From an uncultured Ignavibacteriota bacterium (GTDB taxonomy: Bacteria; Bacteroidota; Ignavibacteria; Palsa-1295), in the NCBI GenBank assembly GCA_903900335.1, contig CAIUMP010000019.1, forward strand, positions 1 through 64,000: DNA of 64,000 nucleotides. The letters are read 5' to 3'. How positions within the stretch are numbered: the stretch's first letter is position 1; every line of letters begins with the position of its first letter. Below are positions 1-64,000 of this stretch, piece after piece. Both the position numbers and the translations under genes were made by a program. Under the pieces are notes generated by a model that saw only the letters and a list, made by a program, of their open reading frames with translations, ran no database searches and was not told where the DNA came from.

Positions 1-2
1 CG

Positions 3-1043
3 CGCCACCCGGGGATTCCAGATTGGAGTGCTCGCAAGGCCAATTATCGAAATCCAGTTTCACTCTTCAGTCAACTTGATAGAGAACTCGAATCTACCAT
101 CCCTACCATCGCCTCGTTTCTCGTCTGGAAGGATAGCGCGATCGTACATGAGCGTTATTTCCACGATGCATCAACCGTGACTGCGTTCAACGTAAAGTCG
201 GTGACGAAGAGCGTTATCTCGGCTATTGCTGGAGCCGCCTATGCTAGCGGATACTTGAAGAACCTGGACACGACAGTCATTGGCGTACTACCTGAATATG
301 CCACCCGAGGGCATGTGACCCCTGACGTGTGGGGTTATGAGGATGTCAAGGATGCCGATTCATCACTTCACAGATTGACGTTGCGAGATCTCTTGACCAT
401 GCAAGCAGGATTTGAGTTCGGTGACAACACAGGGCCCTCCGGCGTAATGCACTATTCGTCCGATCCCGTTCGTTTCCAACTCGAAATGCCATTTGGGGAT
501 GATCCCGGCGATACCTTCAAGTATTCGACTGGAGTAGCACATGTTTTTGGCGCGGCCTTGGCGAGACTCGTCGGTACTGATCTTCGCACCTTCGCGGACA
601 CCGCTCTATTCGTGCCCTGCGGCATGACTCTTCGAGGTTGGGCGAAAGATGCGGTCGGGCGATACATCGGGGGATCGGAGATGCAGTTCACTGCACGCGA
701 CTTGCTGCGATTTGGATTACTCTACCTCGATTCAGGGCTTGTGGGTTCGAGACAAGTGCTTCCGAAGGATTGGGTAGCAGAATCTCTCGCCAAGCATGCG
801 GGGCTAAACAAATGGGACGTGATGTCGGGTGTTGACGGATACGGATATTATTGGTGGCGTCGCCGTTCGCACGGTCACGAGGTTTATTGCGCCGTGGGTT
901 ACGGTGGACAGCTCGTCTGCATCGTCCCTGATCTTAAGATTGTGGTCGTTACGACGTGCACACTCGGAAAGAACAATCGTGGAAGGGCCGAGTTGCCAAG
1001 ATTGCACAGGGTGGTAGATTCGCTGATCCTGCTCGGCAACTGA
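3..1043 (+). CDS. Beta-lactamase-family serine hydrolase, 5' partial
   Basis: The reading frame is open from the first base, so the gene starts upstream of the window; the GTG at 177 lies inside it and is not the likely start. The visible 346 codons match the class C beta-lactamase/penicillin-binding-protein fold used by many esterase-like hydrolases. The SxxK nucleophile motif (SVTK) is encoded just after 195, followed by a PGDTFKYST segment with the second catalytic Tyr-Ser and a late GYGGQ strand. These hydrolases act on amide or ester substrates, often in the cell envelope; the substrate here cannot be predicted. The signal peptide, if any, is outside the window. The next gene on the same strand begins about 100 bases later. 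Confidence 0.85.
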   Translation, partial: RHPGIPDWSARKANYRNPVSLFSQLDRELESTIPTIASFLVWKDSAIVHERYFHDASTVTAFNVKSVTKSVISAIAGAAYASGYLKNLDTTVIGVLPEYATRGHVTPDVWGYEDVKDADSSLHRLTLRDLLTMQAGFEFGDNTGPSGVMHYSSDPVRFQLEMPFGDDPGDTFKYSTGVAHVFGAALARLVGTDLRTFADTALFVPCGMTLRGWAKDAVGRYIGGSEMQFTARDLLRFGLLYLDSGLVGSRQVLPKDWVAESLAKHAGLNKWDVMSGVDGYGYYWWRRRSHGHEVYCAVGYGGQLVCIVPDLKIVVVTTCTLGKNNRGRAELPRLHRVVDSLILLGN

Positions 1044-1150
1044 ATTCGGGGAGCCCGAGGGAGTCAGAGCCGGGATTTTATGACGGAAAAGGGGAGTTGT
1101 CACGTCGTCCGATTCCTTCTCGAAACTATCGTTCTGGAAAGCACATCCCA

Positions 1151-2815
1151 TTGGTCGCACGCAGCGCAAACAGTAGTAGAATAACAGCATCGCAGCGGAG
1201 TTCATATCTCTGTGCCATCATTGCGTGCGTTTTAGCGACCCTCAATGCGATTCCTGCAATCCTCTTTGCCCAGGCGCACACGAAGGTCCCGGATATTCAA
1301 TGGCAAAGGTGCCTCGGAGGTTCGAGCGCGGATTATGCCTTTAACATGATACAAACCGCCGATGGCGGCTTCGCGCTCTGCGGTTACGTTACATCCACGG
1401 ACGGCGATGTGGTTGGCCATCACGGTGGAGGTGAAGATGCGTGGGTTGCGAAACTAAGTCCCTCGGGCAATCTGGAATGGGCGAAGTGCTACGGTGGCAG
1501 TAATGCGGAGGAGGCAAACTCCATCGCACAGACGGCGGACGGCGGGTACCTTGTCGCTGTCCGGACGGAGTCGTTCGATTCGCAGGTGATTGGCAATCAT
1601 GGGCTTGGCGATGCGTGGATATTGAAGCTAAATGACACCGGGGCGATCGAGTGGTCGCAGTGCTACGGGGGCGATAATTATGATGACCCGTGCTCGATCA
1701 TTCAAGCCACCGACGGTTCCTACGTCTTCGCTGGTTGGACACGCTCGGAGACGCCGAACGAAGTGGACCAGCATCACGGACAAGGCGATGACGCGTGGGT
1801 GGTGAAGATCAAGACTTCCAGCTTCGTTGCGGGATTTGAGAAGTGGTTCGGTGGGATGAAACGAGATGTTGCAAACTCGATCGTACAGACCTCCGAAGGC
1901 GGATACATCTTTGCTGGCTTTACCTATTCTTCGGATGGGGACGTTTCCGACTATCTTGGTGGTGCAGCTTCGGATGTATGGGTTGTGAAGATCAGTCCTA
2001 CAGGGTTTTTGGATTGGGAGAAATGCTTTGGCGGCAGTGAGAACGAGTGGGCGAACTCCATTATTCAAACTTCCGACGGAGGATATGCCCTTGCCGGAAT
2101 CAGTTATTCGACCGACGGCGATATCGTTGGCAATCATGGCGGCGGCGATGCGTGGGTTGCGAAGATCAGTCGCACGGGGCTGCTGCAGTGGCAGAAGTGC
2201 CTCGGTGGATCAGGGTTGGATATGGCGTGGTCCATCGTGCAAACACCGGAAGGTGGGTATGCTATTGGAGGATACACCGCGTCGAATGATGGTGATGTGA
2301 AGGGCAACCACGGCGGCCAGGATGTCTGGCTTGTGAAGCTCGACAGTGTTGGCGATATGGAGTGGCAGAAGTGCATGGGCGGCAGCGGCATCGATCAAGC
2401 CATCTCGATGGTGCGGACGAAGGACGGGGGATACGCCCTTGCTGGTAACACGGGCTCGACTGATGGAGATATAAGGGGTTATCACGGCAACGTGGATGCA
2501 TGGGTCGTGAAGCTCAACTCGGACGCGAGTGTTGCAGAGCACTTACCAACCAGCACTGCGCCTCAGCTTACGACACACTTCGGCTCTGACCGAAACGCCC
2601 TACTCGTAGATTTTTCCGTCGAATCCGCAGGTGAAGTAACACTCGACCTCACGAACGTCACGGGTGAGCAGCTTCGGGAGTTGCGCACGTTTGTGCTGCA
2701 AAGCGTCCCACAACAATCCAGCTTTGATATTGGTAAGCTTGGAGCAGGGACGTATTACGTGACGCTCCACGCTGCGGGAGAATCCCGCACAGCGGCCTTC
2801 GAGGTTATAAAGTAA
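1151..2815 (+). CDS. Secreted seven-repeat protein with T9SS-type C-terminal domain
   Basis: About 554 residues. The frame stays open back to 956, overlapping the previous gene, but a TTG at 1151 places a good signal peptide (hydrophobic stretch ending FAQA) at the N-terminus, so I chose it; TTG 1097 is an alternative. After the signal come seven repeats of roughly 55 residues with the pattern GGS..D.A.SI.QT.DGGY..AG.T.S.DGD, then HGG.D.WVVKL, then W.KC.GG. The seven copies suggest a closed beta-propeller. The last 85 residues form a beta-sandwich (LDLTNVTGEQLREL, then GTYYVTL) like the sorting domains recognised by the type IX secretion system. Function is otherwise unknown; surface or secreted location is inferred. 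It lies 5 bases before the next gene. Confidence 0.8.
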   Translation: MVARSANSSRITASQRSSYLCAIIACVLATLNAIPAILFAQAHTKVPDIQWQRCLGGSSADYAFNMIQTADGGFALCGYVTSTDGDVVGHHGGGEDAWVAKLSPSGNLEWAKCYGGSNAEEANSIAQTADGGYLVAVRTESFDSQVIGNHGLGDAWILKLNDTGAIEWSQCYGGDNYDDPCSIIQATDGSYVFAGWTRSETPNEVDQHHGQGDDAWVVKIKTSSFVAGFEKWFGGMKRDVANSIVQTSEGGYIFAGFTYSSDGDVSDYLGGAASDVWVVKISPTGFLDWEKCFGGSENEWANSIIQTSDGGYALAGISYSTDGDIVGNHGGGDAWVAKISRTGLLQWQKCLGGSGLDMAWSIVQTPEGGYAIGGYTASNDGDVKGNHGGQDVWLVKLDSVGDMEWQKCMGGSGIDQAISMVRTKDGGYALAGNTGSTDGDIRGYHGNVDAWVVKLNSDASVAEHLPTSTAPQLTTHFGSDRNALLVDFSVESAGEVTLDLTNVTGEQLRELRTFVLQSVPQQSSFDIGKLGAGTYYVTLHAAGESRTAAFEVIK

Positions 2816-2820
2816 GCCCC

Positions 2821-3336
2821 GTGAGATCCCTTGCTGTTCTTGTCCTCCTCATGGCATCGTGCAGTAGTGTCTTGCACGCTCAACCGGACAGCGCGCGGCT
2901 TGAACGCACGGCTTATGTGCTGGGCTCGTCGCTTGCGTTTTCGCTCTTCGACTATGTTGGGTATGGTTTGGTACGGAAGAATAACCAGGCACCACTCTCG
3001 TATCGCTTGCTTCAGGTCAGCGTGCAGGCGGCGATCTCCTATTTTCTCTACAAGCAATGTGGGCTTTCTTCGGCGATCACGTTCAACCTTATGTGGTGGA
3101 CATGGTGTGACGACATCTCGTTCTATGGCTGGGGTAACCTATTGAACCCATCCTGGCCTCCATGGGAGAACCGCACCCACAACGGGTTGATGGGGCGGCA
3201 AATTGACTGGGCCTACTGGACCCCGATCGGGTTGACAAGACCATGGAAGAGCCTGATCGCTCGGGATGTCCTTGTTGCGCAAGCTGCGATCGGGTTCTCT
3301 GTCTCGATTGGCTACCTGCTGGGATTTTCAGAATGA
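2821..3336 (+). CDS. Hypothetical membrane protein, first of a tandem paralogous pair
   Basis: 171 residues from a GTG start 5 bases after the previous stop. The N-terminus is a signal-like hydrophobic segment (LAVLVLLMASCSSVLHAQ) with a cysteine that could also be read as a lipobox. The body has two or three hydrophobic stretches and aromatic-rich motifs: SLAFSLFDYVGYG, FNLMWWTWCDD, YGWGNLLNP and WAYWTPIGL. All of these recur in the next gene, with which it shares a 4-base ATGA overlap. I do not recognise the family. Conserved Trp/Asp/Asn positions between the two copies suggest selection for function in or near the membrane. Confidence 0.7.
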   Translation: MRSLAVLVLLMASCSSVLHAQPDSARLERTAYVLGSSLAFSLFDYVGYGLVRKNNQAPLSYRLLQVSVQAAISYFLYKQCGLSSAITFNLMWWTWCDDISFYGWGNLLNPSWPPWENRTHNGLMGRQIDWAYWTPIGLTRPWKSLIARDVLVAQAAIGFSVSIGYLLGFSE

Positions 3337-3929
3337 GGTCCAACTGTATTTTTACACTACTCTTACTCTTGATTGCGTGTTGCATCGCACTACCCTGCGG
3401 CGCTAATGCTACATCTCGGATGACTACTCAAGACTCGATCTCAATCCGAGATACGGCGAGACATTCCTGGTTCTCGTTTGACGGCGTTCGTGGCACAAAG
3501 TTAGAACGAGTGGCATGGGTTACGGGTGCTTCCCTTGCATTTTCACTCTTCGATTACGTGGGATATAACATCGTTCGGGAAAACAACAGGGCACCGGACT
3601 GGTATCGTATTTTGCAAGTGAGCATTCAATGCGGACTCTCATACTTTCTTCTACGAGAGTGCGGACTTCCCTCGGCGATCTCCTTCAATCTTATTTGGTG
3701 GACCTGGGGCGATGACATAGGCTACAATGGCTGGGCGAATCTAATTAATCCGCGAGCGCATGATGGTCATTGGGAAAATAGAGAGCACAATGGGCTTCGC
3801 GATAACGAGATCACCTGGGCCTACTGGACTCCCATTGGTATGCTCCGGCCATACAAAAGCAGGATTCCGCGTGATGTGCTCATTCCGCAGGCGATCATAG
3901 GCTTTTCCGTTGCGGTCGCAATTCTGTGA
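3333..3929 (+). CDS. Hypothetical membrane protein, second of the tandem pair
   Basis: 198 residues from ATG 3333, which overlaps the stop of the preceding paralogue (ATGA). The frame is open further upstream, but this ATG gives a clear signal segment (IFTLLLLLIACCIALPCGANA). The rest parallels the upstream gene: ASLAFSLFDYVGYNIVRENN, then ECGLPSAISFNLIWWTWGDD, then NGWANLINP and WAYWTPIGM. It has an extra 25-residue linker after the signal peptide. The overlap implies coupled translation and co-expression of the two copies. Function unknown; the pair looks like a local gene duplication that has diverged. Confidence 0.7.
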   Translation: MRSNCIFTLLLLLIACCIALPCGANATSRMTTQDSISIRDTARHSWFSFDGVRGTKLERVAWVTGASLAFSLFDYVGYNIVRENNRAPDWYRILQVSIQCGLSYFLLRECGLPSAISFNLIWWTWGDDIGYNGWANLINPRAHDGHWENREHNGLRDNEITWAYWTPIGMLRPYKSRIPRDVLIPQAIIGFSVAVAIL

Positions 3930-4013
3930 GCGCGGGCCAAATGAAACTTGCGACGGGCGGGTTTACTATCCATAGACAGCAATTAACACTTCAGCACTTT
4001 AGCACTACCGAAC

Positions 4014-5000
4014 GTGTCAGCGATCAAACATAAAGCCGAGAAGGCATATCTTAACGAGAAGTTCTTAACGAGCCCCGAGGCCCGTACGGTCCGAATTCTC
4101 ACGGAGTACATCGAGCCTCGTGCGCGTCTGGCGCATGCTCGCGTCAAGGACACCATCGTCTTCTTCGGCTCGGCGCGGATACAATCTCCCGAAGAGGTCG
4201 ATGCTGAGTTGCATCAGCTCGATAACGCCACGATGCTGGCGAAGCAGACGAATTCATTCACTCCTGATGTTCAGCGAGAGCTCGAAGAGGCTATCAGGCA
4301 GGCGACGATGCACAAGGAGCTGTCGCGCTACTATGTCGAGGCCACAGAGCTTGCGCATTTGTTGACGGAGTGGTCCATCACAAAAGCAGCAGAGGGTTAC
4401 GAGAAAGCGCAAGTAGCGAAAGGGCAGATCGCAGCGGCGCAGGTGAGAGAGCAGATTCCCTACGTGAATGTAGAGACGATCAAGACGCATTCTTTCAAGC
4501 AGCGGTATGTCATCTGCTCCGGCGGTGGTCCCGGCATTATGGAGGCTGCAAACAAGGGCGCAATGCTCGGCGGTGGCAAGTCCATAGGCTTTAACATCGC
4601 GCTGCCCTTTGAGCAGATGCCGAACAGTTACATCACTGACGAGCTGAACTTCGAATTCCATTACTTCTTCATGCGCAAATTCTGGTTTGCGTATCTCGGG
4701 AAGGCGCTGGTTATTTTCCCCGGTGGTTTCGGCACAATGGACGAACTCTTCGAATGCCTGACACTCATTCAGACCGGCAAGATCCGCAAGAAGATGCCCA
4801 TCGTCGTCTATGGCAAGAGCTTCTGGGATGACATCATTGACTTCGAGAAGCTTGCGTATTATGGCATGATCTCGCGCTCCGATCTGAACCTCATTCACTT
4901 CTCCGACACACCGCAAGATGCGTTCGATTATGTCAAGTCCGAGCTAACAAGATTGGATGAGGGGGAAGAGACGTTCTTGTATTCGAATCCGGTGGCTTAG
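4014..5000 (+). CDS. LOG-family protein (nucleotide phosphoribohydrolase-like)
   Basis: 328 residues from a GTG start. It carries both signature motifs of the LOG / 'lysine decarboxylase-like' Rossmann family: GGGPGIMEAANKGA near residue 168 and PGGFGTMDELFE near residue 236. Members cleave nucleoside 5'-monophosphates, such as cytokinin ribotides or AMP, into base and ribose phosphate. The protein is longer than the usual 190-200 residues. The extra part is an alpha-helical, charged N-terminal region of about 160 residues, with a segment ITEWSITKAAEGYEK-like in character and FFGSARIQSPEE marking the first beta-strand, as in the larger family members. The true substrate is not predictable. 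It stands alone, with about 85-95 base gaps on both sides. Confidence 0.85.
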   Translation: MSAIKHKAEKAYLNEKFLTSPEARTVRILTEYIEPRARLAHARVKDTIVFFGSARIQSPEEVDAELHQLDNATMLAKQTNSFTPDVQRELEEAIRQATMHKELSRYYVEATELAHLLTEWSITKAAEGYEKAQVAKGQIAAAQVREQIPYVNVETIKTHSFKQRYVICSGGGPGIMEAANKGAMLGGGKSIGFNIALPFEQMPNSYITDELNFEFHYFFMRKFWFAYLGKALVIFPGGFGTMDELFECLTLIQTGKIRKKMPIVVYGKSFWDDIIDFEKLAYYGMISRSDLNLIHFSDTPQDAFDYVKSELTRLDEGEETFLYSNPVA

Positions 5001-5096
5001 GGAGTAGTTGTGCTAAGTCTTTTGCAGTGCCCGTCTGGATGTGTTTTGTGAACTCCACATTCGGGGTAGCCGTTTGTAGTTGAAATCTACTGTTCT

Positions 5097-5528
5097 ATGC
5101 TAAGTCGAAGTATTTTCTTTTGCATTTTCTTGTGTCTCGTCGGTTGCTCCCAGGAGGAGAAGCCTCTTCCCGACGCCCCACCGACGGTCTATCGCCAAAA
5201 CTCCTATGAGTTGAATCTCCTTACGGAGAAGCTTCCCGATGGGCGGCGCGTATTTACGCTGAACAAGACGCTATTCGTTGGTGGGCAGAACTTGCGGCGC
5301 GCGATAATCTCCATTGACACCCTGCCCGCGCTGGGTCAGGAGAACGCGGAGGTGGTCAATGAAAATGACGACGGAAGCTCCTACACGCAATACACTAAAG
5401 CCGACAAGGAGTACGATGTGCTCTTCAAGGTGGACACGTTGAAATATTTTGACCCGAGTGATTATTCCTGGGATACCGCCGCGCATCACACCTCTGAGAG
5501 TCTCAACAAATCCCAGCACGGAAAATGA
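5097..5528 (+). CDS. Hypothetical lipoprotein upstream of the YgiB/YgiC-like pair
   Basis: 143 residues from ATG. The N-terminus MLSRSIFFCIFLCLVGC is a textbook lipoprotein signal with lipobox LVGC, so the mature protein should be lipid-anchored at Cys17. The remainder is hydrophilic, with a proline-rich start (PLPDAPPTV) and an acidic centre; no domain is recognised. Its stop overlaps the start of the next gene by four bases (ATGA), which makes it the first member of a three-gene unit ending with the glutathionylspermidine-synthase-like gene. Confidence 0.65.
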   Translation: MLSRSIFFCIFLCLVGCSQEEKPLPDAPPTVYRQNSYELNLLTEKLPDGRRVFTLNKTLFVGGQNLRRAIISIDTLPALGQENAEVVNENDDGSSYTQYTKADKEYDVLFKVDTLKYFDPSDYSWDTAAHHTSESLNKSQHGK

Positions 5529-6025
5529 AGCGCAAAGAACCACATCATTTAGCCAATTCTGAGACTGGCGCCTCCCGGAAGACCTCGCGCAAACTGAAGA
5601 GCGCAGTCGTACAGCTTGGCCTGCTTACGTCCATCGCGATGACCTATGTTGCGTGCAAGGAGACTCCGCCGCCCGCGAATCCTTACAGTGAGTACAATTA
5701 CTATGGCCACGCCAGCGACCCAGGGATGGTCTATTCCCACTATCACCAGGGTGCCTTCAACTGGTTTTTGCTGAGCCGGATGTTCAATGGCTATGGGTAT
5801 TACCCTCCAACCTACAGACCTCATTATGGCAGCGGAATGGATCTCGATTCTTCCGGCGGGTTTGGTCGCCGCCATTTCTATCCAGGCATGGGCTACCACG
5901 GAGGAGGATATTATCCCGGTTACTACAGTATGAGCAATCCGTCCTCGTCTGGTTATGTGTCATCGGCGCATGTAGCGCGCGGCGGTTTCGGAAGCTCGGG
6001 TTACGGACACGGAGCCTCTGCTTAA
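5525..6025 (+). CDS. YgiB/DUF1190-like Gly/Tyr-rich protein
   Basis: 166 residues. A basic N-terminus (KTSRKLKSAVVQ) is followed by a short hydrophobic segment ending in Cys (GLLTSIAMTYVAC), which resembles the way E. coli YgiB begins. The middle and end are rich in Gly, Tyr, Ser and His, and the tail VARGGFGSSG resembles the conserved VTRGGFG tail of YgiB (recalled from family knowledge, not searched). The position directly before a YgiC-like ATP-grasp gene supports the assignment, since ygiB and ygiC are adjacent in enterobacteria. Role unknown, probably envelope-associated. It overlaps the upstream lipoprotein gene by 4 bases and lies 21 bases before the next gene. Confidence 0.6.
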   Translation: MKRKEPHHLANSETGASRKTSRKLKSAVVQLGLLTSIAMTYVACKETPPPANPYSEYNYYGHASDPGMVYSHYHQGAFNWFLLSRMFNGYGYYPPTYRPHYGSGMDLDSSGGFGRRHFYPGMGYHGGGYYPGYYSMSNPSSSGYVSSAHVARGGFGSSGYGHGASA

Positions 6026-6046
6026 CGGAATTCATCTGAAGAATTA

Positions 6047-7201
6047 GTGAAAAGGATCACAACAAGCCCGCGCACTGGGTGGCAAAAGAAGGTGGAAGAA
6101 CTTGGCTTCTTCTATCACAGCACGGAGGCAATGTACTGGGACGAAAGCGCCTACTACAGCTTCACCATGCAGGAGGTGCTCATGCTTGAACGCGCCACAG
6201 GCGAACTTCATGAGATGTGCCTCAAGGCCGCGCAACATGTCATTGACAATAACCTTTTTAGCAAACTTGCGATCGATCCGCGCTTCGTGCCGCTGATCAC
6301 TCAATCGTGGAATGACGAAGAGCCAGCGATCTACGGTCGCTTCGACCTGATGTACGATGGTGTGCATCCACCGAAGATGTTGGAATACAACGCGGATACT
6401 CCGACCAGTTTGTTAGAGGCATCCGTCATTCAGTGGTATTGGCTACAGGATATTGACAGCACGAAGGATCAATTCAATTCCATTCACGAGAAGCTCATTG
6501 CCTACTGGCAGTTTCTCCGTCCATACCTCAATGCCAGCCAGCCTCTGTACGTGACCGGTGTTGGTGGCCACATGGAGGATTACATCACTATGCAGTACAT
6601 GCGCGATGTTGCTGAGCAGGCAGGATACAAGACATTTTTTCTGGACATTGCTGATCTTGGCTGGGATGATGAGCGACGCTGCTGGGTTGATCTGGAGAAT
6701 AACCCGATCGGTAATCTCTTCAAGCTCTATCCGTGGGAGTGGCTGGCGAAGGAGGAGTTTGGCGGACATCTGCTGGAGGAGTCAATGAAGACGTATTGGA
6801 TCGAGCCCGCATTCAAGATGCTTCTAAGCAATAAAGGTCTTCTGCCGATTTTGTGGGAGCTGTATCCCAACCATCCGTATCTGTTACCTGCTTATTTTTC
6901 GGATGACCCACGTGCGGCAGAGATAAAGGCGAATGTGGCGATCAAGCCTTTGCTTTCCCGCGAAGGGGCCAACATTCAGCTCTTCCAATACGGCAATATG
7001 ATCGCGGAGGTTGGTGGCGATTATGGTGAGGAGGGCTATGTGCATCAGGGATTGGCTCTGATGCCCGATTTTGACTCGAACCACCCCGTGATTGGTTCGT
7101 GGGTGATCGGACAAGAGCCAGCGGGCATGGGGATCCGGGAGAGCACGGATTTGATCACATCGAACACCAGCCGCTTCGTGCCGCACCTGATAGATGGCTG
7201 A
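6047..7201 (+). CDS. Glutathionylspermidine synthase-like ATP-grasp protein (YgiC type)
   Basis: 384 residues from GTG 6047, the expected length for the YgiC/YjfC subgroup, which lacks the amidase half of E. coli GspSA. Family-type segments include IYGRFDLMYDG, then PKMLEYNADTPTSLLEAS in the first third, ILWELYPNHPYLLPAYF, and KPLLSREGANIQLF, which belongs to the ATP-grasp region. The end VIGQEPAGMGIRES is also typical. The family ligates a peptide or thiol to a polyamine-like amine using ATP, but the physiological reaction of YgiC proteins is not established. It is the last gene of the lipoprotein/YgiB-like/YgiC-like unit. Confidence 0.85.
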   Translation: MKRITTSPRTGWQKKVEELGFFYHSTEAMYWDESAYYSFTMQEVLMLERATGELHEMCLKAAQHVIDNNLFSKLAIDPRFVPLITQSWNDEEPAIYGRFDLMYDGVHPPKMLEYNADTPTSLLEASVIQWYWLQDIDSTKDQFNSIHEKLIAYWQFLRPYLNASQPLYVTGVGGHMEDYITMQYMRDVAEQAGYKTFFLDIADLGWDDERRCWVDLENNPIGNLFKLYPWEWLAKEEFGGHLLEESMKTYWIEPAFKMLLSNKGLLPILWELYPNHPYLLPAYFSDDPRAAEIKANVAIKPLLSREGANIQLFQYGNMIAEVGGDYGEEGYVHQGLALMPDFDSNHPVIGSWVIGQEPAGMGIRESTDLITSNTSRFVPHLIDG

Positions 7202-7304
7202 TCGGTCAATGGATGAATTGTTCCGAAGTTCGCATGGCCAATGCTTCGCAAGATCGAGTTTTAATCGGATTTCATTTGCCCCATCTGCTTGTTATCGCTT
7301 CTGA

Positions 7305-8249
7305 ATGAAGGAAGAGTCGTCCACGCAGGTTCTTAAACACATCTCGGATCTTACAGTACCCGACGTAGAACTACGTTCGCTGTTTGCGCTGCTCGATGAT
7401 CCCGATCCGCGGATTGCCGAGGTCGTCACAGAGCGCATTCGAACGCGCGGACATGGTGCCATCTCTCCACTCCTGGATTTTCTTGAGCTGAACTCCGATC
7501 CATTAGCCCGCACTCGTGGTGAGCAGATCGCTGCCGAGTTTAACATTGAGCGGATGAATCGTGAGTTCGAATCGCTTGCTCAACGGCTTGAGCGCGGGGA
7601 TCGCGCAGCTTTCGAGGATGGCGTGTTCCTAATTGGGCGCTATGGGAATCCGCAACTCGATCTTACGGAGCATAAATCCGATCTCGACTCCTTTGCTCAA
7701 ATGCTGGACTATCGCATTGCAGGATTAACTTCCGCGTTGGAGGTGCTTGAAGAGGTCAATCATTTCTTCTTCGACGAACTCCGATTCCGTGGCAATCAGG
7801 CGAAGTTCATGGAGCCGGAGAACAGCTATATCGACAAAGTGATCGAGCGACGCATGGGGATACCCATCTCCCTTGCGATTGTCTATTTACTTGTCGTTCG
7901 CACGCGATTGAAACTACCCTTCAGCGGTGCCAGCGCGCCGGGACATTTCCTTGTCCGCTATGATGGATTGCGCTCCGAACCGCTCTTTATTGATGCCTTT
8001 AATGGCGGCACCGTCCTACGTGAACGAGACATCAAGCGTTATCTTGATGGCTCCGGGCTGCCATTTAACCGGCAATTCCTGGAGCCAACCCATCCGCGCT
8101 CGATCTTGCTCCGGATGATCCGCAATCTCATCATTGTTTTCACCGAACTGGGAAATACGCGCGCCCGCAAGGCATTTGAGGGTTTTATGCGCATTCTCGC
8201 GCCCGATGCGCCTGAGGGACAGGCATTTCTGAGAGGATTGGAAGGGTAG
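7305..8249 (+). CDS. SirB1/transglutaminase-like family protein
   Basis: 314 residues from ATG. The N-terminal 110 residues are helical and HEAT-like (LLDDPDPRIAEVVTERI). The central part matches the SirB1 N-terminal domain, a transglutaminase-like fold: FFFDELRFRGN, then NSYIDKVIERRMGIPISLA and SAPGHFLVRYDG. The C-terminal part (NLIIVFTELGNTRARKAFEGFMRILAPD) is the helical, TPR-like end seen in the family. No enzymatic activity is known for the family. The stop codon sits at the left edge of a repeat element (8249-8427). Confidence 0.8.
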   Translation: MKEESSTQVLKHISDLTVPDVELRSLFALLDDPDPRIAEVVTERIRTRGHGAISPLLDFLELNSDPLARTRGEQIAAEFNIERMNREFESLAQRLERGDRAAFEDGVFLIGRYGNPQLDLTEHKSDLDSFAQMLDYRIAGLTSALEVLEEVNHFFFDELRFRGNQAKFMEPENSYIDKVIERRMGIPISLAIVYLLVVRTRLKLPFSGASAPGHFLVRYDGLRSEPLFIDAFNGGTVLRERDIKRYLDGSGLPFNRQFLEPTHPRSILLRMIRNLIIVFTELGNTRARKAFEGFMRILAPDAPEGQAFLRGLEG

Positions 8250-8427
8250 TCCGAACTTGGATTTGTGGGATGAATTGGATTTGCGGGATTGAATCCGATA
8301 AGATAAGGCTTTGATGCCTGCTTGCAAGAATTTTCCGCCGTATTATCACAAGGCCGCGATGGACGAATCTCCTCGGGTTGAATAACTCCAAGGTCTCCAT
8401 CCCAATCCTATCAATCCCAGTTTTGAC
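8249..8427. repeat. Intergenic repeat, copy 1 of GTCYGAAC family
   Basis: The whole gap between the SirB1-like gene and der. Its left end (GTCCGAACTTGGATTT, then a GGATTTGCGGGAT-TGAATCC phrase) aligns with the left end of the element at 14142. Its right end (ATCCCAATCCTATCAATC) aligns with that element's right part (ATCCCAATCTATCAATC). Between the ends is about 100 bases of unique sequence not present in the second copy. No open reading frame or RNA gene is evident. The match was made by eye. Confidence 0.55.
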
Positions 8428-9741
8428 ATGCTCTCAACCGTAGCCATTGTAGGTCGTCCGAACGTCGGCAAATCAACGCTTTTCAACAGGCTTGTCGGTG
8501 AGCGCCGTGCGATTACCGAAGCTATCTCCGGCGTCACCCGCGACCGGCACTATGCCAAGGCCGAGTGGGCCGGACGCGAGTATAATGTCGTGGATACGGG
8601 TGGTGTTGTACCAGAGTCCGATGACATCTTTGAACGTGCCATTCGTGAGCAGGCCGACATCGCTATTCAGGAAGCAGATGTTATCATTTTTGTCGTGGAT
8701 TTTGCCGCGGGTTTACATCCATTGGACATGGAAGTCGGCGAAATTCTTCGTCGCTCTGGGAAGCCCATTCTGCTTGCCGTAAATAAGACCGACAACGAGG
8801 CACGCGCCAATCTGGCCGGTGGAGAGTTTTACGCGCTTGGTCTTGGGGAGCCGCACTCCGTTAGCGCCATTAATGGACGTGGTGTTGGCGATTTTCTGGA
8901 TGTGCTTTTGGCGGCAATGCCACCTGTCGAGCCGCTCCCAGAGGGCGAGCAGCCAATGAAGTTGGCCATCGTTGGCAAACCGAATGTTGGCAAGTCCAGC
9001 TACATGAATGCGCTGCTTGGATATGACCGCGCGATCGTCACTCCGATCGCTGGCACAACGCGTGATGTGCTTCATACGAATTACACCTACTACGGTAAGG
9101 AAATTACGCTGATCGACACGGCGGGTCTCCGCCGAAAGAAGTACATTTCGGACTCTGTTGAGTTGTTCTCGACCATTCGCACGATGAAGGCGATCGAAGA
9201 GTGCGATGTCGCGCTCGTCCTGGTTGATGCCACGCAAGGGTTGGAGAATCAGGATGCGAAGATCGTCAACGATGTGATCGATGCTCGAAAGGGTGCGATC
9301 ATTGTCGTCAATAAGTGGGATCTGGTCGAGAAGGATACCATGACAGCAGTGAACTTCAAGAAGAGCATTCAGGAAACCTTCCGAACCTTCGAGTATCTGC
9401 CTGTTCAGTTCATCAGCGCGCTTACCCATCAGCGTCATACCAAGCCGTTGGAACTTGCACTGAAGATCCACGAGTCTCGGAAGACGCGCATCAGTACAAG
9501 TGAACTCAACGGAGAGTTGTTAGCGGAGATCGAGCGCACACCACCGCCATCTGTCAACGGTCACGATCTGCGTATCAACTACATCACACAGGTCAACACA
9601 GAGCCCCCTGTCTTCGCTTTCTTTTCCAATCATCCACTGGAGATTCCGGAGAGCTACAAGCGCTTCCTCGAGCGGAAACTCCGCGATCACTTCGGATTCG
9701 AGGGGACGCCGGTCTCGTTCATCTTTAGGAAGAAGTCGTAG
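8428..9741 (+). CDS. der: Ribosome biogenesis GTPase Der
   Basis: 437 residues. Two consecutive GTPase domains are visible. The first has GRPNVGKST at residues 8-16, DTGG and NKTD; the second has GKPNVGKSS from about residue 183, DTAGLRRK and NKWD. A C-terminal KH-like domain follows, with NYITQVNTEPPVFAFFSNHP and the terminal FEGTPVSFIFRKK. This is the normal architecture and length. Der acts in late 50S subunit assembly in the cytoplasm. The start ATG lies directly after the repeat-filled gap, without a Shine-Dalgarno sequence. Confidence 0.98.
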   Translation: MLSTVAIVGRPNVGKSTLFNRLVGERRAITEAISGVTRDRHYAKAEWAGREYNVVDTGGVVPESDDIFERAIREQADIAIQEADVIIFVVDFAAGLHPLDMEVGEILRRSGKPILLAVNKTDNEARANLAGGEFYALGLGEPHSVSAINGRGVGDFLDVLLAAMPPVEPLPEGEQPMKLAIVGKPNVGKSSYMNALLGYDRAIVTPIAGTTRDVLHTNYTYYGKEITLIDTAGLRRKKYISDSVELFSTIRTMKAIEECDVALVLVDATQGLENQDAKIVNDVIDARKGAIIVVNKWDLVEKDTMTAVNFKKSIQETFRTFEYLPVQFISALTHQRHTKPLELALKIHESRKTRISTSELNGELLAEIERTPPPSVNGHDLRINYITQVNTEPPVFAFFSNHPLEIPESYKRFLERKLRDHFGFEGTPVSFIFRKKS

Positions 9742-9884
9742 GATTTAGTTCAAAGGGGTCGAGACTGTGCGTAAGGGGCCTTGCTGTAAGCCGGGGATGT
9801 TATTTCGCGTGATATGTTGTTTGCTATGTCCAACACCTCAATAGCAACCGTTCGGTCAATCCTGCAACGTCAAGAGCATACCCC

Positions 9885-11111
9885 ATGAAACACATCTCGT
9901 TCAAGGTCAGCGCTGTTCTAATTCTGTTCGTTAGTCTGAACGCGAACTCCTATTCGCAATGGGTCAAAACGAATTGGCCAGCTTCGGCGGACACGACATT
10001 CACGGTACATCTTGCCCTTGATGGATCAGCTCTTTACGCTGGGACAACCGCCGGGGCCTTTCGAACGATGAACGATGGATTATCCTGGACAGACATTAAC
10101 AACGGCTTGCCCAGGGAGTATGTCAATGCGATGGTTATTTTCATGGGTGGTCTGTATGTCGGCACGGACGGAGCGGGCGGGCTCTTTCGCACGTCGGACG
10201 ATGGTGGAAGCTGGACCAACCTGAATGTGACCAACACTGGTGTCAACGCGGTATTCGTCAGCAACTCAACGATCCTTGCGGGTACGGGACTCAATGGATT
10301 GAAGGTTTCGACCGACAACGGCTCGACGTGGTCCACGGTTGCGGGCCATGGATCGACCTCTGTCTGGGCATTCGCCAACATTGGTACCAATTGGTTTGCT
10401 GGTACGGACGGCGAGGGTGTGCTGCTCTCAAAGGACAATGGTGCGACGTGGTCGGCGGTCAATTCTGGCTTGGGCAACCTGCACATTCAGTCATTCCTAG
10501 TGCAAGGAACGACACTTTACGTTACAACTGCCGGGGGATCAGGAGCGGGTGTATATGTATCGAAGAGTTATGGCAGCAACTGGACGAAGGTGAGTAATGG
10601 ATTGCCTGCGGACTATGTGTTTGGTCTTGCGGCGAGTGGGAGTAACCTATTCGCTGCGGTAGGCGCTGCTTCTACAACGAAGGGTGGTATCTACTGCTCA
10701 ACCAACAATGGGTCGAATTGGACTGCTGTGAACACTGGCATGACGGGTATCGAAAGCGCTGGTGCTCCGTGCGTGGCGGCAAGCAGCGCGAATCTGTTCA
10801 CTGGCGGTGCTGGTGTGTGGAAGCGACCGCTTTCGGATTTCTCAACAGCGGGAGTCAGCCACAATTCTTTGGGAAGTGGTAGCGTCGAAGTCTATCCAAA
10901 TCCAACGACGGGGGCCGTCACGCTTCGTGGTGCAGGTGCAGGGCAGCAGGATATTAGGATCTCTAATATGCTTGGCGAGACCATAATGAGAAATACAGAG
11001 CAGGCGACTGGCGACCTCAGACTCGATCTATCAAGCTTGCCTACCGGTACCTACTTCCTTGAGTGCAATATGCGTGGCTCCGTCGCACGGAAGATGATCG
11101 TGAAGCAGTAG
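9885..11111 (+). CDS. Secreted BNR/photosystem-assembly-like repeat protein with T9SS domain
   Basis: 408 residues. The signal peptide is ISFKVSAVLILFVSLNANSYSQ. About seven beta-propeller-type repeats follow, each with a Ser/Thr-x-Asp-x-Gly-x-x-Trp (Asp-box) motif, such as TMNDGLSW, TSDDGGSW, STDNGSTW, SKDNGATW and STNNGSNW. The C-terminal 80 residues begin VEVYPNPTTG and end GTYFLECNMRGSVARKMIVKQ, which is the type A T9SS sorting domain. Secretion across the outer membrane is therefore expected; the ligand or substrate is unknown. The gene converges on the next one with only 12 bases between the stops. Confidence 0.85.
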   Translation: MKHISFKVSAVLILFVSLNANSYSQWVKTNWPASADTTFTVHLALDGSALYAGTTAGAFRTMNDGLSWTDINNGLPREYVNAMVIFMGGLYVGTDGAGGLFRTSDDGGSWTNLNVTNTGVNAVFVSNSTILAGTGLNGLKVSTDNGSTWSTVAGHGSTSVWAFANIGTNWFAGTDGEGVLLSKDNGATWSAVNSGLGNLHIQSFLVQGTTLYVTTAGGSGAGVYVSKSYGSNWTKVSNGLPADYVFGLAASGSNLFAAVGAASTTKGGIYCSTNNGSNWTAVNTGMTGIESAGAPCVAASSANLFTGGAGVWKRPLSDFSTAGVSHNSLGSGSVEVYPNPTTGAVTLRGAGAGQQDIRISNMLGETIMRNTEQATGDLRLDLSSLPTGTYFLECNMRGSVARKMIVKQ

Positions 11112-11128
11112 GTGTCTCTTCGCCTACT
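11107..11128. terminator. Hairpin over both stop codons of convergent genes
   Basis: AGTAGGTG and CGCCTACT can pair (one T-G wobble) around a six-base loop. The arms include the TAG stops of both converging genes. No U-tract follows in either direction, so if it terminates transcription it is not a classical intrinsic terminator. Confidence 0.35.
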
Positions 11129-11885
11129 TGATCACCACATACTTCGAAGAATGCTCCCTCGTCATCTTGTCCATGCCGGTGGCCTCTAAGCGCAGGATGT
11201 AGCCGCCTTTTTCCAGCTTCTTGCCGGCATCGTTCTTGCCGTCGAAGTTTACTTCATAGTATCCGGCGGTCTTGACTTCTTCGAATGGGAAGGTTCGTAA
11301 TATCTTGCCAAGTGTGTTCTCCAACGAGAGCTTAACGGTACTGCGCTTGGAGAGCCCAAACTGGAACGTCCACATCTTATTTTTGAAACGAACTTCTGTG
11401 ATGCTCGTCTCTTTGGGGACTGGCACGACCTCCGGAGGGGTTACTCCGCGTCCCGTAATGGTCAGCCGGGCCGTGTCCGTTTGGAAGATCGCAAGTACCT
11501 GCCCCTTGTAGGACTTTAGCTCGTCGGCCTTAAAGCAGAGATTGAGAATGAACGTGCTGTTCGCACCCAGCGTGATGGGCAGCATTCCTTGCGCCGGTGA
11601 GGTGATATAGAAATGCTTGGGGTCGAGCGACTTCAGCTCCGTGAGCAAGCGCGGGTGATCGGTCGTGTTCGTCAGCGACATGTTGACGCAGTTCTCGATG
11701 CCTGTGGACTGCGGGGCGAAGTCGATCTGCGGCCGCTCGAATGCGAGCGTGCCCGCATCTGGGGCGATCTGCAGCGGCTCCTTCTGTAAAAAGACTCCGC
11801 CTTCACCCTGCGCGAAGATTGCTGTTGCCGAAGCAAGCGAAAGTACAAGACCGACTAGCGAGAAGCGAAAAATGCGTTGGATCAT
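11124..11885 (-). CDS. Secreted Ig-like (ASH/FlgD-like) domain protein
   Basis: 253 residues. A signal peptide (FSLVGLVLSLASATAIFAQ) precedes an N-terminal beta-sandwich that resembles the ASH/DUF1573 type: PQIDFAPQSTGIENCVNMSLTN, then TLGANSTFILNLCFKADE. The C-terminal half resembles FlgD Ig-like domains, with LENTLGKILRTFPFEEVKTAGYYEV split around NFDGKNDAGKKLEKGGYILRLEA. It ends in YVVIK, like many secreted proteins here, but lacks the usual YPNP entry to a T9SS domain. Possibly an extracytoplasmic structural or adhesin protein; no enzyme motif is seen. Confidence 0.65.
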   Translation of the reverse strand: MIQRIFRFSLVGLVLSLASATAIFAQGEGGVFLQKEPLQIAPDAGTLAFERPQIDFAPQSTGIENCVNMSLTNTTDHPRLLTELKSLDPKHFYITSPAQGMLPITLGANSTFILNLCFKADELKSYKGQVLAIFQTDTARLTITGRGVTPPEVVPVPKETSITEVRFKNKMWTFQFGLSKRSTVKLSLENTLGKILRTFPFEEVKTAGYYEVNFDGKNDAGKKLEKGGYILRLEATGMDKMTREHSSKYVVIK

Positions 11886-11985
11886 AGGACACTGCTAACG
11901 ATGTAGGGGAGGGCAGGGTTCGCTTCCGCGCTGCTCTCCGATTGCCATCCCCGGACTGCCAGGAATGACGATCAAAAATTCCCTT

Positions 11986-12633
11986 TCAGGCCTTCACAAT
12001 ATGAAAATTAAAATTCGCCGTACCAAGCGCCCCCATTAACCGCACCCAGATAGGCAGCAACTGCTCGGTGCCGCGCGCGGTGGTGATATCACCGAGATCA
12101 ATAATGGTCTTCCAGCCCCACGATTCCAGCATCTCGCGGACCGTTGCCTTGGCCCCTGCATCGTTGCCGGACATGAAGAGATCGTGATCCCCGGTTAGGA
12201 GCGTTGGCTCGACCATGATTTTGCAATTAGTTGTATTGAGCGTCTTGACGACCAGCGCATCGGGAAATTCGCGCTGAATCTGCTCGCCGATGGAATCGGT
12301 GTTGCAGACCGAGAGCGTTGGCGGAAAGCCTTTCGAAAAATCAAGAGGGTTGGAAACGTCGATAAGGATCTTGCCGGAGAGATTCGCCGCGCCAGCCATG
12401 CGGAGCGCGTCGAGCGTCACCATGCCGCCGATGCAGTTGAAGAGGATCTCCCCGAATGCCGCCGCATCCGCGAACGTACCCGCCGAAGCGCGCTCGCCTG
12501 CCGACTTCACCCAGGCCGCTGCCTTCTCATTCGTTGCGGTGCGCGATCCAATCCGCACGCTGTGCCCCACCGCGATAAGCTTCGATCCAATGGTTTGTCC
12601 TACGTTCCCAGTACCTAAGATTGCTATATTCAT
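11986..12633 (-). CDS. NADPH-dependent F420 reductase-type oxidoreductase
   Basis: 215 residues from ATG 12633; a TTG nine codons upstream is possible, but the fold begins right at MNIAILGTGNVG. The GTGNVGQTIGSKL motif followed by RIGSRT is an NADP-type Rossmann loop, with basic residues suited to NADPH. It belongs to the FNO/ProC-like '8-hydroxy-5-deazaflavin:NADPH oxidoreductase' family. Small bacterial members of this family are often annotated this way without evidence that the cell makes F420. The C-terminus (IWVRLMGALGTANFNFHIVKA) is typical. Divergently transcribed from the AtuA-like gene. Confidence 0.8.
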   Translation of the reverse strand: MNIAILGTGNVGQTIGSKLIAVGHSVRIGSRTATNEKAAAWVKSAGERASAGTFADAAAFGEILFNCIGGMVTLDALRMAGAANLSGKILIDVSNPLDFSKGFPPTLSVCNTDSIGEQIQREFPDALVVKTLNTTNCKIMVEPTLLTGDHDLFMSGNDAGAKATVREMLESWGWKTIIDLGDITTARGTEQLLPIWVRLMGALGTANFNFHIVKA

Positions 12634-12685
12634 GATTCTTGATGGAAGTTTGTTGTGCAAAGATAATACGTTGTCTCAGACTAGG

Positions 12686-12691
12686 TATAAT
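12686..12691 (+). promoter_or_regulatory. Candidate -10 box for the AtuA-like gene
   Basis: A perfect TATAAT about 90 bases upstream of the start at 12782, in the divergent intergenic region. No good -35 hexamer lies 16-18 bases upstream, so this is a weak call. Confidence 0.25.
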
Positions 12692-12781
12692 GTAGGACGC
12701 GATGAACAATTGAAAAGGCAACTTCTTAAGAAGCGAATGTCCCTTGTCTGCTGTTTGAAACAGGACTTAATTTTTGAATAG

Positions 12782-14155
12782 ATGAAAGATAAGATTCGCA
12801 TTGCTTCCGGTCAGGGGTTTTGGGGTGATTTGCCGAATGCGCCGATCGATCAGGTTCGTCGGGCGTCGAAGGAATCGCCGTTGGATTATATGATGATGGA
12901 TTACCTCGCGGAGGTGACGATGTCCATCATGCAGAAGCAGAAGCTGCGCGATCCGAAAGCCGGGTATGCCCGCGATCTGGTCGAGGTCATCGATGCGATG
13001 TTGCCGGATCTGGTCTCGAAGAATATTCGGGTCATCACCAATGGTGGCGGGGTTAATCCCGAGGGTTGCCGCGATGCGATTTTCGAGGTGGCGCGTCGGC
13101 GTGGGATTCCGATCAAGATCGGTGTGGTGCTCGGTGATAATATCTTGGATGGCATTGATCCGTTGCTTGAGGCGGGACATCAGCTCAAGAACATGGAGAC
13201 GGGCGAGCCACTGACCACTGTTCGGAATAAGGTGCTCTCGGCGAATGTCTATTTCGGTGCGTGGCCGATCGTTGAGGCATTGCGGCAGGGTGCGCAGATC
13301 GTTATCACGGGCCGCACAACTGATACTGGATTGACTCTTGCGCCGATGATCCATGAGTTCGGCTGGACTGCCGATGATTGGGATAAGATGGCGGCGGGTA
13401 CGGTTGCGGGGCATATCCTGGAGTGCGGGGCGCAGTCCTCGGGCGGTAACTTCTCGGCTGATTGGAAGTCGGTGAAAGATTTCGCGCATATTGGTTTCCC
13501 GATTGCCGAGGCATATCCGAATGGGGATTTCGTCATTACCAAGCATCCGAAGACGGGTGGACGCGTTTCGCGGGCGTCCGTTGCGGAGCAGTTGCTGTAT
13601 GAGATCGGTGATCCGAGAGAGTACATTACACCAGATTGCGTCGCGGATTTTACGTCAATCAAGCTGGAGGATTTGGGTAAGGACCGCGTGCGAGTTAGCG
13701 ACATCAAGGGCCGCCCCGCGACGGATTTCTACAAGGTTTCGATGTCCTACAACGATGGCTTCTCCGCGTTCGGGACAATCACCTACACATGGCCGGACAC
13801 CATGGAGAAGGCGCAACTTGCAGATAAGATACTCCGATCACGTTTGAAGGATGCGGGCTGTGTGTATGATGAGATGCGGACCGAGTATCTCGGTGTCAAT
13901 TCCTGCCATGGGCCGCTAACGAAGGTTAACTTCAATGATGTGCAGGAGGTTGTTGTCCGATGGGGTGTGCGTGGCAAGGATAAGAAGTCGATCGAGCGTT
14001 TTGGTAAGGAGATCGCGCCGTTGTTGCTCACTGGGCCGCCGAGCGTGACTGGTGTTGCTGGTGGTCGTCCGAAGCCGAGTGAGGTCGTAGCGTATTGGCC
14101 AGCTTTGCTCGATAAGCGAGCGGTGACACCGAGAGTAATCGTGTCTGAACCTTGA
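12782..14155 (+). CDS. AtuA/DUF1446 family protein
   Basis: 457 residues. The family start KIRIASGQGFWGD, the NGGGVNPEGCRDAI segment, the GRTTDTGLTLAPM motif, and HILECGAQSSGGNF are all present. AtuA was named from acyclic terpene utilisation in Pseudomonas, but the wide family has no firmly assigned reaction. Members in many phyla sit near acyl-CoA carboxylase or enoyl-CoA hydratase genes; none lies next to this one. The last four codons and the stop fall inside the left arm of a 19-bp inverted repeat (14142-14160), so the present C-terminus may have been shaped by that element. It has no Shine-Dalgarno sequence. Confidence 0.85.
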   Translation: MKDKIRIASGQGFWGDLPNAPIDQVRRASKESPLDYMMMDYLAEVTMSIMQKQKLRDPKAGYARDLVEVIDAMLPDLVSKNIRVITNGGGVNPEGCRDAIFEVARRRGIPIKIGVVLGDNILDGIDPLLEAGHQLKNMETGEPLTTVRNKVLSANVYFGAWPIVEALRQGAQIVITGRTTDTGLTLAPMIHEFGWTADDWDKMAAGTVAGHILECGAQSSGGNFSADWKSVKDFAHIGFPIAEAYPNGDFVITKHPKTGGRVSRASVAEQLLYEIGDPREYITPDCVADFTSIKLEDLGKDRVRVSDIKGRPATDFYKVSMSYNDGFSAFGTITYTWPDTMEKAQLADKILRSRLKDAGCVYDEMRTEYLGVNSCHGPLTKVNFNDVQEVVVRWGVRGKDKKSIERFGKEIAPLLLTGPPSVTGVAGGRPKPSEVVAYWPALLDKRAVTPRVIVSEP

Positions 14156-14255
14156 TTTTACGAGAAGAGGAAGATTTTTGAGATATTGAATTCTATCGGT
14201 ACTCGAAATCCCAATCTATCAATCTGTTTAATCCCCTAAAATCAAGGTTCAGACA
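14142..14255. repeat. 19-bp perfect inverted repeat element, copy 2 of GTCYGAAC family
   Basis: The left arm TGTCTGAACCTTGATTTTA (14142-14160) is the exact reverse complement of the right arm at 14237-14255, with 76 bases between. The left arm encodes the last residues and stop of the AtuA-like gene, and the right arm ends three bases before the sua5 start. The interior contains GATTTTTGAGAT and AATCCCAATCTATCAATC phrases that recur in the gap at 8249-8427. It looks like a small non-coding repeat of the MITE/REP kind; no transposase is nearby. Confidence 0.7.
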
Positions 14256-14258
14256 ATA

Positions 14259-15212
14259 ATGCTTGCGGAGATCGGGAAGGACATATCGAAGGCGAGAGAA
14301 CTGCTCCAGCGGGGATTGGCTGTTGCGATTCCAACCGAGACGGTGTATGGCCTCGCTGCGAATGCACTCGATCCGAATGCCGTGTTGCAGATCTTCGAGA
14401 TCAAGAACCGCCCGCAGTTCGATCCACTCATCGTGCATGGCGCTTCGCGGGAGCGGTTGTCGAATTATGTGACCGCGTTTCCGGATTGGGCGGTGAAGTT
14501 AGCGGATGCGCTCTGGCCAGGGCCGCTGACACTAGTGCTTCCGAAGGCGAAGAGTATTCCTGATCTGGTTACTTCGGGAATGGATACGGTTGCGATCAGA
14601 GTACCGAATCATCCTATGACTCTGGACTTGTTATCGCAGCTTGATTTTCCGCTGGCTGCACCAAGTGCAAATCCGTTTGGGTATGTAAGCCCAACATCAG
14701 CCAAACATGTGATGATGCAGCTTGGGGAGAAGATACCGTATATCCTTGATGGTGGGGAGTGTGCGGTCGGGGTGGAATCGACGATTGTTGGGGAGGTGGA
14801 AGGACGTGTTATCGTGCTGCGGTTGGGCGGGGTTTCCGTGGAGGAGGTTGAGGCATTGATCGGCAAGGTGGAGGTTCTAACGGAGTCGTTGCCTAATGCG
14901 GTGATACCGGGGTCGCTGACAAGTCATTACGCGCCCAGAACACCCCTTGTCGTTGGGCCGATAGAATTCGATAAGTACAAGCGATCGCTGATCGGAGCAC
15001 TGAGATTTTCAGTCGAGAGCGAGAAGCTGCACCCAAGTCAGCAGGTGGTGCTTTCGCGTGCGGGGGACCTGCGCGAAGCGGCGAAGAATCTCTTCGCCGC
15101 GATGAGGCAACTGGACCGCCAAGGAGCGAAGGTAATCTTCGCGGAGGAATTTCCTGAGGAGGGTTTGGGCCGGGCGATCAATGATCGTCTTCGAAGGGCC
15201 GCTACCCAGTAA
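14259..15212 (+). CDS. sua5: Threonylcarbamoyl-AMP synthase, Sua5 type
   Basis: 317 residues. The YrdC fold is clear: ALAVAIPTETVYGLAAN-like start (VAIPTETVYGLAANAL), FEIKNRPQFDPLIVH, then WPGPLTLVLPK and LAAPSANPFGYVSPTSA. A linker (IPGSLTSHYAPRTPL) joins a C-terminal Sua5 domain of about 110 residues, which makes it Sua5 rather than the short TsaC form. It makes L-threonylcarbamoyladenylate from Thr, bicarbonate and ATP for t6A37 of ANN-decoding tRNAs. It abuts the convergent M48 protease gene with no gap. Confidence 0.95.
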   Translation: MLAEIGKDISKARELLQRGLAVAIPTETVYGLAANALDPNAVLQIFEIKNRPQFDPLIVHGASRERLSNYVTAFPDWAVKLADALWPGPLTLVLPKAKSIPDLVTSGMDTVAIRVPNHPMTLDLLSQLDFPLAAPSANPFGYVSPTSAKHVMMQLGEKIPYILDGGECAVGVESTIVGEVEGRVIVLRLGGVSVEEVEALIGKVEVLTESLPNAVIPGSLTSHYAPRTPLVVGPIEFDKYKRSLIGALRFSVESEKLHPSQQVVLSRAGDLREAAKNLFAAMRQLDRQGAKVIFAEEFPEEGLGRAINDRLRRAATQ

Positions 15213-16055
15213 CTACGGCAGCATCGCCTTATACCGAGCGTAGTTCGATTGATTCAACTGCGAGGGGGTTGCAGTCGACAGCCCTGACTTTTGGAGATTG
15301 GTATTGACTTGATCGATGCGCTCCTGATCAACTGGATGGGTCAGGAACATCTGATCGAACTTGCCGGGCTGAGACTTCTGCGATGCCATTGACTTCTGCA
15401 GGAAGCCCTTCACACCACCAGGAAACCACGGACGACCGGGCATCTTATTGAGATCATCGAACGAGCCTTGGTCGGCTTCGCGCTCGTCGTCGCGGCTGAA
15501 GCGAAGAACGGAGAGGTTGGTCGCGAGTCCGGCAACAGCGGAGGTGATGATGCTGGGATTACTGCCAAGGGCTAGTCCGGCGACGGCTTGAAGGCCGTAT
15601 TGCTGGGACATGTTCCGCGTTGCGTGGCGATGATCGGCGTGGGTCGTCTCATGAGCGAGCACTCCAGCAAGGGCGGATTCATCGTCGATGAATTTAAGTA
15701 ACCCAGTATAGACGTAGATACCGCCGCCAGGAATTGTGAAGGCATTGACGGTATTGGGATCATTGATAATTTGTACCTTGTAGTGAAAATCCTTGTTTGC
15801 AACGTTCGGTGATGTAACGATGCGATCTTCGATGGACTGAAGGTAGCTTGTCAGAGCTGGATTATTCAGGATGGGGTAGTGCTGGGGATCAGCCGCGATC
15901 TGCGCTGACATCTTCTGTCCGAGCGAGACGTCCTCGGATTTCGGGAAAAGGTTTAGGCCGCCAGACGCGCAGCTCATATTGCTGAGTGCAATGACGGCGA
16001 GGGTTAGCAGCAATGCCGCTCGACGTTGCAAGAAAGAGGACGAAAAGCTGATCAT
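15213..16055 (-). CDS. M48-family metalloprotease, probable lipoprotein
   Basis: 280 residues. A signal segment (LLLTLAVIALSNMSC) ends in Cys29; the NMSC box is a relaxed lipobox, so lipidation is likely but not certain. The zinc motif HETTH is at 135-139, with the third ligand in EREAD near 191-195. PGGGIYVYTGLLKF and the preceding Asn-rich strand are typical of the YcaL/LoiP/BepA-like branch without a TPR domain. The expected role is periplasmic quality control of outer-membrane proteins. It lies 11 bases downstream of truA on the same strand, so the two may be co-transcribed. Confidence 0.9.
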   Translation of the reverse strand: MISFSSSFLQRRAALLLTLAVIALSNMSCASGGLNLFPKSEDVSLGQKMSAQIAADPQHYPILNNPALTSYLQSIEDRIVTSPNVANKDFHYKVQIINDPNTVNAFTIPGGGIYVYTGLLKFIDDESALAGVLAHETTHADHRHATRNMSQQYGLQAVAGLALGSNPSIITSAVAGLATNLSVLRFSRDDEREADQGSFDDLNKMPGRPWFPGGVKGFLQKSMASQKSQPGKFDQMFLTHPVDQERIDQVNTNLQKSGLSTATPSQLNQSNYARYKAMLP

Positions 16056-16066
16056 ATTATAGATAG

Positions 16067-16852
16067 TTATTTTGAAAACTGCAGAGGCTCATGGATCTTC
16101 CAGAGTCCGAATCGATCAGGATAGGATACGCCTTCGAGGACAAGTCCATGCGCCGGGGCCATGTACTTAGCTCGCGCGATGTCCTCCGGTCTGTGCAGTA
16201 GCAGCTCGAATTGCTCCTCACTCAGTATCCCTTGCCCAACCTGAATGATCGCACCGACAAGTGCGCGCACCATTCCACGGACGAAGCGATTCGCTCGAAT
16301 GGTCATGGCAAGGTTCGTGCCATCGAAATCCCAAAGTGCCTCCTCGACGATGCAACGGTAATGCTCTACGTCGTTCGACCGTTTGCTGAAACTTGTGAAA
16401 TCATGCTCTCCTAACAGTAAGGCGGTCACTCGCTCAACGGCTGACCGATCCAAATCCCGTCGGATGGCCCAAACATAATTTCGATCGAGGGCAGTTCGTT
16501 CGCGCTTGATGGAGTAGCGGTATTGCCGAGCCAGAGCGGAGTGCCGCGCATGAAAGTCTTTCTGGACAGGCCGGAGATCGCGGATCACGATGTCATGGGG
16601 GGTGGTGGAGTTAATAGCAACGACCAGCTTGAACAGCGTCATCGGGCTTTCGTCAGGTAACTCGACATGTGCCACCATGCCGCGTGCATGTACGCCGGTA
16701 TCCGTCCGGCCAGCACCATGCACGGCGATCTCTGCACTGTACAGCTGTCGGAACGCCTTCTCCATTTCACCCTGCACGGTCCGGGCATTCTCCTGGATCT
16801 GCCATCCGGCGAAGTCGGAACCGTCATATTCGATGAGGAGTGCTACCTTCAA
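16067..16852 (-). CDS. truA: tRNA pseudouridine(38-40) synthase TruA
   Basis: 261 residues. The catalytic motif GAGRTDTGVHARG puts the nucleophilic Asp at residue 51. The YDGSDFAGWQIQ start, the RQYRYSI strand and VRGMVRALVGAIIQVG are standard for TruA, which converts uridines 38-40 in tRNA anticodon stems to pseudouridine. Length is normal. It is divergent from the large BNR gene and followed closely by the M48 protease gene. Confidence 0.97.
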   Translation of the reverse strand: MKVALLIEYDGSDFAGWQIQENARTVQGEMEKAFRQLYSAEIAVHGAGRTDTGVHARGMVAHVELPDESPMTLFKLVVAINSTTPHDIVIRDLRPVQKDFHARHSALARQYRYSIKRERTALDRNYVWAIRRDLDRSAVERVTALLLGEHDFTSFSKRSNDVEHYRCIVEEALWDFDGTNLAMTIRANRFVRGMVRALVGAIIQVGQGILSEEQFELLLHRPEDIARAKYMAPAHGLVLEGVSYPDRFGLWKIHEPLQFSK

Positions 16853-17038
16853 AACCGTGAGTTCTGTTTCATATACTGGTCAGCAACAACGCCTGACTCT
16901 TAACTCTTCCCGGCTGGTCTCCTTTCAAAGAACTTTTACTGTCCATCAAGGCTTAGAATTATGGTTAAATAACACAATCCAGATCCAATCTTAGCGTTCC
17001 GGTCATTTGTCCTAGTAATAAATATCGAAGCGAGAAGA

Positions 17039-20000
17039 TTGAAAGCGCACTATTTCGTACTTCGACTCATGCTCAAGAGACTAACCCTTCTCCTTTTGGC
17101 TTCCCTTTTCGCGTCTTCTACTGGGAGCGCCCAATGGCTTACGCATATAGATCAGCACAAGGCGGTGCCGAAGGCAGGAGCTGCGGTGAGTGCCGAACCT
17201 GAAACGGAATCCGGGCCGCTTGATGCAATGAATTGGTATTGGCGCCAGCGAACTTTTGGCCTGGGCTACATCCCAAAGGATGCTCTTCAGAACGCACGAG
17301 CGAAGGCAGAGGCATTACGGGCGTTGCGGAGCCACAAAGGCGAGACCACTCAGTCAAGTGGAATGTCTTCGCAGGCCTCGAGCGTCCAGTGGTCGCTTGT
17401 TGGCCCTAATAATATTGGTGGTAGAGTGAACGCGATCGCAATTCACCCAACTGATCCCAAGACGATCTATGTTGGTGCCGCCAACGGCGGCGTTTGGAAG
17501 TCGGTAGACGGCGGCGTTCAGTGGAAGCCCCTGACCGATAACATGCAGTCCATCGCAATGGGGGCGCTCGCTATTGATCCGCAGGTGCCGACGACGATTT
17601 ATGCTGGGACAGGCGAGTATTCTCCTGCGCTTGATGCCTATAGTGGGTATGGGCTGCTTCGTTCAACGGATGGCGGAACGACGTGGTCGAGCATTGGTCC
17701 GCCCGGAATAGGAGCGTACACGCGGGTTATCGTCAATCCGAAGAATTCAAATATAATCTACGCTTCCGCCGGGCGCGGTGGTGGGGCCGTTCTTCGCACA
17801 ACGGATGGAGGCGGAACATGGGCGCGAGTTTTGGATAGCGGGTCTGTATCCGATCTGGCACTCGCCATGAACGGCAATACTGCCGTACTATATGCAGGTG
17901 TTGCGAACAAGGCAGTCTATCGGTCAACGGATGGCGGCGATAGCTGGAGTTCTTTGGATAATATTCCCCTGAGCCAATTCCGCCGTATCTCGCTCGATGT
18001 GTATCCTGCAAATTGGAGGGAAGTGGTCGTCGTTAGCGTCGATTCCAATAGTTTCCAAGGTGGTGTCTATGTAGATGATATGGAGGGGGTGGTTATTTCG
18101 CACGACGGTGGGAGCACGTGGAGTGATGTAACACCTTCCAACAATATCTTCCTCTCTTCCTCCTCAGCACCGCCGCAGGGGTGGTATGATGTGTACGTTC
18201 GCATGGACCCGAAGAACACACAACATTTGCTCTTAGGTGGTATTTCGATCTGGGAAACCAAGAATGAGGGGGGAAGTTGGTCTGATGTTGGTCGGGCTTA
18301 CCAGTCAGGTGGTATCCATCCAGATCAGCACGAAGCAGCGTTTGCACCGTCTAATCCTTCAAGTGTTGTGATCGGTTGCGATGGAGGAGTGTATCTGTCG
18401 AATGACGGTGGCTCGACGTATGGTAGTTCCCCGGTACCGATGGCGATAACCGAGTATTATGGTATTGGCATCGATCAGACATCCGATGTGACGTTCGGTG
18501 GCGCACAGGACAATGGTTCTCAACTCGGAACGGCAGGCGCGAGTTGGAATCAGTTCGGTGGTGGTGACGGAGCATTCGCAGTTGCCGATCCTGGCGTTTC
18601 AGGTCGATTGTATTACACCACAACAGATGGATACCCTCGCGCGTATGATAATGGGACGCCGTCGAATGCATACGGTAATATACCCAGCAATGAATCTCGA
18701 GATTCGATCCGGTGGGTGAATCCCTTCATGACGGACACTAAGAATAATATCCTTTACTTTGGATGTAAGCATTTGTACACGTCCGGCTCCCGCGGGGCTT
18801 CGTGGAGCGCTTCTTCAAGGACGTTTGGCTTCTACTCGACTGGAACGACGATATCAGCTATAGGGGTCTTCGGCGATAAACAGACGCTGGCCCTCGGTTG
18901 CGGCGACGGCAAGGTCTATTACACAACGAATGCGGGTACGAATTGGCTGGATGTCACGAGAGGCCTCCCTGGGCGATCGGTCACATGGGCGACATTTAAT
19001 CCCTCTTCGAAGTCCACTTTCTACGTAACCCTATCGGGCTTTGGCGCGGGTCACGTGTTCAAGACTACAAACGGTGGCTCTAACTGGTCGAATATTAGTG
19101 CTTCTCTTCCGGACATCCCGGTAAATTCGATTGTCATGGACCCGGCAAATCCGACAGTCCTCTATATCGGTACGGATGTCGGCGTGTTCTTTTCTCCGAA
19201 TGATGGTGGCGTGTGGCTACCCTATGGCACTGGATTCCCGAACGCGGCGGCAGTTGATCTGGAAGTGCAGTTCTCGAAAAGAGTGCTTCGGGTTGGCACC
19301 CACGGACGCTCGATCTGGGAAGCTCCAATGGTAGATGACCTTCCCGGTATCGCGACTCCGAGTCAGCGGACTACGTGGGCTATTGGCGACACGGCCGGGA
19401 TAGTATGGCATGGCTTCAGCGGTGCGGTTTCGATTCAGATCAGCTTTGATGGTGGGCTTACCTGGCAGAGTCTGGCAACAGGGGCAACCGGTACATCGTA
19501 CAAGATTGACGCGATAAAATACGCCCCAAGCCAGAACACGCTCGTAAAGGTGAGTGATGGCACCCAAACAGTTGTCTCCCCACTTTTTTCCATCATTCAG
19601 AGGACTGCAGGGGCACAGCTTGCGGTTACTGGCGAACTGCCGTATTACTTATATGACCTTGCCTACGACAAGGATGACAACGTGCTCTGGGCGACAAATT
19701 TCAGCAGCACGGACAAGCACATTTACAAGATCGACCCGGACAATGGGACACTTCTCGATTCCGTTACTGTGGCTTTACCCAGTGACCCGTCGGCGCAGGG
19801 ATTGACCGGGATTAAGTACGATTCAAAGCGGAAACATTTGTTCGTCCAGCGTGTGAGCACCAGCGGTACGAACAGTTGGACTTCGAAGATATACGAGATC
19901 TCTACAACCGGAGCGATCATTAAGACAGCCGCTTCGCCAGCATCGTACGGGACGGGTATCCTTGTTCGCGGTGACACGGTGTTCGTTGCAGATAGGCTCA

Positions 20001-21001
20001 CTAGCAGTATCAGTGAGGCAATCGTTGGGACCTACGATTTCAGCAGACTACCAACGCTGAATTTCGATCGGACGGCGCTCTACGGACCGCGAGGTTTATC
20101 GTATGATACGAAGCAGAATCTGTACTTACTCGCCTTTACGGATTTCGAAGGCACACCAAGCACTGCACAATTGATCGAAAGCTATGTCCTTTTCTTGGAT
20201 CCCATTACTGGTGCTGAAGTGAAGGCAGCGACCATTCTCGATCCCTCTGCGTCGGTTACCAATATTCGAGGCATGGAATATGACCCGCGCGGATTAGGAA
20301 ACACTGCATGGATCACTACGCTCGCGGCTGGTGGCGGCGCGAAGATAGTGAAGATAGCGCTACAGGATGGTCCTGCGGTTGCAAGTACACAAGGTGTACT
20401 TACGCTGATTCCCTCATCTGTCAGTTTTGGAAACGTTGATACCGGCAAAACAAAAACGCTTCCTGCGGTTCTGCGCAATACAGGGAATGGGCCATTGTCG
20501 ATCACCTCGCTTGCGGTGCTCCCGGTGGGTACCGCATTTTCGGTGACTGGTGTGACGCCGCCTGTTACATTGCAGCCCATGGATTCGCTGACCCTGAACA
20601 TCACCTTTACACCGATGACGGGCGGCCAACAAACGGCATCCCTGACTGCAACTTTCGCAGATGCAACGTCGACTGGTTTTGCGATCAGCGGAACTGGGAA
20701 GGTGCTCACACCTGGTGGTGTCGCTTTCGGTGCTGCGGCAGGTTTTGAGCTGGGTCAAAGCTATCCGAACCCGGCTGGACCTACATTCACAATTCCCTTC
20801 ACCATTCCGGAGAGCGGCGAGATCGAGTTCCACATCCTCGATGATCTCGGACGAGTCGTCTTTACCGATGTTCGCCACGAGTCCGCAGGTGCTCACGTGC
20901 GTGACATCGCTCTACCGCTGGCACCCAACGGTAACTATGTCTATGAACTTCGCGCTGGCGGCGTGCGTATCGCGGCACGGAAAATGACACTAATGCGCTA
21001 A
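17039..21001 (+). CDS. Large secreted BNR/sialidase-like protein with ASH and T9SS domains
   Basis: 1320 residues from TTG 17039; ATG 17069 is an equally good start and leaves the signal peptide (LTLLLLASLFASSTGSAQ) intact. Residues ~110-770 form two sets of Vps10/BNR-type propeller repeats with Asp-boxes (SVDGGVQW, STDGGTTW, TTNGGSNW) and opening WSLVGPNNIGGRVNAIA, as in xyloglucanase- and sortilin-like proteins. A second propeller-like region follows to about 1110. Then come an ASH-type Ig domain (VSFGNVDTGKTKTLPAVLRN) and a T9SS domain starting LGQSYPNPAG and ending AARKMTLMR. Likely exported to the surface; enzymatic activity cannot be claimed. A strong hairpin follows the stop. Confidence 0.85.
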   Translation: MKAHYFVLRLMLKRLTLLLLASLFASSTGSAQWLTHIDQHKAVPKAGAAVSAEPETESGPLDAMNWYWRQRTFGLGYIPKDALQNARAKAEALRALRSHKGETTQSSGMSSQASSVQWSLVGPNNIGGRVNAIAIHPTDPKTIYVGAANGGVWKSVDGGVQWKPLTDNMQSIAMGALAIDPQVPTTIYAGTGEYSPALDAYSGYGLLRSTDGGTTWSSIGPPGIGAYTRVIVNPKNSNIIYASAGRGGGAVLRTTDGGGTWARVLDSGSVSDLALAMNGNTAVLYAGVANKAVYRSTDGGDSWSSLDNIPLSQFRRISLDVYPANWREVVVVSVDSNSFQGGVYVDDMEGVVISHDGGSTWSDVTPSNNIFLSSSSAPPQGWYDVYVRMDPKNTQHLLLGGISIWETKNEGGSWSDVGRAYQSGGIHPDQHEAAFAPSNPSSVVIGCDGGVYLSNDGGSTYGSSPVPMAITEYYGIGIDQTSDVTFGGAQDNGSQLGTAGASWNQFGGGDGAFAVADPGVSGRLYYTTTDGYPRAYDNGTPSNAYGNIPSNESRDSIRWVNPFMTDTKNNILYFGCKHLYTSGSRGASWSASSRTFGFYSTGTTISAIGVFGDKQTLALGCGDGKVYYTTNAGTNWLDVTRGLPGRSVTWATFNPSSKSTFYVTLSGFGAGHVFKTTNGGSNWSNISASLPDIPVNSIVMDPANPTVLYIGTDVGVFFSPNDGGVWLPYGTGFPNAAAVDLEVQFSKRVLRVGTHGRSIWEAPMVDDLPGIATPSQRTTWAIGDTAGIVWHGFSGAVSIQISFDGGLTWQSLATGATGTSYKIDAIKYAPSQNTLVKVSDGTQTVVSPLFSIIQRTAGAQLAVTGELPYYLYDLAYDKDDNVLWATNFSSTDKHIYKIDPDNGTLLDSVTVALPSDPSAQGLTGIKYDSKRKHLFVQRVSTSGTNSWTSKIYEISTTGAIIKTAASPASYGTGILVRGDTVFVADRLTSSISEAIVGTYDFSRLPTLNFDRTALYGPRGLSYDTKQNLYLLAFTDFEGTPSTAQLIESYVLFLDPITGAEVKAATILDPSASVTNIRGMEYDPRGLGNTAWITTLAAGGGAKIVKIALQDGPAVASTQGVLTLIPSSVSFGNVDTGKTKTLPAVLRNTGNGPLSITSLAVLPVGTAFSVTGVTPPVTLQPMDSLTLNITFTPMTGGQQTASLTATFADATSTGFAISGTGKVLTPGGVAFGAAAGFELGQSYPNPAGPTFTIPFTIPESGEIEFHILDDLGRVVFTDVRHESAGAHVRDIALPLAPNGNYVYELRAGGVRIAARKMTLMR

Positions 21002-21026
21002 GAATCTGTTTACAGTTCTTAAGAGG

Positions 21027-21056
21027 AACAAGCGAGGCTTAACTGCCTCGCTTGTT
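21027..21056 (+). terminator. Intrinsic-like terminator after the BNR gene
   Basis: AACAAGCGAGGC and GCCTCGCTTGTT form a perfect 12-bp stem around a six-base loop, 25 bases after the stop at 21001. It is followed by a moderately T-rich TCGTCTTGATC stretch. It separates the BNR gene from the downstream RmlD-like gene on the same strand. Confidence 0.75.
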
Positions 21057-21111
21057 TCGTCTTGATCAGCCCAATCATCCTGCCGAAAGGTAAACTGAAG
21101 TAGACTGCATT

Positions 21112-22101
21112 TTGATCGTAAGAGGAAAGACACGCGAAACAGTGCTGATAACTGGTGCCCATGGGTTTCTTGGGCAGCACGTCGTGCGTCTTTTTATTGA
21201 GGAGTCGAACTGCGATCTTATTCTGACAGCAAGGGAGAAGGAAACGCTCTTTGTCGGAACTGCCGACGAGGCACGGATACTTGCCTACCATCCGCTCGAC
21301 GTTACTCAACGATCGGCAGTTAAGGAGATCGTCACCTCGACGAAACCAACGGTTATTGTGAACTGTGCAGGTTTCGTCAAGGTCGATGAGTCTGAAGTGA
21401 AGCGGGAATTGGCGTGGCGCACGAATGTTTCTTCCGTTGAGCACCTCGCCGAAGTTGCTCGGAAAGTGGATGCCCGGATCATCCACGTATCAACAGATCT
21501 CGTGTTCGATGGCCTCCGAGCCCCGTATTCTGAGACAGATGCTCCCCATCCAGTCAACTATTATGGCCGGACCAAACTGGCAAGTGAGAATGTGCTCCGC
21601 ACTGCGGGACTAGAGCACACCATTTTCCGAACCTGCCTGGTCTATGGTGCAACCGAAAAAGCGAATGCGAATTATGCTCTTTCCGTCGTGCTTGCATTAG
21701 GACGCGGCGAGACGATCTACGCCGCAACAGATCTATATTCCACTCCGACGCTAGTCGATGATTTGGCACTAGCAATCGTCCGCGCGACCGAGAGAAGAAG
21801 GTTAGGCCTCTATCATGTGGCAGGTACGGAAATGCTGCCTCGTTACGAATTCGCACTAAAGATTGCAGAAGTTTTCCGCTTGGACACATCGTTAATACAG
21901 CCTATCACCGCCGCCGAACTGAAAAAGAGACCGGGTGGAGAATATCTTCGTGCCGAGCGACCGGTTCGAAACGGACTCGTTTCACTCAAGGCGCAGACCG
22001 ATCTCGGATTGCGTTTGTCAAACGTTGACGAGGGCTTGCAGGTCATGGAGCGAGGCCTTCAAGAGCTATTGGGCGAGGATATCCCATACATTTACGAATG
22101 A
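21112..22101 (+). CDS. RmlD-like NAD(P)-dependent sugar nucleotide reductase/epimerase
   Basis: 329 residues from TTG 21112; no better ATG start exists before the Rossmann loop TGAHGFLGQHV. The VSTDLVFDG strand and the YYGRTK catalytic Tyr-x-x-x-Lys are those of extended short-chain dehydrogenases, closest in pattern to RmlD (dTDP-4-dehydrorhamnose reductase). There is no rml gene next to it, so the substrate is open. The serS gene follows after 75 bases on the same strand. Confidence 0.8.
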   Translation: MIVRGKTRETVLITGAHGFLGQHVVRLFIEESNCDLILTAREKETLFVGTADEARILAYHPLDVTQRSAVKEIVTSTKPTVIVNCAGFVKVDESEVKRELAWRTNVSSVEHLAEVARKVDARIIHVSTDLVFDGLRAPYSETDAPHPVNYYGRTKLASENVLRTAGLEHTIFRTCLVYGATEKANANYALSVVLALGRGETIYAATDLYSTPTLVDDLALAIVRATERRRLGLYHVAGTEMLPRYEFALKIAEVFRLDTSLIQPITAAELKKRPGGEYLRAERPVRNGLVSLKAQTDLGLRLSNVDEGLQVMERGLQELLGEDIPYIYE

Positions 22102-22176
22102 GAATGTCAATTGGGTGTTGATAAATACCAGGTAGTTCTCTATCGCTACTTACTTCTAACTTGTTACTGCTGAATC

Positions 22177-23457
22177 ATGCTTGACATAAGATTTATTCGA
22201 GAAAACCCAGAAGCCGTCCGCGCAGGAATCGCCGCAAAGCGATCTGAGGACGTGGTCGATCAGATTCTCGATCTCGACAAAGAACGCCGAACAATTATTG
22301 GTGAGGTAGAACAACTCAAGAGCCGACGCAATACGGTTTCGGAGGAGATTGCCGGCCTCAAGCGCACAAAGCAGCCCGCCGATGACAAGATCGCGGAGAT
22401 GAAGGGGGTAAGCGATGACATCGCCGCGCTCGATCAACGTTTGCGTGAGAAAGAACTTGCGCTGAATTTGCTTATGGATACGGTACCGAATATGCCACAT
22501 TCATCGGTTCCGATCGGCAACGATGCGAAGGATAATGTGGAGGTAAAGCGCTGGTCACCGAATGGGGATGATTCGCTCTTCGAAAAGCGTGCCGGCCTCG
22601 ATCATCTTGCTCTCGCGGAGAAACATGGTCTCTTCGATTTCAAGCGCGGCGCGAAGATCGCTGCCGCCGGATTCCCCGTTTATATGGGGCGCGGTGCCCA
22701 GCTTGAACGTGCGTTTATTAATTTCATGCTCGATCTTCATACCCGCTCCCACGGATACACCGAAGTTCTTCCGCCCTTCTTTGTCAATGCCACGTCGCTA
22801 CGTGGCACGGGGCAATTCCCAAAGTTTGCCGACCAGGTCTATCACATGCCGGCTGATGAGCTATACGCGATCCCAACCGCAGAGGTACCAGTTACCAATC
22901 TGTATGCGGAAGAGATGATCCCCGTGGAGGCTCTTCCACTGTTGCATTGTGCCTTCAGTGCCTGCTTCCGCCGCGAAGCGGGATCGTATGGTAAGGATAC
23001 GCGTGGGTTCTTGCGTGTCCACGAGTTCAATAAGGTGGAGTTAGTGAAATTTACACTTCCCGAGAACTCATACGAGGAGCACGAGAAACTTACCGCCGAC
23101 GCCGAGCGTGTGCTGGAACTGCTTGAAATTCCATATCGTCGCATCATTTGCTGCACTGGCGATCAGAGTTTTGGAAATTCCAAGCAATATGATCTTGAGG
23201 TGTGGTCGCCAGTGGAGGGTGCGTGGTTGGAAGCTTCCAGTTGCTCGAATTTTGAGGATTTCCAAGCTCGTCGTGCGAACATTCGCTTCAAGCGTGATGC
23301 GAAATCTAGACCAGAATTCGTCCACACATTAAACGGATCGGGACTTGCGACGTCTCGGCTTATGGTTGCGTTCTTGGAGACCTACCAGGAGCCAGACGGA
23401 ACGATCCGCATTCCAGAAGTTCTGCATCCATACCTGCCTTTCACGAGCATCGCATAG
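22177..23457 (+). CDS. serS: Serine--tRNA ligase
   Basis: 426 residues. It starts MLDIRFIRENPEAVR, followed by the long antiparallel coiled coil (residues ~30-105) that binds the tRNA-Ser variable arm. The class II catalytic core follows, with YTEVLPPFFVN, the TAEVPVTNL substrate motif, FRREAGSYGKDTRGFLRVHEF (motif 2 region), and GSGLATSRLMVAFLETYQ (motif 3). Standard length and order for SerRS, which charges tRNA-Ser (and tRNA-Sec where present) in the cytoplasm. Followed 33 bases later by lysA. Confidence 0.98.
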   Translation: MLDIRFIRENPEAVRAGIAAKRSEDVVDQILDLDKERRTIIGEVEQLKSRRNTVSEEIAGLKRTKQPADDKIAEMKGVSDDIAALDQRLREKELALNLLMDTVPNMPHSSVPIGNDAKDNVEVKRWSPNGDDSLFEKRAGLDHLALAEKHGLFDFKRGAKIAAAGFPVYMGRGAQLERAFINFMLDLHTRSHGYTEVLPPFFVNATSLRGTGQFPKFADQVYHMPADELYAIPTAEVPVTNLYAEEMIPVEALPLLHCAFSACFRREAGSYGKDTRGFLRVHEFNKVELVKFTLPENSYEEHEKLTADAERVLELLEIPYRRIICCTGDQSFGNSKQYDLEVWSPVEGAWLEASSCSNFEDFQARRANIRFKRDAKSRPEFVHTLNGSGLATSRLMVAFLETYQEPDGTIRIPEVLHPYLPFTSIA

Positions 23458-23490
23458 TCGCCCTTTGCGTTGCAATTTACCCATTGATTC

Positions 23491-24849
23491 ATGAGAGATG
23501 TACTAGATCAGCATTGCTTTCGATATTCTGCGGACGCGGAGCCACAGTTGATGTGCGAAGAGGTAGCACTCTCAACGCTTGCGAAGGAATTCGGCACGCC
23601 GCTGTATGTGTATTCCAAACGGCAGATGATCGAGAACTTCCGCTCGTTCGATTCAACATTGAAGGCTTCGGGCAAAGAACATTATGTTAGTTACGCGGTA
23701 AAAGCGAACTCCAACATTGAACTTCTGCGTGTACTTGCAGAAGAAGGCTCTGGTGCAGATGTTGTCAGCGCTGGCGAGTTGCTTGTAGCTCTTGCTGCCG
23801 GATTTCCGCCAGAGAAGATCACGTTCGATGGCACTGGCAAAACCGATCCTGAGATAGAACTCGCCCTGAAGGCCGCTATCCACGCATTCAATGTGGAGTC
23901 ACTCGAAGAGCTTGAAGTGATCAACAACATTGCAGAGCGGCTTGGATTGCGAGCAAAGGTATCGATTCGTGTCAATCCCGATGTCGATGCGAAGAGCCAC
24001 CCGTACATTTCCACGGGTCTCAAAGAGAACAAGTTCGGGATCGACATGCACGATGCCCGAGAGGCCTTCGTCTACGCTTCCCAGCATCCAGCACTGGAAG
24101 TGGTTGGCATTCATGTTCACATTGGCTCCCAGATCACCTCGCTTGATCCATTTATCAAGGCCGCTCGTTCGACGGTGAAGTTTGTGAACTCCCTCCGCGT
24201 AAAGACTGGCATCGTGCTCGAGCATTTGAACTTTGGTGGAGGACAGGGTATACACTACCGCAATGTTGTCCAACACCCAATGCTACCACCTGATGAGTAT
24301 GGTGACGAGGGTGAGTACGTCCCCTCGCTCAGCGAGTTTGTCGGGGCAGTGCTTCCAATACTCGATCAAACCGGACTAAAGATTATCTTCGAACCAGGCC
24401 GCGCGATTGTTGCAAATGCGTGCGCGCTGCTAGCAAGTGTACTCTACACGAAGTCGAATAGCCTGAAGAATTTTGTCATTACCGACACGGGCATGACCGA
24501 ACTCATTCGCCCATGTTTGTACGAGGCGTATCATCAGGTTGCACCGCTGACCTTGAGGGCGGGTGACTTGATGAGGAAGGTTGATATTGTGGGCCCCATC
24601 TGCGAGACCAGCGACTTCCTCGCTCAAGAACGCGAGATGCCCGCGCTCAAACGTGGAGATCAGATGGCCGTTCTTTGCGCAGGGGCCTATGGATACACAC
24701 TTGCGTCGAATTATAATTTGCGTCCTCGTGCCGCCGAGGTACTTGTAGATGGAGACCGTTATTGGATCATTCGGCAGCGCGAAATAATAGAGGACGTTGC
24801 CGGATTGGTAGACGCTGATCGGCTTAGACTGAAATCGTTAGTGGGTTAG
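23491..24849 (+). CDS. lysA: Diaminopimelate decarboxylase
   Basis: 452 residues from ATG with no Shine-Dalgarno sequence. SYAVKANSN carries the PLP-binding lysine, HVHIGSQI and the Gly-rich FGGGQGIHY bind the phosphate, EPGRAIVANA is the second signature, and GPICETSDFLA holds the active-site Cys from the dimer partner. The enzyme decarboxylates meso-diaminopimelate to L-lysine, the last step of the pathway. The neighbouring asd gene encodes an early step of the same pathway, so the pair forms a lysine/aspartate-family locus. An insertion of about 15 residues after HPMLPPDEYGDEG is somewhat longer than usual. Confidence 0.96.
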   Translation: MRDVLDQHCFRYSADAEPQLMCEEVALSTLAKEFGTPLYVYSKRQMIENFRSFDSTLKASGKEHYVSYAVKANSNIELLRVLAEEGSGADVVSAGELLVALAAGFPPEKITFDGTGKTDPEIELALKAAIHAFNVESLEELEVINNIAERLGLRAKVSIRVNPDVDAKSHPYISTGLKENKFGIDMHDAREAFVYASQHPALEVVGIHVHIGSQITSLDPFIKAARSTVKFVNSLRVKTGIVLEHLNFGGGQGIHYRNVVQHPMLPPDEYGDEGEYVPSLSEFVGAVLPILDQTGLKIIFEPGRAIVANACALLASVLYTKSNSLKNFVITDTGMTELIRPCLYEAYHQVAPLTLRAGDLMRKVDIVGPICETSDFLAQEREMPALKRGDQMAVLCAGAYGYTLASNYNLRPRAAEVLVDGDRYWIIRQREIIEDVAGLVDADRLRLKSLVG

Positions 24850-24945
24850 TTTCTCCTCTCGTAGGGAATATATTTACCACTAATCCACTTGTATGGTGGA
24901 GTTTTTTGGGAGGGAGTGTCTCCTGCAATCATCAACTATCCAGTA

Positions 24946-25962
24946 ATGTACTCAGTCGGTATTATTGGCGCCACTGGCGCGGTCGGAACAGAAATGCTCC
25001 GTGTCCTTGAACAGCGCAAGTTTCCCGTTTCCGAAATTCACTCGTTCGCCAGTACGAACTCTGTTGGGAAGGAGCTTCCTTTTTGCGGGAAGTTGCACCA
25101 AATTGAGGAATTGACTGCGGAATCGTTCGAGCGTCTTGACATTGCACTCTTCAGCGCTGGCAGCGAGATCAGTAAGCGCTGGCGCGAAGCTTCTCGGCGA
25201 GCCGGGTGTGTAATGATCGACAACTCCAGTGCCTTCCGAATGGAGCAGGATGTGCCCCTGGTCATACCAGAGATCAATGCTCACGATCTTGTCGGCCACA
25301 ACGGTGTCATAGCAGTACCGAATTGCTCTACCATCATTCTCCTGATGGCCATCGCACCCCTCCAGAAATTGGGGAGGATCAAACGAATCGTCGTCTCTAC
25401 ATATCAAGCCGTTAGCGGTGCTGGGGCGTGGGCGATGAAGGAGTTGGAAGAACAAACTCGACTTTTTCTTCGCGGCGAAGCCATCGAACCAACCATACTG
25501 CCGCATCCGATTGCCTTTAATCTGTTCGTGCACAATTCCGCCATTAATGAATCAGGTTACAATGGTGAGGAATGGAAGATGATCCACGAAACGAAGAAGA
25601 TCCTGCATGATGAGTCGATGGCGGTTACTGCAACCTGCATCCGAGTGCCCATTTTTCGGGCTCATTCCGAATCCATTAACATCGAGTTCGAAGGGGAGCG
25701 GCCTTCGATTGAAGCAATGCGCGAAACTCTCGCTCAATTTCCAGGTGTGAAGGTAGTTGATGAGCGCGGAGCCAACTACTTCCCCATGCCGAAGGATGCT
25801 GCCGGACACTACGATGTGCTTGTCGGCCACATCCGCCATGACATTAGCAATCCGCACGCGGTCGATCTTTTTGCCAGCGGTGACCAACTGCTAAAAGGTG
25901 CCGCCCTCGACGCTGTGCAGATCGCAGAAAGTATGATCGAGCAGGGACTGCTCACCAAGTGA
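24946..25962 (+). CDS. asd: Aspartate-semialdehyde dehydrogenase
   Basis: 338 residues from ATG 24946; an ATG 19 codons upstream adds residues that precede the fold, so I prefer MYSVGIIGATGAVG. The Rossmann loop GATGAVGTEM, the catalytic cysteine in VPNCSTIILLMA and the QAVSGAGAWAM segment with RVPIFRAHSESINIEF identify the enzyme. It reduces L-aspartyl phosphate to the semialdehyde with NADPH, the branch point to lysine, methionine and threonine. It is 96 bases after lysA on the same strand, probably the same operon. Confidence 0.96.
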   Translation: MYSVGIIGATGAVGTEMLRVLEQRKFPVSEIHSFASTNSVGKELPFCGKLHQIEELTAESFERLDIALFSAGSEISKRWREASRRAGCVMIDNSSAFRMEQDVPLVIPEINAHDLVGHNGVIAVPNCSTIILLMAIAPLQKLGRIKRIVVSTYQAVSGAGAWAMKELEEQTRLFLRGEAIEPTILPHPIAFNLFVHNSAINESGYNGEEWKMIHETKKILHDESMAVTATCIRVPIFRAHSESINIEFEGERPSIEAMRETLAQFPGVKVVDERGANYFPMPKDAAGHYDVLVGHIRHDISNPHAVDLFASGDQLLKGAALDAVQIAESMIEQGLLTK

Positions 25963-26100
25963 GTATCGGCCACTGCTCATACAGGATAGAGCAGCTACTC
26001 ATCTATGCCCCTACAGAGCGAAACTTTGTTTCTCCGTGCTCGTTTCGTGCGTCATCCGGCAAACTTATGCTATGGTAACTGACATTTTTCTAAATCTCTA

Positions 26101-27399
26101 TTGAGCGAACTCACAGCGCCCACTGGCAAGGCAAGACAAAGCCCGCAGGAAGCACGATTCCAAGAACTGTCCGCCCGAACTGACAAGCGAAACTTCCGCC
26201 TTGGTGTCTCTAATGGTGTGCTCTATGGTCTAGGTACCTATTTCATTTCGCGCTCGACGGTCATCCCGAGCTTCTTCTCCCATCTGACAAGTTCTAGTGC
26301 GCTGATCGGGATCGTTTCCCAGTTCGAATCCATCGGTTGGTATCTTCCTCAGTTCTTTGCCGCCACGTTCGTCGTACATCGCGCAAGAAAGTTGCCGTTG
26401 TATCGGATGGCTACATTGCTACGAGCATCCGCGTTTTTCGGGCTCGCCACGGTTACGTTGCTTGCACCAGATCCCACATGGCTACTGCTCATCTCGGTCA
26501 TCCTATATGGTCTGTTCTCGTCTGGTGCTGGCCTCAGTGGTTTCGTCTTCCTTGAATTGGTAGCAAAGGCGATAGCGCCGAATAAACGTGGAAAATTCTT
26601 CGGACTTCGTACCGCCATTGGCTCCTTGCTCTCAGCAACGTTCGGCGCCGCGCTTATCTCATTCTTCCTTGTTGCATTTGCGTTTCCTACCAATTTTGGA
26701 TACGTCTTCTTGGTTGGAGCCGTGATCGCAACACTGGGGCTGATCTGCATGGCTATCATGCGAGAACCTCGGGCCCCGATGGTCCCGGACGAGCGTAGTT
26801 TTCTAGAACATTTCCGTATGGGTTGGCACATCTACCGCTCAGATAGACGCTACTTCCGCTACGTGAATATCCGCCTACTGATGGCGTCATGGACGATCGG
26901 CGTTCCATTTCTAGTTCTCTTTGCGAACAATCGGCTGGGATTTCAGACAGGTGATCTTGGAATCTTCATTGCTGCTGATTGCATAGGTGTAATCGCTGGT
27001 AGCTTCTTTTGGGGAAGACTGACCGATCGAAAGAGCTCCAAAGCGTGCCTTGAGGTTGTTGCTGTCATAGGGGCCTTAATGCCCCTGATCGTCCTTCTTT
27101 ACCTTGTATTTCCTCTGCCTCGAGTACTTTACCCCGTAGTCTTTTCGCTTGCTGCAGCCGTTGATGCGGGTACCGGTATCGGTGGGCTTACCTACTTGAT
27201 CGAGATCAGCCCGGAGCATGACCGATCAACCTACATAGCGCTCTTCAACTCGCTCCTCGCATTACCGTGCTTCTTGACCGCACTTGCTGGTGCCTTGCTC
27301 GATTGGGCAGGATACGGATGGCTCTATGGCATCGTGCTTGCGATCGCAGTCGGATCTGTCTTTGCAGTCCGCAAATTGGAGTTAGTTCACAAGCATTGA
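26101..27399 (+). CDS. MFS transporter
   Basis: 432 residues from TTG 26101. Twelve hydrophobic segments are visible, divided by a central cytoplasmic loop (REPRAPMVPDERSFLEHFRMG). The motif-A-like loop GRLTDRKSSKACLEV lies after the eighth segment. No substrate-specific motif is recognised. It stands alone in a 139-base upstream gap and precedes the heme operon by 54 bases, but the gap has no obvious terminator, so read-through into the heme genes is possible. Confidence 0.85.
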   Translation: MSELTAPTGKARQSPQEARFQELSARTDKRNFRLGVSNGVLYGLGTYFISRSTVIPSFFSHLTSSSALIGIVSQFESIGWYLPQFFAATFVVHRARKLPLYRMATLLRASAFFGLATVTLLAPDPTWLLLISVILYGLFSSGAGLSGFVFLELVAKAIAPNKRGKFFGLRTAIGSLLSATFGAALISFFLVAFAFPTNFGYVFLVGAVIATLGLICMAIMREPRAPMVPDERSFLEHFRMGWHIYRSDRRYFRYVNIRLLMASWTIGVPFLVLFANNRLGFQTGDLGIFIAADCIGVIAGSFFWGRLTDRKSSKACLEVVAVIGALMPLIVLLYLVFPLPRVLYPVVFSLAAAVDAGTGIGGLTYLIEISPEHDRSTYIALFNSLLALPCFLTALAGALLDWAGYGWLYGIVLAIAVGSVFAVRKLELVHKH

Positions 27400-27453
27400 C
27401 CCGCGACTCTTCACCCGTAGTTGGATTCACTGCGCTGACCGTGGGAAAATAGA

Positions 27454-28344
27454 ATGTTTCCGGACCTTTGCCTGTTTTCCGCTTTCAGCATGGAAACTCT
27501 CACCCAAGCCTTTCAAATCCTCCTACCACTCGTTTACGCGGGTTTGGTCGCCTATTTTGGGAGAAGCTTTTTTCGATCCGGGAATGCAGAATGGAGGCTT
27601 AAATTTGCTGTTCCGGCCGCGTATCTCGCATTACTACTTCACGGGATTTACATCGGCGCCTACACAGCGCTCAATCACCATGACCTCGTTGCAACAGTCT
27701 CCGAGCTTTCGTCACTCATTGCTTTCACACTCTTTGCCGTCTACGTGTTTGCGGAGTTAAGGCCTTCGAAAGAGACCTCAGGTACCGGCTTTTTCGTGAC
27801 AGCCGTCTCATTTCTCCTCCAGACAATTTCTTCGTTCACGATCGGCTCCGTCACCATGCCCGTGACGAAGGCGATACTGCAGGATCCGATATTCAATGCC
27901 CATGTCACAACGTCGGTCTTCGGGTACGCGGCACTGATTCTCGCGGCGATTTACGGTGGCCTCTACCTGCTACTGTATCGCGTTATCCAACGTAATGAAT
28001 TCGGCGCCATTTTCGAACATATTCCGAGCCTTGAACGATTAGAGCGATTCGGACTTCGATCCACCGCCGTTGGATTCTTCTTCCTCACTATCTCCATCGT
28101 TCTCGGAGGGCGGCTCTATCACACCTACGCCCCGGAAGCAGGCGTATTGCAATTACTTGCAGATCCGAAGGTGATGATGACGCTACTCGTATGGTTCGTT
28201 TTCGGCGTTACGCTCCTTGCTGGCCGAGTGATGCACGTGGAGGGGCGCCGACTCGTCCTTTTTTGGATGTCAGGTTTCGCGCTTACGGTGGTCTCGATGA
28301 TGATCGTGAACGCTATCGGGACGCAGTTTCACAGCTTCTTGTAG
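27454..28344 (+). CDS. CcsA/HemX-like cytochrome c assembly membrane protein
   Basis: 296 residues; an in-frame ATG at 27490 (METLTQAFQ) is an alternative start. About eight membrane segments are seen, with the family's conserved pattern HVTTSVFGYAALILAAIYGGLYLLLY and FFFLTISIVLGG in the second half. His in GIYIGAYTALNHH, HVTTS and YHTYAPEAG are the kind of residues that bind heme in CcsA-type proteins. Its position directly before hemA mirrors the HemX genes of Firmicutes, where HemX lowers HemA level. Whether it serves cytochrome c maturation or hemA control cannot be told. It starts the heme gene run. Confidence 0.75.
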   Translation: MFPDLCLFSAFSMETLTQAFQILLPLVYAGLVAYFGRSFFRSGNAEWRLKFAVPAAYLALLLHGIYIGAYTALNHHDLVATVSELSSLIAFTLFAVYVFAELRPSKETSGTGFFVTAVSFLLQTISSFTIGSVTMPVTKAILQDPIFNAHVTTSVFGYAALILAAIYGGLYLLLYRVIQRNEFGAIFEHIPSLERLERFGLRSTAVGFFFLTISIVLGGRLYHTYAPEAGVLQLLADPKVMMTLLVWFVFGVTLLAGRVMHVEGRRLVLFWMSGFALTVVSMMIVNAIGTQFHSFL

Positions 28345-28353
28345 CCCGAGTTA

Positions 28354-29676
28354 ATGCCCCAGAAGTTCGTATCCGTTAGCATTTCTCATCGCCGCGCACC
28401 CGTTGCGGTTCGGGAGAGGCTTTCCATGTCTGAAGCCGAGGTTCGTTCGCTATTGGAACAGATCAAGGACAGCGTCGTTCGCGAAGCTGTGTTAGTTTCA
28501 ACGTGCAACCGAACCGAACTCTATGCACTCCCCAACGACGGCAGCATCACCGGCGACCACCTCATTGAATTGATATTAACTGCGAAAGCTATACCTTTTG
28601 ACGAAAGGGAGGAATACAAGGACTACTTTGAACGTCAGACGTATGATGCCGCGATGACGCATCTCTTCAGTGTCATTGCAGGAATTGATTCCCAAATTGT
28701 GGGAGATCAACAGATCTTTGCACAGGTGAAGGATGCCTTCCGGCTTAGCTCTGAGTCTGGGAGTACTGGAGGTTTTCTTACCAAACTTGCCCATGCCGCA
28801 TTCCGCGTTGCCAAGCGCGTTATTTCCGAGACTACACTCACTAACGGTGCCGCTACAATTTCGTATGCCGCCGTTGAGTTCGCTCGAAAGATCTATGACG
28901 ATCTGAAGCCGCGCGCTATCCTTGTGATCGGTGCTGGTGAGACGGGTGAGCTCGCGGCCAAGCACTTCATAGAGCGCAATGCCGGCGCGATCACTATTGC
29001 GAATCGGAACGTCGAGAAGGCTAGAGAAATGGTCGCTCGAATCGCACCGGAAGGTCTGGCCGGACGCTTTACGACGGTCTCGCTCGAGGAACTGGGCAAC
29101 GCCTTGGCAAAGGCGGACATTATCGTGAGTGCTACGGCATCGCACGATTACGTCATCACCGAACCGATGATGCGAGCTGCTCTCAAGCGACGGGCTTCGA
29201 AGAATCCGGTCGTTCTAATTGATATAGCAGTTCCGAGAGACATTGATCCTGCCATTTCCAAACTCTCTAATGTGTTTCTCAAAGATATCGACGATCTGCG
29301 AACAATTGTCGATCGCAATCTCGACCGTCGCAAACAGGAAATTCCGAAGGCGGAGGAGATCATCAAGCAGGAATTGGAGAATTTCCTGCAATCGCTCTCC
29401 CGATTGGAGGTCGGGCCTACCATTAAGGAACTTCGCGATCGCTTTGAAGCGGTTCGCAAAGAAGAGCTAGAACGACATCAAAACAAACTCGACTCGAAGA
29501 GTTTTGCGCTCATGGAGGATATGAGCCGGCGAATGATGAACCGGTTACTCCACTCTCCGACGGTTTCGCTTAAGGAGCCTCTTGGTTCAACCGAAGAAAT
29601 GCTAACACGAGTAGAGATTGTCCGGCAGCTCTTTGGGCTGGACAGTAGACAGGATCACGAGCCACGAACGTATTGA
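28354..29676 (+). CDS. hemA: Glutamyl-tRNA reductase
   Basis: 440 residues. ISHRRAPVAVRE and LVSTCNRTELYA (with the catalytic cysteine near residue 50) begin the catalytic domain. The NADPH domain follows (VIGAGETGELAAKHF), and the C-terminal dimerisation helix ends RMMNRLLHSPTVSLKEP. It reduces glutamyl-tRNA-Glu to glutamate-1-semialdehyde, the committed step of C5-pathway heme synthesis. Ten bases separate it from the HemX-like gene. Its stop overlaps the TTG start of the next small gene, so translation is probably coupled. Confidence 0.97.
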   Translation: MPQKFVSVSISHRRAPVAVRERLSMSEAEVRSLLEQIKDSVVREAVLVSTCNRTELYALPNDGSITGDHLIELILTAKAIPFDEREEYKDYFERQTYDAAMTHLFSVIAGIDSQIVGDQQIFAQVKDAFRLSSESGSTGGFLTKLAHAAFRVAKRVISETTLTNGAATISYAAVEFARKIYDDLKPRAILVIGAGETGELAAKHFIERNAGAITIANRNVEKAREMVARIAPEGLAGRFTTVSLEELGNALAKADIIVSATASHDYVITEPMMRAALKRRASKNPVVLIDIAVPRDIDPAISKLSNVFLKDIDDLRTIVDRNLDRRKQEIPKAEEIIKQELENFLQSLSRLEVGPTIKELRDRFEAVRKEELERHQNKLDSKSFALMEDMSRRMMNRLLHSPTVSLKEPLGSTEEMLTRVEIVRQLFGLDSRQDHEPRTY

Positions 29677-29885
29677 ACAAACAATTGAAAATCATTCTTA
29701 ATAGCATCGGGCTTTGCCTAATTTTCGGTGGCTTCGTTTGGATACTCCAAGGTGTTGGTATTCTCCCGGGCAGTTTCATGAGCGGACAGATGCAATGGGC
29801 GGTCAACGGTTCTATCGCAGCCATCCTTGGCATCGCCCTGCTTCTTTGGACAAATGTTGTTCGACGCAACTCCCAAAATGACTAA
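29673..29885 (+). CDS. Small two-helix membrane protein between hemA and hemC
   Basis: 70 residues from TTG 29673, which overlaps the hemA stop by four bases (TTGA); its own end overlaps the hemC start by eight. Two hydrophobic helices (IILNSIGLCLIFGGFVWILQ and SIAAILGIALLLWTNVV) flank a short loop with GILPGSFMSGQMQW. The end is basic and polar (RRNSQND). I recognise no family with certainty; it resembles other small bacterial two-helix proteins. Tight coupling on both sides argues that it is a real gene. Confidence 0.65.
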   Translation: MNKQLKIILNSIGLCLIFGGFVWILQGVGILPGSFMSGQMQWAVNGSIAAILGIALLLWTNVVRRNSQND

Positions 29886-30852
29886 AGCGAACACCTTCAT
29901 TATCGGCTCCCGTGGAAGCGACCTCGCGCTCTGGCAAGCGAACTATGTTCGTGACACCCTGCGCTCGCTCTATCCCGATCTCACCGTCGAGATCGAGATC
30001 ATTCACACGATGGGAGATCGCGTGCTCGATACGCCGCTGGCAATTCTTGGCGGCAAGGGAGTCTTCACCAAGGAAGTGGAAGAGGCGCTGCTTGATCGTC
30101 GCGTCGATATTGCGGTCCACAGCTTGAAGGATCTACCGACGGTCAATCCGCCAGAGCTTACGATTCGCGCCGTGCCGAAGCGCGCGAATGTCGAGGATGT
30201 ATTCATGTCGAAGGATACGTCCGTCCGACTGATGGACTTGCCCGACGAAGCGACCATCGCTACAGGTAGCCTTCGTCGCAAAGCTCAAATTCTAAGCAAG
30301 AGGCCCGATCTCCAGATCGTCGATATTCGCGGCAACGTGCCGACGCGCATTCAAAAGATGCTCGATTCAAATTGGGCTGGTATGATCCTCGCTCGTGCTG
30401 GTGTCGAGCGTTTGGGGCTTACCAAGTATCTGGCGCACACTATCTCGACCGAGTGGGTACTCCCAGCGGTAGGGCAGGGCGCGCTCGGTATTCAATGCAG
30501 AACGGAAGACGCGGGGGTTATTGCGCTGCTTGCACCAATGAATCACCCGGAAACGCTCGCGGCGATTACCGCAGAGCGTGCTTTCCTCGCTGCGCTTGGT
30601 GGTGGATGCCAAGTACCAATTGGCGCTCATGGAACAATCGTCGGCGATACATTGGAGCTGACTGGCTGCGTCGCAGGGCTTGATGGCAAGTCAGTAATTC
30701 GAGGAGTGCATACAGGCAACGCGCACAGTGCTGCCAGGATTGGCAATGATCTCGCGCAATCGCTGCTCCGCGATGGCGCACAGGAAATTCTCGATGCAGT
30801 TTTTCGCATTCAATCCGCGGAGGAGCATGTTAGCTCGAATCCACGAGGATAG
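29878..30852 (+). CDS. hemC: Hydroxymethylbilane synthase (porphobilinogen deaminase)
   Basis: 324 residues from ATG 29878, just before IIGSRGSDLALWQAN; an upstream ATG lies inside the small membrane gene and is less likely. HSLKDLPT (substrate pyrroles), ATGSLRRKAQ and IRGNVPTRIQK are the usual motifs. The cofactor cysteine is in GGGCQVPIGAHG. The enzyme joins four porphobilinogens into the linear tetrapyrrole. Its end lies 7 bases before the hemD start. Confidence 0.97.
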   Translation: MTKANTFIIGSRGSDLALWQANYVRDTLRSLYPDLTVEIEIIHTMGDRVLDTPLAILGGKGVFTKEVEEALLDRRVDIAVHSLKDLPTVNPPELTIRAVPKRANVEDVFMSKDTSVRLMDLPDEATIATGSLRRKAQILSKRPDLQIVDIRGNVPTRIQKMLDSNWAGMILARAGVERLGLTKYLAHTISTEWVLPAVGQGALGIQCRTEDAGVIALLAPMNHPETLAAITAERAFLAALGGGCQVPIGAHGTIVGDTLELTGCVAGLDGKSVIRGVHTGNAHSAARIGNDLAQSLLRDGAQEILDAVFRIQSAEEHVSSNPRG

Positions 30853-30859
30853 GCTACCG

Positions 30860-31657
30860 ATGGTACTGCTGACGCGGCCGGATCCATTCTCGATTGGCGA
30901 GGGTGAGATTCACACAATCCTACGTGGGGCAGGTGCGATAGTGAAGGAGTTGCCGATGATCAACTTCGATCTGCCATCGGATACTACCGCGCTTGACGTT
31001 GCGCTTCACCGTGCATCCGTTGGTGAATTCGCGGCCATCATCCTCAGCAGCCCAACGGCAGCGCACTTTCTCGCGCAACATGCGGAGAGCATCGGCCTGT
31101 TGCCGGCGCTTCGTAAGCGCGGAGCCTTCGGAGCGGTGGGCAACGCAACAGCTGCGGTACTACGGAAACACGGCTTCCAGATCTTTCTGCCGATCCCGGC
31201 GAGCGGAGGCAGCGGCCATCTTGCATCGTTGCTTAGCACACAAAACTTGTCCGGGCAGCAGGTGCTGTTGTTGCAATCGCAGATCGGGCTCGATGTGCTC
31301 GAACATGCGCTTGTCGCAATCGGCGCGAAGCCGGAGCGAGTCACGCTTTACAACACGAATGGGCCTCGTCTAGAAGATCTTGCGCGTCTCGTTCGGTACT
31401 TGGAGAATGAATCACGGCCTGAAGTGATCGCATTCTTCTCGCCATCAGCAGTTACACACTTCACACGCGCGCTTGCGGAAATGGCGAGCGGGCTGCTTCA
31501 CAATCTTCCCGCGCTCGCATGCATTGGTGAAACAACCTCCAAGGCCGTCGAAGCAGCGCTGCATCGCCGACCCGAGATCGTCGCACGCAAAGCGGATCAA
31601 CGCACGCTTGCCGAAGGCATCCTTCATTATCTTGAGCTTCATAATCAACGCAATTGA
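30860..31657 (+). CDS. hemD: Uroporphyrinogen-III synthase
   Basis: 265 residues from ATG 30860 (MVLLTRPDPF), preceded by a GAGG about 11 bases away. ATG 30827 is possible but would overlap hemC and adds nothing to the fold. The sequence is divergent, as is normal for HemD. It shows LLTRP at the start, IILSSPTAAHF, then FGAVGNATAAVLRKHG and a mirrored VIAFFSPSAVTHF / ALACIGETTSKAVE in the second lobe. It cyclises and inverts ring D to give uroporphyrinogen III. The stop overlaps the TTG start of hemE. Confidence 0.9.
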   Translation: MVLLTRPDPFSIGEGEIHTILRGAGAIVKELPMINFDLPSDTTALDVALHRASVGEFAAIILSSPTAAHFLAQHAESIGLLPALRKRGAFGAVGNATAAVLRKHGFQIFLPIPASGGSGHLASLLSTQNLSGQQVLLLQSQIGLDVLEHALVAIGAKPERVTLYNTNGPRLEDLARLVRYLENESRPEVIAFFSPSAVTHFTRALAEMASGLLHNLPALACIGETTSKAVEAALHRRPEIVARKADQRTLAEGILHYLELHNQRN

Positions 31658-32718
31658 AACAACCTCTTCAGAACGACCTCCTTCTCCGCGCCGCTCGACT
31701 CGAACCGATCGAACGCGCGCCTGTGTGGTTCATGCGTCAGGCTGGCCGCTATCTTCCTGAGTATCGCGCTGTCCGCGCGAAGCACTCGTTTCTCGAAATG
31801 GTGCGCTCGCCAGAACTCGTCGCCGAGGTAACGATTCAGCCCGTTGATCTTGTCGATGTCGATGCCGCGATCATCTTCTCGGACATCCTCGTCGTTCCGG
31901 AGGCGATGGGGATGGTGCTCGAAGTCGAAGAAGGGAAGGGTGGCCCGCGCTTCCCCGAACCGATTCGGTTATACTCACAGATTAAGAAGCTGAGCGATGC
32001 GAACCCTGCGAAGTCACTAAGTTATGTGATGGACGCGATCCGCTTGACGAAGGAGAAGCTTTCAGGGCGCGTGCCTCTCATCGGCTTCACTGGCGCGCCC
32101 TGGACGCTCTTCGCGTACATGGTGGATGGTCACGGCTCGAAAGACTTCCGGCATGCCAAAGAGATGCTCTTCACGCGCCGCGAGGAAGCACATCTTATGC
32201 TCCGCAAGCTTACGGATGTTATCGCGCAATATCTCATCGCACAAATTCAAGCCGGTGCCGACATCGTGCAGATATTTGACACATGGGCGGGAATACTGAC
32301 GCCAGAGGATTTCAAAGAATTCTCCCTCGATTACATTGCGGAGATCGTGCGGTTGGTTAAGACGGAAACCGGCAACTCAACGCCCATCATCGTGTTCTGC
32401 AAAGGTGCGAACCATTCCCTTCTTGAGCAAGCGGCGACAGGCTGCGATGTGATCGGTCTCGATTGGACTGTTGACATTGCCGAAGCAAAGGCGATCATCG
32501 GTGATGAGGTCGCGCTGCAAGGTAATCTCGATCCAACCGTTCTCTATACGTCCGAACTGATCATCGAAGAGCGCGTCAATGCTATCGCCGATAGTATGGT
32601 GGTTCCGAAGGGGCATATCTTCAATCTTGGTCATGGTATCACGCCGGAGGTTGATCCCGAGAACGCGCGTGCGTTTGTTCGGGCTGCGAAGAACGCCTAC
32701 ACTCGCAAGAAAGACTAA
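31654..32718 (+). CDS. hemE: Uroporphyrinogen decarboxylase
   Basis: 354 residues from TTG 31654, overlapping the hemD stop (TTGA). PVWFMRQAGRYLPEY holds the substrate-binding arginines, IIFSDILVVPEAMG carries the catalytic Asp, and GFTGAPWTLFAYMVDG is the second signature. The order GLDWTVDIAEA, then LQGNLDPTVLY follows. It converts uroporphyrinogen III into coproporphyrinogen III by four decarboxylations. It lies three bases before hemF. Confidence 0.98.
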   Translation: MKQPLQNDLLLRAARLEPIERAPVWFMRQAGRYLPEYRAVRAKHSFLEMVRSPELVAEVTIQPVDLVDVDAAIIFSDILVVPEAMGMVLEVEEGKGGPRFPEPIRLYSQIKKLSDANPAKSLSYVMDAIRLTKEKLSGRVPLIGFTGAPWTLFAYMVDGHGSKDFRHAKEMLFTRREEAHLMLRKLTDVIAQYLIAQIQAGADIVQIFDTWAGILTPEDFKEFSLDYIAEIVRLVKTETGNSTPIIVFCKGANHSLLEQAATGCDVIGLDWTVDIAEAKAIIGDEVALQGNLDPTVLYTSELIIEERVNAIADSMVVPKGHIFNLGHGITPEVDPENARAFVRAAKNAYTRKKD

Positions 32719-32721
32719 GAC

Positions 32722-33633
32722 ATGTCGTCGCCAACTAGCAAACCATTTCGCGAGCGTGCCGAGGAGCTATTCCGTAAGCTTCAAGACGAGATCACTTCAA
32801 CACTCGAAGCTCTCGATGGAAGCGGTAAGCGGTTCTTTCAGGACAGCTGGGAGCGTCCCGGCGGTGGCGGTGGACGAAGCCGAATACTGACCGAGGGCGA
32901 TGTGTTTGAGAAGGCGGGCGTGAATTTCTCCGCAGTTCATGGTGAAGCACCACAGTCACTGCACGGTGGCAATCAAGAGTTGACCTTCTTTGCGACCGGA
33001 ATCTCACTGGTGTTGCATCCTCATTCGCCCAAGATCCCTACCGTCCACGCAAACTTTCGATACTTCGAGCAATCGAATGGTCTATCGTGGTTTGGTGGTG
33101 GCATGGACTTAACGCCGTCATACCTCGTTGAGGATGATGCGCGGCATTTCCATTCAACGCTCAAATCTGTGTGCGACAAGCACGATTCCACACATTACCC
33201 GCGCTTTAAGCAGTGGTGCGACGAGTACTTCTACATCAAGCATCGCAACGAGACGCGTGGAGTTGGCGGTATCTTCTTCGATAACGTGTCCGGCGATACC
33301 GAGGCCGAGCGCGAAGCGAACTTCGAATTCGTTGAAGAGATCGGTCGCGCATTTCTCCCGGCGTACGTGCCCATCGTGGAACGCCACAAGGGCGAGTCAT
33401 TCACTGAGGAGGAGCGACGTTGGCAACTGCTTCGGCGTGGTCGGTACGTTGAATTCAATCTTGTCTATGATCGCGGAACACGCTTTGGGCTTGAAACGAA
33501 TGGCCGCATTGAGAGCATCCTCATGAGTTTGCCGACGCTTGCTCGTTGGGAGTATGACATGCACCCAGCACCGGGTTCGCCGGAAGCGAAGTTGGAAGAA
33601 GTGTTGAAGAATCCAAAGGAGTGGGCCGCGTAA
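32722..33633 (+). CDS. hemF: Oxygen-dependent coproporphyrinogen-III oxidase
   Basis: 303 residues. The family signatures are present: RPGGGGGRSRILTEGDVFEKAGVN (given here only in part: GGGGRSRIL), HPHSPKIPTVHANFRYFE, FGGGMDLTPSYLVEDDARHFH and KRGRYVEFNLVYDRGT-like RRGRYVEFNLVYDRGT. It uses O2 to convert two propionates of coproporphyrinogen III to vinyls. Together with the HemG type here it points to an organism that can make heme aerobically. The stop overlaps the ATG of hemH (TAATG). Confidence 0.98.
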   Translation: MSSPTSKPFRERAEELFRKLQDEITSTLEALDGSGKRFFQDSWERPGGGGGRSRILTEGDVFEKAGVNFSAVHGEAPQSLHGGNQELTFFATGISLVLHPHSPKIPTVHANFRYFEQSNGLSWFGGGMDLTPSYLVEDDARHFHSTLKSVCDKHDSTHYPRFKQWCDEYFYIKHRNETRGVGGIFFDNVSGDTEAEREANFEFVEEIGRAFLPAYVPIVERHKGESFTEEERRWQLLRRGRYVEFNLVYDRGTRFGLETNGRIESILMSLPTLARWEYDMHPAPGSPEAKLEEVLKNPKEWAA

Positions 33634-34628
33634 TGCCAAAGTCAGACAAGGTCGCAGTGGTTCTGTTGCAATTCGGAGGCCCGGATTCGCTCGATGCTGT
33701 CGAGCCATTTCTGTACAATCTATTCAGCGATCCCGACATCTTCGAACTCCCTTTCGGCCCACGCTTCCAGCGCTTTGTTGCTGGACAGATATCGAGCCGC
33801 CGCGCGCCTTCCGTTGCTAAAAAGTACGGAGAGATTGGTGGCAAGTCTCCGATCGTTGAGAAGACCGAGGAGCAAGTGATGGCATTGCAGCAGTTGTTCG
33901 ATTCCGCATATCCAGAGCTTAACGTGTCCGTCCGCTTGGCAGGGCGATACTGGAAGCCGTTCACAGCGGATACAATGAAGTCGCTTGCGGATGAAGGGTT
34001 CGATGACGTCGTACTGCTACCGTTGTACGCTCAATACTCAAAGACAAATGCCGGGTCGAGCTTTAATGAGTGGGATCGAGAATCGGCGAAACAACAGAAG
34101 CGCTTCAACGAACGCCGTATTCGAGAGTATTACAAACATCCGAAATATCTCGCATCACTCAACGCGCGTATTGATGAAGGACTTGCACAGTTCGAGAACC
34201 CAGACAAAGTCTTTCTCCTATTCTCCGCACACGGTACACCCGTCGATATGGTCGAACGCGGCGATCCCTACGCGCAGCAGATTCGCGAAACGATGGAGCT
34301 TCTCATGTCGCTGCGCGGTCATGACCGCCACTACACGCTCTCCTTCCAAAGCAAAGTTGGACCGAAGAAGTGGCTGACGCCTGCCACAACAGATACCATC
34401 AAAGATCTCGGAAGACTTGGGATGACGAACGTGCTCGTCGTGCCCATTGCATTCGTTAGCGATCACATCGAAACGCTACATGAACTAGATATCGAAGAAC
34501 GGCACACGGCGGACAAAGCCGGAATCACGAATTACCGCATCATGACGGGCTTGAACTCGCATCCGCTCTTCATAGAATGCTTGGCGGATGTAGCCATTCA
34601 GGAAATCAACGCAATGAGACACGAATGA
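33633..34628 (+). CDS. hemH: Ferrochelatase
   Basis: 331 residues from ATG 33633. VVLLQFGGPDSLDAVEPFL is the standard opening. LLFSAHGTP holds the metal-ligand His, and SKVGPKKWLTPATTD and VPIAFVSDHIETLHELDIE are the family signatures. It inserts Fe(II) into protoporphyrin IX at the membrane face. The presence of hemF before it and an FAD oxidase after it indicates that its substrate is protoporphyrin rather than coproporphyrin. It overlaps the next gene by four bases (ATGA). Confidence 0.96.
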   Translation: MPKSDKVAVVLLQFGGPDSLDAVEPFLYNLFSDPDIFELPFGPRFQRFVAGQISSRRAPSVAKKYGEIGGKSPIVEKTEEQVMALQQLFDSAYPELNVSVRLAGRYWKPFTADTMKSLADEGFDDVVLLPLYAQYSKTNAGSSFNEWDRESAKQQKRFNERRIREYYKHPKYLASLNARIDEGLAQFENPDKVFLLFSAHGTPVDMVERGDPYAQQIRETMELLMSLRGHDRHYTLSFQSKVGPKKWLTPATTDTIKDLGRLGMTNVLVVPIAFVSDHIETLHELDIEERHTADKAGITNYRIMTGLNSHPLFIECLADVAIQEINAMRHE

Positions 34629-35395
34629 TGGACTATCGACTCTTCATGGAAGACATCGCTCGCGGCGCAGGCGAGATCACGTGGAAGTACTTCAATAATC
34701 CCGAACTGGAGATTATCACTAAGGCGGATGAAAGCCCCGTTACACGCGCTGATCGTGAGTCCGAACAATATATTCGCGCCCGGATTCGTGAGCATTTCCC
34801 CGACGACTTGATTCTCGGCGAAGAGTTTGGATTAGACGGCGCAAACCAAAACGTGCGATGGATACTCGATCCCATCGACGGCACGAAAAGCTTCATTCAC
34901 GGCGTGCCGCTCTATGGCGTGATGATCGCACGCGAGGAGCTGGGCGAGGTGACGCATGGCGTCGTGTACATGCCAGCGTTGAGCGAGATGGTATCGGCTG
35001 GGAGGGGAGAAGGTTGTTATCTCGATGGGAAGCGATGCCACGCTTCAAGTGCAACAGATGTGTCGAAGAGCCTCCTTTGTACAACAAGTCCCTCGCGTTT
35101 GCACCAAGTCCTCGGAGATGCTAAGTACAACGCGATAACCGATTCCTTCGGTGTCTATCGCGGATGGGGCGATTGCTGGGGGCACATTCTCGTTGCCACA
35201 GGCCGCGCCGATGTGATGCTCGATCCACATATGGCAATTTGGGATGCTGCGCCGCTCGGTGTCATTGTCGAGGAAGCTGGTGGCGTATCATTTGACTTTG
35301 CAGGACAACGAACGATTGATGGCGGGTCACTTGTGAGTTGTGCACCCGGCGTCGCGGATCATGTGCGAGAACTGTTGGCTGCAACCCATGCGTGA
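34625..35395 (+). CDS. Inositol monophosphatase-family phosphatase (HisN-like)
   Basis: 256 residues from ATG 34625; ATG 34628 is adjacent. The metal motifs are ILGEEFG, WILDPIDGTKSFIHG and the WDAAPLGVIVEEAGG end motif. The tail pattern WGDCWGHILVATGRADVMLDPH, with Trp and Cys, is that of histidinol-phosphatase HisN. Mg-dependent hydrolysis of histidinol phosphate or a related sugar phosphate is expected. No his gene is nearby, so its place inside the heme operon is unexplained. It overlaps hemH at the start and hemG at its stop. Confidence 0.85.
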   Translation: MMDYRLFMEDIARGAGEITWKYFNNPELEIITKADESPVTRADRESEQYIRARIREHFPDDLILGEEFGLDGANQNVRWILDPIDGTKSFIHGVPLYGVMIAREELGEVTHGVVYMPALSEMVSAGRGEGCYLDGKRCHASSATDVSKSLLCTTSPSRLHQVLGDAKYNAITDSFGVYRGWGDCWGHILVATGRADVMLDPHMAIWDAAPLGVIVEEAGGVSFDFAGQRTIDGGSLVSCAPGVADHVRELLAATHA

Positions 35396-36722
35396 CCCCG
35401 ACTTCATCATAATCGGTGCGGGCATCACTGGGCTGACTGCTGCTGTGACCTTGAAGCGTGCTGGTAAGAGCGTTGTCATTCTCGAAACCGCACCAAACGC
35501 AGGCGGGAAGATCGGCACCGAGCGTGTTGATGGCTACCTTCTCGAATCGGGTCCGAACTCTATACGCGTTGAGAATCAAGCTACGCTTGATCTGATCGAG
35601 TCCATGGGTCTGCGCGACCGGATGTTAGATGCAAGCGCGGCTTCGAAGCAACGCTATATTCTGAAGAACGGCAAGTGGGTCAAGGTTCCCGGTGGGCCGT
35701 TGGAGGCAATTGCGACACCGTTATTCTCCTTTGGTGGAAAGCTGCGAATACTTGTAGAGCCATTCATCGCAAAGTCTTCGGCTGTGGATGAATCTGCCGA
35801 ATCATTTGTCACGCGGCGTCTCGGAAGTGAAGTCTTCAACTACGCTGCCGACCCATTCATCACCGGCATATACGCTGGTGATCCTGCCAAGCTGAGCATG
35901 AGACATTCCTTTCCATCAATGTGGGATGCAGAGCAGCAGCATGGTTCGCTCATTCGAGGAATGTTGAGAAAGAAGAAGACTTCGCCGCCGAAGATGAAAT
36001 CGCGTATCATCTCCTTCCCGAATGGATTGTCAGAGTTGATAGACGGACTTCGCGATGAACTTGAAGATGCTATCCGCTTGCACGATGGCGCAATTCATAT
36101 TGAGAAGCTCAACGACCACTACGGAGTCAGTTCTTCCGCAGGTTATTTCCGAAGCGCGCAGATCATTCTCGCATTGCCCTCATACAATGTCGCGAAGATG
36201 ATCGCACCTATCGCTCCCGCAATGAGCGATGTCCTCGATGTTATCGACTACCCGCCCGTCGCGGTAGTCTATCTTGGTTATCGCAACGATCAATTTACAA
36301 AACCACCGGAAGGCTTTGGCGGACTGATACCCAGTAGCGAGAAGCGGAAGATTCTTGGCGTGATATTCTCGTCTTCTAACTTTGAGGGCCGAGCACCCAA
36401 AGATCATCTGTTGCTGACCGTACTCATGGGCGGCGCAAGGAATAGGGAAGTGAGCGAATGGTCGGATGACCGGATAGTATCGACTGGCATTGCGGAAGTA
36501 CAAGACCTCTTTCGTCCGAAGGGGACGCCACAATTTCAGCATACGAAAGTTTGGAAGCGGGCGATTCCGCAGTACAATGTTGGCTACTCATCAGTATTGG
36601 AGGAGATCGAACGGACGGAAGCTGCGAATCCAGGACTGCATTTCCTCGGCAACTATCGCGGCGGAATCTCGATGGGCTCCTGTATTCGCAATGCAACGGA
36701 ACTCGCGAAGCGCCTTGTTTGA
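35388..36722 (+). CDS. hemG: Protoporphyrinogen oxidase, HemY/PPOX type
   Basis: 444 residues from ATG 35388 (MRDPDFIIIGAGITGL), overlapping the previous stop by eight bases. The FAD-binding motif GAGITGLTAAVTLKRAGKSVVILE is intact in shape, and GGKIGTERVDGYLLESGPNSI matches the PPOX family. The C-terminal LHFLGNYRGGISMGSCI is the second FAD signature. It oxidises protoporphyrinogen IX with O2 or another acceptor. A hydrophobic membrane-binding segment like other HemY proteins is not obvious. Six bases precede hemB. Confidence 0.95.
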   Translation: MRDPDFIIIGAGITGLTAAVTLKRAGKSVVILETAPNAGGKIGTERVDGYLLESGPNSIRVENQATLDLIESMGLRDRMLDASAASKQRYILKNGKWVKVPGGPLEAIATPLFSFGGKLRILVEPFIAKSSAVDESAESFVTRRLGSEVFNYAADPFITGIYAGDPAKLSMRHSFPSMWDAEQQHGSLIRGMLRKKKTSPPKMKSRIISFPNGLSELIDGLRDELEDAIRLHDGAIHIEKLNDHYGVSSSAGYFRSAQIILALPSYNVAKMIAPIAPAMSDVLDVIDYPPVAVVYLGYRNDQFTKPPEGFGGLIPSSEKRKILGVIFSSSNFEGRAPKDHLLLTVLMGGARNREVSEWSDDRIVSTGIAEVQDLFRPKGTPQFQHTKVWKRAIPQYNVGYSSVLEEIERTEAANPGLHFLGNYRGGISMGSCIRNATELAKRLV

Positions 36723-36728
36723 AGCACC

Positions 36729-37760
36729 ATGCACACACACGATCACGACGAATTAGAAGAACCGTTAGTACCCGCGCGCGCACGTACGCGGCGCACACGC
36801 ATGACCGAGATGCATCGCCGTCTCGTCCGTGAGACATCGCTCGATGCATCAAACGTCATCCTTCCGCTCTTCGCCGCTGAAGGGGATCCCAAATTCCGCA
36901 AGCCAATTGCCTCCATGCCGGGAGTTGAGCAGCTTGGACTCATTGGGATTCTCAAGCAATGCGAGGCGGCACTTGAAGCAAGGCTCGGCGGCGTCATCCT
37001 CTTCGGTATTCCCGAGCATAAGGATGAAGTCGGTTCCGAAGCATACAACGATGAGGGGATCATTCAAACGAGTGTTCGCGAGATCAAGAAACGCTTCCCA
37101 GAATTGCTCGTCGCCACGGATGTGTGTCTGTGCGAGTACACGGATCACGGGCATTGCGGCGTGGTGGAGCGCACAGCGAATGGTCGCATCGAGATTGTTA
37201 ACGATAAGACTGTTGAATTGCTTGTGCGTGAGGCAGTCAGTCACGCAGAAGCTGGAAGCGATCTCATTGCTCCGAGCGACATGATGGATGGCCGCATCGG
37301 CGCTATCCGTGAAGTGCTGGATGTGAGCGGCTTCACCTCACTTCCGATCATGAGTTACAGCGCGAAGTATGCATCTGGGCTTTATGGCCCCTTCCGCGAT
37401 GCCGCTGGGAGCACACCAACCTTTGGAGACAGACGCTCGCATCAAATGGATGTCGCCAATGCAGAAGAGGCAATGCGTGTAGTTCAGCGTGACATCGAAG
37501 AAGGCGCGGACATTGTGATGGTGAAGCCTGCGATTTCTTCGCTCGACATCATCCGAAGAATTCGGGAGCAATTCACAATGCCGACCGCTGCATATCAGGT
37601 CAGTGGTGAATATTCGATGATCATGGCGGCGGGTGCGAATGGATGGATCGACGAGGATCGCGTGATCATGGAGTGTCTCACCTCCATCAAGCGTGCGGGT
37701 GCATCGATCATCCTTACATACTTCGCACTGAGAGCAGCGGAGTTGCTGGCGAAGCGATAG
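36729..37760 (+). CDS. hemB: Delta-aminolevulinic acid dehydratase (porphobilinogen synthase)
   Basis: 343 residues. The cysteines at 133, 135 and 143 in VCLCEYTDHGHCG are the ligands of the catalytic zinc, so this is the zinc-dependent type. Schiff-base lysines lie in MSYSAKYASGLYGPFRD and VMVKPAISSLDIIR. The first 20 residues are basic and His-rich (HTHDHDELEEP, then RARTRRTR). It condenses two ALA molecules to porphobilinogen. Although the second enzyme of the pathway, it comes late in the operon. A 14-base gap follows. Confidence 0.98.
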   Translation: MHTHDHDELEEPLVPARARTRRTRMTEMHRRLVRETSLDASNVILPLFAAEGDPKFRKPIASMPGVEQLGLIGILKQCEAALEARLGGVILFGIPEHKDEVGSEAYNDEGIIQTSVREIKKRFPELLVATDVCLCEYTDHGHCGVVERTANGRIEIVNDKTVELLVREAVSHAEAGSDLIAPSDMMDGRIGAIREVLDVSGFTSLPIMSYSAKYASGLYGPFRDAAGSTPTFGDRRSHQMDVANAEEAMRVVQRDIEEGADIVMVKPAISSLDIIRRIREQFTMPTAAYQVSGEYSMIMAAGANGWIDEDRVIMECLTSIKRAGASIILTYFALRAAELLAKR

Positions 37761-37774
37761 CCCTAAATTTGGTG

Positions 37775-38425
37775 ATGAAGAATCTTCTGGCGGAGCTATC
37801 CGACAAACAGCAGATCATCTGGGATTGGAACGGCACGCTCTTGGCGGATGTGGAGCATAACGTTCGCACGATGAATGTGCTGCTCGAATCGGCATCACTC
37901 CAACCGATCACGGTTGAGCATCATCGGGAGCATTTCCAATTTCCTGTGATCGAGTATTACCGGAAGCTTGGCTTTGACACCTCACCGGATGTGTTTCAAA
38001 CTCTTTGCGACGACTTCAGCACGCGATACTATGACGGCATGAGGCAGTGCGAGCTTGTGGCGGACGTGCGGGAGGTATTAGAATCGCTGAGCGCACTGGG
38101 TAAGACGCAGTGCGTGCTCTCCGCTTCAAGGCAAGAAGATTTGGTCGATGCCCTCGGTCACTTCGGACTGTCAGACATCTTTCAATACGTATTTGGGATT
38201 GAGGACAACATGGCGACCTCTAAGCCCGAACGAGGCCGTGATATGTTGACGCTTTCCAAAATCTCGCTTGATGACACCGTGCTCATTGGAGATACCGATC
38301 ACGATCTGGAAGTCGGCAAGGCATTGGGAATCGACGTGATCCTTGTCGATCATGGTCATCAGTCGTTCGAGCGGCTCAGCGCAAAGCATGACCGCGTTAT
38401 CCGATCTGTTCCTCAGCCAACATAA
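37775..38425 (+). CDS. HAD-family hydrolase (phosphoglycolate phosphatase-like)
   Basis: 216 residues from ATG 37775. The HAD motif I is IWDWNGTLLAD, with Trp-Asn in place of the more usual Phe-Asp, keeping the nucleophile Asp and the Gly-Thr. Motif II is CVLSASRQ and motif IV is VLIGDTDHDLEVGKALGIDV. It has a cap domain of about 60 residues, like PGP-type phosphatases. The substrate is unknown; the position between hemB and hemL suggests a housekeeping partner only. Confidence 0.85.
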   Translation: MKNLLAELSDKQQIIWDWNGTLLADVEHNVRTMNVLLESASLQPITVEHHREHFQFPVIEYYRKLGFDTSPDVFQTLCDDFSTRYYDGMRQCELVADVREVLESLSALGKTQCVLSASRQEDLVDALGHFGLSDIFQYVFGIEDNMATSKPERGRDMLTLSKISLDDTVLIGDTDHDLEVGKALGIDVILVDHGHQSFERLSAKHDRVIRSVPQPT

Positions 38426-38455
38426 GATTCTAAACGACCTCACATTACGTAACCG

Positions 38456-39751
38456 ATGATCCACACAGCAAGCAACGATCTCTTCACTCGCGCCAAGCAG
38501 AGCATTCCCGGTGGCGTGAACTCTCCCGTTCGCGCATTCCGCTCGGTTGGTGGGCATCCGCTCTTCATGACTCGCGGTGAGGGCGCGTACATGTGGGATG
38601 CCGATGGCAATAAGTATATCGACTACGTCGGATCGTGGGGACCGTTCATTCTCGGGCATTCGCATCCAAAGGTTGTTGAAGCAATTCAGAAGCAAGCAGT
38701 GATCGCAACCAGCTTCGGCACACCAACAGAATTGGAGGTCGAACTCGCAGAGATGGTGAAGGGGGTTATGCCGTCCATTGACCTGATTCGGATGGTGTCA
38801 AGTGGCACCGAGGCGACGATGTCAGCCATCCGGCTTGCGCGTGGTTACACCGGACGCGAGAAGATCATCAAGTTCGAAGGATGTTATCACGGGCATGGCG
38901 ATTCGTTTCTCATTAAGGCTGGCTCCGGTGCTCTCACGCTTGGCGCACCGGATTCTCCAGGCGTTACGCGCGGCACAGCTCAGGACACACTCAACGCGCG
39001 GTATAATGACATCGCAAGCGTGGAGATGCTTCTCGCGATGAACCCGCGACAGATCGCGGCGATCATTGTCGAACCGGTGGCAGGCAATATGGGCGTTGTG
39101 CCTGCTAAAGATAAATTCTTGCAGGGTCTCCGCAAGATCTGTGATCGCGAAGGCATCGTTCTCATCTTTGATGAAGTGATGACCGGCTTCCGCGTAGGTA
39201 TCGGGGGTGCACAAGAGCTCTATGGAATTCGCCCCGACCTAACAACACTCGGCAAAATCATCGGTGGGGGATTGCCTGTGGGCGCCTTCGGTGGTAAGCG
39301 GGAGATCATGGAGTTACTCTCACCTCTTGGTCCGGTGTACCAAGCGGGTACACTCAGTGGAAATCCGCTCGCAATGGCGGCGGGGATTGCGACGCTTCGC
39401 ATAGTGATGGAGGAGAATCCGTATCCGGAGTTGGAGAAGAAGTCTGCGTACCTTGCCGATGCCTTCGCCGCAAACTTGCAACAAGCTGAGATTGCTGCTA
39501 CTCAAACTCGTGTCGGCTCTATGTTGTGTCTCTTCTTCACCGACAGGCAAGTGGTTGACTACGAATCAGCAGTCACATCGAAGACGACCAAATACGCGTC
39601 CTACTTCACGAGTATGTTGGATAGCGGTGTCTATCTCGCACCATCACAATTCGAGGCGATGTTTGTTTCGGCGGCGCACTCACAGGACGATTTGGATAGG
39701 ACAATTGAGGCGCAAAGAGAAGCGTTCAACGCGATGAATCAGGAAAACTGA
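38456..39751 (+). CDS. hemL: Glutamate-1-semialdehyde 2,1-aminomutase
   Basis: 431 residues. [43 protein letters not shown] and the PLP lysine at residue 267 in [18 protein letters not shown] are diagnostic. It converts glutamate-1-semialdehyde to 5-aminolevulinate, directly after HemA, with which it channels the unstable intermediate. It ends the heme run. A perfect hairpin follows before the convergent ATP synthase genes. Confidence 0.98.
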
Positions 39752-39774
39752 TTACAACACGATCGCCATAAACA

Positions 39775-39800
39775 GTCAATCCCGCGATTGCGGGATTGAC
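39775..39800. terminator. Perfect hairpin between hemL and atpG
   Basis: GTCAATCCCGC and GCGGGATTGAC form an 11-bp perfect stem around GATT. It sits between two convergent operons and could end both transcripts. No U-tract follows in either direction. Its CCCGC/GCGGG core resembles the repeat arms at 59081-59143. Confidence 0.6.
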
Positions 39801-39830
39801 GAATGCTAAATCTATTGTAGGAGACGGCGC

Positions 39831-40733
39831 TTACCCCTTCGCCAACGCCTCGGCTCCTCCAACGATCTCCAAAATCTCTTTCGTGATAGCAGCCTGACGC
39901 GCCTTGTTGAAAGAGAGCTGCAATGCGTTGACGAGATCGCGGGCATTGCGTGTAGCGGAGTCCATCGCAGTCATGCGGGCGCCTTGTTCTGCGGCGTTAG
40001 ATTCGAGCAGTGCGCGCCATACCATGGTTTCCAGGTGGCGAGGCACGAGGACGTCAAGAATGGAGATTGGATCGGGCTCGTAGATGTAATCACGCTCCGG
40101 TTCTCCGCCACCCTCGACGAAGCCCGAAGGATCGAGCACTGGCATTAGGCGTTCTGCGATAGGCCGTTGCGAAACCACGGATCTGAACTCGTTAAAAATA
40201 ATATCCACATGATCGACTTCTCCCCGATTGTAGAGGTCCGTAACGAAGGCCGTAATTTCGCGGGCAGTGTCGAATTGAAGCTTTGTAAATATGCCTGGAT
40301 ACTTTCCAGGTAGCTTGTAACCCCGCTTCGTGAAGTAATCGGTCGCACGTCGTCCGACAGGGATAATGGTTAGCCGATCAGAATCTTTGTGCTCTTGGTA
40401 GTAGTCGCGGATTCGGCCCTCGGCAAATTTAAGTAAGCCAGAATTGAAAGCGCCAGCCAAACCGCGGTCGCTCGTGATGACGAGCAAGAGCACGCGCTGT
40501 TTCTCATCTTGTTTACGACCAACAAGCAACGGTGAACGAGCAGATTCGAGGGAAGCAGATTGCAACAGGTTCTTCAGGAGCCCCTCAAGCGCACGCGCAT
40601 AGGGGCGTGCCGCTCCGATGGAATCCTGAGCGCGGCGTAGCTTCGCAGCAGCGACCATCTTCATGGCCTGCGTGATCTTCGCCGTTGATTTCACGCCGAC
40701 AATGCGGCGTCGAATTTCTCGTAATGTTGCCAT
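39831..40733 (-). CDS. atpG: F1 ATP synthase gamma subunit
   Basis: 300 residues. The N-terminal helix RRRIVGVKSTAKITQAMKMVAAAKLRRAQ and the C-terminal helix NARDLVNALQLSFNKARQAAITKEILEIVGGAEAL (cited here only as landmarks) form the rotor coiled coil. LLVITSDRGLAGAFN is the core strand. It is the last gene of the cluster, preceded on the minus strand by the GWxTD gene. atpD and atpC do not follow; only convergent hemL does. Confidence 0.97.
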   Translation of the reverse strand: MATLREIRRRIVGVKSTAKITQAMKMVAAAKLRRAQDSIGAARPYARALEGLLKNLLQSASLESARSPLLVGRKQDEKQRVLLLVITSDRGLAGAFNSGLLKFAEGRIRDYYQEHKDSDRLTIIPVGRRATDYFTKRGYKLPGKYPGIFTKLQFDTAREITAFVTDLYNRGEVDHVDIIFNEFRSVVSQRPIAERLMPVLDPSGFVEGGGEPERDYIYEPDPISILDVLVPRHLETMVWRALLESNAAEQGARMTAMDSATRNARDLVNALQLSFNKARQAAITKEILEIVGGAEALAKG

Positions 40734-40778
40734 GCTACATTTCTAGAATAAAAGCTACGTTCAAAAGTCTATCATCTG

Positions 40779-41921
40779 CTACATACCAAATCCGCGCAAA
40801 TAGCTTATCATTGCTGGCGGCAGGTCGTTTGGAATTCCATCCGAGGGTTCTCCCGGTACATCGGAGTAAACCTCCCGATAGTCACGTTGTCCCGCGAATA
40901 TCGACTTAGATGATTTCCCTTCTTTTGCCAAGAACAGAAAAACTGCGGTTCGGCGTCCTGGTACCCGGTTCTCGTCTACCCAGAGAAGATAGTGTCTCGA
41001 AGCATCTGAAGTTGACGTGACAGTTTCGCTGTGATTGGGCTCGCCGTAGACCAGTAATACGCGCCCGATGTCCGTGGAGACCCCCATTGTCATAGGTGTC
41101 CCATAACGTTCATTAGCAAGGTCTATCCTTCGCATATACTCCTGACGAGCGTCATTCGTTACGGATTCGCTTACATTTCGGGCTTGCCAAAATCGGTCGA
41201 GCCATGTATTCAGCTCGTCCTTGTTGTACGTCGCGCCCAGATCTTCTAACTCCTGTGTAGTCGCAATGTACTTAAGGGCCGATCGAAGCGTATCCCTTCT
41301 CGTTGGCACTTGGCGGCCTTGTTTCGCGAGCCTGAAGAAGAATCCCACCTCGATGCCTGCCCAGGTCTCGAACTTGTCCCCTCCAAACGGAGACTTTCGC
41401 ATTTCTGCAGCGAGCCGAGCCTCGAAAGGATCGAGTCGGGCAGTGATCGCTCCTCTGAGGCCCGTTTGAAATGCGCCACTGTCTTCTCCGTTATCGAAGA
41501 ATAGCAGCGATGCATCGGCGAAGAGCCCATGTTCAAGGAGCACAGACCCCAGTAGCGGAAATCGAAGTCCTACCGAGAGGCCGAGCGTGGAAGGATCCGA
41601 AAACCCGAGGTGAAGACCACCTATGAGATTGATCGTCTCAGAGCTCGCCGAGAAATCGGCATTCAAGGTCCCTTGAACTGGAAACTCAGTGCTCCGTGAG
41701 TAAATCCCAACACCGCCGCTCAAGGCACCATCCACTCGTCTGCCGTTGATGGCAAGCGGAATAGGAGTTGTGCCAGTCGATACGAATGTAACGCGTCGGA
41801 TCGAGTCATTAGATGACGTGGTATCCTGAGCTAAGGCATCGTTGCCCCAGAAGCTCGTCGCACCCAAAACTATCTGACAAAGAACAAAAGAATGGCGGAG
41901 CGCAATTCGTAGATGAGTCAT
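40779..41921 (-). CDS. GWxTD domain-like secreted protein inside the ATP synthase cluster
   Basis: 380 residues from ATG 41921; a TTG two codons upstream is possible. A signal-like start (SFVLCQIVLGATSFWGNDALAQ) is followed by a 180-residue beta-rich region with alternating strands, like an outer-membrane or porin-type fold (GLHLGFSDPSTLGLSVGLRFPLLG, cited in part). The last 160 residues resemble GWxTD domains: LNTWLDRFWQARN, RIDLANERYGTP, then GRVLLVYGEPNHSE and AVFLFLAKEGK. Function unknown. It lies between atpA and atpG with about 45 and 96 bases on its sides. The GEPNHSE motif is seen in full, but the Trp-x-Thr-Asp motif itself is not recognised. Confidence 0.65.
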   Translation of the reverse strand: MTHLRIALRHSFVLCQIVLGATSFWGNDALAQDTTSSNDSIRRVTFVSTGTTPIPLAINGRRVDGALSGGVGIYSRSTEFPVQGTLNADFSASSETINLIGGLHLGFSDPSTLGLSVGLRFPLLGSVLLEHGLFADASLLFFDNGEDSGAFQTGLRGAITARLDPFEARLAAEMRKSPFGGDKFETWAGIEVGFFFRLAKQGRQVPTRRDTLRSALKYIATTQELEDLGATYNKDELNTWLDRFWQARNVSESVTNDARQEYMRRIDLANERYGTPMTMGVSTDIGRVLLVYGEPNHSETVTSTSDASRHYLLWVDENRVPGRRTAVFLFLAKEGKSSKSIFAGQRDYREVYSDVPGEPSDGIPNDLPPAMISYLRGFGM

Positions 41922-42017
41922 TGACAATGCGAGAATTCTGATCCCTAAAGTCAGTGAACACCCCAGAGTGCAAAACGGAGCGGTTGTAGTCCATCGAACA
42001 CGATGGTCTGCGACCGC

Positions 42018-43559
42018 TTACTTGAACGACGCCGAAAAATCTCCGAGTACCTTCTTCAGCCGCTCCACGATGTCTCCAGAAAGCTCCTTCTTATTCGCGA
42101 TGTCCGAGAGCAGGTCTGGGTTGCGCAAACGAATAGACTCCAGCAACGCAAGCTCGAATCGACGCACATCCTCAACAGGAAGCGCGTCGATGTAGCCGTT
42201 CGTGCCGGCATAGAGCGATACGACCTGCTCTTCAACGGGCATCGGTGCGTACTGTCCCTGCTTCAGTAATTCCACAAGGCGCTGCCCACGACGGAGCAGC
42301 TGCTGCGTTGACTTGTCCAGATCGGATCCGAATTTTGCGAATGCCTCAAGCTCGCGATATTGCGCTAGATCGAGACGTAATGTTCCAGCGACCTTCTTCA
42401 TCGCCTTGATCTGCGCGTTTCCGCCTACGCGGGAAACGGAGATGCCAACGTTGATAGCCGGACGAACGCCAGCGTTAAATAGATTAGGTTCGAGATAGAT
42501 CTGGCCGTCCGTGATAGAGATCACGTTTGTCGGAATATACGCCGAGACGTCACCAGCGGCCGTTTCGATAACAGGAAGAGCGGTGAGTGATCCACCACCA
42601 AGCTCTGCGGAGAGCTTCGAAGCGCGCTCTAAGAGACGTGAGTGCAAATAGAACACGTCACCAGGATAGGCCTCACGCCCTGGTGGACGGCGGAGCAAGA
42701 GAGACACCTGGCGGTAGGCCGCGGCCTGCTTTGTTAGATCATCAAATACCACTAGGGCATGACGCCCTGAATCTCGGAAATGCTCACCGAGCGTTGCTCC
42801 GGAGTACGGTGCAATAAACTGAAGCGGCGCCGGATCGCTGGCCGTCGCGGCAATGATCGTCGTGTAGGCGAGAGCACCATTCTCTTCGAGCTTCGCGCGT
42901 ACGTTCGCGATGGTAGAAGCCTTCTGGCCGATAGCGACATAGATGCAGTAAACAGGATTCACGCCGTTTGCAACAGCCTCCGCTGTGTGCGTGAATTTCT
43001 GGTTGATGATCGTGTCTATAGCAACTGCAGTCTTACCCGTTTGCCTATCGCCGATGATGAGTTCTCGCTGGCCACGTCCGATCGGGATCATACCATCAAT
43101 AGCTTTGATGCCCGTCTGGAGTGGCTCTTTGACTGGCTGACGCTGCATAACGCCGAGCGCTTTGCGTTCGATCGGTAAGAACTTATCCGTCTTGATCTCT
43201 GGACCGCCGTCCATCGGCACTCCGAGAGGATTAATGACGCGGCCAAGCATTGCGTCACTTACTGGCATGGAGGCAATGCGCCCCGTTCTGCGAACGGTGT
43301 CGCCCTCCTTAACGAGCGTCTCATCACCGAAGAGCACGCAGCCGACGTTATCTTCTTCAAGATTAAGCGCCATGCCCGATACACCACCAGGGAATTCGAG
43401 CAACTCACCCGCCATGACCTTCGTGAGGCCGTACACGCGAGCAACGCCGTCGCCGACCTGCAGGACAGTGCCTACATCATAGACATCGACTTCCTTCTCG
43501 AAGCCCGAGAGTTGCTGCCGTAAAATCGCGCTTACTTCATCCGGACGAACTGCTGACAT
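42018..43559 (-). CDS. atpA: F1 ATP synthase alpha subunit
   Basis: 513 residues. The P-loop GDRQTGKT is at 170-177. The N-terminal beta-barrel has [11 protein letters not shown], and the arginine finger region is [20 protein letters not shown]. The C-terminus is [13 protein letters not shown]. The subunit forms the alpha3beta3 head; the beta gene is not in the window. An unrelated secreted protein gene separates it from atpH, 12 bases upstream. Confidence 0.98.
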
Positions 43560-43571
43560 TGTTCTCGTTCT

Positions 43572-44405
43572 TTAGTGTGATACTGGTTTCTTCGTTCGAG
43601 AGGGCCCCTTCGCAGGCACCGCAGTTTCGAACTGTCGCTTCATACTTCTATTTGAATCCCCGTGATCAAGCGAGATTAGCTCGCTCGTGACCACAAATAC
43701 CCCGTTCTTGGTCGGAGGCATCCCTCTGAAAACAGTCTTAACAATTCCCACGCCTTGCACAAAGTACTTGGACAAGACTCCAAACCCGATGGTGGACTCA
43801 ACGACCATCGACTTCGCATAGGAGCCCATCGGGGTCGTTATCGGTTCGTCAAGTGCGATCACCCTACTTCGGATGGTATCGTCCGTATTGTCTCGCCAAG
43901 ATGCACCGACCCGCAGCGGGTTGACAAGCAACGTGTGATTTAGGCTGTTCGATACCGAATGGTTGAACACCGCGATCACTGTGGAATCGTCCACGTAGTA
44001 CTCGACCACGTTCCGCTTTGCCTCCGCCTCGTGCCCCGCTGCATACGGCATGCAGGACTCGCATCGTAATACTGGCAACCCTTGCAAGGTCTTATTCGAG
44101 TCGGAGATCACCATCTCGTAGCTGAACGTAGTGTCGCACTTGACAACGGTGTTCGAAGCGTCAAGTACTTGCTTTATTGTTCGCAGGGTCCATTTCGCTC
44201 CCAGATTTGCAGGGAAGAAATAGAGTCCCACTGAGCCTGAGTCGAGATTACACGTTGGATGGAAGCCATTGGTAGCCTGCACGCGCCGGGCGGTAATGCT
44301 CGGTCTTTGCGCCGGTCCCTTCTTTGCCTTATGCGTCTGCTGTGAAGCTAATCGCCCAGAAAAGAGCAGCATCAAAAGCAGGCATCCGCACCACCCAAAC
44401 CTCAT
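43572..44405 (-). CDS. Secreted hypothetical protein between atpH and atpA
   Basis: 277 residues from ATG 44405 (MRFGWCGCLLLMLLF); an in-frame ATG seven codons upstream is possible. A signal peptide ends near LASQQ. The mature part contains CNLDSGSVGLYFFPANLGAKWTL, then an internal strand-rich region with Cys pairs (RCESCMPYAAG), and GIVKTVFRGMPPTKNGVFVVTSELISLDHG. The layout recalls bacterial secreted beta-sheet lipocalin-like 'DUF' proteins, but I recognise no family. The C-terminus is basic (KGPSRTKKPVSH). Twelve bases separate it from atpA, so it is likely co-transcribed. Confidence 0.6.
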   Translation of the reverse strand: MRFGWCGCLLLMLLFSGRLASQQTHKAKKGPAQRPSITARRVQATNGFHPTCNLDSGSVGLYFFPANLGAKWTLRTIKQVLDASNTVVKCDTTFSYEMVISDSNKTLQGLPVLRCESCMPYAAGHEAEAKRNVVEYYVDDSTVIAVFNHSVSNSLNHTLLVNPLRVGASWRDNTDDTIRSRVIALDEPITTPMGSYAKSMVVESTIGFGVLSKYFVQGVGIVKTVFRGMPPTKNGVFVVTSELISLDHGDSNRSMKRQFETAVPAKGPSRTKKPVSH

Positions 44406-44445
44406 CCGATCTTCAAAAAGAGCCAATGAACAAAGGAGTTTCGTG

Positions 44446-45000
44446 TCAATTCAAGACTGGCGCGCCACCATGCTTGAATTGCTCCCGTAGCATCTCAAGC
44501 TGATGAAGAAGGCTTGCATCGACCATACGATCCCCAATTCGCGCAACGAAGCCGCCGCGTAAAGCAGGGTCGATAGTGAAACCTGCACTAACATTCTTAC
44601 CAGTTAGTGCCTCAAGTTTGGCTTGAAGTTGCTTCTGCTCGTCTGCCGTCAAAGCGGTCGCACTAGAAACCTTGGCACGCACGAGATTACGCTTCACATC
44701 AAGCATCGCAAGAAATTCCTCGGCCGTTGCCAGCAAATACTCTGCCCTTCCTTTTCGGACGAGCAGAGCAATGAACGACATGGTTACGAGGTCAAAACGT
44801 TTACCAAAGATCTCGGTCAGCAGCTTTAACTTCCTGTCGGGAGTAACGACCGGACTCATGAGCACAGCCTTGAATTCGCGCGAGCCGTGAACAGTGGCCT
44901 CTACTTCACGGAAGTCTTCCGCGATCTTGTCCAGTGCTTTCCGCTCTTCTCCCAAGCCCATGAGGGCCATAGCATACCGGTTTGCGACTCTGCGATTCAT
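44446..45000 (-). CDS. atpH: F1 ATP synthase delta subunit
   Basis: 184 residues. MNRRVANRYAMALMGLGEE and the C-terminal DPALRGGFVARIGDRMVDASLLHQLEML-like end (landmarks GGFVARIGDRMVD) are typical. It links the stator b subunits to F1. Sixteen bases separate it from atpF upstream. Confidence 0.93.
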   Translation of the reverse strand: MNRRVANRYAMALMGLGEERKALDKIAEDFREVEATVHGSREFKAVLMSPVVTPDRKLKLLTEIFGKRFDLVTMSFIALLVRKGRAEYLLATAEEFLAMLDVKRNLVRAKVSSATALTADEQKQLQAKLEALTGKNVSAGFTIDPALRGGFVARIGDRMVDASLLHQLEMLREQFKHGGAPVLN

Positions 45001-45016
45001 GCTGACTATCTAAAAA

Positions 45017-45508
45017 TTATTCTGGTATTGCGGGTAGTTCAGCTATCATCTTATGAATGACGCGGCGGTGACGCTCTTCATCCATGTTCTCGTCGAGAAG
45101 CTTGCTGGTCGCCAAAATGGCGAGATCCGCTGCTTCCTCACGTAGCTGGCGAAGCGCGTTTTGCGTATCCCGTTGGATCTCTGCGCGAGCATGCTCGATC
45201 ATTCTAGCCGCTTCTCCCTTGGCCTTCTCGACCAGGTCTTTGCGCATCTGCTCAGCATAGGTACGGCCCTCCTGAAGGGATTTCTGTAGGTCCTCCTCAG
45301 CCTTGACGCGCTCCCGCTTGCTATCAGCGATGAGTCGTTCGGCGTCCGCACGTGCTTGTTCTGCGCGATCCAGCGAATCAGCAATTGCTTTCTCGCGGGT
45401 CTTAAGCGATGCGAGCATCGGCTTCCAGGCAGTCTTTCCAAGAATGAAAAGCAACCCGATAAAAATGATGAACGTCCAGATCGTTAGACCAGGATTAATT
45501 TCCAGCAT
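45017..45508 (-). CDS. atpF: Fo ATP synthase b subunit
   Basis: 163 residues. One N-terminal membrane helix (TIWTFIIFIGLLFILGKTAW) is followed by a long charged coiled coil with ADAERLIADSKRERVKAEE and AKGEAARMIEHARAEIQRD. This is the single-gene b type, the peripheral stalk. The start ATG is about 20 bases after a pair of hairpins that follows atpE. Confidence 0.95.
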   Translation of the reverse strand: MLEINPGLTIWTFIIFIGLLFILGKTAWKPMLASLKTREKAIADSLDRAEQARADAERLIADSKRERVKAEEDLQKSLQEGRTYAEQMRKDLVEKAKGEAARMIEHARAEIQRDTQNALRQLREEAADLAILATSKLLDENMDEERHRRVIHKMIAELPAIPE

Positions 45509-45527
45509 AGGCGTTAAACGTCACATT

Positions 45528-45575
45528 GTTCAGGTTTTTCGCCTGAACGATTAAAGGACCGGGGCGAACCCCGGT
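45528..45575 (-). promoter_or_regulatory. Two hairpins between atpE and atpF
   Basis: On the transcribed (minus) strand the first is ACCGGGG-TTCG-CCCCGGT (7-bp stem, tetraloop) and the second is GTTCAGG-CGAAAAA-CCTGAAC (7-bp stem). They fill most of the 86-base gap after atpE. Hairpins here could protect the atpE mRNA end or reduce read-through, which would help give more c subunit than b. This is an inference; neither has a U-tract. Confidence 0.55.
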
Positions 45576-45594
45576 ACACATATTCTCTGCTCGC

Positions 45595-45822
45595 TTACTT
45601 GGTAGCGAGAATGATGCAGATAACGAGTGCGAAGAGTGCGATACCTTCGATGAGCGCGGCGCCGATGATCATCGTCGTGCGAAGACCGCCTGCCATCTCT
45701 GGCTGACGCGCCATTGACTCAATTGCCGAGGAGACCAGCTTGCCAATGCCCTGTCCGGCACCAAGAACTGCAACACCCGCTCCGATACCTGCTCCCAAAA
45801 ATGCCAATCCTGATGGATTCAT
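45595..45822 (-). CDS. atpE: Fo ATP synthase c subunit
   Basis: 75 residues in two helices joined by the polar loop RQPE. The ion-binding carboxylate is Glu59 in [12 protein letters not shown]. The residue after it is Gly, not the Ser/Thr of sodium-type c subunits, which favours proton coupling although it does not prove it. A Gly-rich first helix ([22 protein letters not shown]) is normal. The c-ring needs several copies per enzyme, which matches the stable hairpins downstream. Confidence 0.96.
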
Positions 45823-45891
45823 AAGTCAGATTGTCCTATTGATTACGTTGGTACTACCGATTCAAAAAATAAAACTTTTCGCCCTTACTGA

Positions 45892-46971
45892 TTAGGCCGA
45901 CTGATGGGCCGCAACAGGATGATCACCGTTCGCAGCTTCATGAGCCTCATTATGTTCCTCGTGCTCCGAATGGGCCATCATGCCAATAAACACGGCTGAA
46001 AGGGTCGTGAAAATATAGGCCTGTAAGAGTGCAACAAAAATTTCGAGTAAAAAGACAAAGAGCGAGAACGGCACAGAAACGAAGGCGCCGACCCAGAACG
46101 AATGGAACAGGAATGTCAGTCCGATCAGCGACACAGTGATGATATGGCCCGCGGTCATGTTCGCAAAAAGACGAATCGCGAGCGCGACTGGCTTCGTGAA
46201 GAGACCGATAAATTCGATCACGAACATAATGAGTAGAAGGAAGAGCTTCATGCCAAGCGCAAGCTCCATTTCCGGCACCCCAGCGAGCAAATGCTTGAAG
46301 AAGGCCTTAACACCCATTGCACGAATGCCGACGATCTGAGTGACTACGAAGGTGCATAAGGCCAAAGCAACAGTTACGTTGATCGAGCCAGTCGCGGTGT
46401 GCCCCCATGGCAGCAATCCGACCAAATTGACCGTCATAATAAAGAAGAAGACGGTTAGGAAGTAGGGTAAAAGTGAGGTTGCATAAGGTTCGGAAAGATT
46501 CGGAGCAATGACATCATCGCGGACGAATACGATCAGAACTTCAACAACATTGCGAATTCCCTTCGGAACCAGCGATTTCTTCGCGCTCATCGCAGAGATG
46601 CGAAGAACGACGAAGAGGATGATCGAAGCAAAAAGCAGGAAGAAGACGTTCGAAGTGATAGAAACGTCCAAGGAGATAGGTGTTCCATCCTTACGCGATG
46701 CCTTGCCGGTAGCACTAACCTCGTAAGCCCCATTTTCTTCGACGGTCTTTTCGCTTGCAAAACTGTGAAATCCGTCCTTATCCCAGAAAAAGTATGGGAG
46801 AGGGATTTCGGCGAGTGGCTTGAATTGGAGGGAATGGTGATCTCCGAGAACCGTCTCCTTCGAGTTCGGGTCCAGCAGTCTCCAAAAGATATTGGTGCTC
46901 TGCGGGGCTTCTTGGGAGATCCCTGGGGCAGCCGCTGTTCCGGTTTGCACAACTGAATCCTTAGCTTCCAT
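45892..46971 (-). CDS. atpB: Fo ATP synthase a subunit
   Basis: 359 residues. About 105 residues precede the first membrane helix (SNVFFLLFASIILFVVLRI), an extension that is long compared with E. coli but usual in Bacteroidota and Chlorobi. The catalytic arginine is residue 267 in PVALAIRLFANMTAGH. The C-terminal tail is His/Glu-rich (HSEHEEHNEAHEAANGDH). It forms the proton half-channels. The upstream gene ends two bases before its start. Confidence 0.96.
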   Translation of the reverse strand: MEAKDSVVQTGTAAAPGISQEAPQSTNIFWRLLDPNSKETVLGDHHSLQFKPLAEIPLPYFFWDKDGFHSFASEKTVEENGAYEVSATGKASRKDGTPISLDVSITSNVFFLLFASIILFVVLRISAMSAKKSLVPKGIRNVVEVLIVFVRDDVIAPNLSEPYATSLLPYFLTVFFFIMTVNLVGLLPWGHTATGSINVTVALALCTFVVTQIVGIRAMGVKAFFKHLLAGVPEMELALGMKLFLLLIMFVIEFIGLFTKPVALAIRLFANMTAGHIITVSLIGLTFLFHSFWVGAFVSVPFSLFVFLLEIFVALLQAYIFTTLSAVFIGMMAHSEHEEHNEAHEAANGDHPVAAHQSA

Positions 46972-46973
46972 CC

Positions 46974-47501
46974 TTAGACTCCGAGAAGTTTACCCTTGTT
47001 GTGGACGTACGCGATCTCGATCGCGAGATAGGAGAAGTAGGTCGCCAACAGGCCAATTATGAGGCCGGCGGAATTGAGCTTGAGTGTCAAATACCCTACG
47101 CAAAACGCGATCAGCAGGTTGAACATTCGGATAATGATGCTCATGGTCGAAACCAAGACGAAGAGGGAATTCGGTTGCTCGAATGCCCACTCCGTAACCA
47201 GAAAGCTGAGGTAGCTCGTCGCAATTGGAAGCGCCATTCCAAAATAGCAAGCCTTCGTGAAGGCGGGTGTCGCTAGGAAATACAGCAGTGTAGAGCTTGT
47301 CGCCAGGAGAACAATGGTGAGGGCCACATACCGCAGGATAAAATAGCGGCTGGCTTCCTGACTGAGAAGAAGATCAGTGACTTTCTGAGGAGCCGGGGCA
47401 GCGAGTGCGGTCACATTAAGGGGCCGGGCTGGAGCGACTGATTGATGCAAAGTTAACCTTTCGTAAGTGGGATCGTTGCGGGTCATCAAGGACGTCTTCA
47501 T
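46974..47501 (-). CDS. AtpI-like membrane protein
   Basis: 175 residues. A 50-residue polar N-terminus is followed by four hydrophobic helices: ILRYVALTIVLLATSSTLLYF, FGMALPIATSYLSFLVTEWAF, FVLVSTMSIIIRMFNLLIAFCV and LIIGLLATYFSYLAIEIAYV (cited as separate segments). The position, two bases before atpB, and the four-helix layout suggest a subunit-I-like factor for c-ring assembly. Sequence similarity is too weak to use a symbol. Confidence 0.55.
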   Translation of the reverse strand: MKTSLMTRNDPTYERLTLHQSVAPARPLNVTALAAPAPQKVTDLLLSQEASRYFILRYVALTIVLLATSSTLLYFLATPAFTKACYFGMALPIATSYLSFLVTEWAFEQPNSLFVLVSTMSIIIRMFNLLIAFCVGYLTLKLNSAGLIIGLLATYFSYLAIEIAYVHNKGKLLGV

Positions 47502-47601
47502 TTGCCGCTGTTAACGGAAAAATGAACCGTTTGTTACCGTTTCAACTGAATATGCCCTACTCAGATGGTCTCCCTTCCGCCGGGCGCGCTCCAAATGCTT
47601 T

Positions 47602-47994
47602 TTACTGTCCTTTCGTTTCCTCTTTTTTGGACAGCCTGAGTACAGTCACTATAAAGTATGCCAAGCTCGAAATTGCTCCAAAAACCGCAAATATTGCTAG
47701 CCAAAGGGGTGATGTTCCGAACGCATGATCAATCCAATAACCCGCGCCCGCGAAGAGAGCGATTGAAAGGGCGAGCTGTATTCCAAGCGTGAGGTATGGA
47801 CCTGTTTCCTGAAGAATTTCTTGCTGGGCTTCGGTCTCTTTCGCTGTGTGGGTTCTGAAGGGCGACTGCGTGGCCGCCTGATGCGCGTACTCGCGGTTTG
47901 CCTTTTGTCGTTCTGCTGGGCTCATCTCAGCAGGTTGACTCGTGGGTCGAATCGGCGATGAGTCTTCCTCTGGAGTATTGATCATATCACTCAC
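47602..47994 (-). CDS. AtpZ/AtpI-type ATP synthase accessory protein
   Basis: 130 residues. A 70-residue polar N-terminus is followed by two helices: LTLGIQLALSIALFAGAGYWI and PLWLAIFAVFGAISSLAYFIV (segments). The DHAFGTSP motif between them, after GYWID, is typical of AtpZ/AtpI family members at the head of atp operons. AtpZ proteins are proposed to aid c-ring assembly or Mg/Ca transport. The next gene upstream ends 36 bases before it. Confidence 0.75.
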   Translation of the reverse strand: MSDMINTPEEDSSPIRPTSQPAEMSPAERQKANREYAHQAATQSPFRTHTAKETEAQQEILQETGPYLTLGIQLALSIALFAGAGYWIDHAFGTSPLWLAIFAVFGAISSLAYFIVTVLRLSKKEETKGQ

Positions 47995-48030
47995 TAAGCC
48001 TTCGGCCAGCCTATTGGTTCAGACGCAGGC

Positions 48031-48582
48031 CTACCCCTCCATCACCCACATAGGGTATCCGCGTTGGATGAAGCCCCTAACCTGTAAATTACCGGTGCGC
48101 CAGCGGAAATACGCCAGCGGTGGCTCCAGGCTAATTTCGGGCTTTCCCCAGGTCTGGCCAAAATAGAGGAGGAGAACATTTGCAATGTCATCGTTTGCGC
48201 CCACTGCAATCGAGCTTTCGCGTGGAGTTATCGTTAGACGCCGAATGCGATTTGAGGCATCAACCAAGAAAGCCATACGCATGTATGTCAAACGACACAT
48301 GATCGAGTCTACGACATAGATGTGGACTGAGGTGCCCGCGTAGGAGTGAGAGAGCGTGTCCTCTCGAACTTCTCTAAGCAAAGCACCGGACAACTTCATT
48401 ACGGCACGCACGCTATCAATACCAATTCCTGGCCGAATTCCAATGATGCCCAGAGGATTGTACACCGGTTGCTCAGTGACAGCTGGCTTCGGCAACTGCT
48501 TGTGGCGGGCGGGCTTCTTCGGCTGGGCAATTACCGAGATCGGTAGGCAGAGCAGGAGAGCGAGAGAGATTCTCAGTAGCAT
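48031..48582 (-). CDS. Hypothetical secreted protein
   Basis: 183 residues. A signal peptide (LLRISLALLLCLPISVIAQ) is followed by a basic proline-rich linker and a 130-residue domain. Landmarks are NPLGIIGIRPGIGIDSVRAVMK, then MCRLTYMRMAFLVDASNRIRRLTI (parts). No known family. It lies three bases after the DUF486 gene and upstream of the atpZ-like gene, so it is probably in the same transcript as the ATP synthase genes. Confidence 0.6.
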   Translation of the reverse strand: MLLRISLALLLCLPISVIAQPKKPARHKQLPKPAVTEQPVYNPLGIIGIRPGIGIDSVRAVMKLSGALLREVREDTLSHSYAGTSVHIYVVDSIMCRLTYMRMAFLVDASNRIRRLTITPRESSIAVGANDDIANVLLLYFGQTWGKPEISLEPPLAYFRWRTGNLQVRGFIQRGYPMWVMEG

Positions 48583-48585
48583 GTG

Positions 48586-48927
48586 TTATTTGAAAGCGAA
48601 CGCGAAAATGACTGCTGTGAAAATCAAACTGAAGCTCACGACGTAATTCCACTTCAACGCTTCACCGAAATAAAATCGAGCGAACACAATGAACACCGTC
48701 AGCGCGATCGCTTCGGTAAGGATCTTCAGTTGTGCCGGATCGATGTGGTGCTCAAACCCCAAACGATTGGCAGGGACTTGAAAGCAATACTCGAAAAAGG
48801 CGATTCCCCAACTGACGAGGATCACGCTCCATAACGGCTTGCCGGTGAACTTCAGATGGCCGTACCAGGCGAAGGTCATGAAGGTGTTAGAGATAACGAG
48901 TAGAAGAATTACCGCAGCGGTCCACAT
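48586..48927 (-). CDS. DMT-family small membrane protein (DUF486)
   Basis: 113 residues with four helices. It begins TAAVILLLVISNTFMTFAWYGHLKF and contains SWGIAFFEYCFQVPANRLG, the segment typical of DUF486. It ends with a hydrophobic helix, FSLIFTAVIFAFAFK. The family is related to small multidrug resistance-type exporters; substrate unknown. It is the first gene of the minus-strand run toward the ATP synthase cluster and divergent from the asparaginase gene. Confidence 0.85.
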   Translation of the reverse strand: MWTAAVILLLVISNTFMTFAWYGHLKFTGKPLWSVILVSWGIAFFEYCFQVPANRLGFEHHIDPAQLKILTEAIALTVFIVFARFYFGEALKWNYVVSFSLIFTAVIFAFAFK

Positions 48928-49045
48928 AATTAGAGTTTAGGTGATGGAATCTCATTCTTCCTCTAGAAGGTTCTACCTAAATGGTCGTTCATTCGATCCT
49001 CACCGATTTCATCGGACGTGGAATTTCCCAGAATAACTACTCATC

Positions 49046-50110
49046 ATGAGTTTTGTTACAGCAGAATCTAAACCCGTGACGCGCACCGGAGTTGCGCTGA
49101 AGCGAACCAATAGAGAAGGTACGAGCGTGGCGGCAGTATTTACCGGCGGTACTATCGCCGTGAGTGCCAATAAGAATTCCAACGTCGTACCCGTCCTTAC
49201 AGGCAGAGAGATCCTGGAGCGCGTGCCCGAAATTGCAAAATATTTGCCGACAACCAGGGTCCAGGTGCACGACTTTGCCACTTTGCCAGGGCCGCACATG
49301 TCACCAGAGATGATGCTCACGCTCGCGGGATTTGTCCGGGTGCTTCAGGAACACACCGATGGAATCGTTATCACGCACGGTACCGATTCCATGGAAGAAA
49401 CCTCCTATTTTCTGGATCTGGTGATTGGTGACCATGTGCCTATCGTGTTTACTGGCTCGATGCACACATCGACGGATGCTGCCTGGGATGGAGGCCGCAA
49501 TCTAGTGGACGCACTGGCGGTCGCTGGGAGTGAGTCGTTTCGAGATTCGGGTGTTCTTGTTGTGATGAATGGCTATATCCACGCTGCGAGCGAGGTGACC
49601 AAGACGCACTCTATGCGGACCGATACCTTTCGGTCACCTGACTTCGGCTCAGTAGGTACGATCAACACGCTCGCTATGGACGAACCCCGCCGCTTCCGCG
49701 CACCGCGCACTAGGCACCACATTCCTCTACCAGAAGATGTCGAACTTCCGTATGTTGAGTTGCTGCAGACTTACGCAGGTATGGATGATAGGCTGTTCGT
49801 CGCCGCTCTCAAAGCCGGTGCCGCTGGAATCGTCATCGAGGCGATGGGGCAGGGGAATGTCCCACCTGGGGTTGTGAACGGGGTTGCCAGGGCACGAGAG
49901 ATGAACGTACCGGTCGTCATCACAACGCGGTGCATGAGTGGGCCGGTGCGTCCGTACTATAGTTACGAAGGGGCTGGCCGTGAACTCGAAAAGCTCGGCT
50001 GCATCTTCTCTCCTTATTTAAGTGGCCCAAAGGCCCGGATCAAACTGATGATCGCACGAGCCGCAGGATACTCTGATGCTAAACTGCGAGAATTATTCCC
50101 ATCTGCCTGA
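49046..50110 (+). CDS. L-asparaginase family protein
   Basis: 354 residues. The two nucleophile motifs are FTGGTIAVSANKN and ITHGTDSMEETSYF, with the Asp and Thr of the catalytic triad in the second. The C-terminal VNGVAREMNV-like segment (ARAREMNVPVVITTRCMSGPV) fits. No signal peptide is present, which suggests a cytoplasmic type I-like enzyme that hydrolyses asparagine to aspartate and ammonia. A short positively charged N-terminal stretch precedes the fold. The next gene starts three bases later. Confidence 0.9.
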   Translation: MSFVTAESKPVTRTGVALKRTNREGTSVAAVFTGGTIAVSANKNSNVVPVLTGREILERVPEIAKYLPTTRVQVHDFATLPGPHMSPEMMLTLAGFVRVLQEHTDGIVITHGTDSMEETSYFLDLVIGDHVPIVFTGSMHTSTDAAWDGGRNLVDALAVAGSESFRDSGVLVVMNGYIHAASEVTKTHSMRTDTFRSPDFGSVGTINTLAMDEPRRFRAPRTRHHIPLPEDVELPYVELLQTYAGMDDRLFVAALKAGAAGIVIEAMGQGNVPPGVVNGVARAREMNVPVVITTRCMSGPVRPYYSYEGAGRELEKLGCIFSPYLSGPKARIKLMIARAAGYSDAKLRELFPSA

Positions 50111-50112
50111 AC

Positions 50113-52164
50113 ATGCGACATTGCGCGATACTCTCGTTCTTGGTATTTCTTGTTGCGCGTGTCGCGTGCGCACAATGGATTGACGAAAGAGCTGGAGAAT
50201 CGGACCGCCCACACCCAAGGCATGATCGGAGCATTAGAACACTCGCAATCCCTCCGCCGGAAGACCCCCTGTGGCCCTTCCCGAATATCAACGTGATCCA
50301 CTCGGTTCCGTTTTATACACCCGACCAGACCGAGCCATCCATCGCAATCAATCCGCTGGACTCTCTCAATATTATCATCGGGGCGAACGATGACCGCTCC
50401 GATACAACACTATACGCCTACGCTACTACCGATGGCGGGATGTCTTGGTCAAATCTCTCACTACCGCCGGAAAAGTCCTTCACTGTTTATGCGACGGATC
50501 CCTCCGTGATGTTCGACCGGGGTGGCAATCCCCTTTTCGGTACTGGTCACTATCGGGACAATAATCAGTGCTCGGATGTCGCATGCTATCGGTCCACGGA
50601 TAAGGGCGAGACTTGGGGGCGCGCTGGCACCCCTTACTCCAATACCGATTTTGGAAATGATACTACCACCGACAAGTACTATTTCGCGGTCGATGGGAGC
50701 ACGTCGAGTCCGTTCAAGGATCGGATTTATGCGGTGTGGGTAGAATATGCAAGTACTCCCGGAGCAAGGATAGTTTGTTCATTCTCCGACGACGATGGGT
50801 ACCACTGGTCAAAGCGAATATATCTTTCAGATCTGGGCTACTTCACCGCCCCAGTGCCCGCAACTGCGCCAGACGGCACACTCATCGTGACGTTCGAAAA
50901 CTACAAGTTTGGTCAGGAGTCAATCCTATGCGTCCATTCGACGGATGGGGGAATGTCATTCACTGCTCCTCAGGTCATCTCTCGGTATTCGAATCTTGGG
51001 GCGATCGAACCTATTGGCGATCAAAACGGATACCAAATCCTCAAGAATGATCTGATGGTCAATAGCTTCCCGTCGATTGCGATCGATGGTTCAGGTAGGC
51101 ATTCCGGACGAACCTATGTTACGTGGTGTGGGATCGATGCTGGCAATCGGGCAAGGGTGTTCATGTCCACCTCGAACGACGGTGGAAAGCAATGGAGTAC
51201 TCCGCGCCCAGTTGATTGCGATTCATCTGAACTTGTAAGCGACAAGTTCTTCCCTTGGGTCGCAGTCGATCCCATCACCGGTGATGTGGGAATTGCCTAC
51301 AACGACAGCCGTCTGGATCCGAACAATGTTCTGACTGATCTCTTCATGTCCTTTTCAACAGATGGTGGAGACTCATTCACATCGCACAGGATCTCCAGCA
51401 TGTCCTGCGACCCACGGCAAGGGCAGGACATTCGAAGCGCCGGAAATCTGGACTTCCGATTTTTCGGAGACTATCTTGGCATTGCCGGTAGAGCTGGCAA
51501 CTGGTATCCAACTTGGACGGACGCTAGAGTGCCGGGTGATCTTGATGTCTACACCGCAGCCGTGCAACCGTTTGCTCCAATGCCAGTTGCGAATTTAATT
51601 GCAACTGACACAACCGTCAACGGCGTGACCACAACTTTGCTCAAGTGGGATTACAAACCCGAAACGACCTTCGGATTTCCGTTGCCAGACAATTATTACT
51701 TTTCTATTACACGTGATAGTGTACTTGTCCAAACAATTCCAGCAAATGGCAGGACTGTGACGGTATACGACACCGGCTCCTCGGGAGGGCACAAGTTTGG
51801 TGTGACCGTAATCTCAGGAAGTATGCGCAGCAGAACTGCGTGGTCCGATACTCGAAAAGGTGGGGTAGGGCGAGGAACCTCATTTCCTCAGCGTTCGGTC
51901 TTACTTGTTCGCAGCAATCAGAATGGGGGAGCGGGCTGTACGCTTCTGCTGCATGGGGGCGAAACCGCGAAGGTCAGTTTGTCAATTTACGACGAATTCG
52001 GGAGGGTGGTTGCTATGCCGCTATCCGACGAACCGGTTTCGTCGGAGCAGGAAGTACAAATCCCACTTGGCTCAGCAGGTGTTCGCTTCTACGTACTCCG
52101 CGAGGAGTCCCCAGGCAATGTAGCCCGGGTGACTGTCGGAAAGTTCATAGTGGAATCCAGATGA
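50113..52164 (+). CDS. Secreted sialidase-like BNR protein with T9SS-type end
   Basis: 683 residues. The signal peptide is RHCAILSFLVFLVARVACAQ. Residues ~50-470 show propeller-like Asp-box repeats (TTDGGMSW, STDKGETW, SDDDGYHW, STDGGMSF, SNDGGKQW, STDGGDSF). A fibronectin-like segment follows (PVANLIATDTTVNGVTTTLLKW). The last 90 residues (KVSLSIYDEFGRVVAM, then VRFYVLREES) have the strand pattern of a T9SS sorting domain. No catalytic sialidase arginine triad is asserted. The start is three bases after the asparaginase gene, so read-through is likely. Confidence 0.8.
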   Translation: MRHCAILSFLVFLVARVACAQWIDERAGESDRPHPRHDRSIRTLAIPPPEDPLWPFPNINVIHSVPFYTPDQTEPSIAINPLDSLNIIIGANDDRSDTTLYAYATTDGGMSWSNLSLPPEKSFTVYATDPSVMFDRGGNPLFGTGHYRDNNQCSDVACYRSTDKGETWGRAGTPYSNTDFGNDTTTDKYYFAVDGSTSSPFKDRIYAVWVEYASTPGARIVCSFSDDDGYHWSKRIYLSDLGYFTAPVPATAPDGTLIVTFENYKFGQESILCVHSTDGGMSFTAPQVISRYSNLGAIEPIGDQNGYQILKNDLMVNSFPSIAIDGSGRHSGRTYVTWCGIDAGNRARVFMSTSNDGGKQWSTPRPVDCDSSELVSDKFFPWVAVDPITGDVGIAYNDSRLDPNNVLTDLFMSFSTDGGDSFTSHRISSMSCDPRQGQDIRSAGNLDFRFFGDYLGIAGRAGNWYPTWTDARVPGDLDVYTAAVQPFAPMPVANLIATDTTVNGVTTTLLKWDYKPETTFGFPLPDNYYFSITRDSVLVQTIPANGRTVTVYDTGSSGGHKFGVTVISGSMRSRTAWSDTRKGGVGRGTSFPQRSVLLVRSNQNGGAGCTLLLHGGETAKVSLSIYDEFGRVVAMPLSDEPVSSEQEVQIPLGSAGVRFYVLREESPGNVARVTVGKFIVESR

Positions 52165-52177
52165 GCGGCGCCGAAGA

Positions 52178-52927
52178 CTAAAAATCGTCCTCTTCGTCAA
52201 GGTCATCTTCGTCGAAATCGTCATCGTCGAGATCATCATCCTCTAGGAGGTCGTCCTCTTCGACTTCTTCGGCCGCCGGTTCCGCGTCAGCAACTTCTTC
52301 AGCGAACTCTTCGTCCTCCTCGAAATCGTCATCAAGATCCTCATCGAGATCTTCCTCTTCGTCGTCATAATCCTCATCGTCCCCAAAGGAGAGGATGTTC
52401 ACTTGATCGAGTTCTTCTTCGTATTCAGTCATCATAATTCTAGTTAAGGCTGCTGCACCAAACGAACCACCTGCCGCGATTGCTCCTGATCGAATATCGT
52501 TCGCGCTCGGAGCGCCAGGTGCCAGAGGCGTATCTGCTTCTGCCAGCAAGACGCTACCGTCCGCCTCGTCGTCCTCATCATCACCGAACGAGGGTTCGGC
52601 GTCAAGAGCTTCGTTAACGGTGTTAAATAATGGAAAAATTCTATCGAGTTGGGTTACACGCAAAAGCGACTGCACATCCTCCGATGCACCGACCAGCCGA
52701 ACCTCACCTTCGTGTGAGGCCATTTGGCGATGTGCCAGCAGTAGTGCGGAAAGCCCCGCGCTATCGACGTGTTGAACTTCTGTCAGGTCGATGATGAGCG
52801 TATCAATATCGGGCTGCGACAATATCAGGAATTCGGCCTTCAACTGCCCAGCGTTTCTGGAGTCGAGCCTCGATTCCTTAAATCGGAATACTGTTGTCGC
52901 GTCCTGTTGATCAGTTGAGAAGTGCAT
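52178..52927 (-). CDS. STAS (anti-anti-sigma) protein with long acidic tail
   Basis: 249 residues from ATG 52927 (MHFSTDQQ); a TTG ten codons upstream adds only residues outside the fold. Residues ~1-105 form a STAS domain. Landmarks are IDLTEVQHVDSAGLSALLLAHRQM, where the Ser in DSAG is the normal phosphorylation site of SpoIIAA-like anti-anti-sigma factors, and GEVRLVGASEDVQSLLRVT. A linker of about 75 residues follows. The last 65 residues are almost only Asp and Glu, with Leu, Tyr, Phe and a few Ala (DDDLDDDDFDEDDLDEEDD). It faces holA divergently. No partner kinase or sigma factor is next to it. Confidence 0.85.
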   Translation of the reverse strand: MHFSTDQQDATTVFRFKESRLDSRNAGQLKAEFLILSQPDIDTLIIDLTEVQHVDSAGLSALLLAHRQMASHEGEVRLVGASEDVQSLLRVTQLDRIFPLFNTVNEALDAEPSFGDDEDDEADGSVLLAEADTPLAPGAPSANDIRSGAIAAGGSFGAAALTRIMMTEYEEELDQVNILSFGDDEDYDDEEEDLDEDLDDDFEEDEEFAEEVADAEPAAEEVEEDDLLEDDDLDDDDFDEDDLDEEDDF

Positions 52928-53084
52928 TCGAATTAGCCCGTTAATTACGCTCTCCAAAAAGTCCCTCGTCCGAAACCCGGCGAGAGGCTCCTCTGTGCCA
53001 CAAATCTAACAATTATTTCCCGATATCTTACGAAATGGAAATTCCCCCATCGCGTGGTCATCGGGAACGGTGCAAAGTTACGAA

Positions 53085-53096
53085 ATGCTATAGCAT
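53085..53096. promoter_or_regulatory. 12-bp palindrome upstream of holA
   Basis: ATGCTATAGCAT is a perfect palindrome in the divergent STAS/holA gap, 28 bases before the holA start. It includes TGCTATAGC, which resembles an extended -10 box, so a promoter or operator role is possible. A chance occurrence is equally plausible. Confidence 0.3.
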
Positions 53097-53124
53097 CCCG
53101 GACTAAATTGATGTAAAAACGATT

Positions 53125-54180
53125 ATGGCACGAACCGAGCCTCTCACCAAGGCATGGCAGACAGGAAAGGTAGGCAAAGTGTATGTACTGCATGGCGAAG
53201 AGGAATTCCTTCGCAGCGAGATCTTGCACGCCGCCCCTCAGATACTCGTCCCGGAGGAATCTACCCGATCCTTCAATTTTGATCTACTCTATGGAGCCGA
53301 TACCACAATGGCCCAAATCATTACAATGGCTCTGGGCTATCCGATGATGGCGGAGAGGCGGCTAATCATTGTCAGAGAAGCAGAGCGTGTGCTTCGTGCG
53401 AAACCCGCTGGCAGCGCCGGAGCTAGAGGAAAGAAGAAAGCCACGGATGACCCATTACTCCGTTATCTCGCAAAGCCGAATCCAGACTGTGTGCTCATTT
53501 TTGACATGGAGAAATTCGGTGCCCGGAATCAATCACCTTTCCGAGAATTAAGTGAGAAGGCCGACGTCATAGAATTTGCAGCGCTGAAAGAGGGAGAGGT
53601 TGTCGATTGGCTACGAGGCCGAGCAACAGAGCTCAAACGCAAACTTTCTCCGGAAGCTGCCAGATTGATGGTTTCGCATCTTGGAACATCACTAAGAGAT
53701 CATGCAAATGAACTAGACAAGCTTCTTACCTATACCTCGGGCAAGAGCGAAATCACCTCGAAGGACATCGAGCAAGTTGTTGGTGCTTCACGAGAGCATA
53801 ACGTGTTTGAGCTCACGAAAGCGATCGGCTCCGGAAATAAGGCGATTGCCGCAACGATTGCCCTTAAGATGATGGAGGCGGACAAGGATCAGCGCCAATT
53901 CCTATTCGTAATGCTGGCTCGGTTCATCGAGCAGTTGATCATCGCCAGAGAGATGGCATCCAAGGGTGCAGGTGATGCCTCGATTGCAGATGCGTTGGAG
54001 ATGCGTGGTGGGGCTGCCTACTTTGTGAAAGAGACCATCGCGATCGCACGACGATACACAAGGCAAAGGCTCGACAACGCGTTGCGCGCGATTGTTCATT
54101 CGGAAGCGGAGACGCGCGGAGCGCAGGTAAATAATGAACTGCTGATTGAGGCTCTACTATTGAAGCTACTCCCGGCATAA
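53125..54180 (+). CDS. holA: DNA polymerase III delta subunit
   Basis: 351 residues. VYVLHGEEEFLRSE is the family start, and the clamp-loader fold follows: LIIVREAERVL, then CVLIFDMEKFG, LGTSLRDHANELDKLLTY and FVMLARFIEQLIIARE at the collar. The subunit opens the beta clamp during loading. Length is normal. It ends 13 bases before the convergent large secreted protein gene. Confidence 0.93.
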   Translation: MARTEPLTKAWQTGKVGKVYVLHGEEEFLRSEILHAAPQILVPEESTRSFNFDLLYGADTTMAQIITMALGYPMMAERRLIIVREAERVLRAKPAGSAGARGKKKATDDPLLRYLAKPNPDCVLIFDMEKFGARNQSPFRELSEKADVIEFAALKEGEVVDWLRGRATELKRKLSPEAARLMVSHLGTSLRDHANELDKLLTYTSGKSEITSKDIEQVVGASREHNVFELTKAIGSGNKAIAATIALKMMEADKDQRQFLFVMLARFIEQLIIAREMASKGAGDASIADALEMRGGAAYFVKETIAIARRYTRQRLDNALRAIVHSEAETRGAQVNNELLIEALLLKLLPA

Positions 54181-54202
54181 GGTGGTAGTGAGCCTACCGC
54201 TT
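54180..54202. terminator. Hairpin at convergent holA/secreted protein junction
   Basis: AGGTGGTAG (54180-54188) can pair with CTACCGCTT (54194-54202), with two wobbles, around a five-base loop. It covers the stop codon of the minus-strand gene and sits against the holA stop. There is no U-tract. It resembles the stop-overlapping hairpin at 11107-11128. Confidence 0.35.
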
Positions 54203-57200
54203 AAGGGTTACCTTCCTCATAACCTGCCGTGTGCCGTCGCTCATGACGAGCGTGTAGTCGCCGCTTTCGCGTGGTGCCGTCACACTGACATGATGCTTTC
54301 CCACTCGTTCGGTTTCTAGCATCTGGCTGCTAACCTGAATACCACGTGAGTCAAACAAGTCTAGCGTAAGTTGGACACCGTACTTGCGGAGATCATATTG
54401 GACATCCCATACTGCCTGCTGAGTTGCGGGATTGGGTGAAATACTGATCAGATCAAATAGGATAGCATTTCCGCGAAGAAGATCGAGATAAAATGGATCC
54501 GGGCAGAGCTGCTCGAGAGTAAATGGCTGTTCAGGAATGCTACATAATGCCAGCGCCGGTTCTCGGTCGGTGACGAAAGTGTCAAGTACGACCATCGTCG
54601 TGGTGTCCAAGGCTACACGAACGCTGTCAAGAACGTAGACCAAGGGGAGCGTCAATTCGGAGGTGTCGGAAATGGTGTCTTGAAGTACAATACGTACGGA
54701 CGCGCCATTCCCTGGCTCAAAATTCAGTGAACTGGACTTGACATTCTTTGCACAGGTACCATTGAAATCTAGTCCGTATGCCGTCAGCAGATCAGTATTG
54801 AATCGAAGGTGTGCCACAAAGCTCTGGATTGTGAACGTATCCAGGGTCGTGCGTAACATAATTGGGATACGCAGGATTTGCCCGGCGCTCCGCTTCGGCA
54901 GTGTTGGGACGTAGGGCTCCGGCGCGACGAGATTCTTGCCCGAGACAGCGAGGGTAGTGTCTACCTCTTTGCCACCCGAGGTATAGAGCTTCAGATGTGC
55001 ACTTCTCGTCCCGGAGGTGTCAGGCCAGAATTGTAGATTGACTCGGATCGAGTCTTGAGATAGTACGACTGGCTTGATCGGATCAATTGCAAACTCATGT
55101 CGGGCGTCATCAGTAATCACCGCCGAATCAATTCTCATATCCGGACAGCCGTAATTCGCGATCATGAGGGGAATCGTGGTAGGCTGGCAATATTTGGTCC
55201 AGAGGAAGAGGGAGTCACTTGTCACCTGGAGAGGATTCGATGGGATTGCATTGGCGGTGCGTATTAAGAAAACAGTGTCTATGACTCGCTTTGATGTATG
55301 AAGGTACGCGTGCACCGACACGAGCTTCGCCACGCCGTCGTTCGGTGCAAACACTATCGCAATTCGCAGCGAATCATCGCTTGCCAAAGTACTGTGAAGT
55401 GTGTCGTAAATAAGCGTCAACTCTCCGCGTGGATACGCGAGGGAATCCAGATACAAGCTTTCGCAGCATTGGTTACTAATAGTAATACTATCACGGGTTG
55501 GCCGACAACCTTTTGTTGAAAGCAGAAGCGCGGTTGTAGACATCGTCAGTGCCTGCGGAAGGCCGAAGTTATTTCCTCCCAACGAGACGACCGTGTCGAT
55601 GTTGCGTATGTGCGTATGTGCGAAGAGATGAAGAGTACCGCTTGCGACTCCAAATGAATCTGGAACAAACAGTATTCTAATGCTATCCTGAGTGCGTGGC
55701 CTCAGGCCGCTGGGTGTCTCCGCGAGGATGAAGCTCGGATTCGAGATTCGTACGGAATCGATCCAAAGGCTATCGCAACTCGTAGTAGCGATATGCAGAT
55801 GAGATTCTCGAAGTTTGCAGTACTTCGTCTCGAATTGGATGGAGGAGGAATCAAGCAAGAAGCGAAGGGGCACCCTTGCAGAAGCAGCGGTGATCGTTAG
55901 AAGAGTATCATAGCGGCGGCGACCGTTGTGAGCGAATACCTCCGCTGTCACTATATGGGTCCCTGCGCTGTCAGGACTGTACGCGAGTCGCAATGGAAAT
56001 AGGTGGTCGTTGGAAATGGAGTCAGGGAATGCATTCAGAACGACTATTTCTCCCCTTGGAAGATTCACGGAATCCAAGATTAAACCTGGACAGCCAAAGT
56101 TCACCAGATTGATTGTGTCAATCTGGGATTCGCACCCGCTGACGTTCATGGTGCTGGTCGTCTTCGAGAGGATCATCCCCGTCAGTTCAGGATTCGCCAC
56201 CGTCACCCGAAGGTCCCTTTTGATGAGCAGGTACCCGGAATGCCCGTACACCCGTATCGTCGATTGTGAACTTCCATTTTGGATCGGTGAGAAGACGAGC
56301 GCCGCCGAGATGCTATCTCCTTGCCTTAGCTGGAGTGGTAAAGTACGACCGCTGATAGGAATTAAGTCTGTGCCAACGAGTTGCACGATAGAGTCTATCG
56401 TAACAGGGACGCACGCGGACGAGGTTACGCTAAAGTTTAGACTATCGCCGCACGGGCTTGGAGACCATGTTGTTGAGTCAGAGCTAAGAAAGAAGCTCGC
56501 GTCGTAGGGATTACCGCCAGGAATTGTCCCATCTCCGCCGTCTTCGGTCTTCCAAACATTCCCATAACCGTCGAAGGCATAGACAACCTCGCCGGAGCAG
56601 CCTGTCACGACAAACCGTGTATCCCTGCTATTCGATGGCCCGCCTACCCAATGCCATGTCGCCCCGAGATCATCGGATCGGTACATTCCTTGAATTATCG
56701 GGTTTGCTTCCAGATAGACCATCGAGTCGGTCTGAATGTACAGGGTACTTCCTTTACCTTGGATCGTGCCTGTGAAGTGCATGTTCGGAAAGTGCATTCT
56801 CTCGCTCCAAGTAGCACCGCCATCCGTAGACCAATTGACACTCTGATGTGGCAGGGACAACTGCGATTCATTCGCACAGAAAAACATGCTGGTTCCTGCG
56901 ACGCCGTATATGGACCACGATTCAAACTGAGTTGCCGTCTGCTTCCACGTGCGACCAGCATCCGAAGTGTTCCAGTAGGACAAAACGGCATCATTCATTT
57001 CGCTAATCACGCCATGGAGACTATCCGTAAATGCGATACCGTTGCCCCGCCGAAAATTCTCGGTCCAGGTCTTACCTCCGTCGAATGAATAAGCCCCTCC
57101 GAAGGTATCAATTGGTGGGGTATGCACGCTGGTGTAGTACCAATCCCACTTCGTGAAGAGAATAAGGCCATTCTGGGCATAGATGCACGTCGCGTCATGA

Positions 57201-57655
57201 TCCAGATGTAAGGAGTCCTGCCATGTCAGTCCGCCGTCAGTTGTTTTCCAGATACTGGATTTACCAAAAGAGTGATACGTGTCGTACTCGACATCACTGA
57301 AGATAGAGGCGTAGCCCACGAGCGTGTCGAGCATGGAAATGGCAGTGACCGCACCAAGTTCGGTCGTCGGCACTAAGCAGGCGATCCAGGTCGCTCCACC
57401 ATTCGTCGTCTTGTAGATCGCGACCGGTGTCCCCTGAACGAGGTGCGGATTGTTCTGTATATCGTACCACGTAGCCGGACGGACTCCAGCACCAAGCAGA
57501 CCATGGTCTTTGTCGAAGAAGTATCCGCAGTCGATTGTTGAACCGAAGTTCTTCAGCAGTTTCCACGTGTCACGTTGGACTCCTTGTGCTGAGGATGTCC
57601 AGCACGCGAGCCATACAATGATGAGGAGATACGTCCGAAATCTTAAACGCGTCAT
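54194..57655 (-). CDS. Giant secreted protein with BNR, cysteine-paired Ig-like repeats and T9SS domain
   Basis: 1153 residues. A signal peptide (TYLLIIVWLACWTSSAQG) leads to BNR/propeller-like repeats up to about residue 380 (TTNGGATW, TTDGGLTW, STDGGATW). Then five Ig-like (ASH-type) repeats of about 95 residues follow. Each carries two cysteines 13-14 residues apart at its start, as in CESQIDTINLVNFGC and CKLRESHLHIATTSC. A cohesin-like sandwich (SAGQILRIPIMLRTTLDTF) follows, and the end is a T9SS domain with ISPNPATQQAVW and VMRKVTLKR. Likely exported and possibly disulfide-stabilised; function unknown. Confidence 0.85.
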   Translation of the reverse strand: MTRLRFRTYLLIIVWLACWTSSAQGVQRDTWKLLKNFGSTIDCGYFFDKDHGLLGAGVRPATWYDIQNNPHLVQGTPVAIYKTTNGGATWIACLVPTTELGAVTAISMLDTLVGYASIFSDVEYDTYHSFGKSSIWKTTDGGLTWQDSLHLDHDATCIYAQNGLILFTKWDWYYTSVHTPPIDTFGGAYSFDGGKTWTENFRRGNGIAFTDSLHGVISEMNDAVLSYWNTSDAGRTWKQTATQFESWSIYGVAGTSMFFCANESQLSLPHQSVNWSTDGGATWSERMHFPNMHFTGTIQGKGSTLYIQTDSMVYLEANPIIQGMYRSDDLGATWHWVGGPSNSRDTRFVVTGCSGEVVYAFDGYGNVWKTEDGGDGTIPGGNPYDASFFLSSDSTTWSPSPCGDSLNFSVTSSACVPVTIDSIVQLVGTDLIPISGRTLPLQLRQGDSISAALVFSPIQNGSSQSTIRVYGHSGYLLIKRDLRVTVANPELTGMILSKTTSTMNVSGCESQIDTINLVNFGCPGLILDSVNLPRGEIVVLNAFPDSISNDHLFPLRLAYSPDSAGTHIVTAEVFAHNGRRRYDTLLTITAASARVPLRFLLDSSSIQFETKYCKLRESHLHIATTSCDSLWIDSVRISNPSFILAETPSGLRPRTQDSIRILFVPDSFGVASGTLHLFAHTHIRNIDTVVSLGGNNFGLPQALTMSTTALLLSTKGCRPTRDSITISNQCCESLYLDSLAYPRGELTLIYDTLHSTLASDDSLRIAIVFAPNDGVAKLVSVHAYLHTSKRVIDTVFLIRTANAIPSNPLQVTSDSLFLWTKYCQPTTIPLMIANYGCPDMRIDSAVITDDARHEFAIDPIKPVVLSQDSIRVNLQFWPDTSGTRSAHLKLYTSGGKEVDTTLAVSGKNLVAPEPYVPTLPKRSAGQILRIPIMLRTTLDTFTIQSFVAHLRFNTDLLTAYGLDFNGTCAKNVKSSSLNFEPGNGASVRIVLQDTISDTSELTLPLVYVLDSVRVALDTTTMVVLDTFVTDREPALALCSIPEQPFTLEQLCPDPFYLDLLRGNAILFDLISISPNPATQQAVWDVQYDLRKYGVQLTLDLFDSRGIQVSSQMLETERVGKHHVSVTAPRESGDYTLVMSDGTRQVMRKVTLKR

Positions 57656-57734
57656 GAACAGAGTGACACAACTTCGCTCGCAGGAGCGTTATCTAATGTG
57701 AAATGCTTACTGAGTTTCATACGAGCCGGCTTGC

Positions 57735-59036
57735 ATGTACAATCCCTTTGAAGTAGAACGTCCGATTTTGCCGAAGTTCACGTTTCTAACAGCGATTGCC
57801 CTCTGTGGCGTTCTTGCTTTCGCTGTGCCCTCTGGTAACGCCAAGCGGCACCCGAAACGCTCATCCGTTAAACCCGCGAAGAAAACCCAGCAAATCCGCT
57901 CGACACAAAACCAGCTTGAGAAGGTAAAGGCAGAGATCGTGCAGTATCAATCCGAACTGCGCAAACATGAAAAACTCGAAGCGAAATCGAAGAAGAATAT
58001 TCACGCCTTCGAAAAACGAACGGCCCAGTTACGTGCCACGATAGATCGTTTGGAAGCCGAAGTCGAAGAACTCACTTCCGAGAAAGCGGAGGTGGATGAA
58101 TCACTTCATCAAACGGCGAACACGCTTGATGCTCTGAAAAACGCGTACGCGAAAAGCAGTCGCTATCTCTACACGCACGGCGCGCTCGCCCCTCAAAATT
58201 CCGACATCTATCTCTTTGCCCCCGAGCAGCAAGAGATGAGCACCCGAATGAGCTATTACACCCAAACCATCGGCGAAGCGCACGCGATGAACCGCACACG
58301 CCTCGATTCGATGAAGCGGACGCTCGGTGCTTCAAGTCTCGAACTTCAACATTCCCTTACTGCGGAGGAACAGCGCATCGGTCAATCAGCGCAACAGGCA
58401 ACGACGCTCGAAGAGAAGAAACGCGAGGAGGCCAAGCAACTTGCGCAAATTCAGATCAAGAAGGATCGGCTCAAGCAATTACTCAAGGAGCGAACGGCGA
58501 GCGCGAAGAAATTGGAAGGTATCATTGCGAACCTCGTTGCAAGTGAAGAGAAGGCAAAGCGGGCTGAGACTCGCAACAAGACGAACAAACGTCATCGCAA
58601 GAACGAACCTGAACTGGCGAACGACGCCGCAACTGGGAGAGCTTACGGCCCGCACTCGTTACAGTGGCCTTCTTCAAGTCACCATGTTGTGCAAGGGTTC
58701 GGCGAGCATCGCAATGCAGAGATCGGGACCGTCACGATGAACTTGGGGATTGACATCTCATCGCCGCAAGGCTCTTCGGTTGTCGCGTCCGCCGAAGGAG
58801 AGGTCTCACTTGTCGCTTCGTTGCCGAGCTATGGCACGATTGTCGTGCTCAAACATTCGGGTGGATTGCATACGGTCTATGCGGATCTCAGTGGTGCAAG
58901 TGTGAAGAAGGGCACCCATATCCGCACCGGACAGCAAGTAGGGAGGAGCGGCACGAACGAGGAGAACGGCGCGGTGCTGCATTTCGAGGTGTGGAAGGGG
59001 AAGTCGAAGCAAAATCCTATGGGGTGGCTGAGGTGA
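57735..59036 (+). CDS. EnvC-like murein hydrolase activator with degenerate LytM domain
   Basis: 433 residues. A signal-like start (FLTAIALCGVLAFAVPSGNA) is followed by a long coiled coil (residues ~50-290) with Lys/Glu/Gln heptads, and then a C-terminal LytM/M23 domain from about 310. Zinc-site residues are only partly kept. The usual H-x-G-x-D reads NLGIDI, so His is replaced by Asn, and the usual H-x-H reads VLH. This matches the non-enzymatic EnvC type, which activates amidases during septum splitting, although no amidase is near. A heptamer repeat begins at its stop codon. Confidence 0.85.
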   Translation: MYNPFEVERPILPKFTFLTAIALCGVLAFAVPSGNAKRHPKRSSVKPAKKTQQIRSTQNQLEKVKAEIVQYQSELRKHEKLEAKSKKNIHAFEKRTAQLRATIDRLEAEVEELTSEKAEVDESLHQTANTLDALKNAYAKSSRYLYTHGALAPQNSDIYLFAPEQQEMSTRMSYYTQTIGEAHAMNRTRLDSMKRTLGASSLELQHSLTAEEQRIGQSAQQATTLEEKKREEAKQLAQIQIKKDRLKQLLKERTASAKKLEGIIANLVASEEKAKRAETRNKTNKRHRKNEPELANDAATGRAYGPHSLQWPSSSHHVVQGFGEHRNAEIGTVTMNLGIDISSPQGSSVVASAEGEVSLVASLPSYGTIVVLKHSGGLHTVYADLSGASVKKGTHIRTGQQVGRSGTNEENGAVLHFEVWKGKSKQNPMGWLR

Positions 59037-59061
59037 AAGATGAGAAATGAAAGATGAAAGA
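59034..59061. repeat. TGAAAGA heptamer repeat at the EnvC-like stop
   Basis: Four tandem heptamers: TGAAAGA, TGAGAAA, TGAAAGA, TGAAAGA. The first includes the TGA stop of the EnvC-like gene. A dRS3-like element begins 20 bases later. Confidence 0.7.
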
Positions 59062-59080
59062 TGAATGGAACAGCAGGGAT

Positions 59081-59143
59081 GTCATTCCCGCGAAAGCGGG
59101 AATCCAGGTCCGCGGGATGGATTCCCGCTTTCGCGGGAATGAC
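59081..59143. repeat. 26-bp perfect inverted repeat element (dRS3-like)
   Basis: Arms at 59081-59106 and 59118-59143 are exact reverse complements, with an 11-base spacer. Each arm contains ATTCCC-N8-GGGAAT, itself a palindrome with a GCGAAAGC core, the layout of neisserial dRS3 elements and similar dispersed repeats. It lies within the reading frame of the VWA gene, and the ATG at 59117-59119, at the end of the spacer and the right arm's first two bases, is its best start. A similar but smaller palindrome lies at 39775-39800. Confidence 0.8.
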
Positions 59144-60076
59144 AATTCAGGGTTTTGTGAATTCCGAATAAATACCCACAGTGTATTCACATTCCTCCTT
59201 ATCTTCACACTTCAGATTTTATCCTTCACAATTCCCACCCACGCCCAAGAGATCAGCATATCCCTAACTGACTCTCATTGCGGTCTCCTTCGAACCGACA
59301 GCGCAAATTGGAGCGAGGCGTGGATCGAACTCGATGGCGCACCACCGCTATCGAAGAAATTGACGACCAGCGATGTGCATGTGACGATGGGAAAGCAAGC
59401 CGCCAAGATTCTGAGCATTGACTCTGTTGGTGCGACGTTCAAATCTCGCCTCGCCCTCAGTTTCGTTCTGGATAACTCTGGCTCCATGTTTCATGCGTAT
59501 GATTCGCTCACTCGGATGTGTGATACCATTGTGGATTCCCTTACACCCGGCGCGCTCGGGCAGGCGGTTACTTTCGACAACACGCCGAGAAGCGAATCGC
59601 ATCTCTACACGCGCCGTTCATCGGTCTTCATTGCACAAAGTGGATTTCGCGACAGCATCCGTGCCGTGAAAACATTCTGGCATTTCTTCGATACCATTCG
59701 CACCGGCTACACGCCGCTCTACGATGCGATCGCTGCTGCAGTTGGAAATATTTCCAGCCGGCGAATGAATGGAGATACAGCACGAGCAGATGTGGTGATC
59801 GTCGTGACTGATGGCGAGGACAACGCAAGCCGAACTGACATCGAAACGCTGAGCGAACTGCTCAAGGCCACCCATGTTCGACTCTTCGCAATCAGCTTCC
59901 GAAGCGACGTTGATAAGCGCTTGCAATGGATCGCTCGTCATTCCTCCGGCGAGTATTATCTTGCGTATGACATCCCCGATCTCACTGATCTACTGCATCA
60001 AATGCGACGCCGAATATCGCAGCAGTATCACGTTCGTTATCAGTTCAATTCTCCGGGTCCAAGCTCTAGTCATTAG
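59117..60076 (+). CDS. VWA-domain secreted protein with repeat-derived 5' end
   Basis: 319 residues if started at ATG 59117, which belongs to the inverted repeat at 59081-59143. The frame is open back to ATG 59054, through the repeat. No ATG, GTG or TTG exists between 59120 and the signal-like segment (VFTFLLIFTLQILSFTIPTHAQ), so the repeat supplies the start. The von Willebrand A domain follows with the MIDAS residues DNSGSMFHA, a TPLYDA loop Thr, and VTDGED. These bind a divalent metal and usually a protein ligand. It is likely exported by the Sec system. The 52-base gap to acs holds no clear promoter. Confidence 0.8.
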   Translation: MDSRFRGNDNSGFCEFRINTHSVFTFLLIFTLQILSFTIPTHAQEISISLTDSHCGLLRTDSANWSEAWIELDGAPPLSKKLTTSDVHVTMGKQAAKILSIDSVGATFKSRLALSFVLDNSGSMFHAYDSLTRMCDTIVDSLTPGALGQAVTFDNTPRSESHLYTRRSSVFIAQSGFRDSIRAVKTFWHFFDTIRTGYTPLYDAIAAAVGNISSRRMNGDTARADVVIVVTDGEDNASRTDIETLSELLKATHVRLFAISFRSDVDKRLQWIARHSSGEYYLAYDIPDLTDLLHQMRRRISQQYHVRYQFNSPGPSSSH

Positions 60077-60134
60077 CGGAGATCATCCAGCAGCTCAATT
60101 CATGTCGTAAATTTGAAGCAAATTCTTATTGAAT

Positions 60135-62186
<2,052 letters not shown>

Positions 62187-62266
62187 TCACTGTTCACTTG
62201 CTCCTCGATATATTTTAGAATCCTGTCGTAAGCATTGCTTTGCGACCAACCAGTGTTAGACGAACG

Positions 62267-62827
62267 ATGAAGAGCCTCTTATCTCAAATCCACACCGTCC
62301 GCAACCTCGCCCTCTCCGGTCAGGCGAGGGAAGCGCTTACCATGCTTGAGAGCGTCGGTGAATCCGATTTTGCAACACTTTTCCTGGTTCGAGGTGAGTG
62401 TTTTTACGCACTTCAGCAGTTCAATGAAGCTCGGCAGGAGTTCAAGCGGGCGCTTGAACGTGCTCCGAACTCGCCACGGGCAGAGATCCTACTCCAATTA
62501 TCCACCGAGATTGTCGCCCTTGGTAAAAGTATGAGGCCGCCGCCCGCGATTTCACAATTCGCCGGCGATGGCTCGGGCTCGGAGATCGCATTATTTCCGC
62601 CGCTCGACTTCTCCCATCATCTGCCTGCTGCAGAAAAACCGGGTGGTACAGAACGCGCCGAGATCGGACTTGTAAGCGAAACACTCGCAAGGATCATGGA
62701 GCGACAGGGAAAGTTTGAGGATGCACGGAAAGTCTATATCCAGCTCTCTCGCCTTAATCCTGAACGTTATGAATACTTCCACGCACGTATGGTAGAATTG
62801 GGAGAAAGGATGAAGGCTCAAGTGTGA
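62267..62827 (+). CDS. TPR-repeat protein
   Basis: 186 residues from ATG 62267; a TTG nine codons upstream is possible. N-terminal TPR-like helices (ALSGQAREALTML, then VRGECFYALQQFNEARQEFKRALERAPNSPRAE) are separated from a C-terminal TPR (LARIMERQGKFEDARKVYIQLSRLNPER) by a loop of about 60 residues rich in Pro, Gly and Ser. It lacks a signal peptide and is probably a cytoplasmic scaffold; partner unknown. Its stop overlaps the frame start of the next gene. Confidence 0.75.
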   Translation: MKSLLSQIHTVRNLALSGQAREALTMLESVGESDFATLFLVRGECFYALQQFNEARQEFKRALERAPNSPRAEILLQLSTEIVALGKSMRPPPAISQFAGDGSGSEIALFPPLDFSHHLPAAEKPGGTERAEIGLVSETLARIMERQGKFEDARKVYIQLSRLNPERYEYFHARMVELGERMKAQV

Positions 62828-62862
62828 GAGACCTATCTGCGGAGTTGCACGATCACGCCAAG

Positions 62863-63735
62863 ATGCGCTCAAAGATCCTTGCCCTCGCAGTGCGGGTGGG
62901 TGCGATATTGGCTTTGGCATTCGTCCTTCCGTCATGCGGAAGTGTACCAATGACGACCGTAACGACGGTGGCTGAGGGGGGCCCCGTCGCCTATGTAGAC
63001 GATTCTTTGTTCCTCCGCACGTTAAGCAACTGTCTCGATGCCAATGGTGCGATCAGTTATTCAAAGCTGCGAGGGGATAGCGATCTTTCAAGCTACCTCC
63101 GCGAGATCGCACGGGTTCGGACGGATGGCTTTACATCACGTCCGCAGGCGCAAGCGTTTTGGTTGAACGCTCACAATGCATACGTGCTTGATATAATTCG
63201 CTCCAACCCACCGGTGCGGGCTATTTCAGATATTGGCGGATTTTGGGGTGCGAAGGTCGCGTTGATTGGAGGGGCGTACTACTCGCTTAGCGACATCGAG
63301 CATTCAATTTTCACCAAGCAATTCCGAGAGCCGCGCGCCTTTTTTGCATTATTTGATGCAGCCCGGACCTCGCCAGCGCTTCGAGCAGAACCCTACTCCG
63401 AGTATCGGTTGAGCGCTCAACTCGATGATCAAACGCGCAAATTTCTCGCAGATTCAAGCAAGAACATATTAGACCGCCACTCCAACGTGCTGTATCTATC
63501 GCAAAAATTTAGTGAATACTCCGACGAACTTTTACAAGTCTCCAACACGATGATTGACTTTGTTCGGGCTTTTGCACCGCCGAACATCACAGCCTGGATA
63601 TCGGCCCACCCCACCGTTCGACTAGCGTATTTATCCTACGATTATACCATTAATGCCAACGACATCGAACAACCCCATGAGCAACCGGCCCCCCGCAAGC
63701 AGCCCGTGCGAAGATCATCTGGCGGCATTAGATAA
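62863..63735 (+). CDS. DUF547-domain lipoprotein
   Basis: 290 residues from ATG 62863, the start that makes the best lipoprotein signal (LALAVRVGAILALAFVLPSC, with the lipobox LPSC); GTG 62824 overlaps the previous stop and is possible. The DUF547 signature follows in order: FWLNAHNAYVLDIIRSNPPV, then GGAYYSLSDIEHSIFTKQF, and RAFFALFDAARTSPALRAEPY. The family is widespread and uncharacterised. The C-terminus is Pro/Arg-rich and overlaps the next gene by 59 bases. Confidence 0.85.
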   Translation: MRSKILALAVRVGAILALAFVLPSCGSVPMTTVTTVAEGGPVAYVDDSLFLRTLSNCLDANGAISYSKLRGDSDLSSYLREIARVRTDGFTSRPQAQAFWLNAHNAYVLDIIRSNPPVRAISDIGGFWGAKVALIGGAYYSLSDIEHSIFTKQFREPRAFFALFDAARTSPALRAEPYSEYRLSAQLDDQTRKFLADSSKNILDRHSNVLYLSQKFSEYSDELLQVSNTMIDFVRAFAPPNITAWISAHPTVRLAYLSYDYTINANDIEQPHEQPAPRKQPVRRSSGGIR

Positions 63736-64000
63736 GAGCTTCCAAATATTTCTTGATGCGACAAAACGCCCCCTCTTTTCCGAGGAAGGGGCCGGTGGCA
63801 GGTCACTCCTCACCGCGAAACCATCCGAGAAAGCATTCAGTGTAACCGAGATCGTCTATCACATGCTCGATGTCGAGCGTCTCTGGCAGCGACGAATGCG
63901 CGGCTTGCTTGATGGCTCGATGATTCAGTTTCAGCAGATGGACCCGGAAAAGGAAGCCATCGAAGGCCGATACAACGAAAAGCCGTATGAAGCTGGGACA
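63677..64000 (+). CDS. DinB-like protein, 3' partial
   Basis: 108 codons from ATG 63677, cut by the window end. The start overlaps the preceding gene by 59 bases in another frame. It reads MSNRPPASSPCEDHLAALDKS, then AKPSEKAFSVTEIVYHMLDVERLWQRRMRGLL. The helix with IVYHMLDVERLW matches the first metal-ligand His region of DinB/YfiT four-helix proteins. Members are often metal-dependent hydrolases or thiol-transferases. The remaining ligands are beyond the window. Confidence 0.6.
   Translation, partial: MSNRPPASSPCEDHLAALDKSFQIFLDATKRPLFSEEGAGGRSLLTAKPSEKAFSVTEIVYHMLDVERLWQRRMRGLLDGSMIQFQQMDPEKEAIEGRYNEKPYEAGT

Follow-up and report, generated by a model that had tools for sequence, protein, structure and literature searches.

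Our analysis favours, on balance, a model in which a YgiC-type ATP-grasp ligase attaches an amine, which is probably a polyamine, to the C-terminal carboxylate of a small YgiB-like partner protein before the partner is exported, with the partner's RGGFG motif as the recognition site and a lipoprotein as an accessory. The three genes lie together in the window, i.e. the whole stretch of 64,000 nucleotides analysed here, and are listed in Table 1.

Table 1. Positions of the three genes and of the sequence features discussed in the text.
Feature	Position	Strand	Description
Lead lipoprotein gene	5097..5528	+	143 aa, lipobox LVGC; without Pfam or NCBIfam family
ATGA stop/start overlap of the lipoprotein and YgiB-like genes	5525..5528	+	read directly from the sequence
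YgiB-like partner gene	5525..6025	+	166 aa; a basic N-region and a hydrophobic segment precede a variable middle rich in Gly and Tyr; the tail is conserved
RGGFG codons (residues 152-156)	5978..5992	+	10 residues before the partner C-terminus; from the partner alignment
Codons of the partner C-terminal tail SSGYGHGASA, whose carboxylate is the putative ligation site	5993..6022	+	
YgiC-type ATP-grasp acid--amine (peptide--spermidine type) ligase gene	6047..7201	+	384 aa, GTG start, PF03738

The sequence-only reading had described these genes as one unit led by a lipoprotein with coupled translation, and the gene structure agrees with this: all three ORFs are where it placed them, and the lead gene encodes a lipobox. 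The TGA of the lipoprotein gene overlaps the ATG of the YgiB-like gene, so coupled translation of the two is plausible, and the ligase starts 21 nt beyond the YgiB-like stop. A scan of the locus for promoters and terminators gave signals no stronger than in shuffles. The upstream gene at 4014-5000 (TIGR00730 family) was excluded from the unit since the fetched flanks of three relatives have no match to a TIGR00730-family gene.

The ligase matches PF03738 over its full length (E 1.4e-147, 492.2 bits against a cut-off of 29.3, positions 1-371 of 371). Its closest solved structure is that of E. coli YgiC (7uk8), and it is nearer to YgiC and YjfC (E 1.9e-99 and 5.4e-88) than to GspSA (1.1e-27). 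In an alignment of 54 ligases including both E. coli enzymes, to which the window ligase is 44% (YgiC) and 40% (YjfC) identical, 46 columns are invariant, among them R98, D100, E113, N115, K300 and R364; we take the catalytic columns of the ATP-grasp enzymes to be among them. The ATP-grasp synthetase domain is shared with GspSA and trypanothione synthetase, and the conserved segments align with GspSA; unlike those enzymes, the window ligase has no amidase domain and is paired with a protein whose tail is conserved. A glutathionylspermidine synthetase/amidase was rejected as its identity (129.8 bits with PRK10507 against a cut-off of 882, 384 aa, amidase domain absent). RefSeq names both E. coli enzymes peptide--spermidine ligase, and a 2023 paper with peptide--spermidine ligase in its title is cited in the available text of PMC12568646. 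By its sequence the window ligase is a member of the YgiC/YjfC family, of the predicted peptide--spermidine type.

The pair is not peculiar to the source genome, and the claim of the sequence-only reading that it appears far outside enterobacteria held up. We collected the best 80 of 593 confirmed loci, and hence those whose ligases are closest to that of the window; 79 could be assessed, as locus L050 ends at a contig edge. A partner is encoded upstream of the ligase in 76 of these 79 loci, which come from many phyla, and only three ligases have no partner directly upstream. The partner ends no more than 52 nt from the ligase in 67 of the 76 loci within this best 80 of 593. Several phages and one actinobacterial plasmid also carry the pair. 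The neighbourhood of the pair is conserved, which the sequence-only reading had named as a check. In a search of 395 genomes with the partner profile, scoring at most 11 candidates per genome, all seven matches adjoin a full-length ligase; matches of the partner and lipoprotein profiles in the window's own genome arise by construction, since the profiles include the window's proteins. A full-length ligase is encoded in 18 of the 395 genomes.

This co-occurrence bears on a reading in which RGGFG and an N-terminal K-[KR]-S stretch serve a lipoprotein family as signals for export or membrane assembly, the ligase being linked through expression only. The N-terminal part of the partners is indeed conserved too: a partner profile without the tail matches 37 ORFs at E up to 1, every one of them a partner. 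We consider this reading very unlikely, as the 377 genomes without a full-length ligase gave no match to the partner profile and 7 of the 8 phage-collection records examined keep both genes.

The 166-aa partner matches no Pfam or NCBIfam family. The sequence-only reading had proposed a profile comparison with DUF1190 (PF06693) as a check; this search gave no direct match, DUF1190 has no match in the whole genome at E up to 10, and direct membership was dropped after no model search returned one. Whole-length homology to E. coli YgiB or YjfM was also set aside, because the profile-profile comparison aligned only 14 columns, around the motif. The partner is linked to DUF1190 at the profile level through an intermediate, though without a direct match. 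DUF1190 matches 16 of 81 aligned partners at E up to 0.01 (L037 omitted from the 82), and the profile of the window partner and its relatives matches the partner of locus L062, itself a DUF1190 protein at 4.5e-34, with 5.9e-6; E. coli YgiB reached only 0.15. Its position next to the ligase, this intermediate link and an RGGFG tail as in E. coli YgiB lead us to class it, from sequence comparison, as YgiB-like. The lipobox-like site of the window partner (YVAC) is poor, the partners of L088 and L086 have LASC and LGSC, and a simple lipobox pattern fits 54 of the 76 partners in loci from the best 80 of 593.

The tail motif carries the argument. R152, G153, G154, F155 and G156 are invariant in 15 aligned partner sequences. 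Exact RGGFG occurs near the partner end in 62 of the 79 loci (best 80 of 593), and in none of 3,296 non-partner ORFs taken mechanically from both strands. Expressed per partner this is 62 of 76, compared with a mean of 0.14 and a maximum of 3 per 76 in 2,000 shuffles, and after clustering at 50% identity it is 28 of 36 partner clusters from the same best 80 of 593. The distance from the motif to the end is 7-19 residues in 74 of the 76 partners. Of the 76 partners, 68 have S or G as their last residue, whereas among 583 other predicted ORFs of at least 150 aa the share is 15.6%; five of the 76 partners in the best 80 of 593 loci end in Glu, and the window partner ends in A. Since partner ORFs were selected by a loose motif within the last 60 residues, the presence of the loose motif in 75 of 76 is by construction. 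The counts of exact RGGFG per 79 loci and per 3,296 ORFs, the tail-less profile, the 395-genome search and the later phage and plasmid records are free of this selection. In a second, more divergent sample exact RGGFG was found in only 4 of 17 loci, one of the four being close to a first-sample locus, and 11 of the 17 fit only a relaxed pattern picked post hoc. Locus L103 of this sample matches L010 of the first with 87% identity across 4.1 kb, L102 matches L011 with 75% identity across 0.9 kb, and the remaining 15 have no nucleotide match to the first sample.

These data can be read in another way, i.e. the product of the ligase is a small, soluble conjugate of a peptide and a polyamine, the partner is an exported receptor, chaperone or metal-binding partner, and RGGFG binds the ligase or its product. 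Glutathionylspermidine is synthesised by enzymes of the parent family (partial PRK10507 match; PF03738), a PNAS 2023 paper (PMC9992855) takes, in its available text, a cluster of phage Motura as potential glutathionylhomospermidine formation, and an excerpt of Ravi et al. 2024 (PMC11237479) terms DUF1190 a metal-chelating lipoprotein. YgiC is reported in an excerpt of PMC12506659 not to share the Gsp activity, and a near-fixed distance from the motif to a Ser/Gly C-terminus would be needless for a receptor. We regard the soluble conjugate as unlikely.

The sequence-only reading had left open whether the YgiB-like protein or the lipoprotein is the substrate. The conserved tail makes the YgiB-like protein the likelier one; the lipoprotein is the poorer candidate, because it was seen in only one branch of the loci and in the window extends about 30 residues beyond the ends of its relatives. 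It was found in 4 of 41 relatives, exactly those in which the ligase was found, and its cluster of 18 members (each cluster of neighbouring genes was named after the scan of a single representative) sits upstream of the YgiB-like gene. Its profile gave six strong matches in the 395 genomes, with at most 12 candidates scored per genome, and all six adjoin the ligase. These sequence matches mark it as a third component dedicated to the unit within one branch. Its structural model is mostly beta (mean pLDDT 70.8, pTM 0.39), and a fold search with it, at E up to 0.001, returned nothing from the PDB. That every strong match adjoins the unit, and that 7 of 14 aligned lipoproteins terminate in TVK, would suit a ligation substrate. 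Neighbour clustering did not find the lipoprotein in the loci of most phyla with the ligase, and with the overhang in the window this makes such a role extremely improbable.

The amine is probably a polyamine, which for the source organism we infer. In the source genome AdoMet_dc found no AdoMet decarboxylase, Spermine_synth gave a partial match barely over its cut-off (4.1e-6, positions 55-149 of 186) and nspC scored far under its cut-off, so none of the three models indicates a clear spermidine route. The genome does encode an arginine decarboxylase (E 3.7e-215, speA model); agmatine, putrescine or an imported compound are thus possible amines. The PLP decarboxylase at 23491-24849 (Orn_Arg_deC_N, 2.2e-61) was set aside as a polyamine enzyme, with just 83 bits against the speA cut-off of 624, and is presumably a diaminopimelate decarboxylase. 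Elsewhere, a cluster of AdoMet decarboxylase-spermidine synthase fusions (one representative scanned) lies near the pair in four loci, and a homospermidine synthase adjoins it in phage Motura. The presence of arginine decarboxylase without a clear spermidine pathway would also fit the joining of the partner C-terminus to another amine (phosphatidylethanolamine, an amino acid, agmatine or a cell-wall amine), giving an anchor instead of a polyamine tag. We judge this to be quite unlikely, given that some other loci have polyamine synthesis genes adjoining the pair and that the E. coli enzymes bear the name of spermidine ligases.

In the favoured model of polyamine ligation to the partner, the ligase would use ATP to activate the C-terminal carboxylate as an acyl-phosphate, which would then be joined to a primary amine, most likely of a polyamine. 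RGGFG, about 10 residues from the end, would be the recognition site that sets the small C-terminal residue into the active site. The sequence-only reading had located the ligation in the envelope, which we do not uphold: the ligase needs ATP, which is in the cytoplasm, and so we infer that ligation comes first and Sec export follows. The hydrophobic or lipobox N-terminal segment would then anchor the partner in the envelope with its cationic polyamine end attached, and the lead lipoprotein may be a dedicated envelope partner holding the place that DUF350 membrane proteins have in the loci of other phyla. The tail was not seen docked in the active site in an AlphaFold2 model of a read-through fusion, in which the ligase is mostly at pLDDT above 90 and residues 1-169, including the motif, are below 50. 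A precedent for the chemistry is the joining of the C-terminal GG of SUMO to spermidine, according to an excerpt of PMC12270671. This eukaryotic conjugation is likewise driven by ATP and places a polyamine on a small C-terminal residue of a protein, the bacterial case being predicted; as described there it uses E1/E2 enzymes, whereas the unit has an ATP-grasp ligase, and the proteins are unrelated.

The nearest known systems are the ygiB-ygiC and yjfM-yjfC pairs of E. coli, which have the same ligase family, the partner directly upstream and a TRGGFG or SRGGYG tail; the E. coli partners have a lipobox-like N-terminus, to which the poor YVAC site of the window partner may correspond. The window partner differs in being shorter, Gly/Tyr-rich and unmatched by the DUF1190 model. 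The preceding gene differs as well: the lipoprotein in the window, tolC before ygiB and DUF350 before yjfM. The PspA/DUF350/DUF1190/ATP-grasp operons, in the available text of Ravi et al. 2024 (PMC11237479), similarly combine a DUF1190 lipoprotein, an ATP-grasp peptide ligase and polyamine genes, and that text makes no mention of a tail motif and names a lipoprotein with a Ctha_1186 domain for another operon. Unlike in these operons, DUF350 has no match in the source genome at E up to 0.001, and no PspA or DUF2170 of the yjf-type operon was found among seven window ORFs scanned.

We tentatively suggest, at a little less than even confidence, that bacteria and some phages share a tagging system in which a YgiC-type ligase, guided by RGGFG, caps the C-terminus of a dedicated envelope protein with a polyamine, as a counterpart of SUMO-spermidine conjugation. 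A new lipoprotein family would replace DUF350 in one branch, and phages would alter the host envelope, one of them with its own homospermidine synthase and DUF350. Most substrate proteins of such a system would be unannotated because their conservation lies mainly at the two protein ends. The conserved tail on a protein encoded next to the ligase allows a direct test in E. coli of what the YgiC/YjfC ligases act on naturally. If the suggestion is true, envelope proteins of bacteria would be subject to a widespread type of modification and many unannotated small proteins across phyla and phages would gain a role, and some phage and bacterial polyamine clusters would no longer be read as makers of glutathione conjugates.

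The three-gene unit, encoded on the + strand, is genuine and conserved. All three ORFs claimed by the sequence-only reading are present, and an ATGA overlap joins the lipoprotein gene to the YgiB-like gene. It differs from the known YgiB-YgiC pairs, of which it is a new variant, in its additional lipoprotein and in its partner (the YgiB-like ORF upstream of the ligase), which had gone unrecognised.

Genes of the three-gene unit in the window
Gene	Position	Features
Lipoprotein gene	5097-5528	lipobox LVGC
YgiB-like partner gene	5525-6025	basic N-region, hydrophobic stretch to YVAC, Gly/Tyr-rich middle, tail VARGGFGSSGYGHGASA
YgiC-type ligase gene	6047-7201	GTG start, full-length PF03738

Several other ORFs were observed in the window. 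At 4014-5000, 96 bases upstream of the lipoprotein, lies a gene for a TIGR00730-type (lysine decarboxylase-like) protein whose N-terminus carries a long extension. The neighbouring ORFs at 2821-3336 and 3243-3929 have similar products, both with SLAFSLFDYVGY and a WWTW.DDI stretch, and apparently arose by tandem duplication; neither had a Pfam family over the cut-off. The long protein at 956-2815 repeats a WQ.CLGGS...DGG-type unit many times and, on visual inspection, has a secretion sorting-like domain at its C-terminus; no Pfam model matched it at E up to 0.001.

The window ligase matches PF03738 at E 1.4e-147 over 371/371 positions. Its nearest solved structure is E. coli YgiC (7uk8, E 1.9e-99), with E. 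coli YjfC (7uk6, E 5.4e-88) also among the nearest, whereas the glutathionylspermidine synthetase/amidase GspSA is much more distant (E 1.1e-27). We found 46 invariant columns in 54 aligned ligases, both E. coli ones included, and these columns fall in segments alignable with GspSA. They include R98, D100, E113, N115, K300 and R364, which we take to have catalytic roles. Pederick et al. 2023 is reportedly the paper behind the naming of such enzymes as peptide--spermidine ligases, the name that RefSeq gives to both YgiC and YjfC. YgiC is without Gsp activity according to the accessible part of PMC12506659.

The pair and its tail motif extend across many phyla. We scanned genome contigs with the window ligase and took the best 80 of at least 593 confirmed stretches, which by their record titles span Bacteroidota, Acidobacteria, Planctomycetes, Verrucomicrobia, Proteobacteria, Armatimonadetes and others; 79 are assessable, as locus L050 starts inside the ligase. 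The neighbourhood proves to be conserved: among these best 80 of at least 593, a partner ORF ends no more than 700 nt upstream of the ligase in 76 of the 79 loci (no more than 52 nt in 67 of the 76), and none ends within 700 nt in L008, L027 and L036. Of these 76 partners, 62 have exact RGGFG within their last 60 residues, as against 0/3,296 non-partner ORFs; 2,000 shuffles gave a mean of 0.14 and a maximum of 3 per 76. The motif is also exact in 28 of the 36 representatives of the 50%-identity partner clusters from the same best 80. It lies 7-19 residues from the C-terminus in 74/76 partners, most commonly 10, and the final residue is Ser or Gly in 68/76, compared with 15.6% of 583 other predicted ORFs, and Glu in 5/76.

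The partner is a distant YgiB relative. Pfam and NCBIfam models gave no match to the 166-aa window partner, and the profile of DUF1190, the YgiB family (PF06693), has no match in the whole window genome at E up to 10. Near the C-terminal end, YgiB of E. coli has TVTRGGFGES and YjfM has TVSRGGYGRS. A profile of the window partner and 14 relatives (A4) was run on 3,363 ORFs of loci not used to build it, 67 of them partners; its 47 matches at E up to 0.1 were partner genes without exception. One match, L062 (5.9e-6), is itself DUF1190 at 4.5e-34; E. coli YgiB reached 0.15 only. Once both the profile and the targets had been stripped of the C-terminal part, a threshold of E 1 gave 37 ORFs, every one a partner, and a threshold of E 10 gave 55, of which 45 were partners. 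A direct profile-profile comparison of the window partner group with YgiB/YjfM aligned just 14 columns, round RGGFG. On these results we class the window partner as a distant relative of YgiB that falls outside the DUF1190 model; the YgiB-like identity proposed earlier stands as distant kinship but not as model membership. Overall, 16 of 81 aligned partners (L037 excluded) match DUF1190 at E up to 0.01 and 65 do not. Separately, [KR][KR][ST] occurs within the first 40 residues of 63/76 partners from the best 80 of at least 593 loci (e.g. L042, L051, L061), often with an LVL-type hydrophobic stretch after it, and is kept in some partners that lack a lipobox cysteine (L051, L061). It seems conserved beyond ordinary signal-peptide needs.

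PF03738 was found in 32 of 395 genomes of the window's phylum and is full-length in 18, the window's own included. Exact RGGFG occurs in 4 of the 17 other full-length loci, one of which (L103) shares 87% identity with first-sample locus L010 over 4.1 kb; other loci show RGLLG, AGFG, RVFG and RSGFF, among others. Given the four exact cases and these variants, strict RGGFG is a trait of the nearer clade, and in more distant loci the motif becomes looser. A relaxed pattern, picked after inspection of these tails, is found in 11 of the 17 loci and in 68/76 first-sample partners (best 80 of at least 593), with 0/12 in the distant PF03738 loci fetched (12 of 14), 0/219 in reverse frames and 1/3,296 in non-partner ORFs as controls. 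L111 has a partner-like tail ~1 kb upstream, and none was seen at the L112 ligase locus. With up to 11 candidates scored per genome, A4 gave 7 matches, all beside the ligase in full-length-ligase genomes, and none in the 377 genomes without a full-length ligase. Its reach is short, since it missed 11 other full-length-ligase genomes, in some of which a partner is visible by eye. Distant PF03738 proteins of the phylum (L121, L124-L126, L128-L130) were seen directly 3' of 282-338 aa membrane proteins, with no RGGFG partner seen; the membrane proteins are double DUF350 in the three scanned (L125, L129, L130). Such loci are possibly a different ligase system.

The lipoprotein and the ligase are found in the same 4/41 relatives, whereas the six further genomes sampled from the genus lack both, a patchy presence that suggests loss or transfer. 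Three relatives keep lipoprotein, partner and ligase in the same order. The window lipoprotein clusters with 17 others, all upstream of partner genes, from Bacteroidota-type loci, one Ignavibacteriales locus and two relatives. A profile of 14 of these and L086 (A7) gave 6 strong matches in the 395 genomes, 6/6 beside the ligase (Fisher p 3.7e-9, kinship ignored), and three weak ones (1.7e-4 to 3.3e-4) in genomes without PF03738. The predicted lipoprotein structure is mostly beta at modest confidence, and its PDB fold search gave no match at E up to 0.001. DUF350 is a frequent neighbour of the pair in other phyla (a cluster of 21, with E. coli yjfL and an odd reading frame among its members, plus another of 5; one representative each scanned). 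It has no match in the window's genome, and within the fetched flanks no locus is common to the lipoprotein and DUF350 clusters.

YgiC relatives occur in 137/50,697 phage-collection records, some being bacterial contigs judging by names. We inspected eight of these and one of 161 plasmid records. Exact RGGFG tails are found in Ochrobactrum phage OC, Achromobacter phage Motura, Acinetobacter phage AC4, Aeromonas phage LAh_9 and L146, which is labelled phage yet has bacterial neighbours. Sinorhizobium phage Phosso has KGGFG, Aeromonas phage Aes012 SGGFG and a Tsukamurella plasmid RGGLG, with no clear tail motif in L148. One or two genes separate partner and ligase in OC, AC4 and Aes012. At E up to 0.01, all seven phage-collection partners scanned have matches to both DUF1190 and phrog_3739 (unknown function), and five of them exceed the DUF1190 cut-off. 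In Motura (L141 1303-4896) homospermidine synthase, RGGFG partner and ligase are consecutive, with DUF350 two genes beyond. The accessible part of PNAS 2023 (PMC9992855) notes the Motura hss-gss cluster and a potential for glutathionylhomospermidine; the small gene between hss and gss is the RGGFG partner. We also observed a Band-7/SPFH protein upstream of the YgiB-like/YgiC-like genes in Aes012 (L144 131-1054) and a gene annotated as K+ transporter immediately upstream of the LAh_9 partner gene (L147 1576-1950).

In other loci the neighbours of the pair include a fusion of AdoMet decarboxylase with spermidine synthase (4 loci) and DUF4178 (6 loci), each cluster being identified from a single scanned representative. 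The window's genome encodes a biosynthetic arginine decarboxylase (E 3.7e-215), with no match to AdoMet decarboxylase, a partial Spermine_synth match barely above cut-off (4.1e-6) and an nspC match far below cut-off only.

ATP-grasp ligases activate a carboxylate to an acyl-phosphate, and GspS activates the glycine carboxylate of glutathione. The partner may be the ligase substrate, its C-terminal carboxylate being activated and joined to an amine, probably a polyamine. This reading fits the partner because of its small end residue, the near-fixed motif distance, the adjacent ligase and the finding of none without a ligase in the genomes searched. Ligation would precede export, because ATP is cytoplasmic. 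The earlier suggestion that the YgiB-like protein may be the substrate agrees with tail and co-occurrence but gained no support from an AlphaFold2 read-through fusion, in which most of the ligase has pLDDT >90 and residues 1-169 of the partner part, motif included, <50. For comparison, the operons in the accessible part of Ravi et al. 2024 (PMC11237479) comprise a DUF1190 lipoprotein, called metal-chelating, an ATP-grasp ligase, DUF350 and PspA. No mention of an RGGFG tail in a YgiB/YgiC setting was found in the accessible literature, which is weak evidence from searches mostly by gene and enzyme names covering few subscription journals. Our cross-locus comparison gives a hypothesis, open to experimental test, for what the YgiC-type ligase family naturally acts on.

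Follow-up and report, generated by a model that had tools for sequence, protein, structure and literature searches.

REPs of the CGTC-1 family have an 8-bp stem that begins with AT, a 4-nt loop, a CGTC or TGTC header and a CCA tail, and they are found mostly as head-to-head dimers (Di Nocera et al. 2013, PMC3733652). Among the members of this family are Neisseria dRS3 and R. conorii RPE-6; intragenic copies exist, there is no link to RAYT transposases, and REPs at the N-terminal end of a gene often fall outside the true gene owing to downstream starts (PMC3733652). Rickettsia palindromic elements (RPE), of which the REP-type RPE-6 belongs to this same family, are in-frame coding insertions of 20-30 residues. 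Heptanucleotide repeats (STRR, TAACTGA) of Cyanobacteria, Beggiatoaceae and Bacteroidetes consist of 7-bp units that are intergenic and often near start codons; TAACTGA arrays are direct repeats, with one inverted case (PMC4679880). The stem of rRNA intervening sequences (IVS) is cut by RNase III. In these sequences, an S23 ORF is found in a stem loop, and their mobility has been proposed but not shown (PMC4990558).

The M23-VWA gene pair

The window (the whole stretch of DNA that was analyzed, 64,000 nucleotides; G000:C19:1-64000) is part of a 4.0-Mb draft genome in 62 contigs, G000. We compared G000 with its congeners G001-G006, a set that holds a single genome per species, with protein identity of ~60%, and in which a same-species empty site is absent. 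The features at the junction of interest are as follows.

57735-59036, plus strand: M23 peptidase with a coiled coil, the upstream gene (ORF; Pfam PF01551, E 6e-24)
59034-59068, plus strand: left heptad array, TGAAAGA TGAGAAA TGAAAGA TGAAAGA TGAATGG (from the sequence)
59054-60076, plus strand: VWA-domain secreted protein, 340 aa counted from ATG 59054 (ORF; Pfam PF00092)
59054-59056, plus strand: most likely VWA start ATG, within the heptad array, ahead of the REP dimer (sole in-frame start upstream of the repeat; opening energy; congener position)
59080-59144, no strand: CGTC-1-type REP dimer, 65 bp, head-to-head (arms 59080-59106 and 59118-59144, spacer 59107-59117)
59117-59119, plus strand: in-frame ATG in the REP dimer spacer/arm, judged an unlikely start (opening energy)
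59180-59245, plus strand: signal-peptide core and end (SVFTFLLIFTLQILSFTIPTHA), with predicted cleavage before Gln at 59246 (hydropathy; congener comparison)
59204-59238, plus strand: probable decayed right heptad arm, TTCACAC TTCAGAT TTTATCC TTCACAA TTCCCAC (lag-7 window p = 0.025)

The M23-VWA gene order is common to the seven species of the genus (G000-G006), and orthologues of the VWA protein are found in six congeners at 55-62% identity. The VWA domain occupies residues 136-313 (Pfam PF00092, E 7e-14) and is read in the same frame as the repeat, which bears out the preliminary description in placing that repeat inside the open frame of a VWA protein. The hydropathy maximum of the VWA leader is SVFTFLLIFTL, at residue 43, and the mature Gln start is kept in all congeners. 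Elsewhere in the window (14129-14268) there is a further inverted repeat with a 19-nt perfect core, TGTCTGAACCTTGATTTTA, and 48-nt arms at 73%, possibly another dispersed element.

A CGTC-1-type REP dimer in the open frame

We found that the arms of the dimer are 27 bp long, perfectly complementary and 11 nt apart, with REP palindromes at 59084-59103 and 59121-59140. The inverted repeat with ATTCCC-N8-GGGAAT units that had been reported here is thus present, but its size needs correction, from 26 bp at 59081-59143 to 27-bp arms at 59080-59144. Each arm is built on the palindrome ATTCCCGC-NNNN-GCGGGAAT. The ATTCCC-N8-GGGAAT pattern occurs 48 times in the 4.0-Mb genome, as opposed to 0 times for a reversed-pattern control, and the junction RNA folds with z = -5.5 (0 of 200 shuffles equally stable); the repeat is therefore not a chance occurrence, and its proposed dispersal is confirmed. 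The 48 palindromes fall in about 30 places, and 17 of the 31 groups consist of two perfect units each and so form dimers, the units being spaced 37-40 or 51-58 bp apart, with TGTC...GACA ends and inner CCA...TGG; two groups at the contig ends of C38 and C54 have 141 bp in common and could be a single copy. A stricter form of the palindrome is present in 6 of 6 congeners searched, at 2 to 95 sites each, and absent from 6 of 6 genomes searched outside the genus.

By its sequence, the window repeat fits the CGTC-1 REP family. The stem and loop read ATTCCCGC-GAAA-GCGGGAAT, the order TGTC-stem-CCA is found here and in most copies, and the copies are dispersed mainly as head-to-head dimers. As in the described CGTC-1 REPs, dRS3 and RPE-6, they are mostly intergenic and some are in-frame. 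The likeness to dRS3 noted earlier holds at the level of the family, which contains dRS3 (PMC3733652); dRS3 is the Neisseria form, and we do not claim that the element is dRS3 itself. The host lineage is another one, and the window copy sits inside a second repeat.

Only three or four of the G000 copies touch coding sequence, most being intergenic, and in this they differ from RPE. In a 977-aa FG-GAP protein (C36; L046:92-3025), a REP dimer is read in-frame (...VIPANAGIHPPDLDSRIRGNDN...) around residues 540-561, and orthologues from G001, G004, G005 and G006 align to about residue 529 and resume at about 573-576, with 6-12 nt between the pieces. In a glycosyltransferase (C2; L032:988-2280), about 50 extra residues around an in-frame REP dimer are absent in six congeners. 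For these two genes, then, there are RPE-like in-frame insertions with orthologues that lack the insert. A family-9-like glycosyltransferase terminates ...VIPAKAGI-stop within a REP dimer. With REP coding sequence in three G000 genes, this genome can therefore accommodate the element within its reading frames. This REP is absent from the VWA gene of every congener (one genome per species).

An interrupted Y1_Tnp (RAYT-like) gene (L052, G000:C54; L048, G000:C38) lies ~430 bp from a REP dimer on a shared contig end (141 bp). Among four good Y1_Tnp loci, one is near a REP dimer, with the gene interrupted and on a 3-kb contig, and the other three lack such a REP over about 1.5 kb. We considered a RAYT-driven REPIN and set it aside as weak, a single interrupted gene beside a single dimer.

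Two candidate start codons

Only two usable starts precede the signal core in the VWA frame, ATG 59054 and ATG 59117. A frame scan agrees with the preliminary description that no in-frame ATG, GTG or TTG lies between the repeat and the hydrophobic segment; the conclusion drawn there, that the apparent ATG is necessarily repeat-derived, overlooked the in-frame ATG at 59054, which precedes the repeat by 26 nt and follows the M23 stop by 17 nt. The RNA between -15 and +14 takes 10.1 kcal/mol to open at 59054 and 34.4 kcal/mol at 59117. The 43 other long-ORF starts in the window cost 0.7-17.9 kcal/mol (median 8.5), so that ATG 59117, which sits at the apex of a 27-bp perfect hairpin, is about twice as costly to open as the worst of them. 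When VWA homologues are aligned, the congener starts are directly behind the M23 stop, at the position equivalent to 59054. Taken together, these data suggest that translation probably starts at 59054, and that the REP most likely adds an N-terminal insert and neither supplies nor destroys the start. The earlier alternative, in which the insertion destroyed the original start, becomes unnecessary because an ATG is present at the equivalent position. What survives of the earlier claim, in modified form, is that the likely start at 59054 is itself within a repeat, a different one, the heptad array. A homologue with the same upstream residues and no REP, which would speak against a REP-derived start, is found in part: G001, without the REP, begins MMKDEQRR and G000 begins MKDEWNSR, though heptads alone can give MKDE.

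A start at 59054 leaves an unusually long n-region of 42 residues before the core. There is no Shine-Dalgarno motif at 59054, which means little because such motifs are not enriched before starts in the window (3 of 43 long ORFs, as compared to 9% at random internal sites) and the window shows no general use of them. Coupling of 59054 to the M23 stop by reinitiation is plausible.

We considered three other readings. If the REP dimer supplied the start, ATG 59117, which is in frame and inside the repeat, would give a shorter n-region (MDSRFRGNDNSGFCEFRINTHS-core) with 21 residues before the core, nearer to normal; the cost of opening its hairpin, the in-frame ATG upstream and the congener starts just behind the M23 stop make this quite improbable. 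A start downstream of the REP, with the dimer as a leader hairpin, would have to use a rare codon, for example ATA 59168 (INTHSVFTFLLIFTLQILSFTIPTHA). This would yield a signal peptide of normal length, and the published warning on N-terminal REPs (PMC3733652) supports a downstream start. Downstream of the REP, however, there is no ATG, GTG or TTG, and G003 likewise lacks downstream starts, except for a TTG within its own REP. AUA starts are very rare, and we regard this reading as unlikely.

The gene could also be decaying in G000, its start no longer used and repeats accumulating without counter-selection, as the long, odd n-region and two successive insertions might indicate. Against this, the frame is open for 340 codons, the VWA domain is intact with orthologues that are 55-62% identical, and the end of the signal peptide before the mature Q start is conserved; we consider decay very improbable. 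The start at 59054 remains our preferred reading, and it cautions against annotating the nearest ATG as a start when that ATG lies in a REP.

Heptad arrays at the junction

Tandem 7-bp units like those of STRR repeats fill 59034-59068, and the M23 stop TGA is the first triplet of this left array. Lag-7 identity over 59034-59079 is 0.62 (p = 0.006) and is the best among lags 3-11. On the other side of the REP dimer, 59145-59245 matches (TCTTTCA)n with a score of 17, where shuffles average 8.7 and 0 of 300 are as good; pairing of this right segment with the left array is not significant in G000 (p = 0.077). From periodicity and the consensus match, we infer that the right segment in G000 descends from a heptad arm.

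The distance from the M23 stop to the first mature Gln codon is 69 nt in G004, 77 in G005, 108 in G002, 120 in G001, 148 in G006, 202 in G003 and 212 in G000. In the plain junctions of G004 and G005, the M23 stop is followed by MKYRPFGFALIALTLACGASA or MRKDKTLAVFFFIACCLLFGTRSFA and then the mature Q. The five expanded junctions of the seven species (108-212 nt) all open with 7-bp repeats, and lag 7 is the best of lags 3-11 in the left part of each. In G001 and G002 there are inverted downstream arms (31-nt arms 97% complementary and 24-nt arms 100% complementary, respectively), and these reverse-complement arms encode the hydrophobic core (IFILHHSTFII; LLVTHHSLLVT). The G003 junction holds an in-frame insertion of another REP family (GTCATTCTGAGCGAAGC; GTCATTCTGAGCGNAGC), which has 60 matches in that genome when one mismatch is allowed, at G003:C29:16011-16027; two different REP families have therefore hit the same place in two species. 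Tree support is modest, 74 for G000 with G001 and G002 and 83 for G003 with G006, and is compatible either with a single early gain of heptads and loss in G005 or with several gains.

The period of 7 is coprime to 3, and a perfect heptad array therefore reads alike in every frame. Computed for TGAAAGA, the array gives stop-K-M-K-D-E-R in any frame and its complement gives SFIFHLS, which is stop-free and mostly apolar. A stop-free right arm is not universal: AATTATG, AGTCCTA, AGTGCTA and TACGAAT, among others, give stops. The arrays share with STRR/TAACTGA repeats (PMC4679880) the 7-bp units, the intergenic position and the frequent nearness to start codons; they differ in being mostly inverted pairs, in entering coding sequence and in being tied to S23/IVP genes.

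Heptad arms at other genes of G000

GAGTAAC heptads are common in G000 (48 + 58 overlapping matches, as compared to 0 in the control) and are often found as inverted arms at gene junctions, most of which have a usable ATG, GTG or TTG after the right arm. Two genes are clear exceptions. In a NosL lipoprotein (PF05573; L137), MSNMQKPTWQATRAVRNSILPTRYSLPVTRYLLLVTRFSLLITLLSC, the start is in the left heptad arm and the signal core comes from the right arm; the G001 orthologue (L138) likewise starts in heptads (MSNERAALHKTFRAMGIRLLITSSLLLAAFVMGC) and the G004 orthologue is plain (MNARIFSGILLLILCC). An ABC permease (L127) also has its start in the left arm and its TM core from the right arm, MSNESILAGGTRWRKVARYSLLVT-LALIMLGPFLWM; its congeners begin MKLIRYLLLGLAG- and MGRPAIRASKSLHYIALLVV-, and the G004 orthologue is again plain. 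The intergenic stretch C61:68937-69142 holds a heptad hairpin with a REP dimer in its loop, so that the two repeats are stacked as in the window. The loops at the VWA, NosL and permease genes resemble native n-regions, which would favour arms formed or inserted around native sequence over loops that move together with their arms.

Heptad arms around S23/IVP genes

TGAAAGA heptads occur at just two sites in G000, one being the M23-VWA junction; at the other, C4:110915-111205, they lie on either side of a decayed PF05635 (23S_rRNA_IVP, four-helix bundle) gene. GAGTAAC arms also flank a PF05635 gene, at C61:125164-125661 (L105). S23/IVP loci with inverted 7-bp arrays, and S23 loci from other phyla, are listed here.

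G000:C4:110834-111277 (L119): S23/IVP locus with inverted 7-bp arrays
G000:C61:125164-125661 (L105): S23/IVP locus with inverted 7-bp arrays
G000:C39:26067-26369 (L114): S23/IVP locus with inverted 7-bp arrays
G001-G004, G013 and G014: further S23/IVP loci with inverted 7-bp arrays
L140, L141 and L145: S23 loci on Nostoc and Calothrix plasmids
L147: S23 locus of Gemmatirosa

We surveyed all PF05635 genes in seven genomes; 24 of the genes were above cut-off. Matched flanks reach an inverted-repeat score of 15 or more at 18 of the 24, as compared to 4.2% of cross-genome flank pairs and 0 of 300 background windows. Stretches of 28 nt in which lag-7 identity is 0.8 or higher occur at 16 of the 24, as compared to 2 of 300 background windows. 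Other lags are rare at these flanks (none at 5, 6 or 9; three at lag 8), and the arm unit varies between loci, each with its own. The weak PF05635 matches below cut-off are mostly without arms of this kind; a strong inverted repeat is seen at 1 of 6, and it does not show the 7-bp period. Several heptad-flanked S23/IVP loci adjoin tRNA genes. S23 relatives on plasmids of Nostoc, Calothrix, Stanieria, Riemerella and Gemmatirosa have tandem-repeat flanks, with a period of 8 bp in Gemmatirosa; the inverted repeats are strong in N. edaphicum, Nostoc sp. ATCC 53789 and C. brevissima and weaker in the rest.

The heptad-armed PF05635 loci share with the Coxiella IVS (PMC4990558) an inverted-repeat stem and an S23/IVP four-helix-bundle ORF in the loop. 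They differ from 23S rRNA IVS in that the loci examined are at protein-gene or tRNA junctions and the arms are heptad arrays. The window copy is not a 23S IVS, which lies in 23S rRNA with an S23 ORF in its loop: it sits between protein genes and has no S23 ORF. In a literature search that covered only a minority of subscription journals, we found no published link between S23 or its four-helix bundle and heptad arrays, which does not prove absence.

Discussion

We think it likely that the junction was enlarged by two kinds of repeat, a heptad-armed palindrome and then a REP dimer, with the start at 59054 and the hairpin read as coding sequence. In this history, the heptad-armed palindrome would have taken over the M23-VWA junction first, its left arm after the M23 stop supplying the ATG and its right arm becoming part of the code for the signal peptide. 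Since a perfect array reads alike in all frames, such an element could provide stop, start and hydrophobic stretch whatever the frame. The CGTC-1-type REP dimer would have been inserted later between start and core; stop-free in this frame, it would add ~22 residues to the n-region. Translation would then begin at 59054 in open, purine-rich RNA, 17 nt past the M23 stop, and the REP hairpin would be translated. The start used, the order of the insertions and the mode of mobility are inferred.

A broader possibility, which we offer tentatively and hold to be less probable than the history of the junction itself, is that inverted heptad arrays and S23/IVP genes together form a widespread family of IVS-like mobile hairpins outside rRNA. 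Relatives without an ORF, at operon junctions, would act as frame-independent stop/start/hydrophobic cassettes in place of native signal peptides (VWA, NosL, permease), with REP dimers nesting inside them.

The observations bring two unsolved subjects together. One is the bacterial heptanucleotide repeats, for which decades have yielded no mechanism; the other is the S23 protein encoded in rRNA intervening sequences, whose part in mobility is so far a guess. They also suggest how non-coding repeats can become export signals: on the right strand, a 7-bp array encodes one mostly apolar heptapeptide whichever frame is read, and the starts lie in the partner arm.
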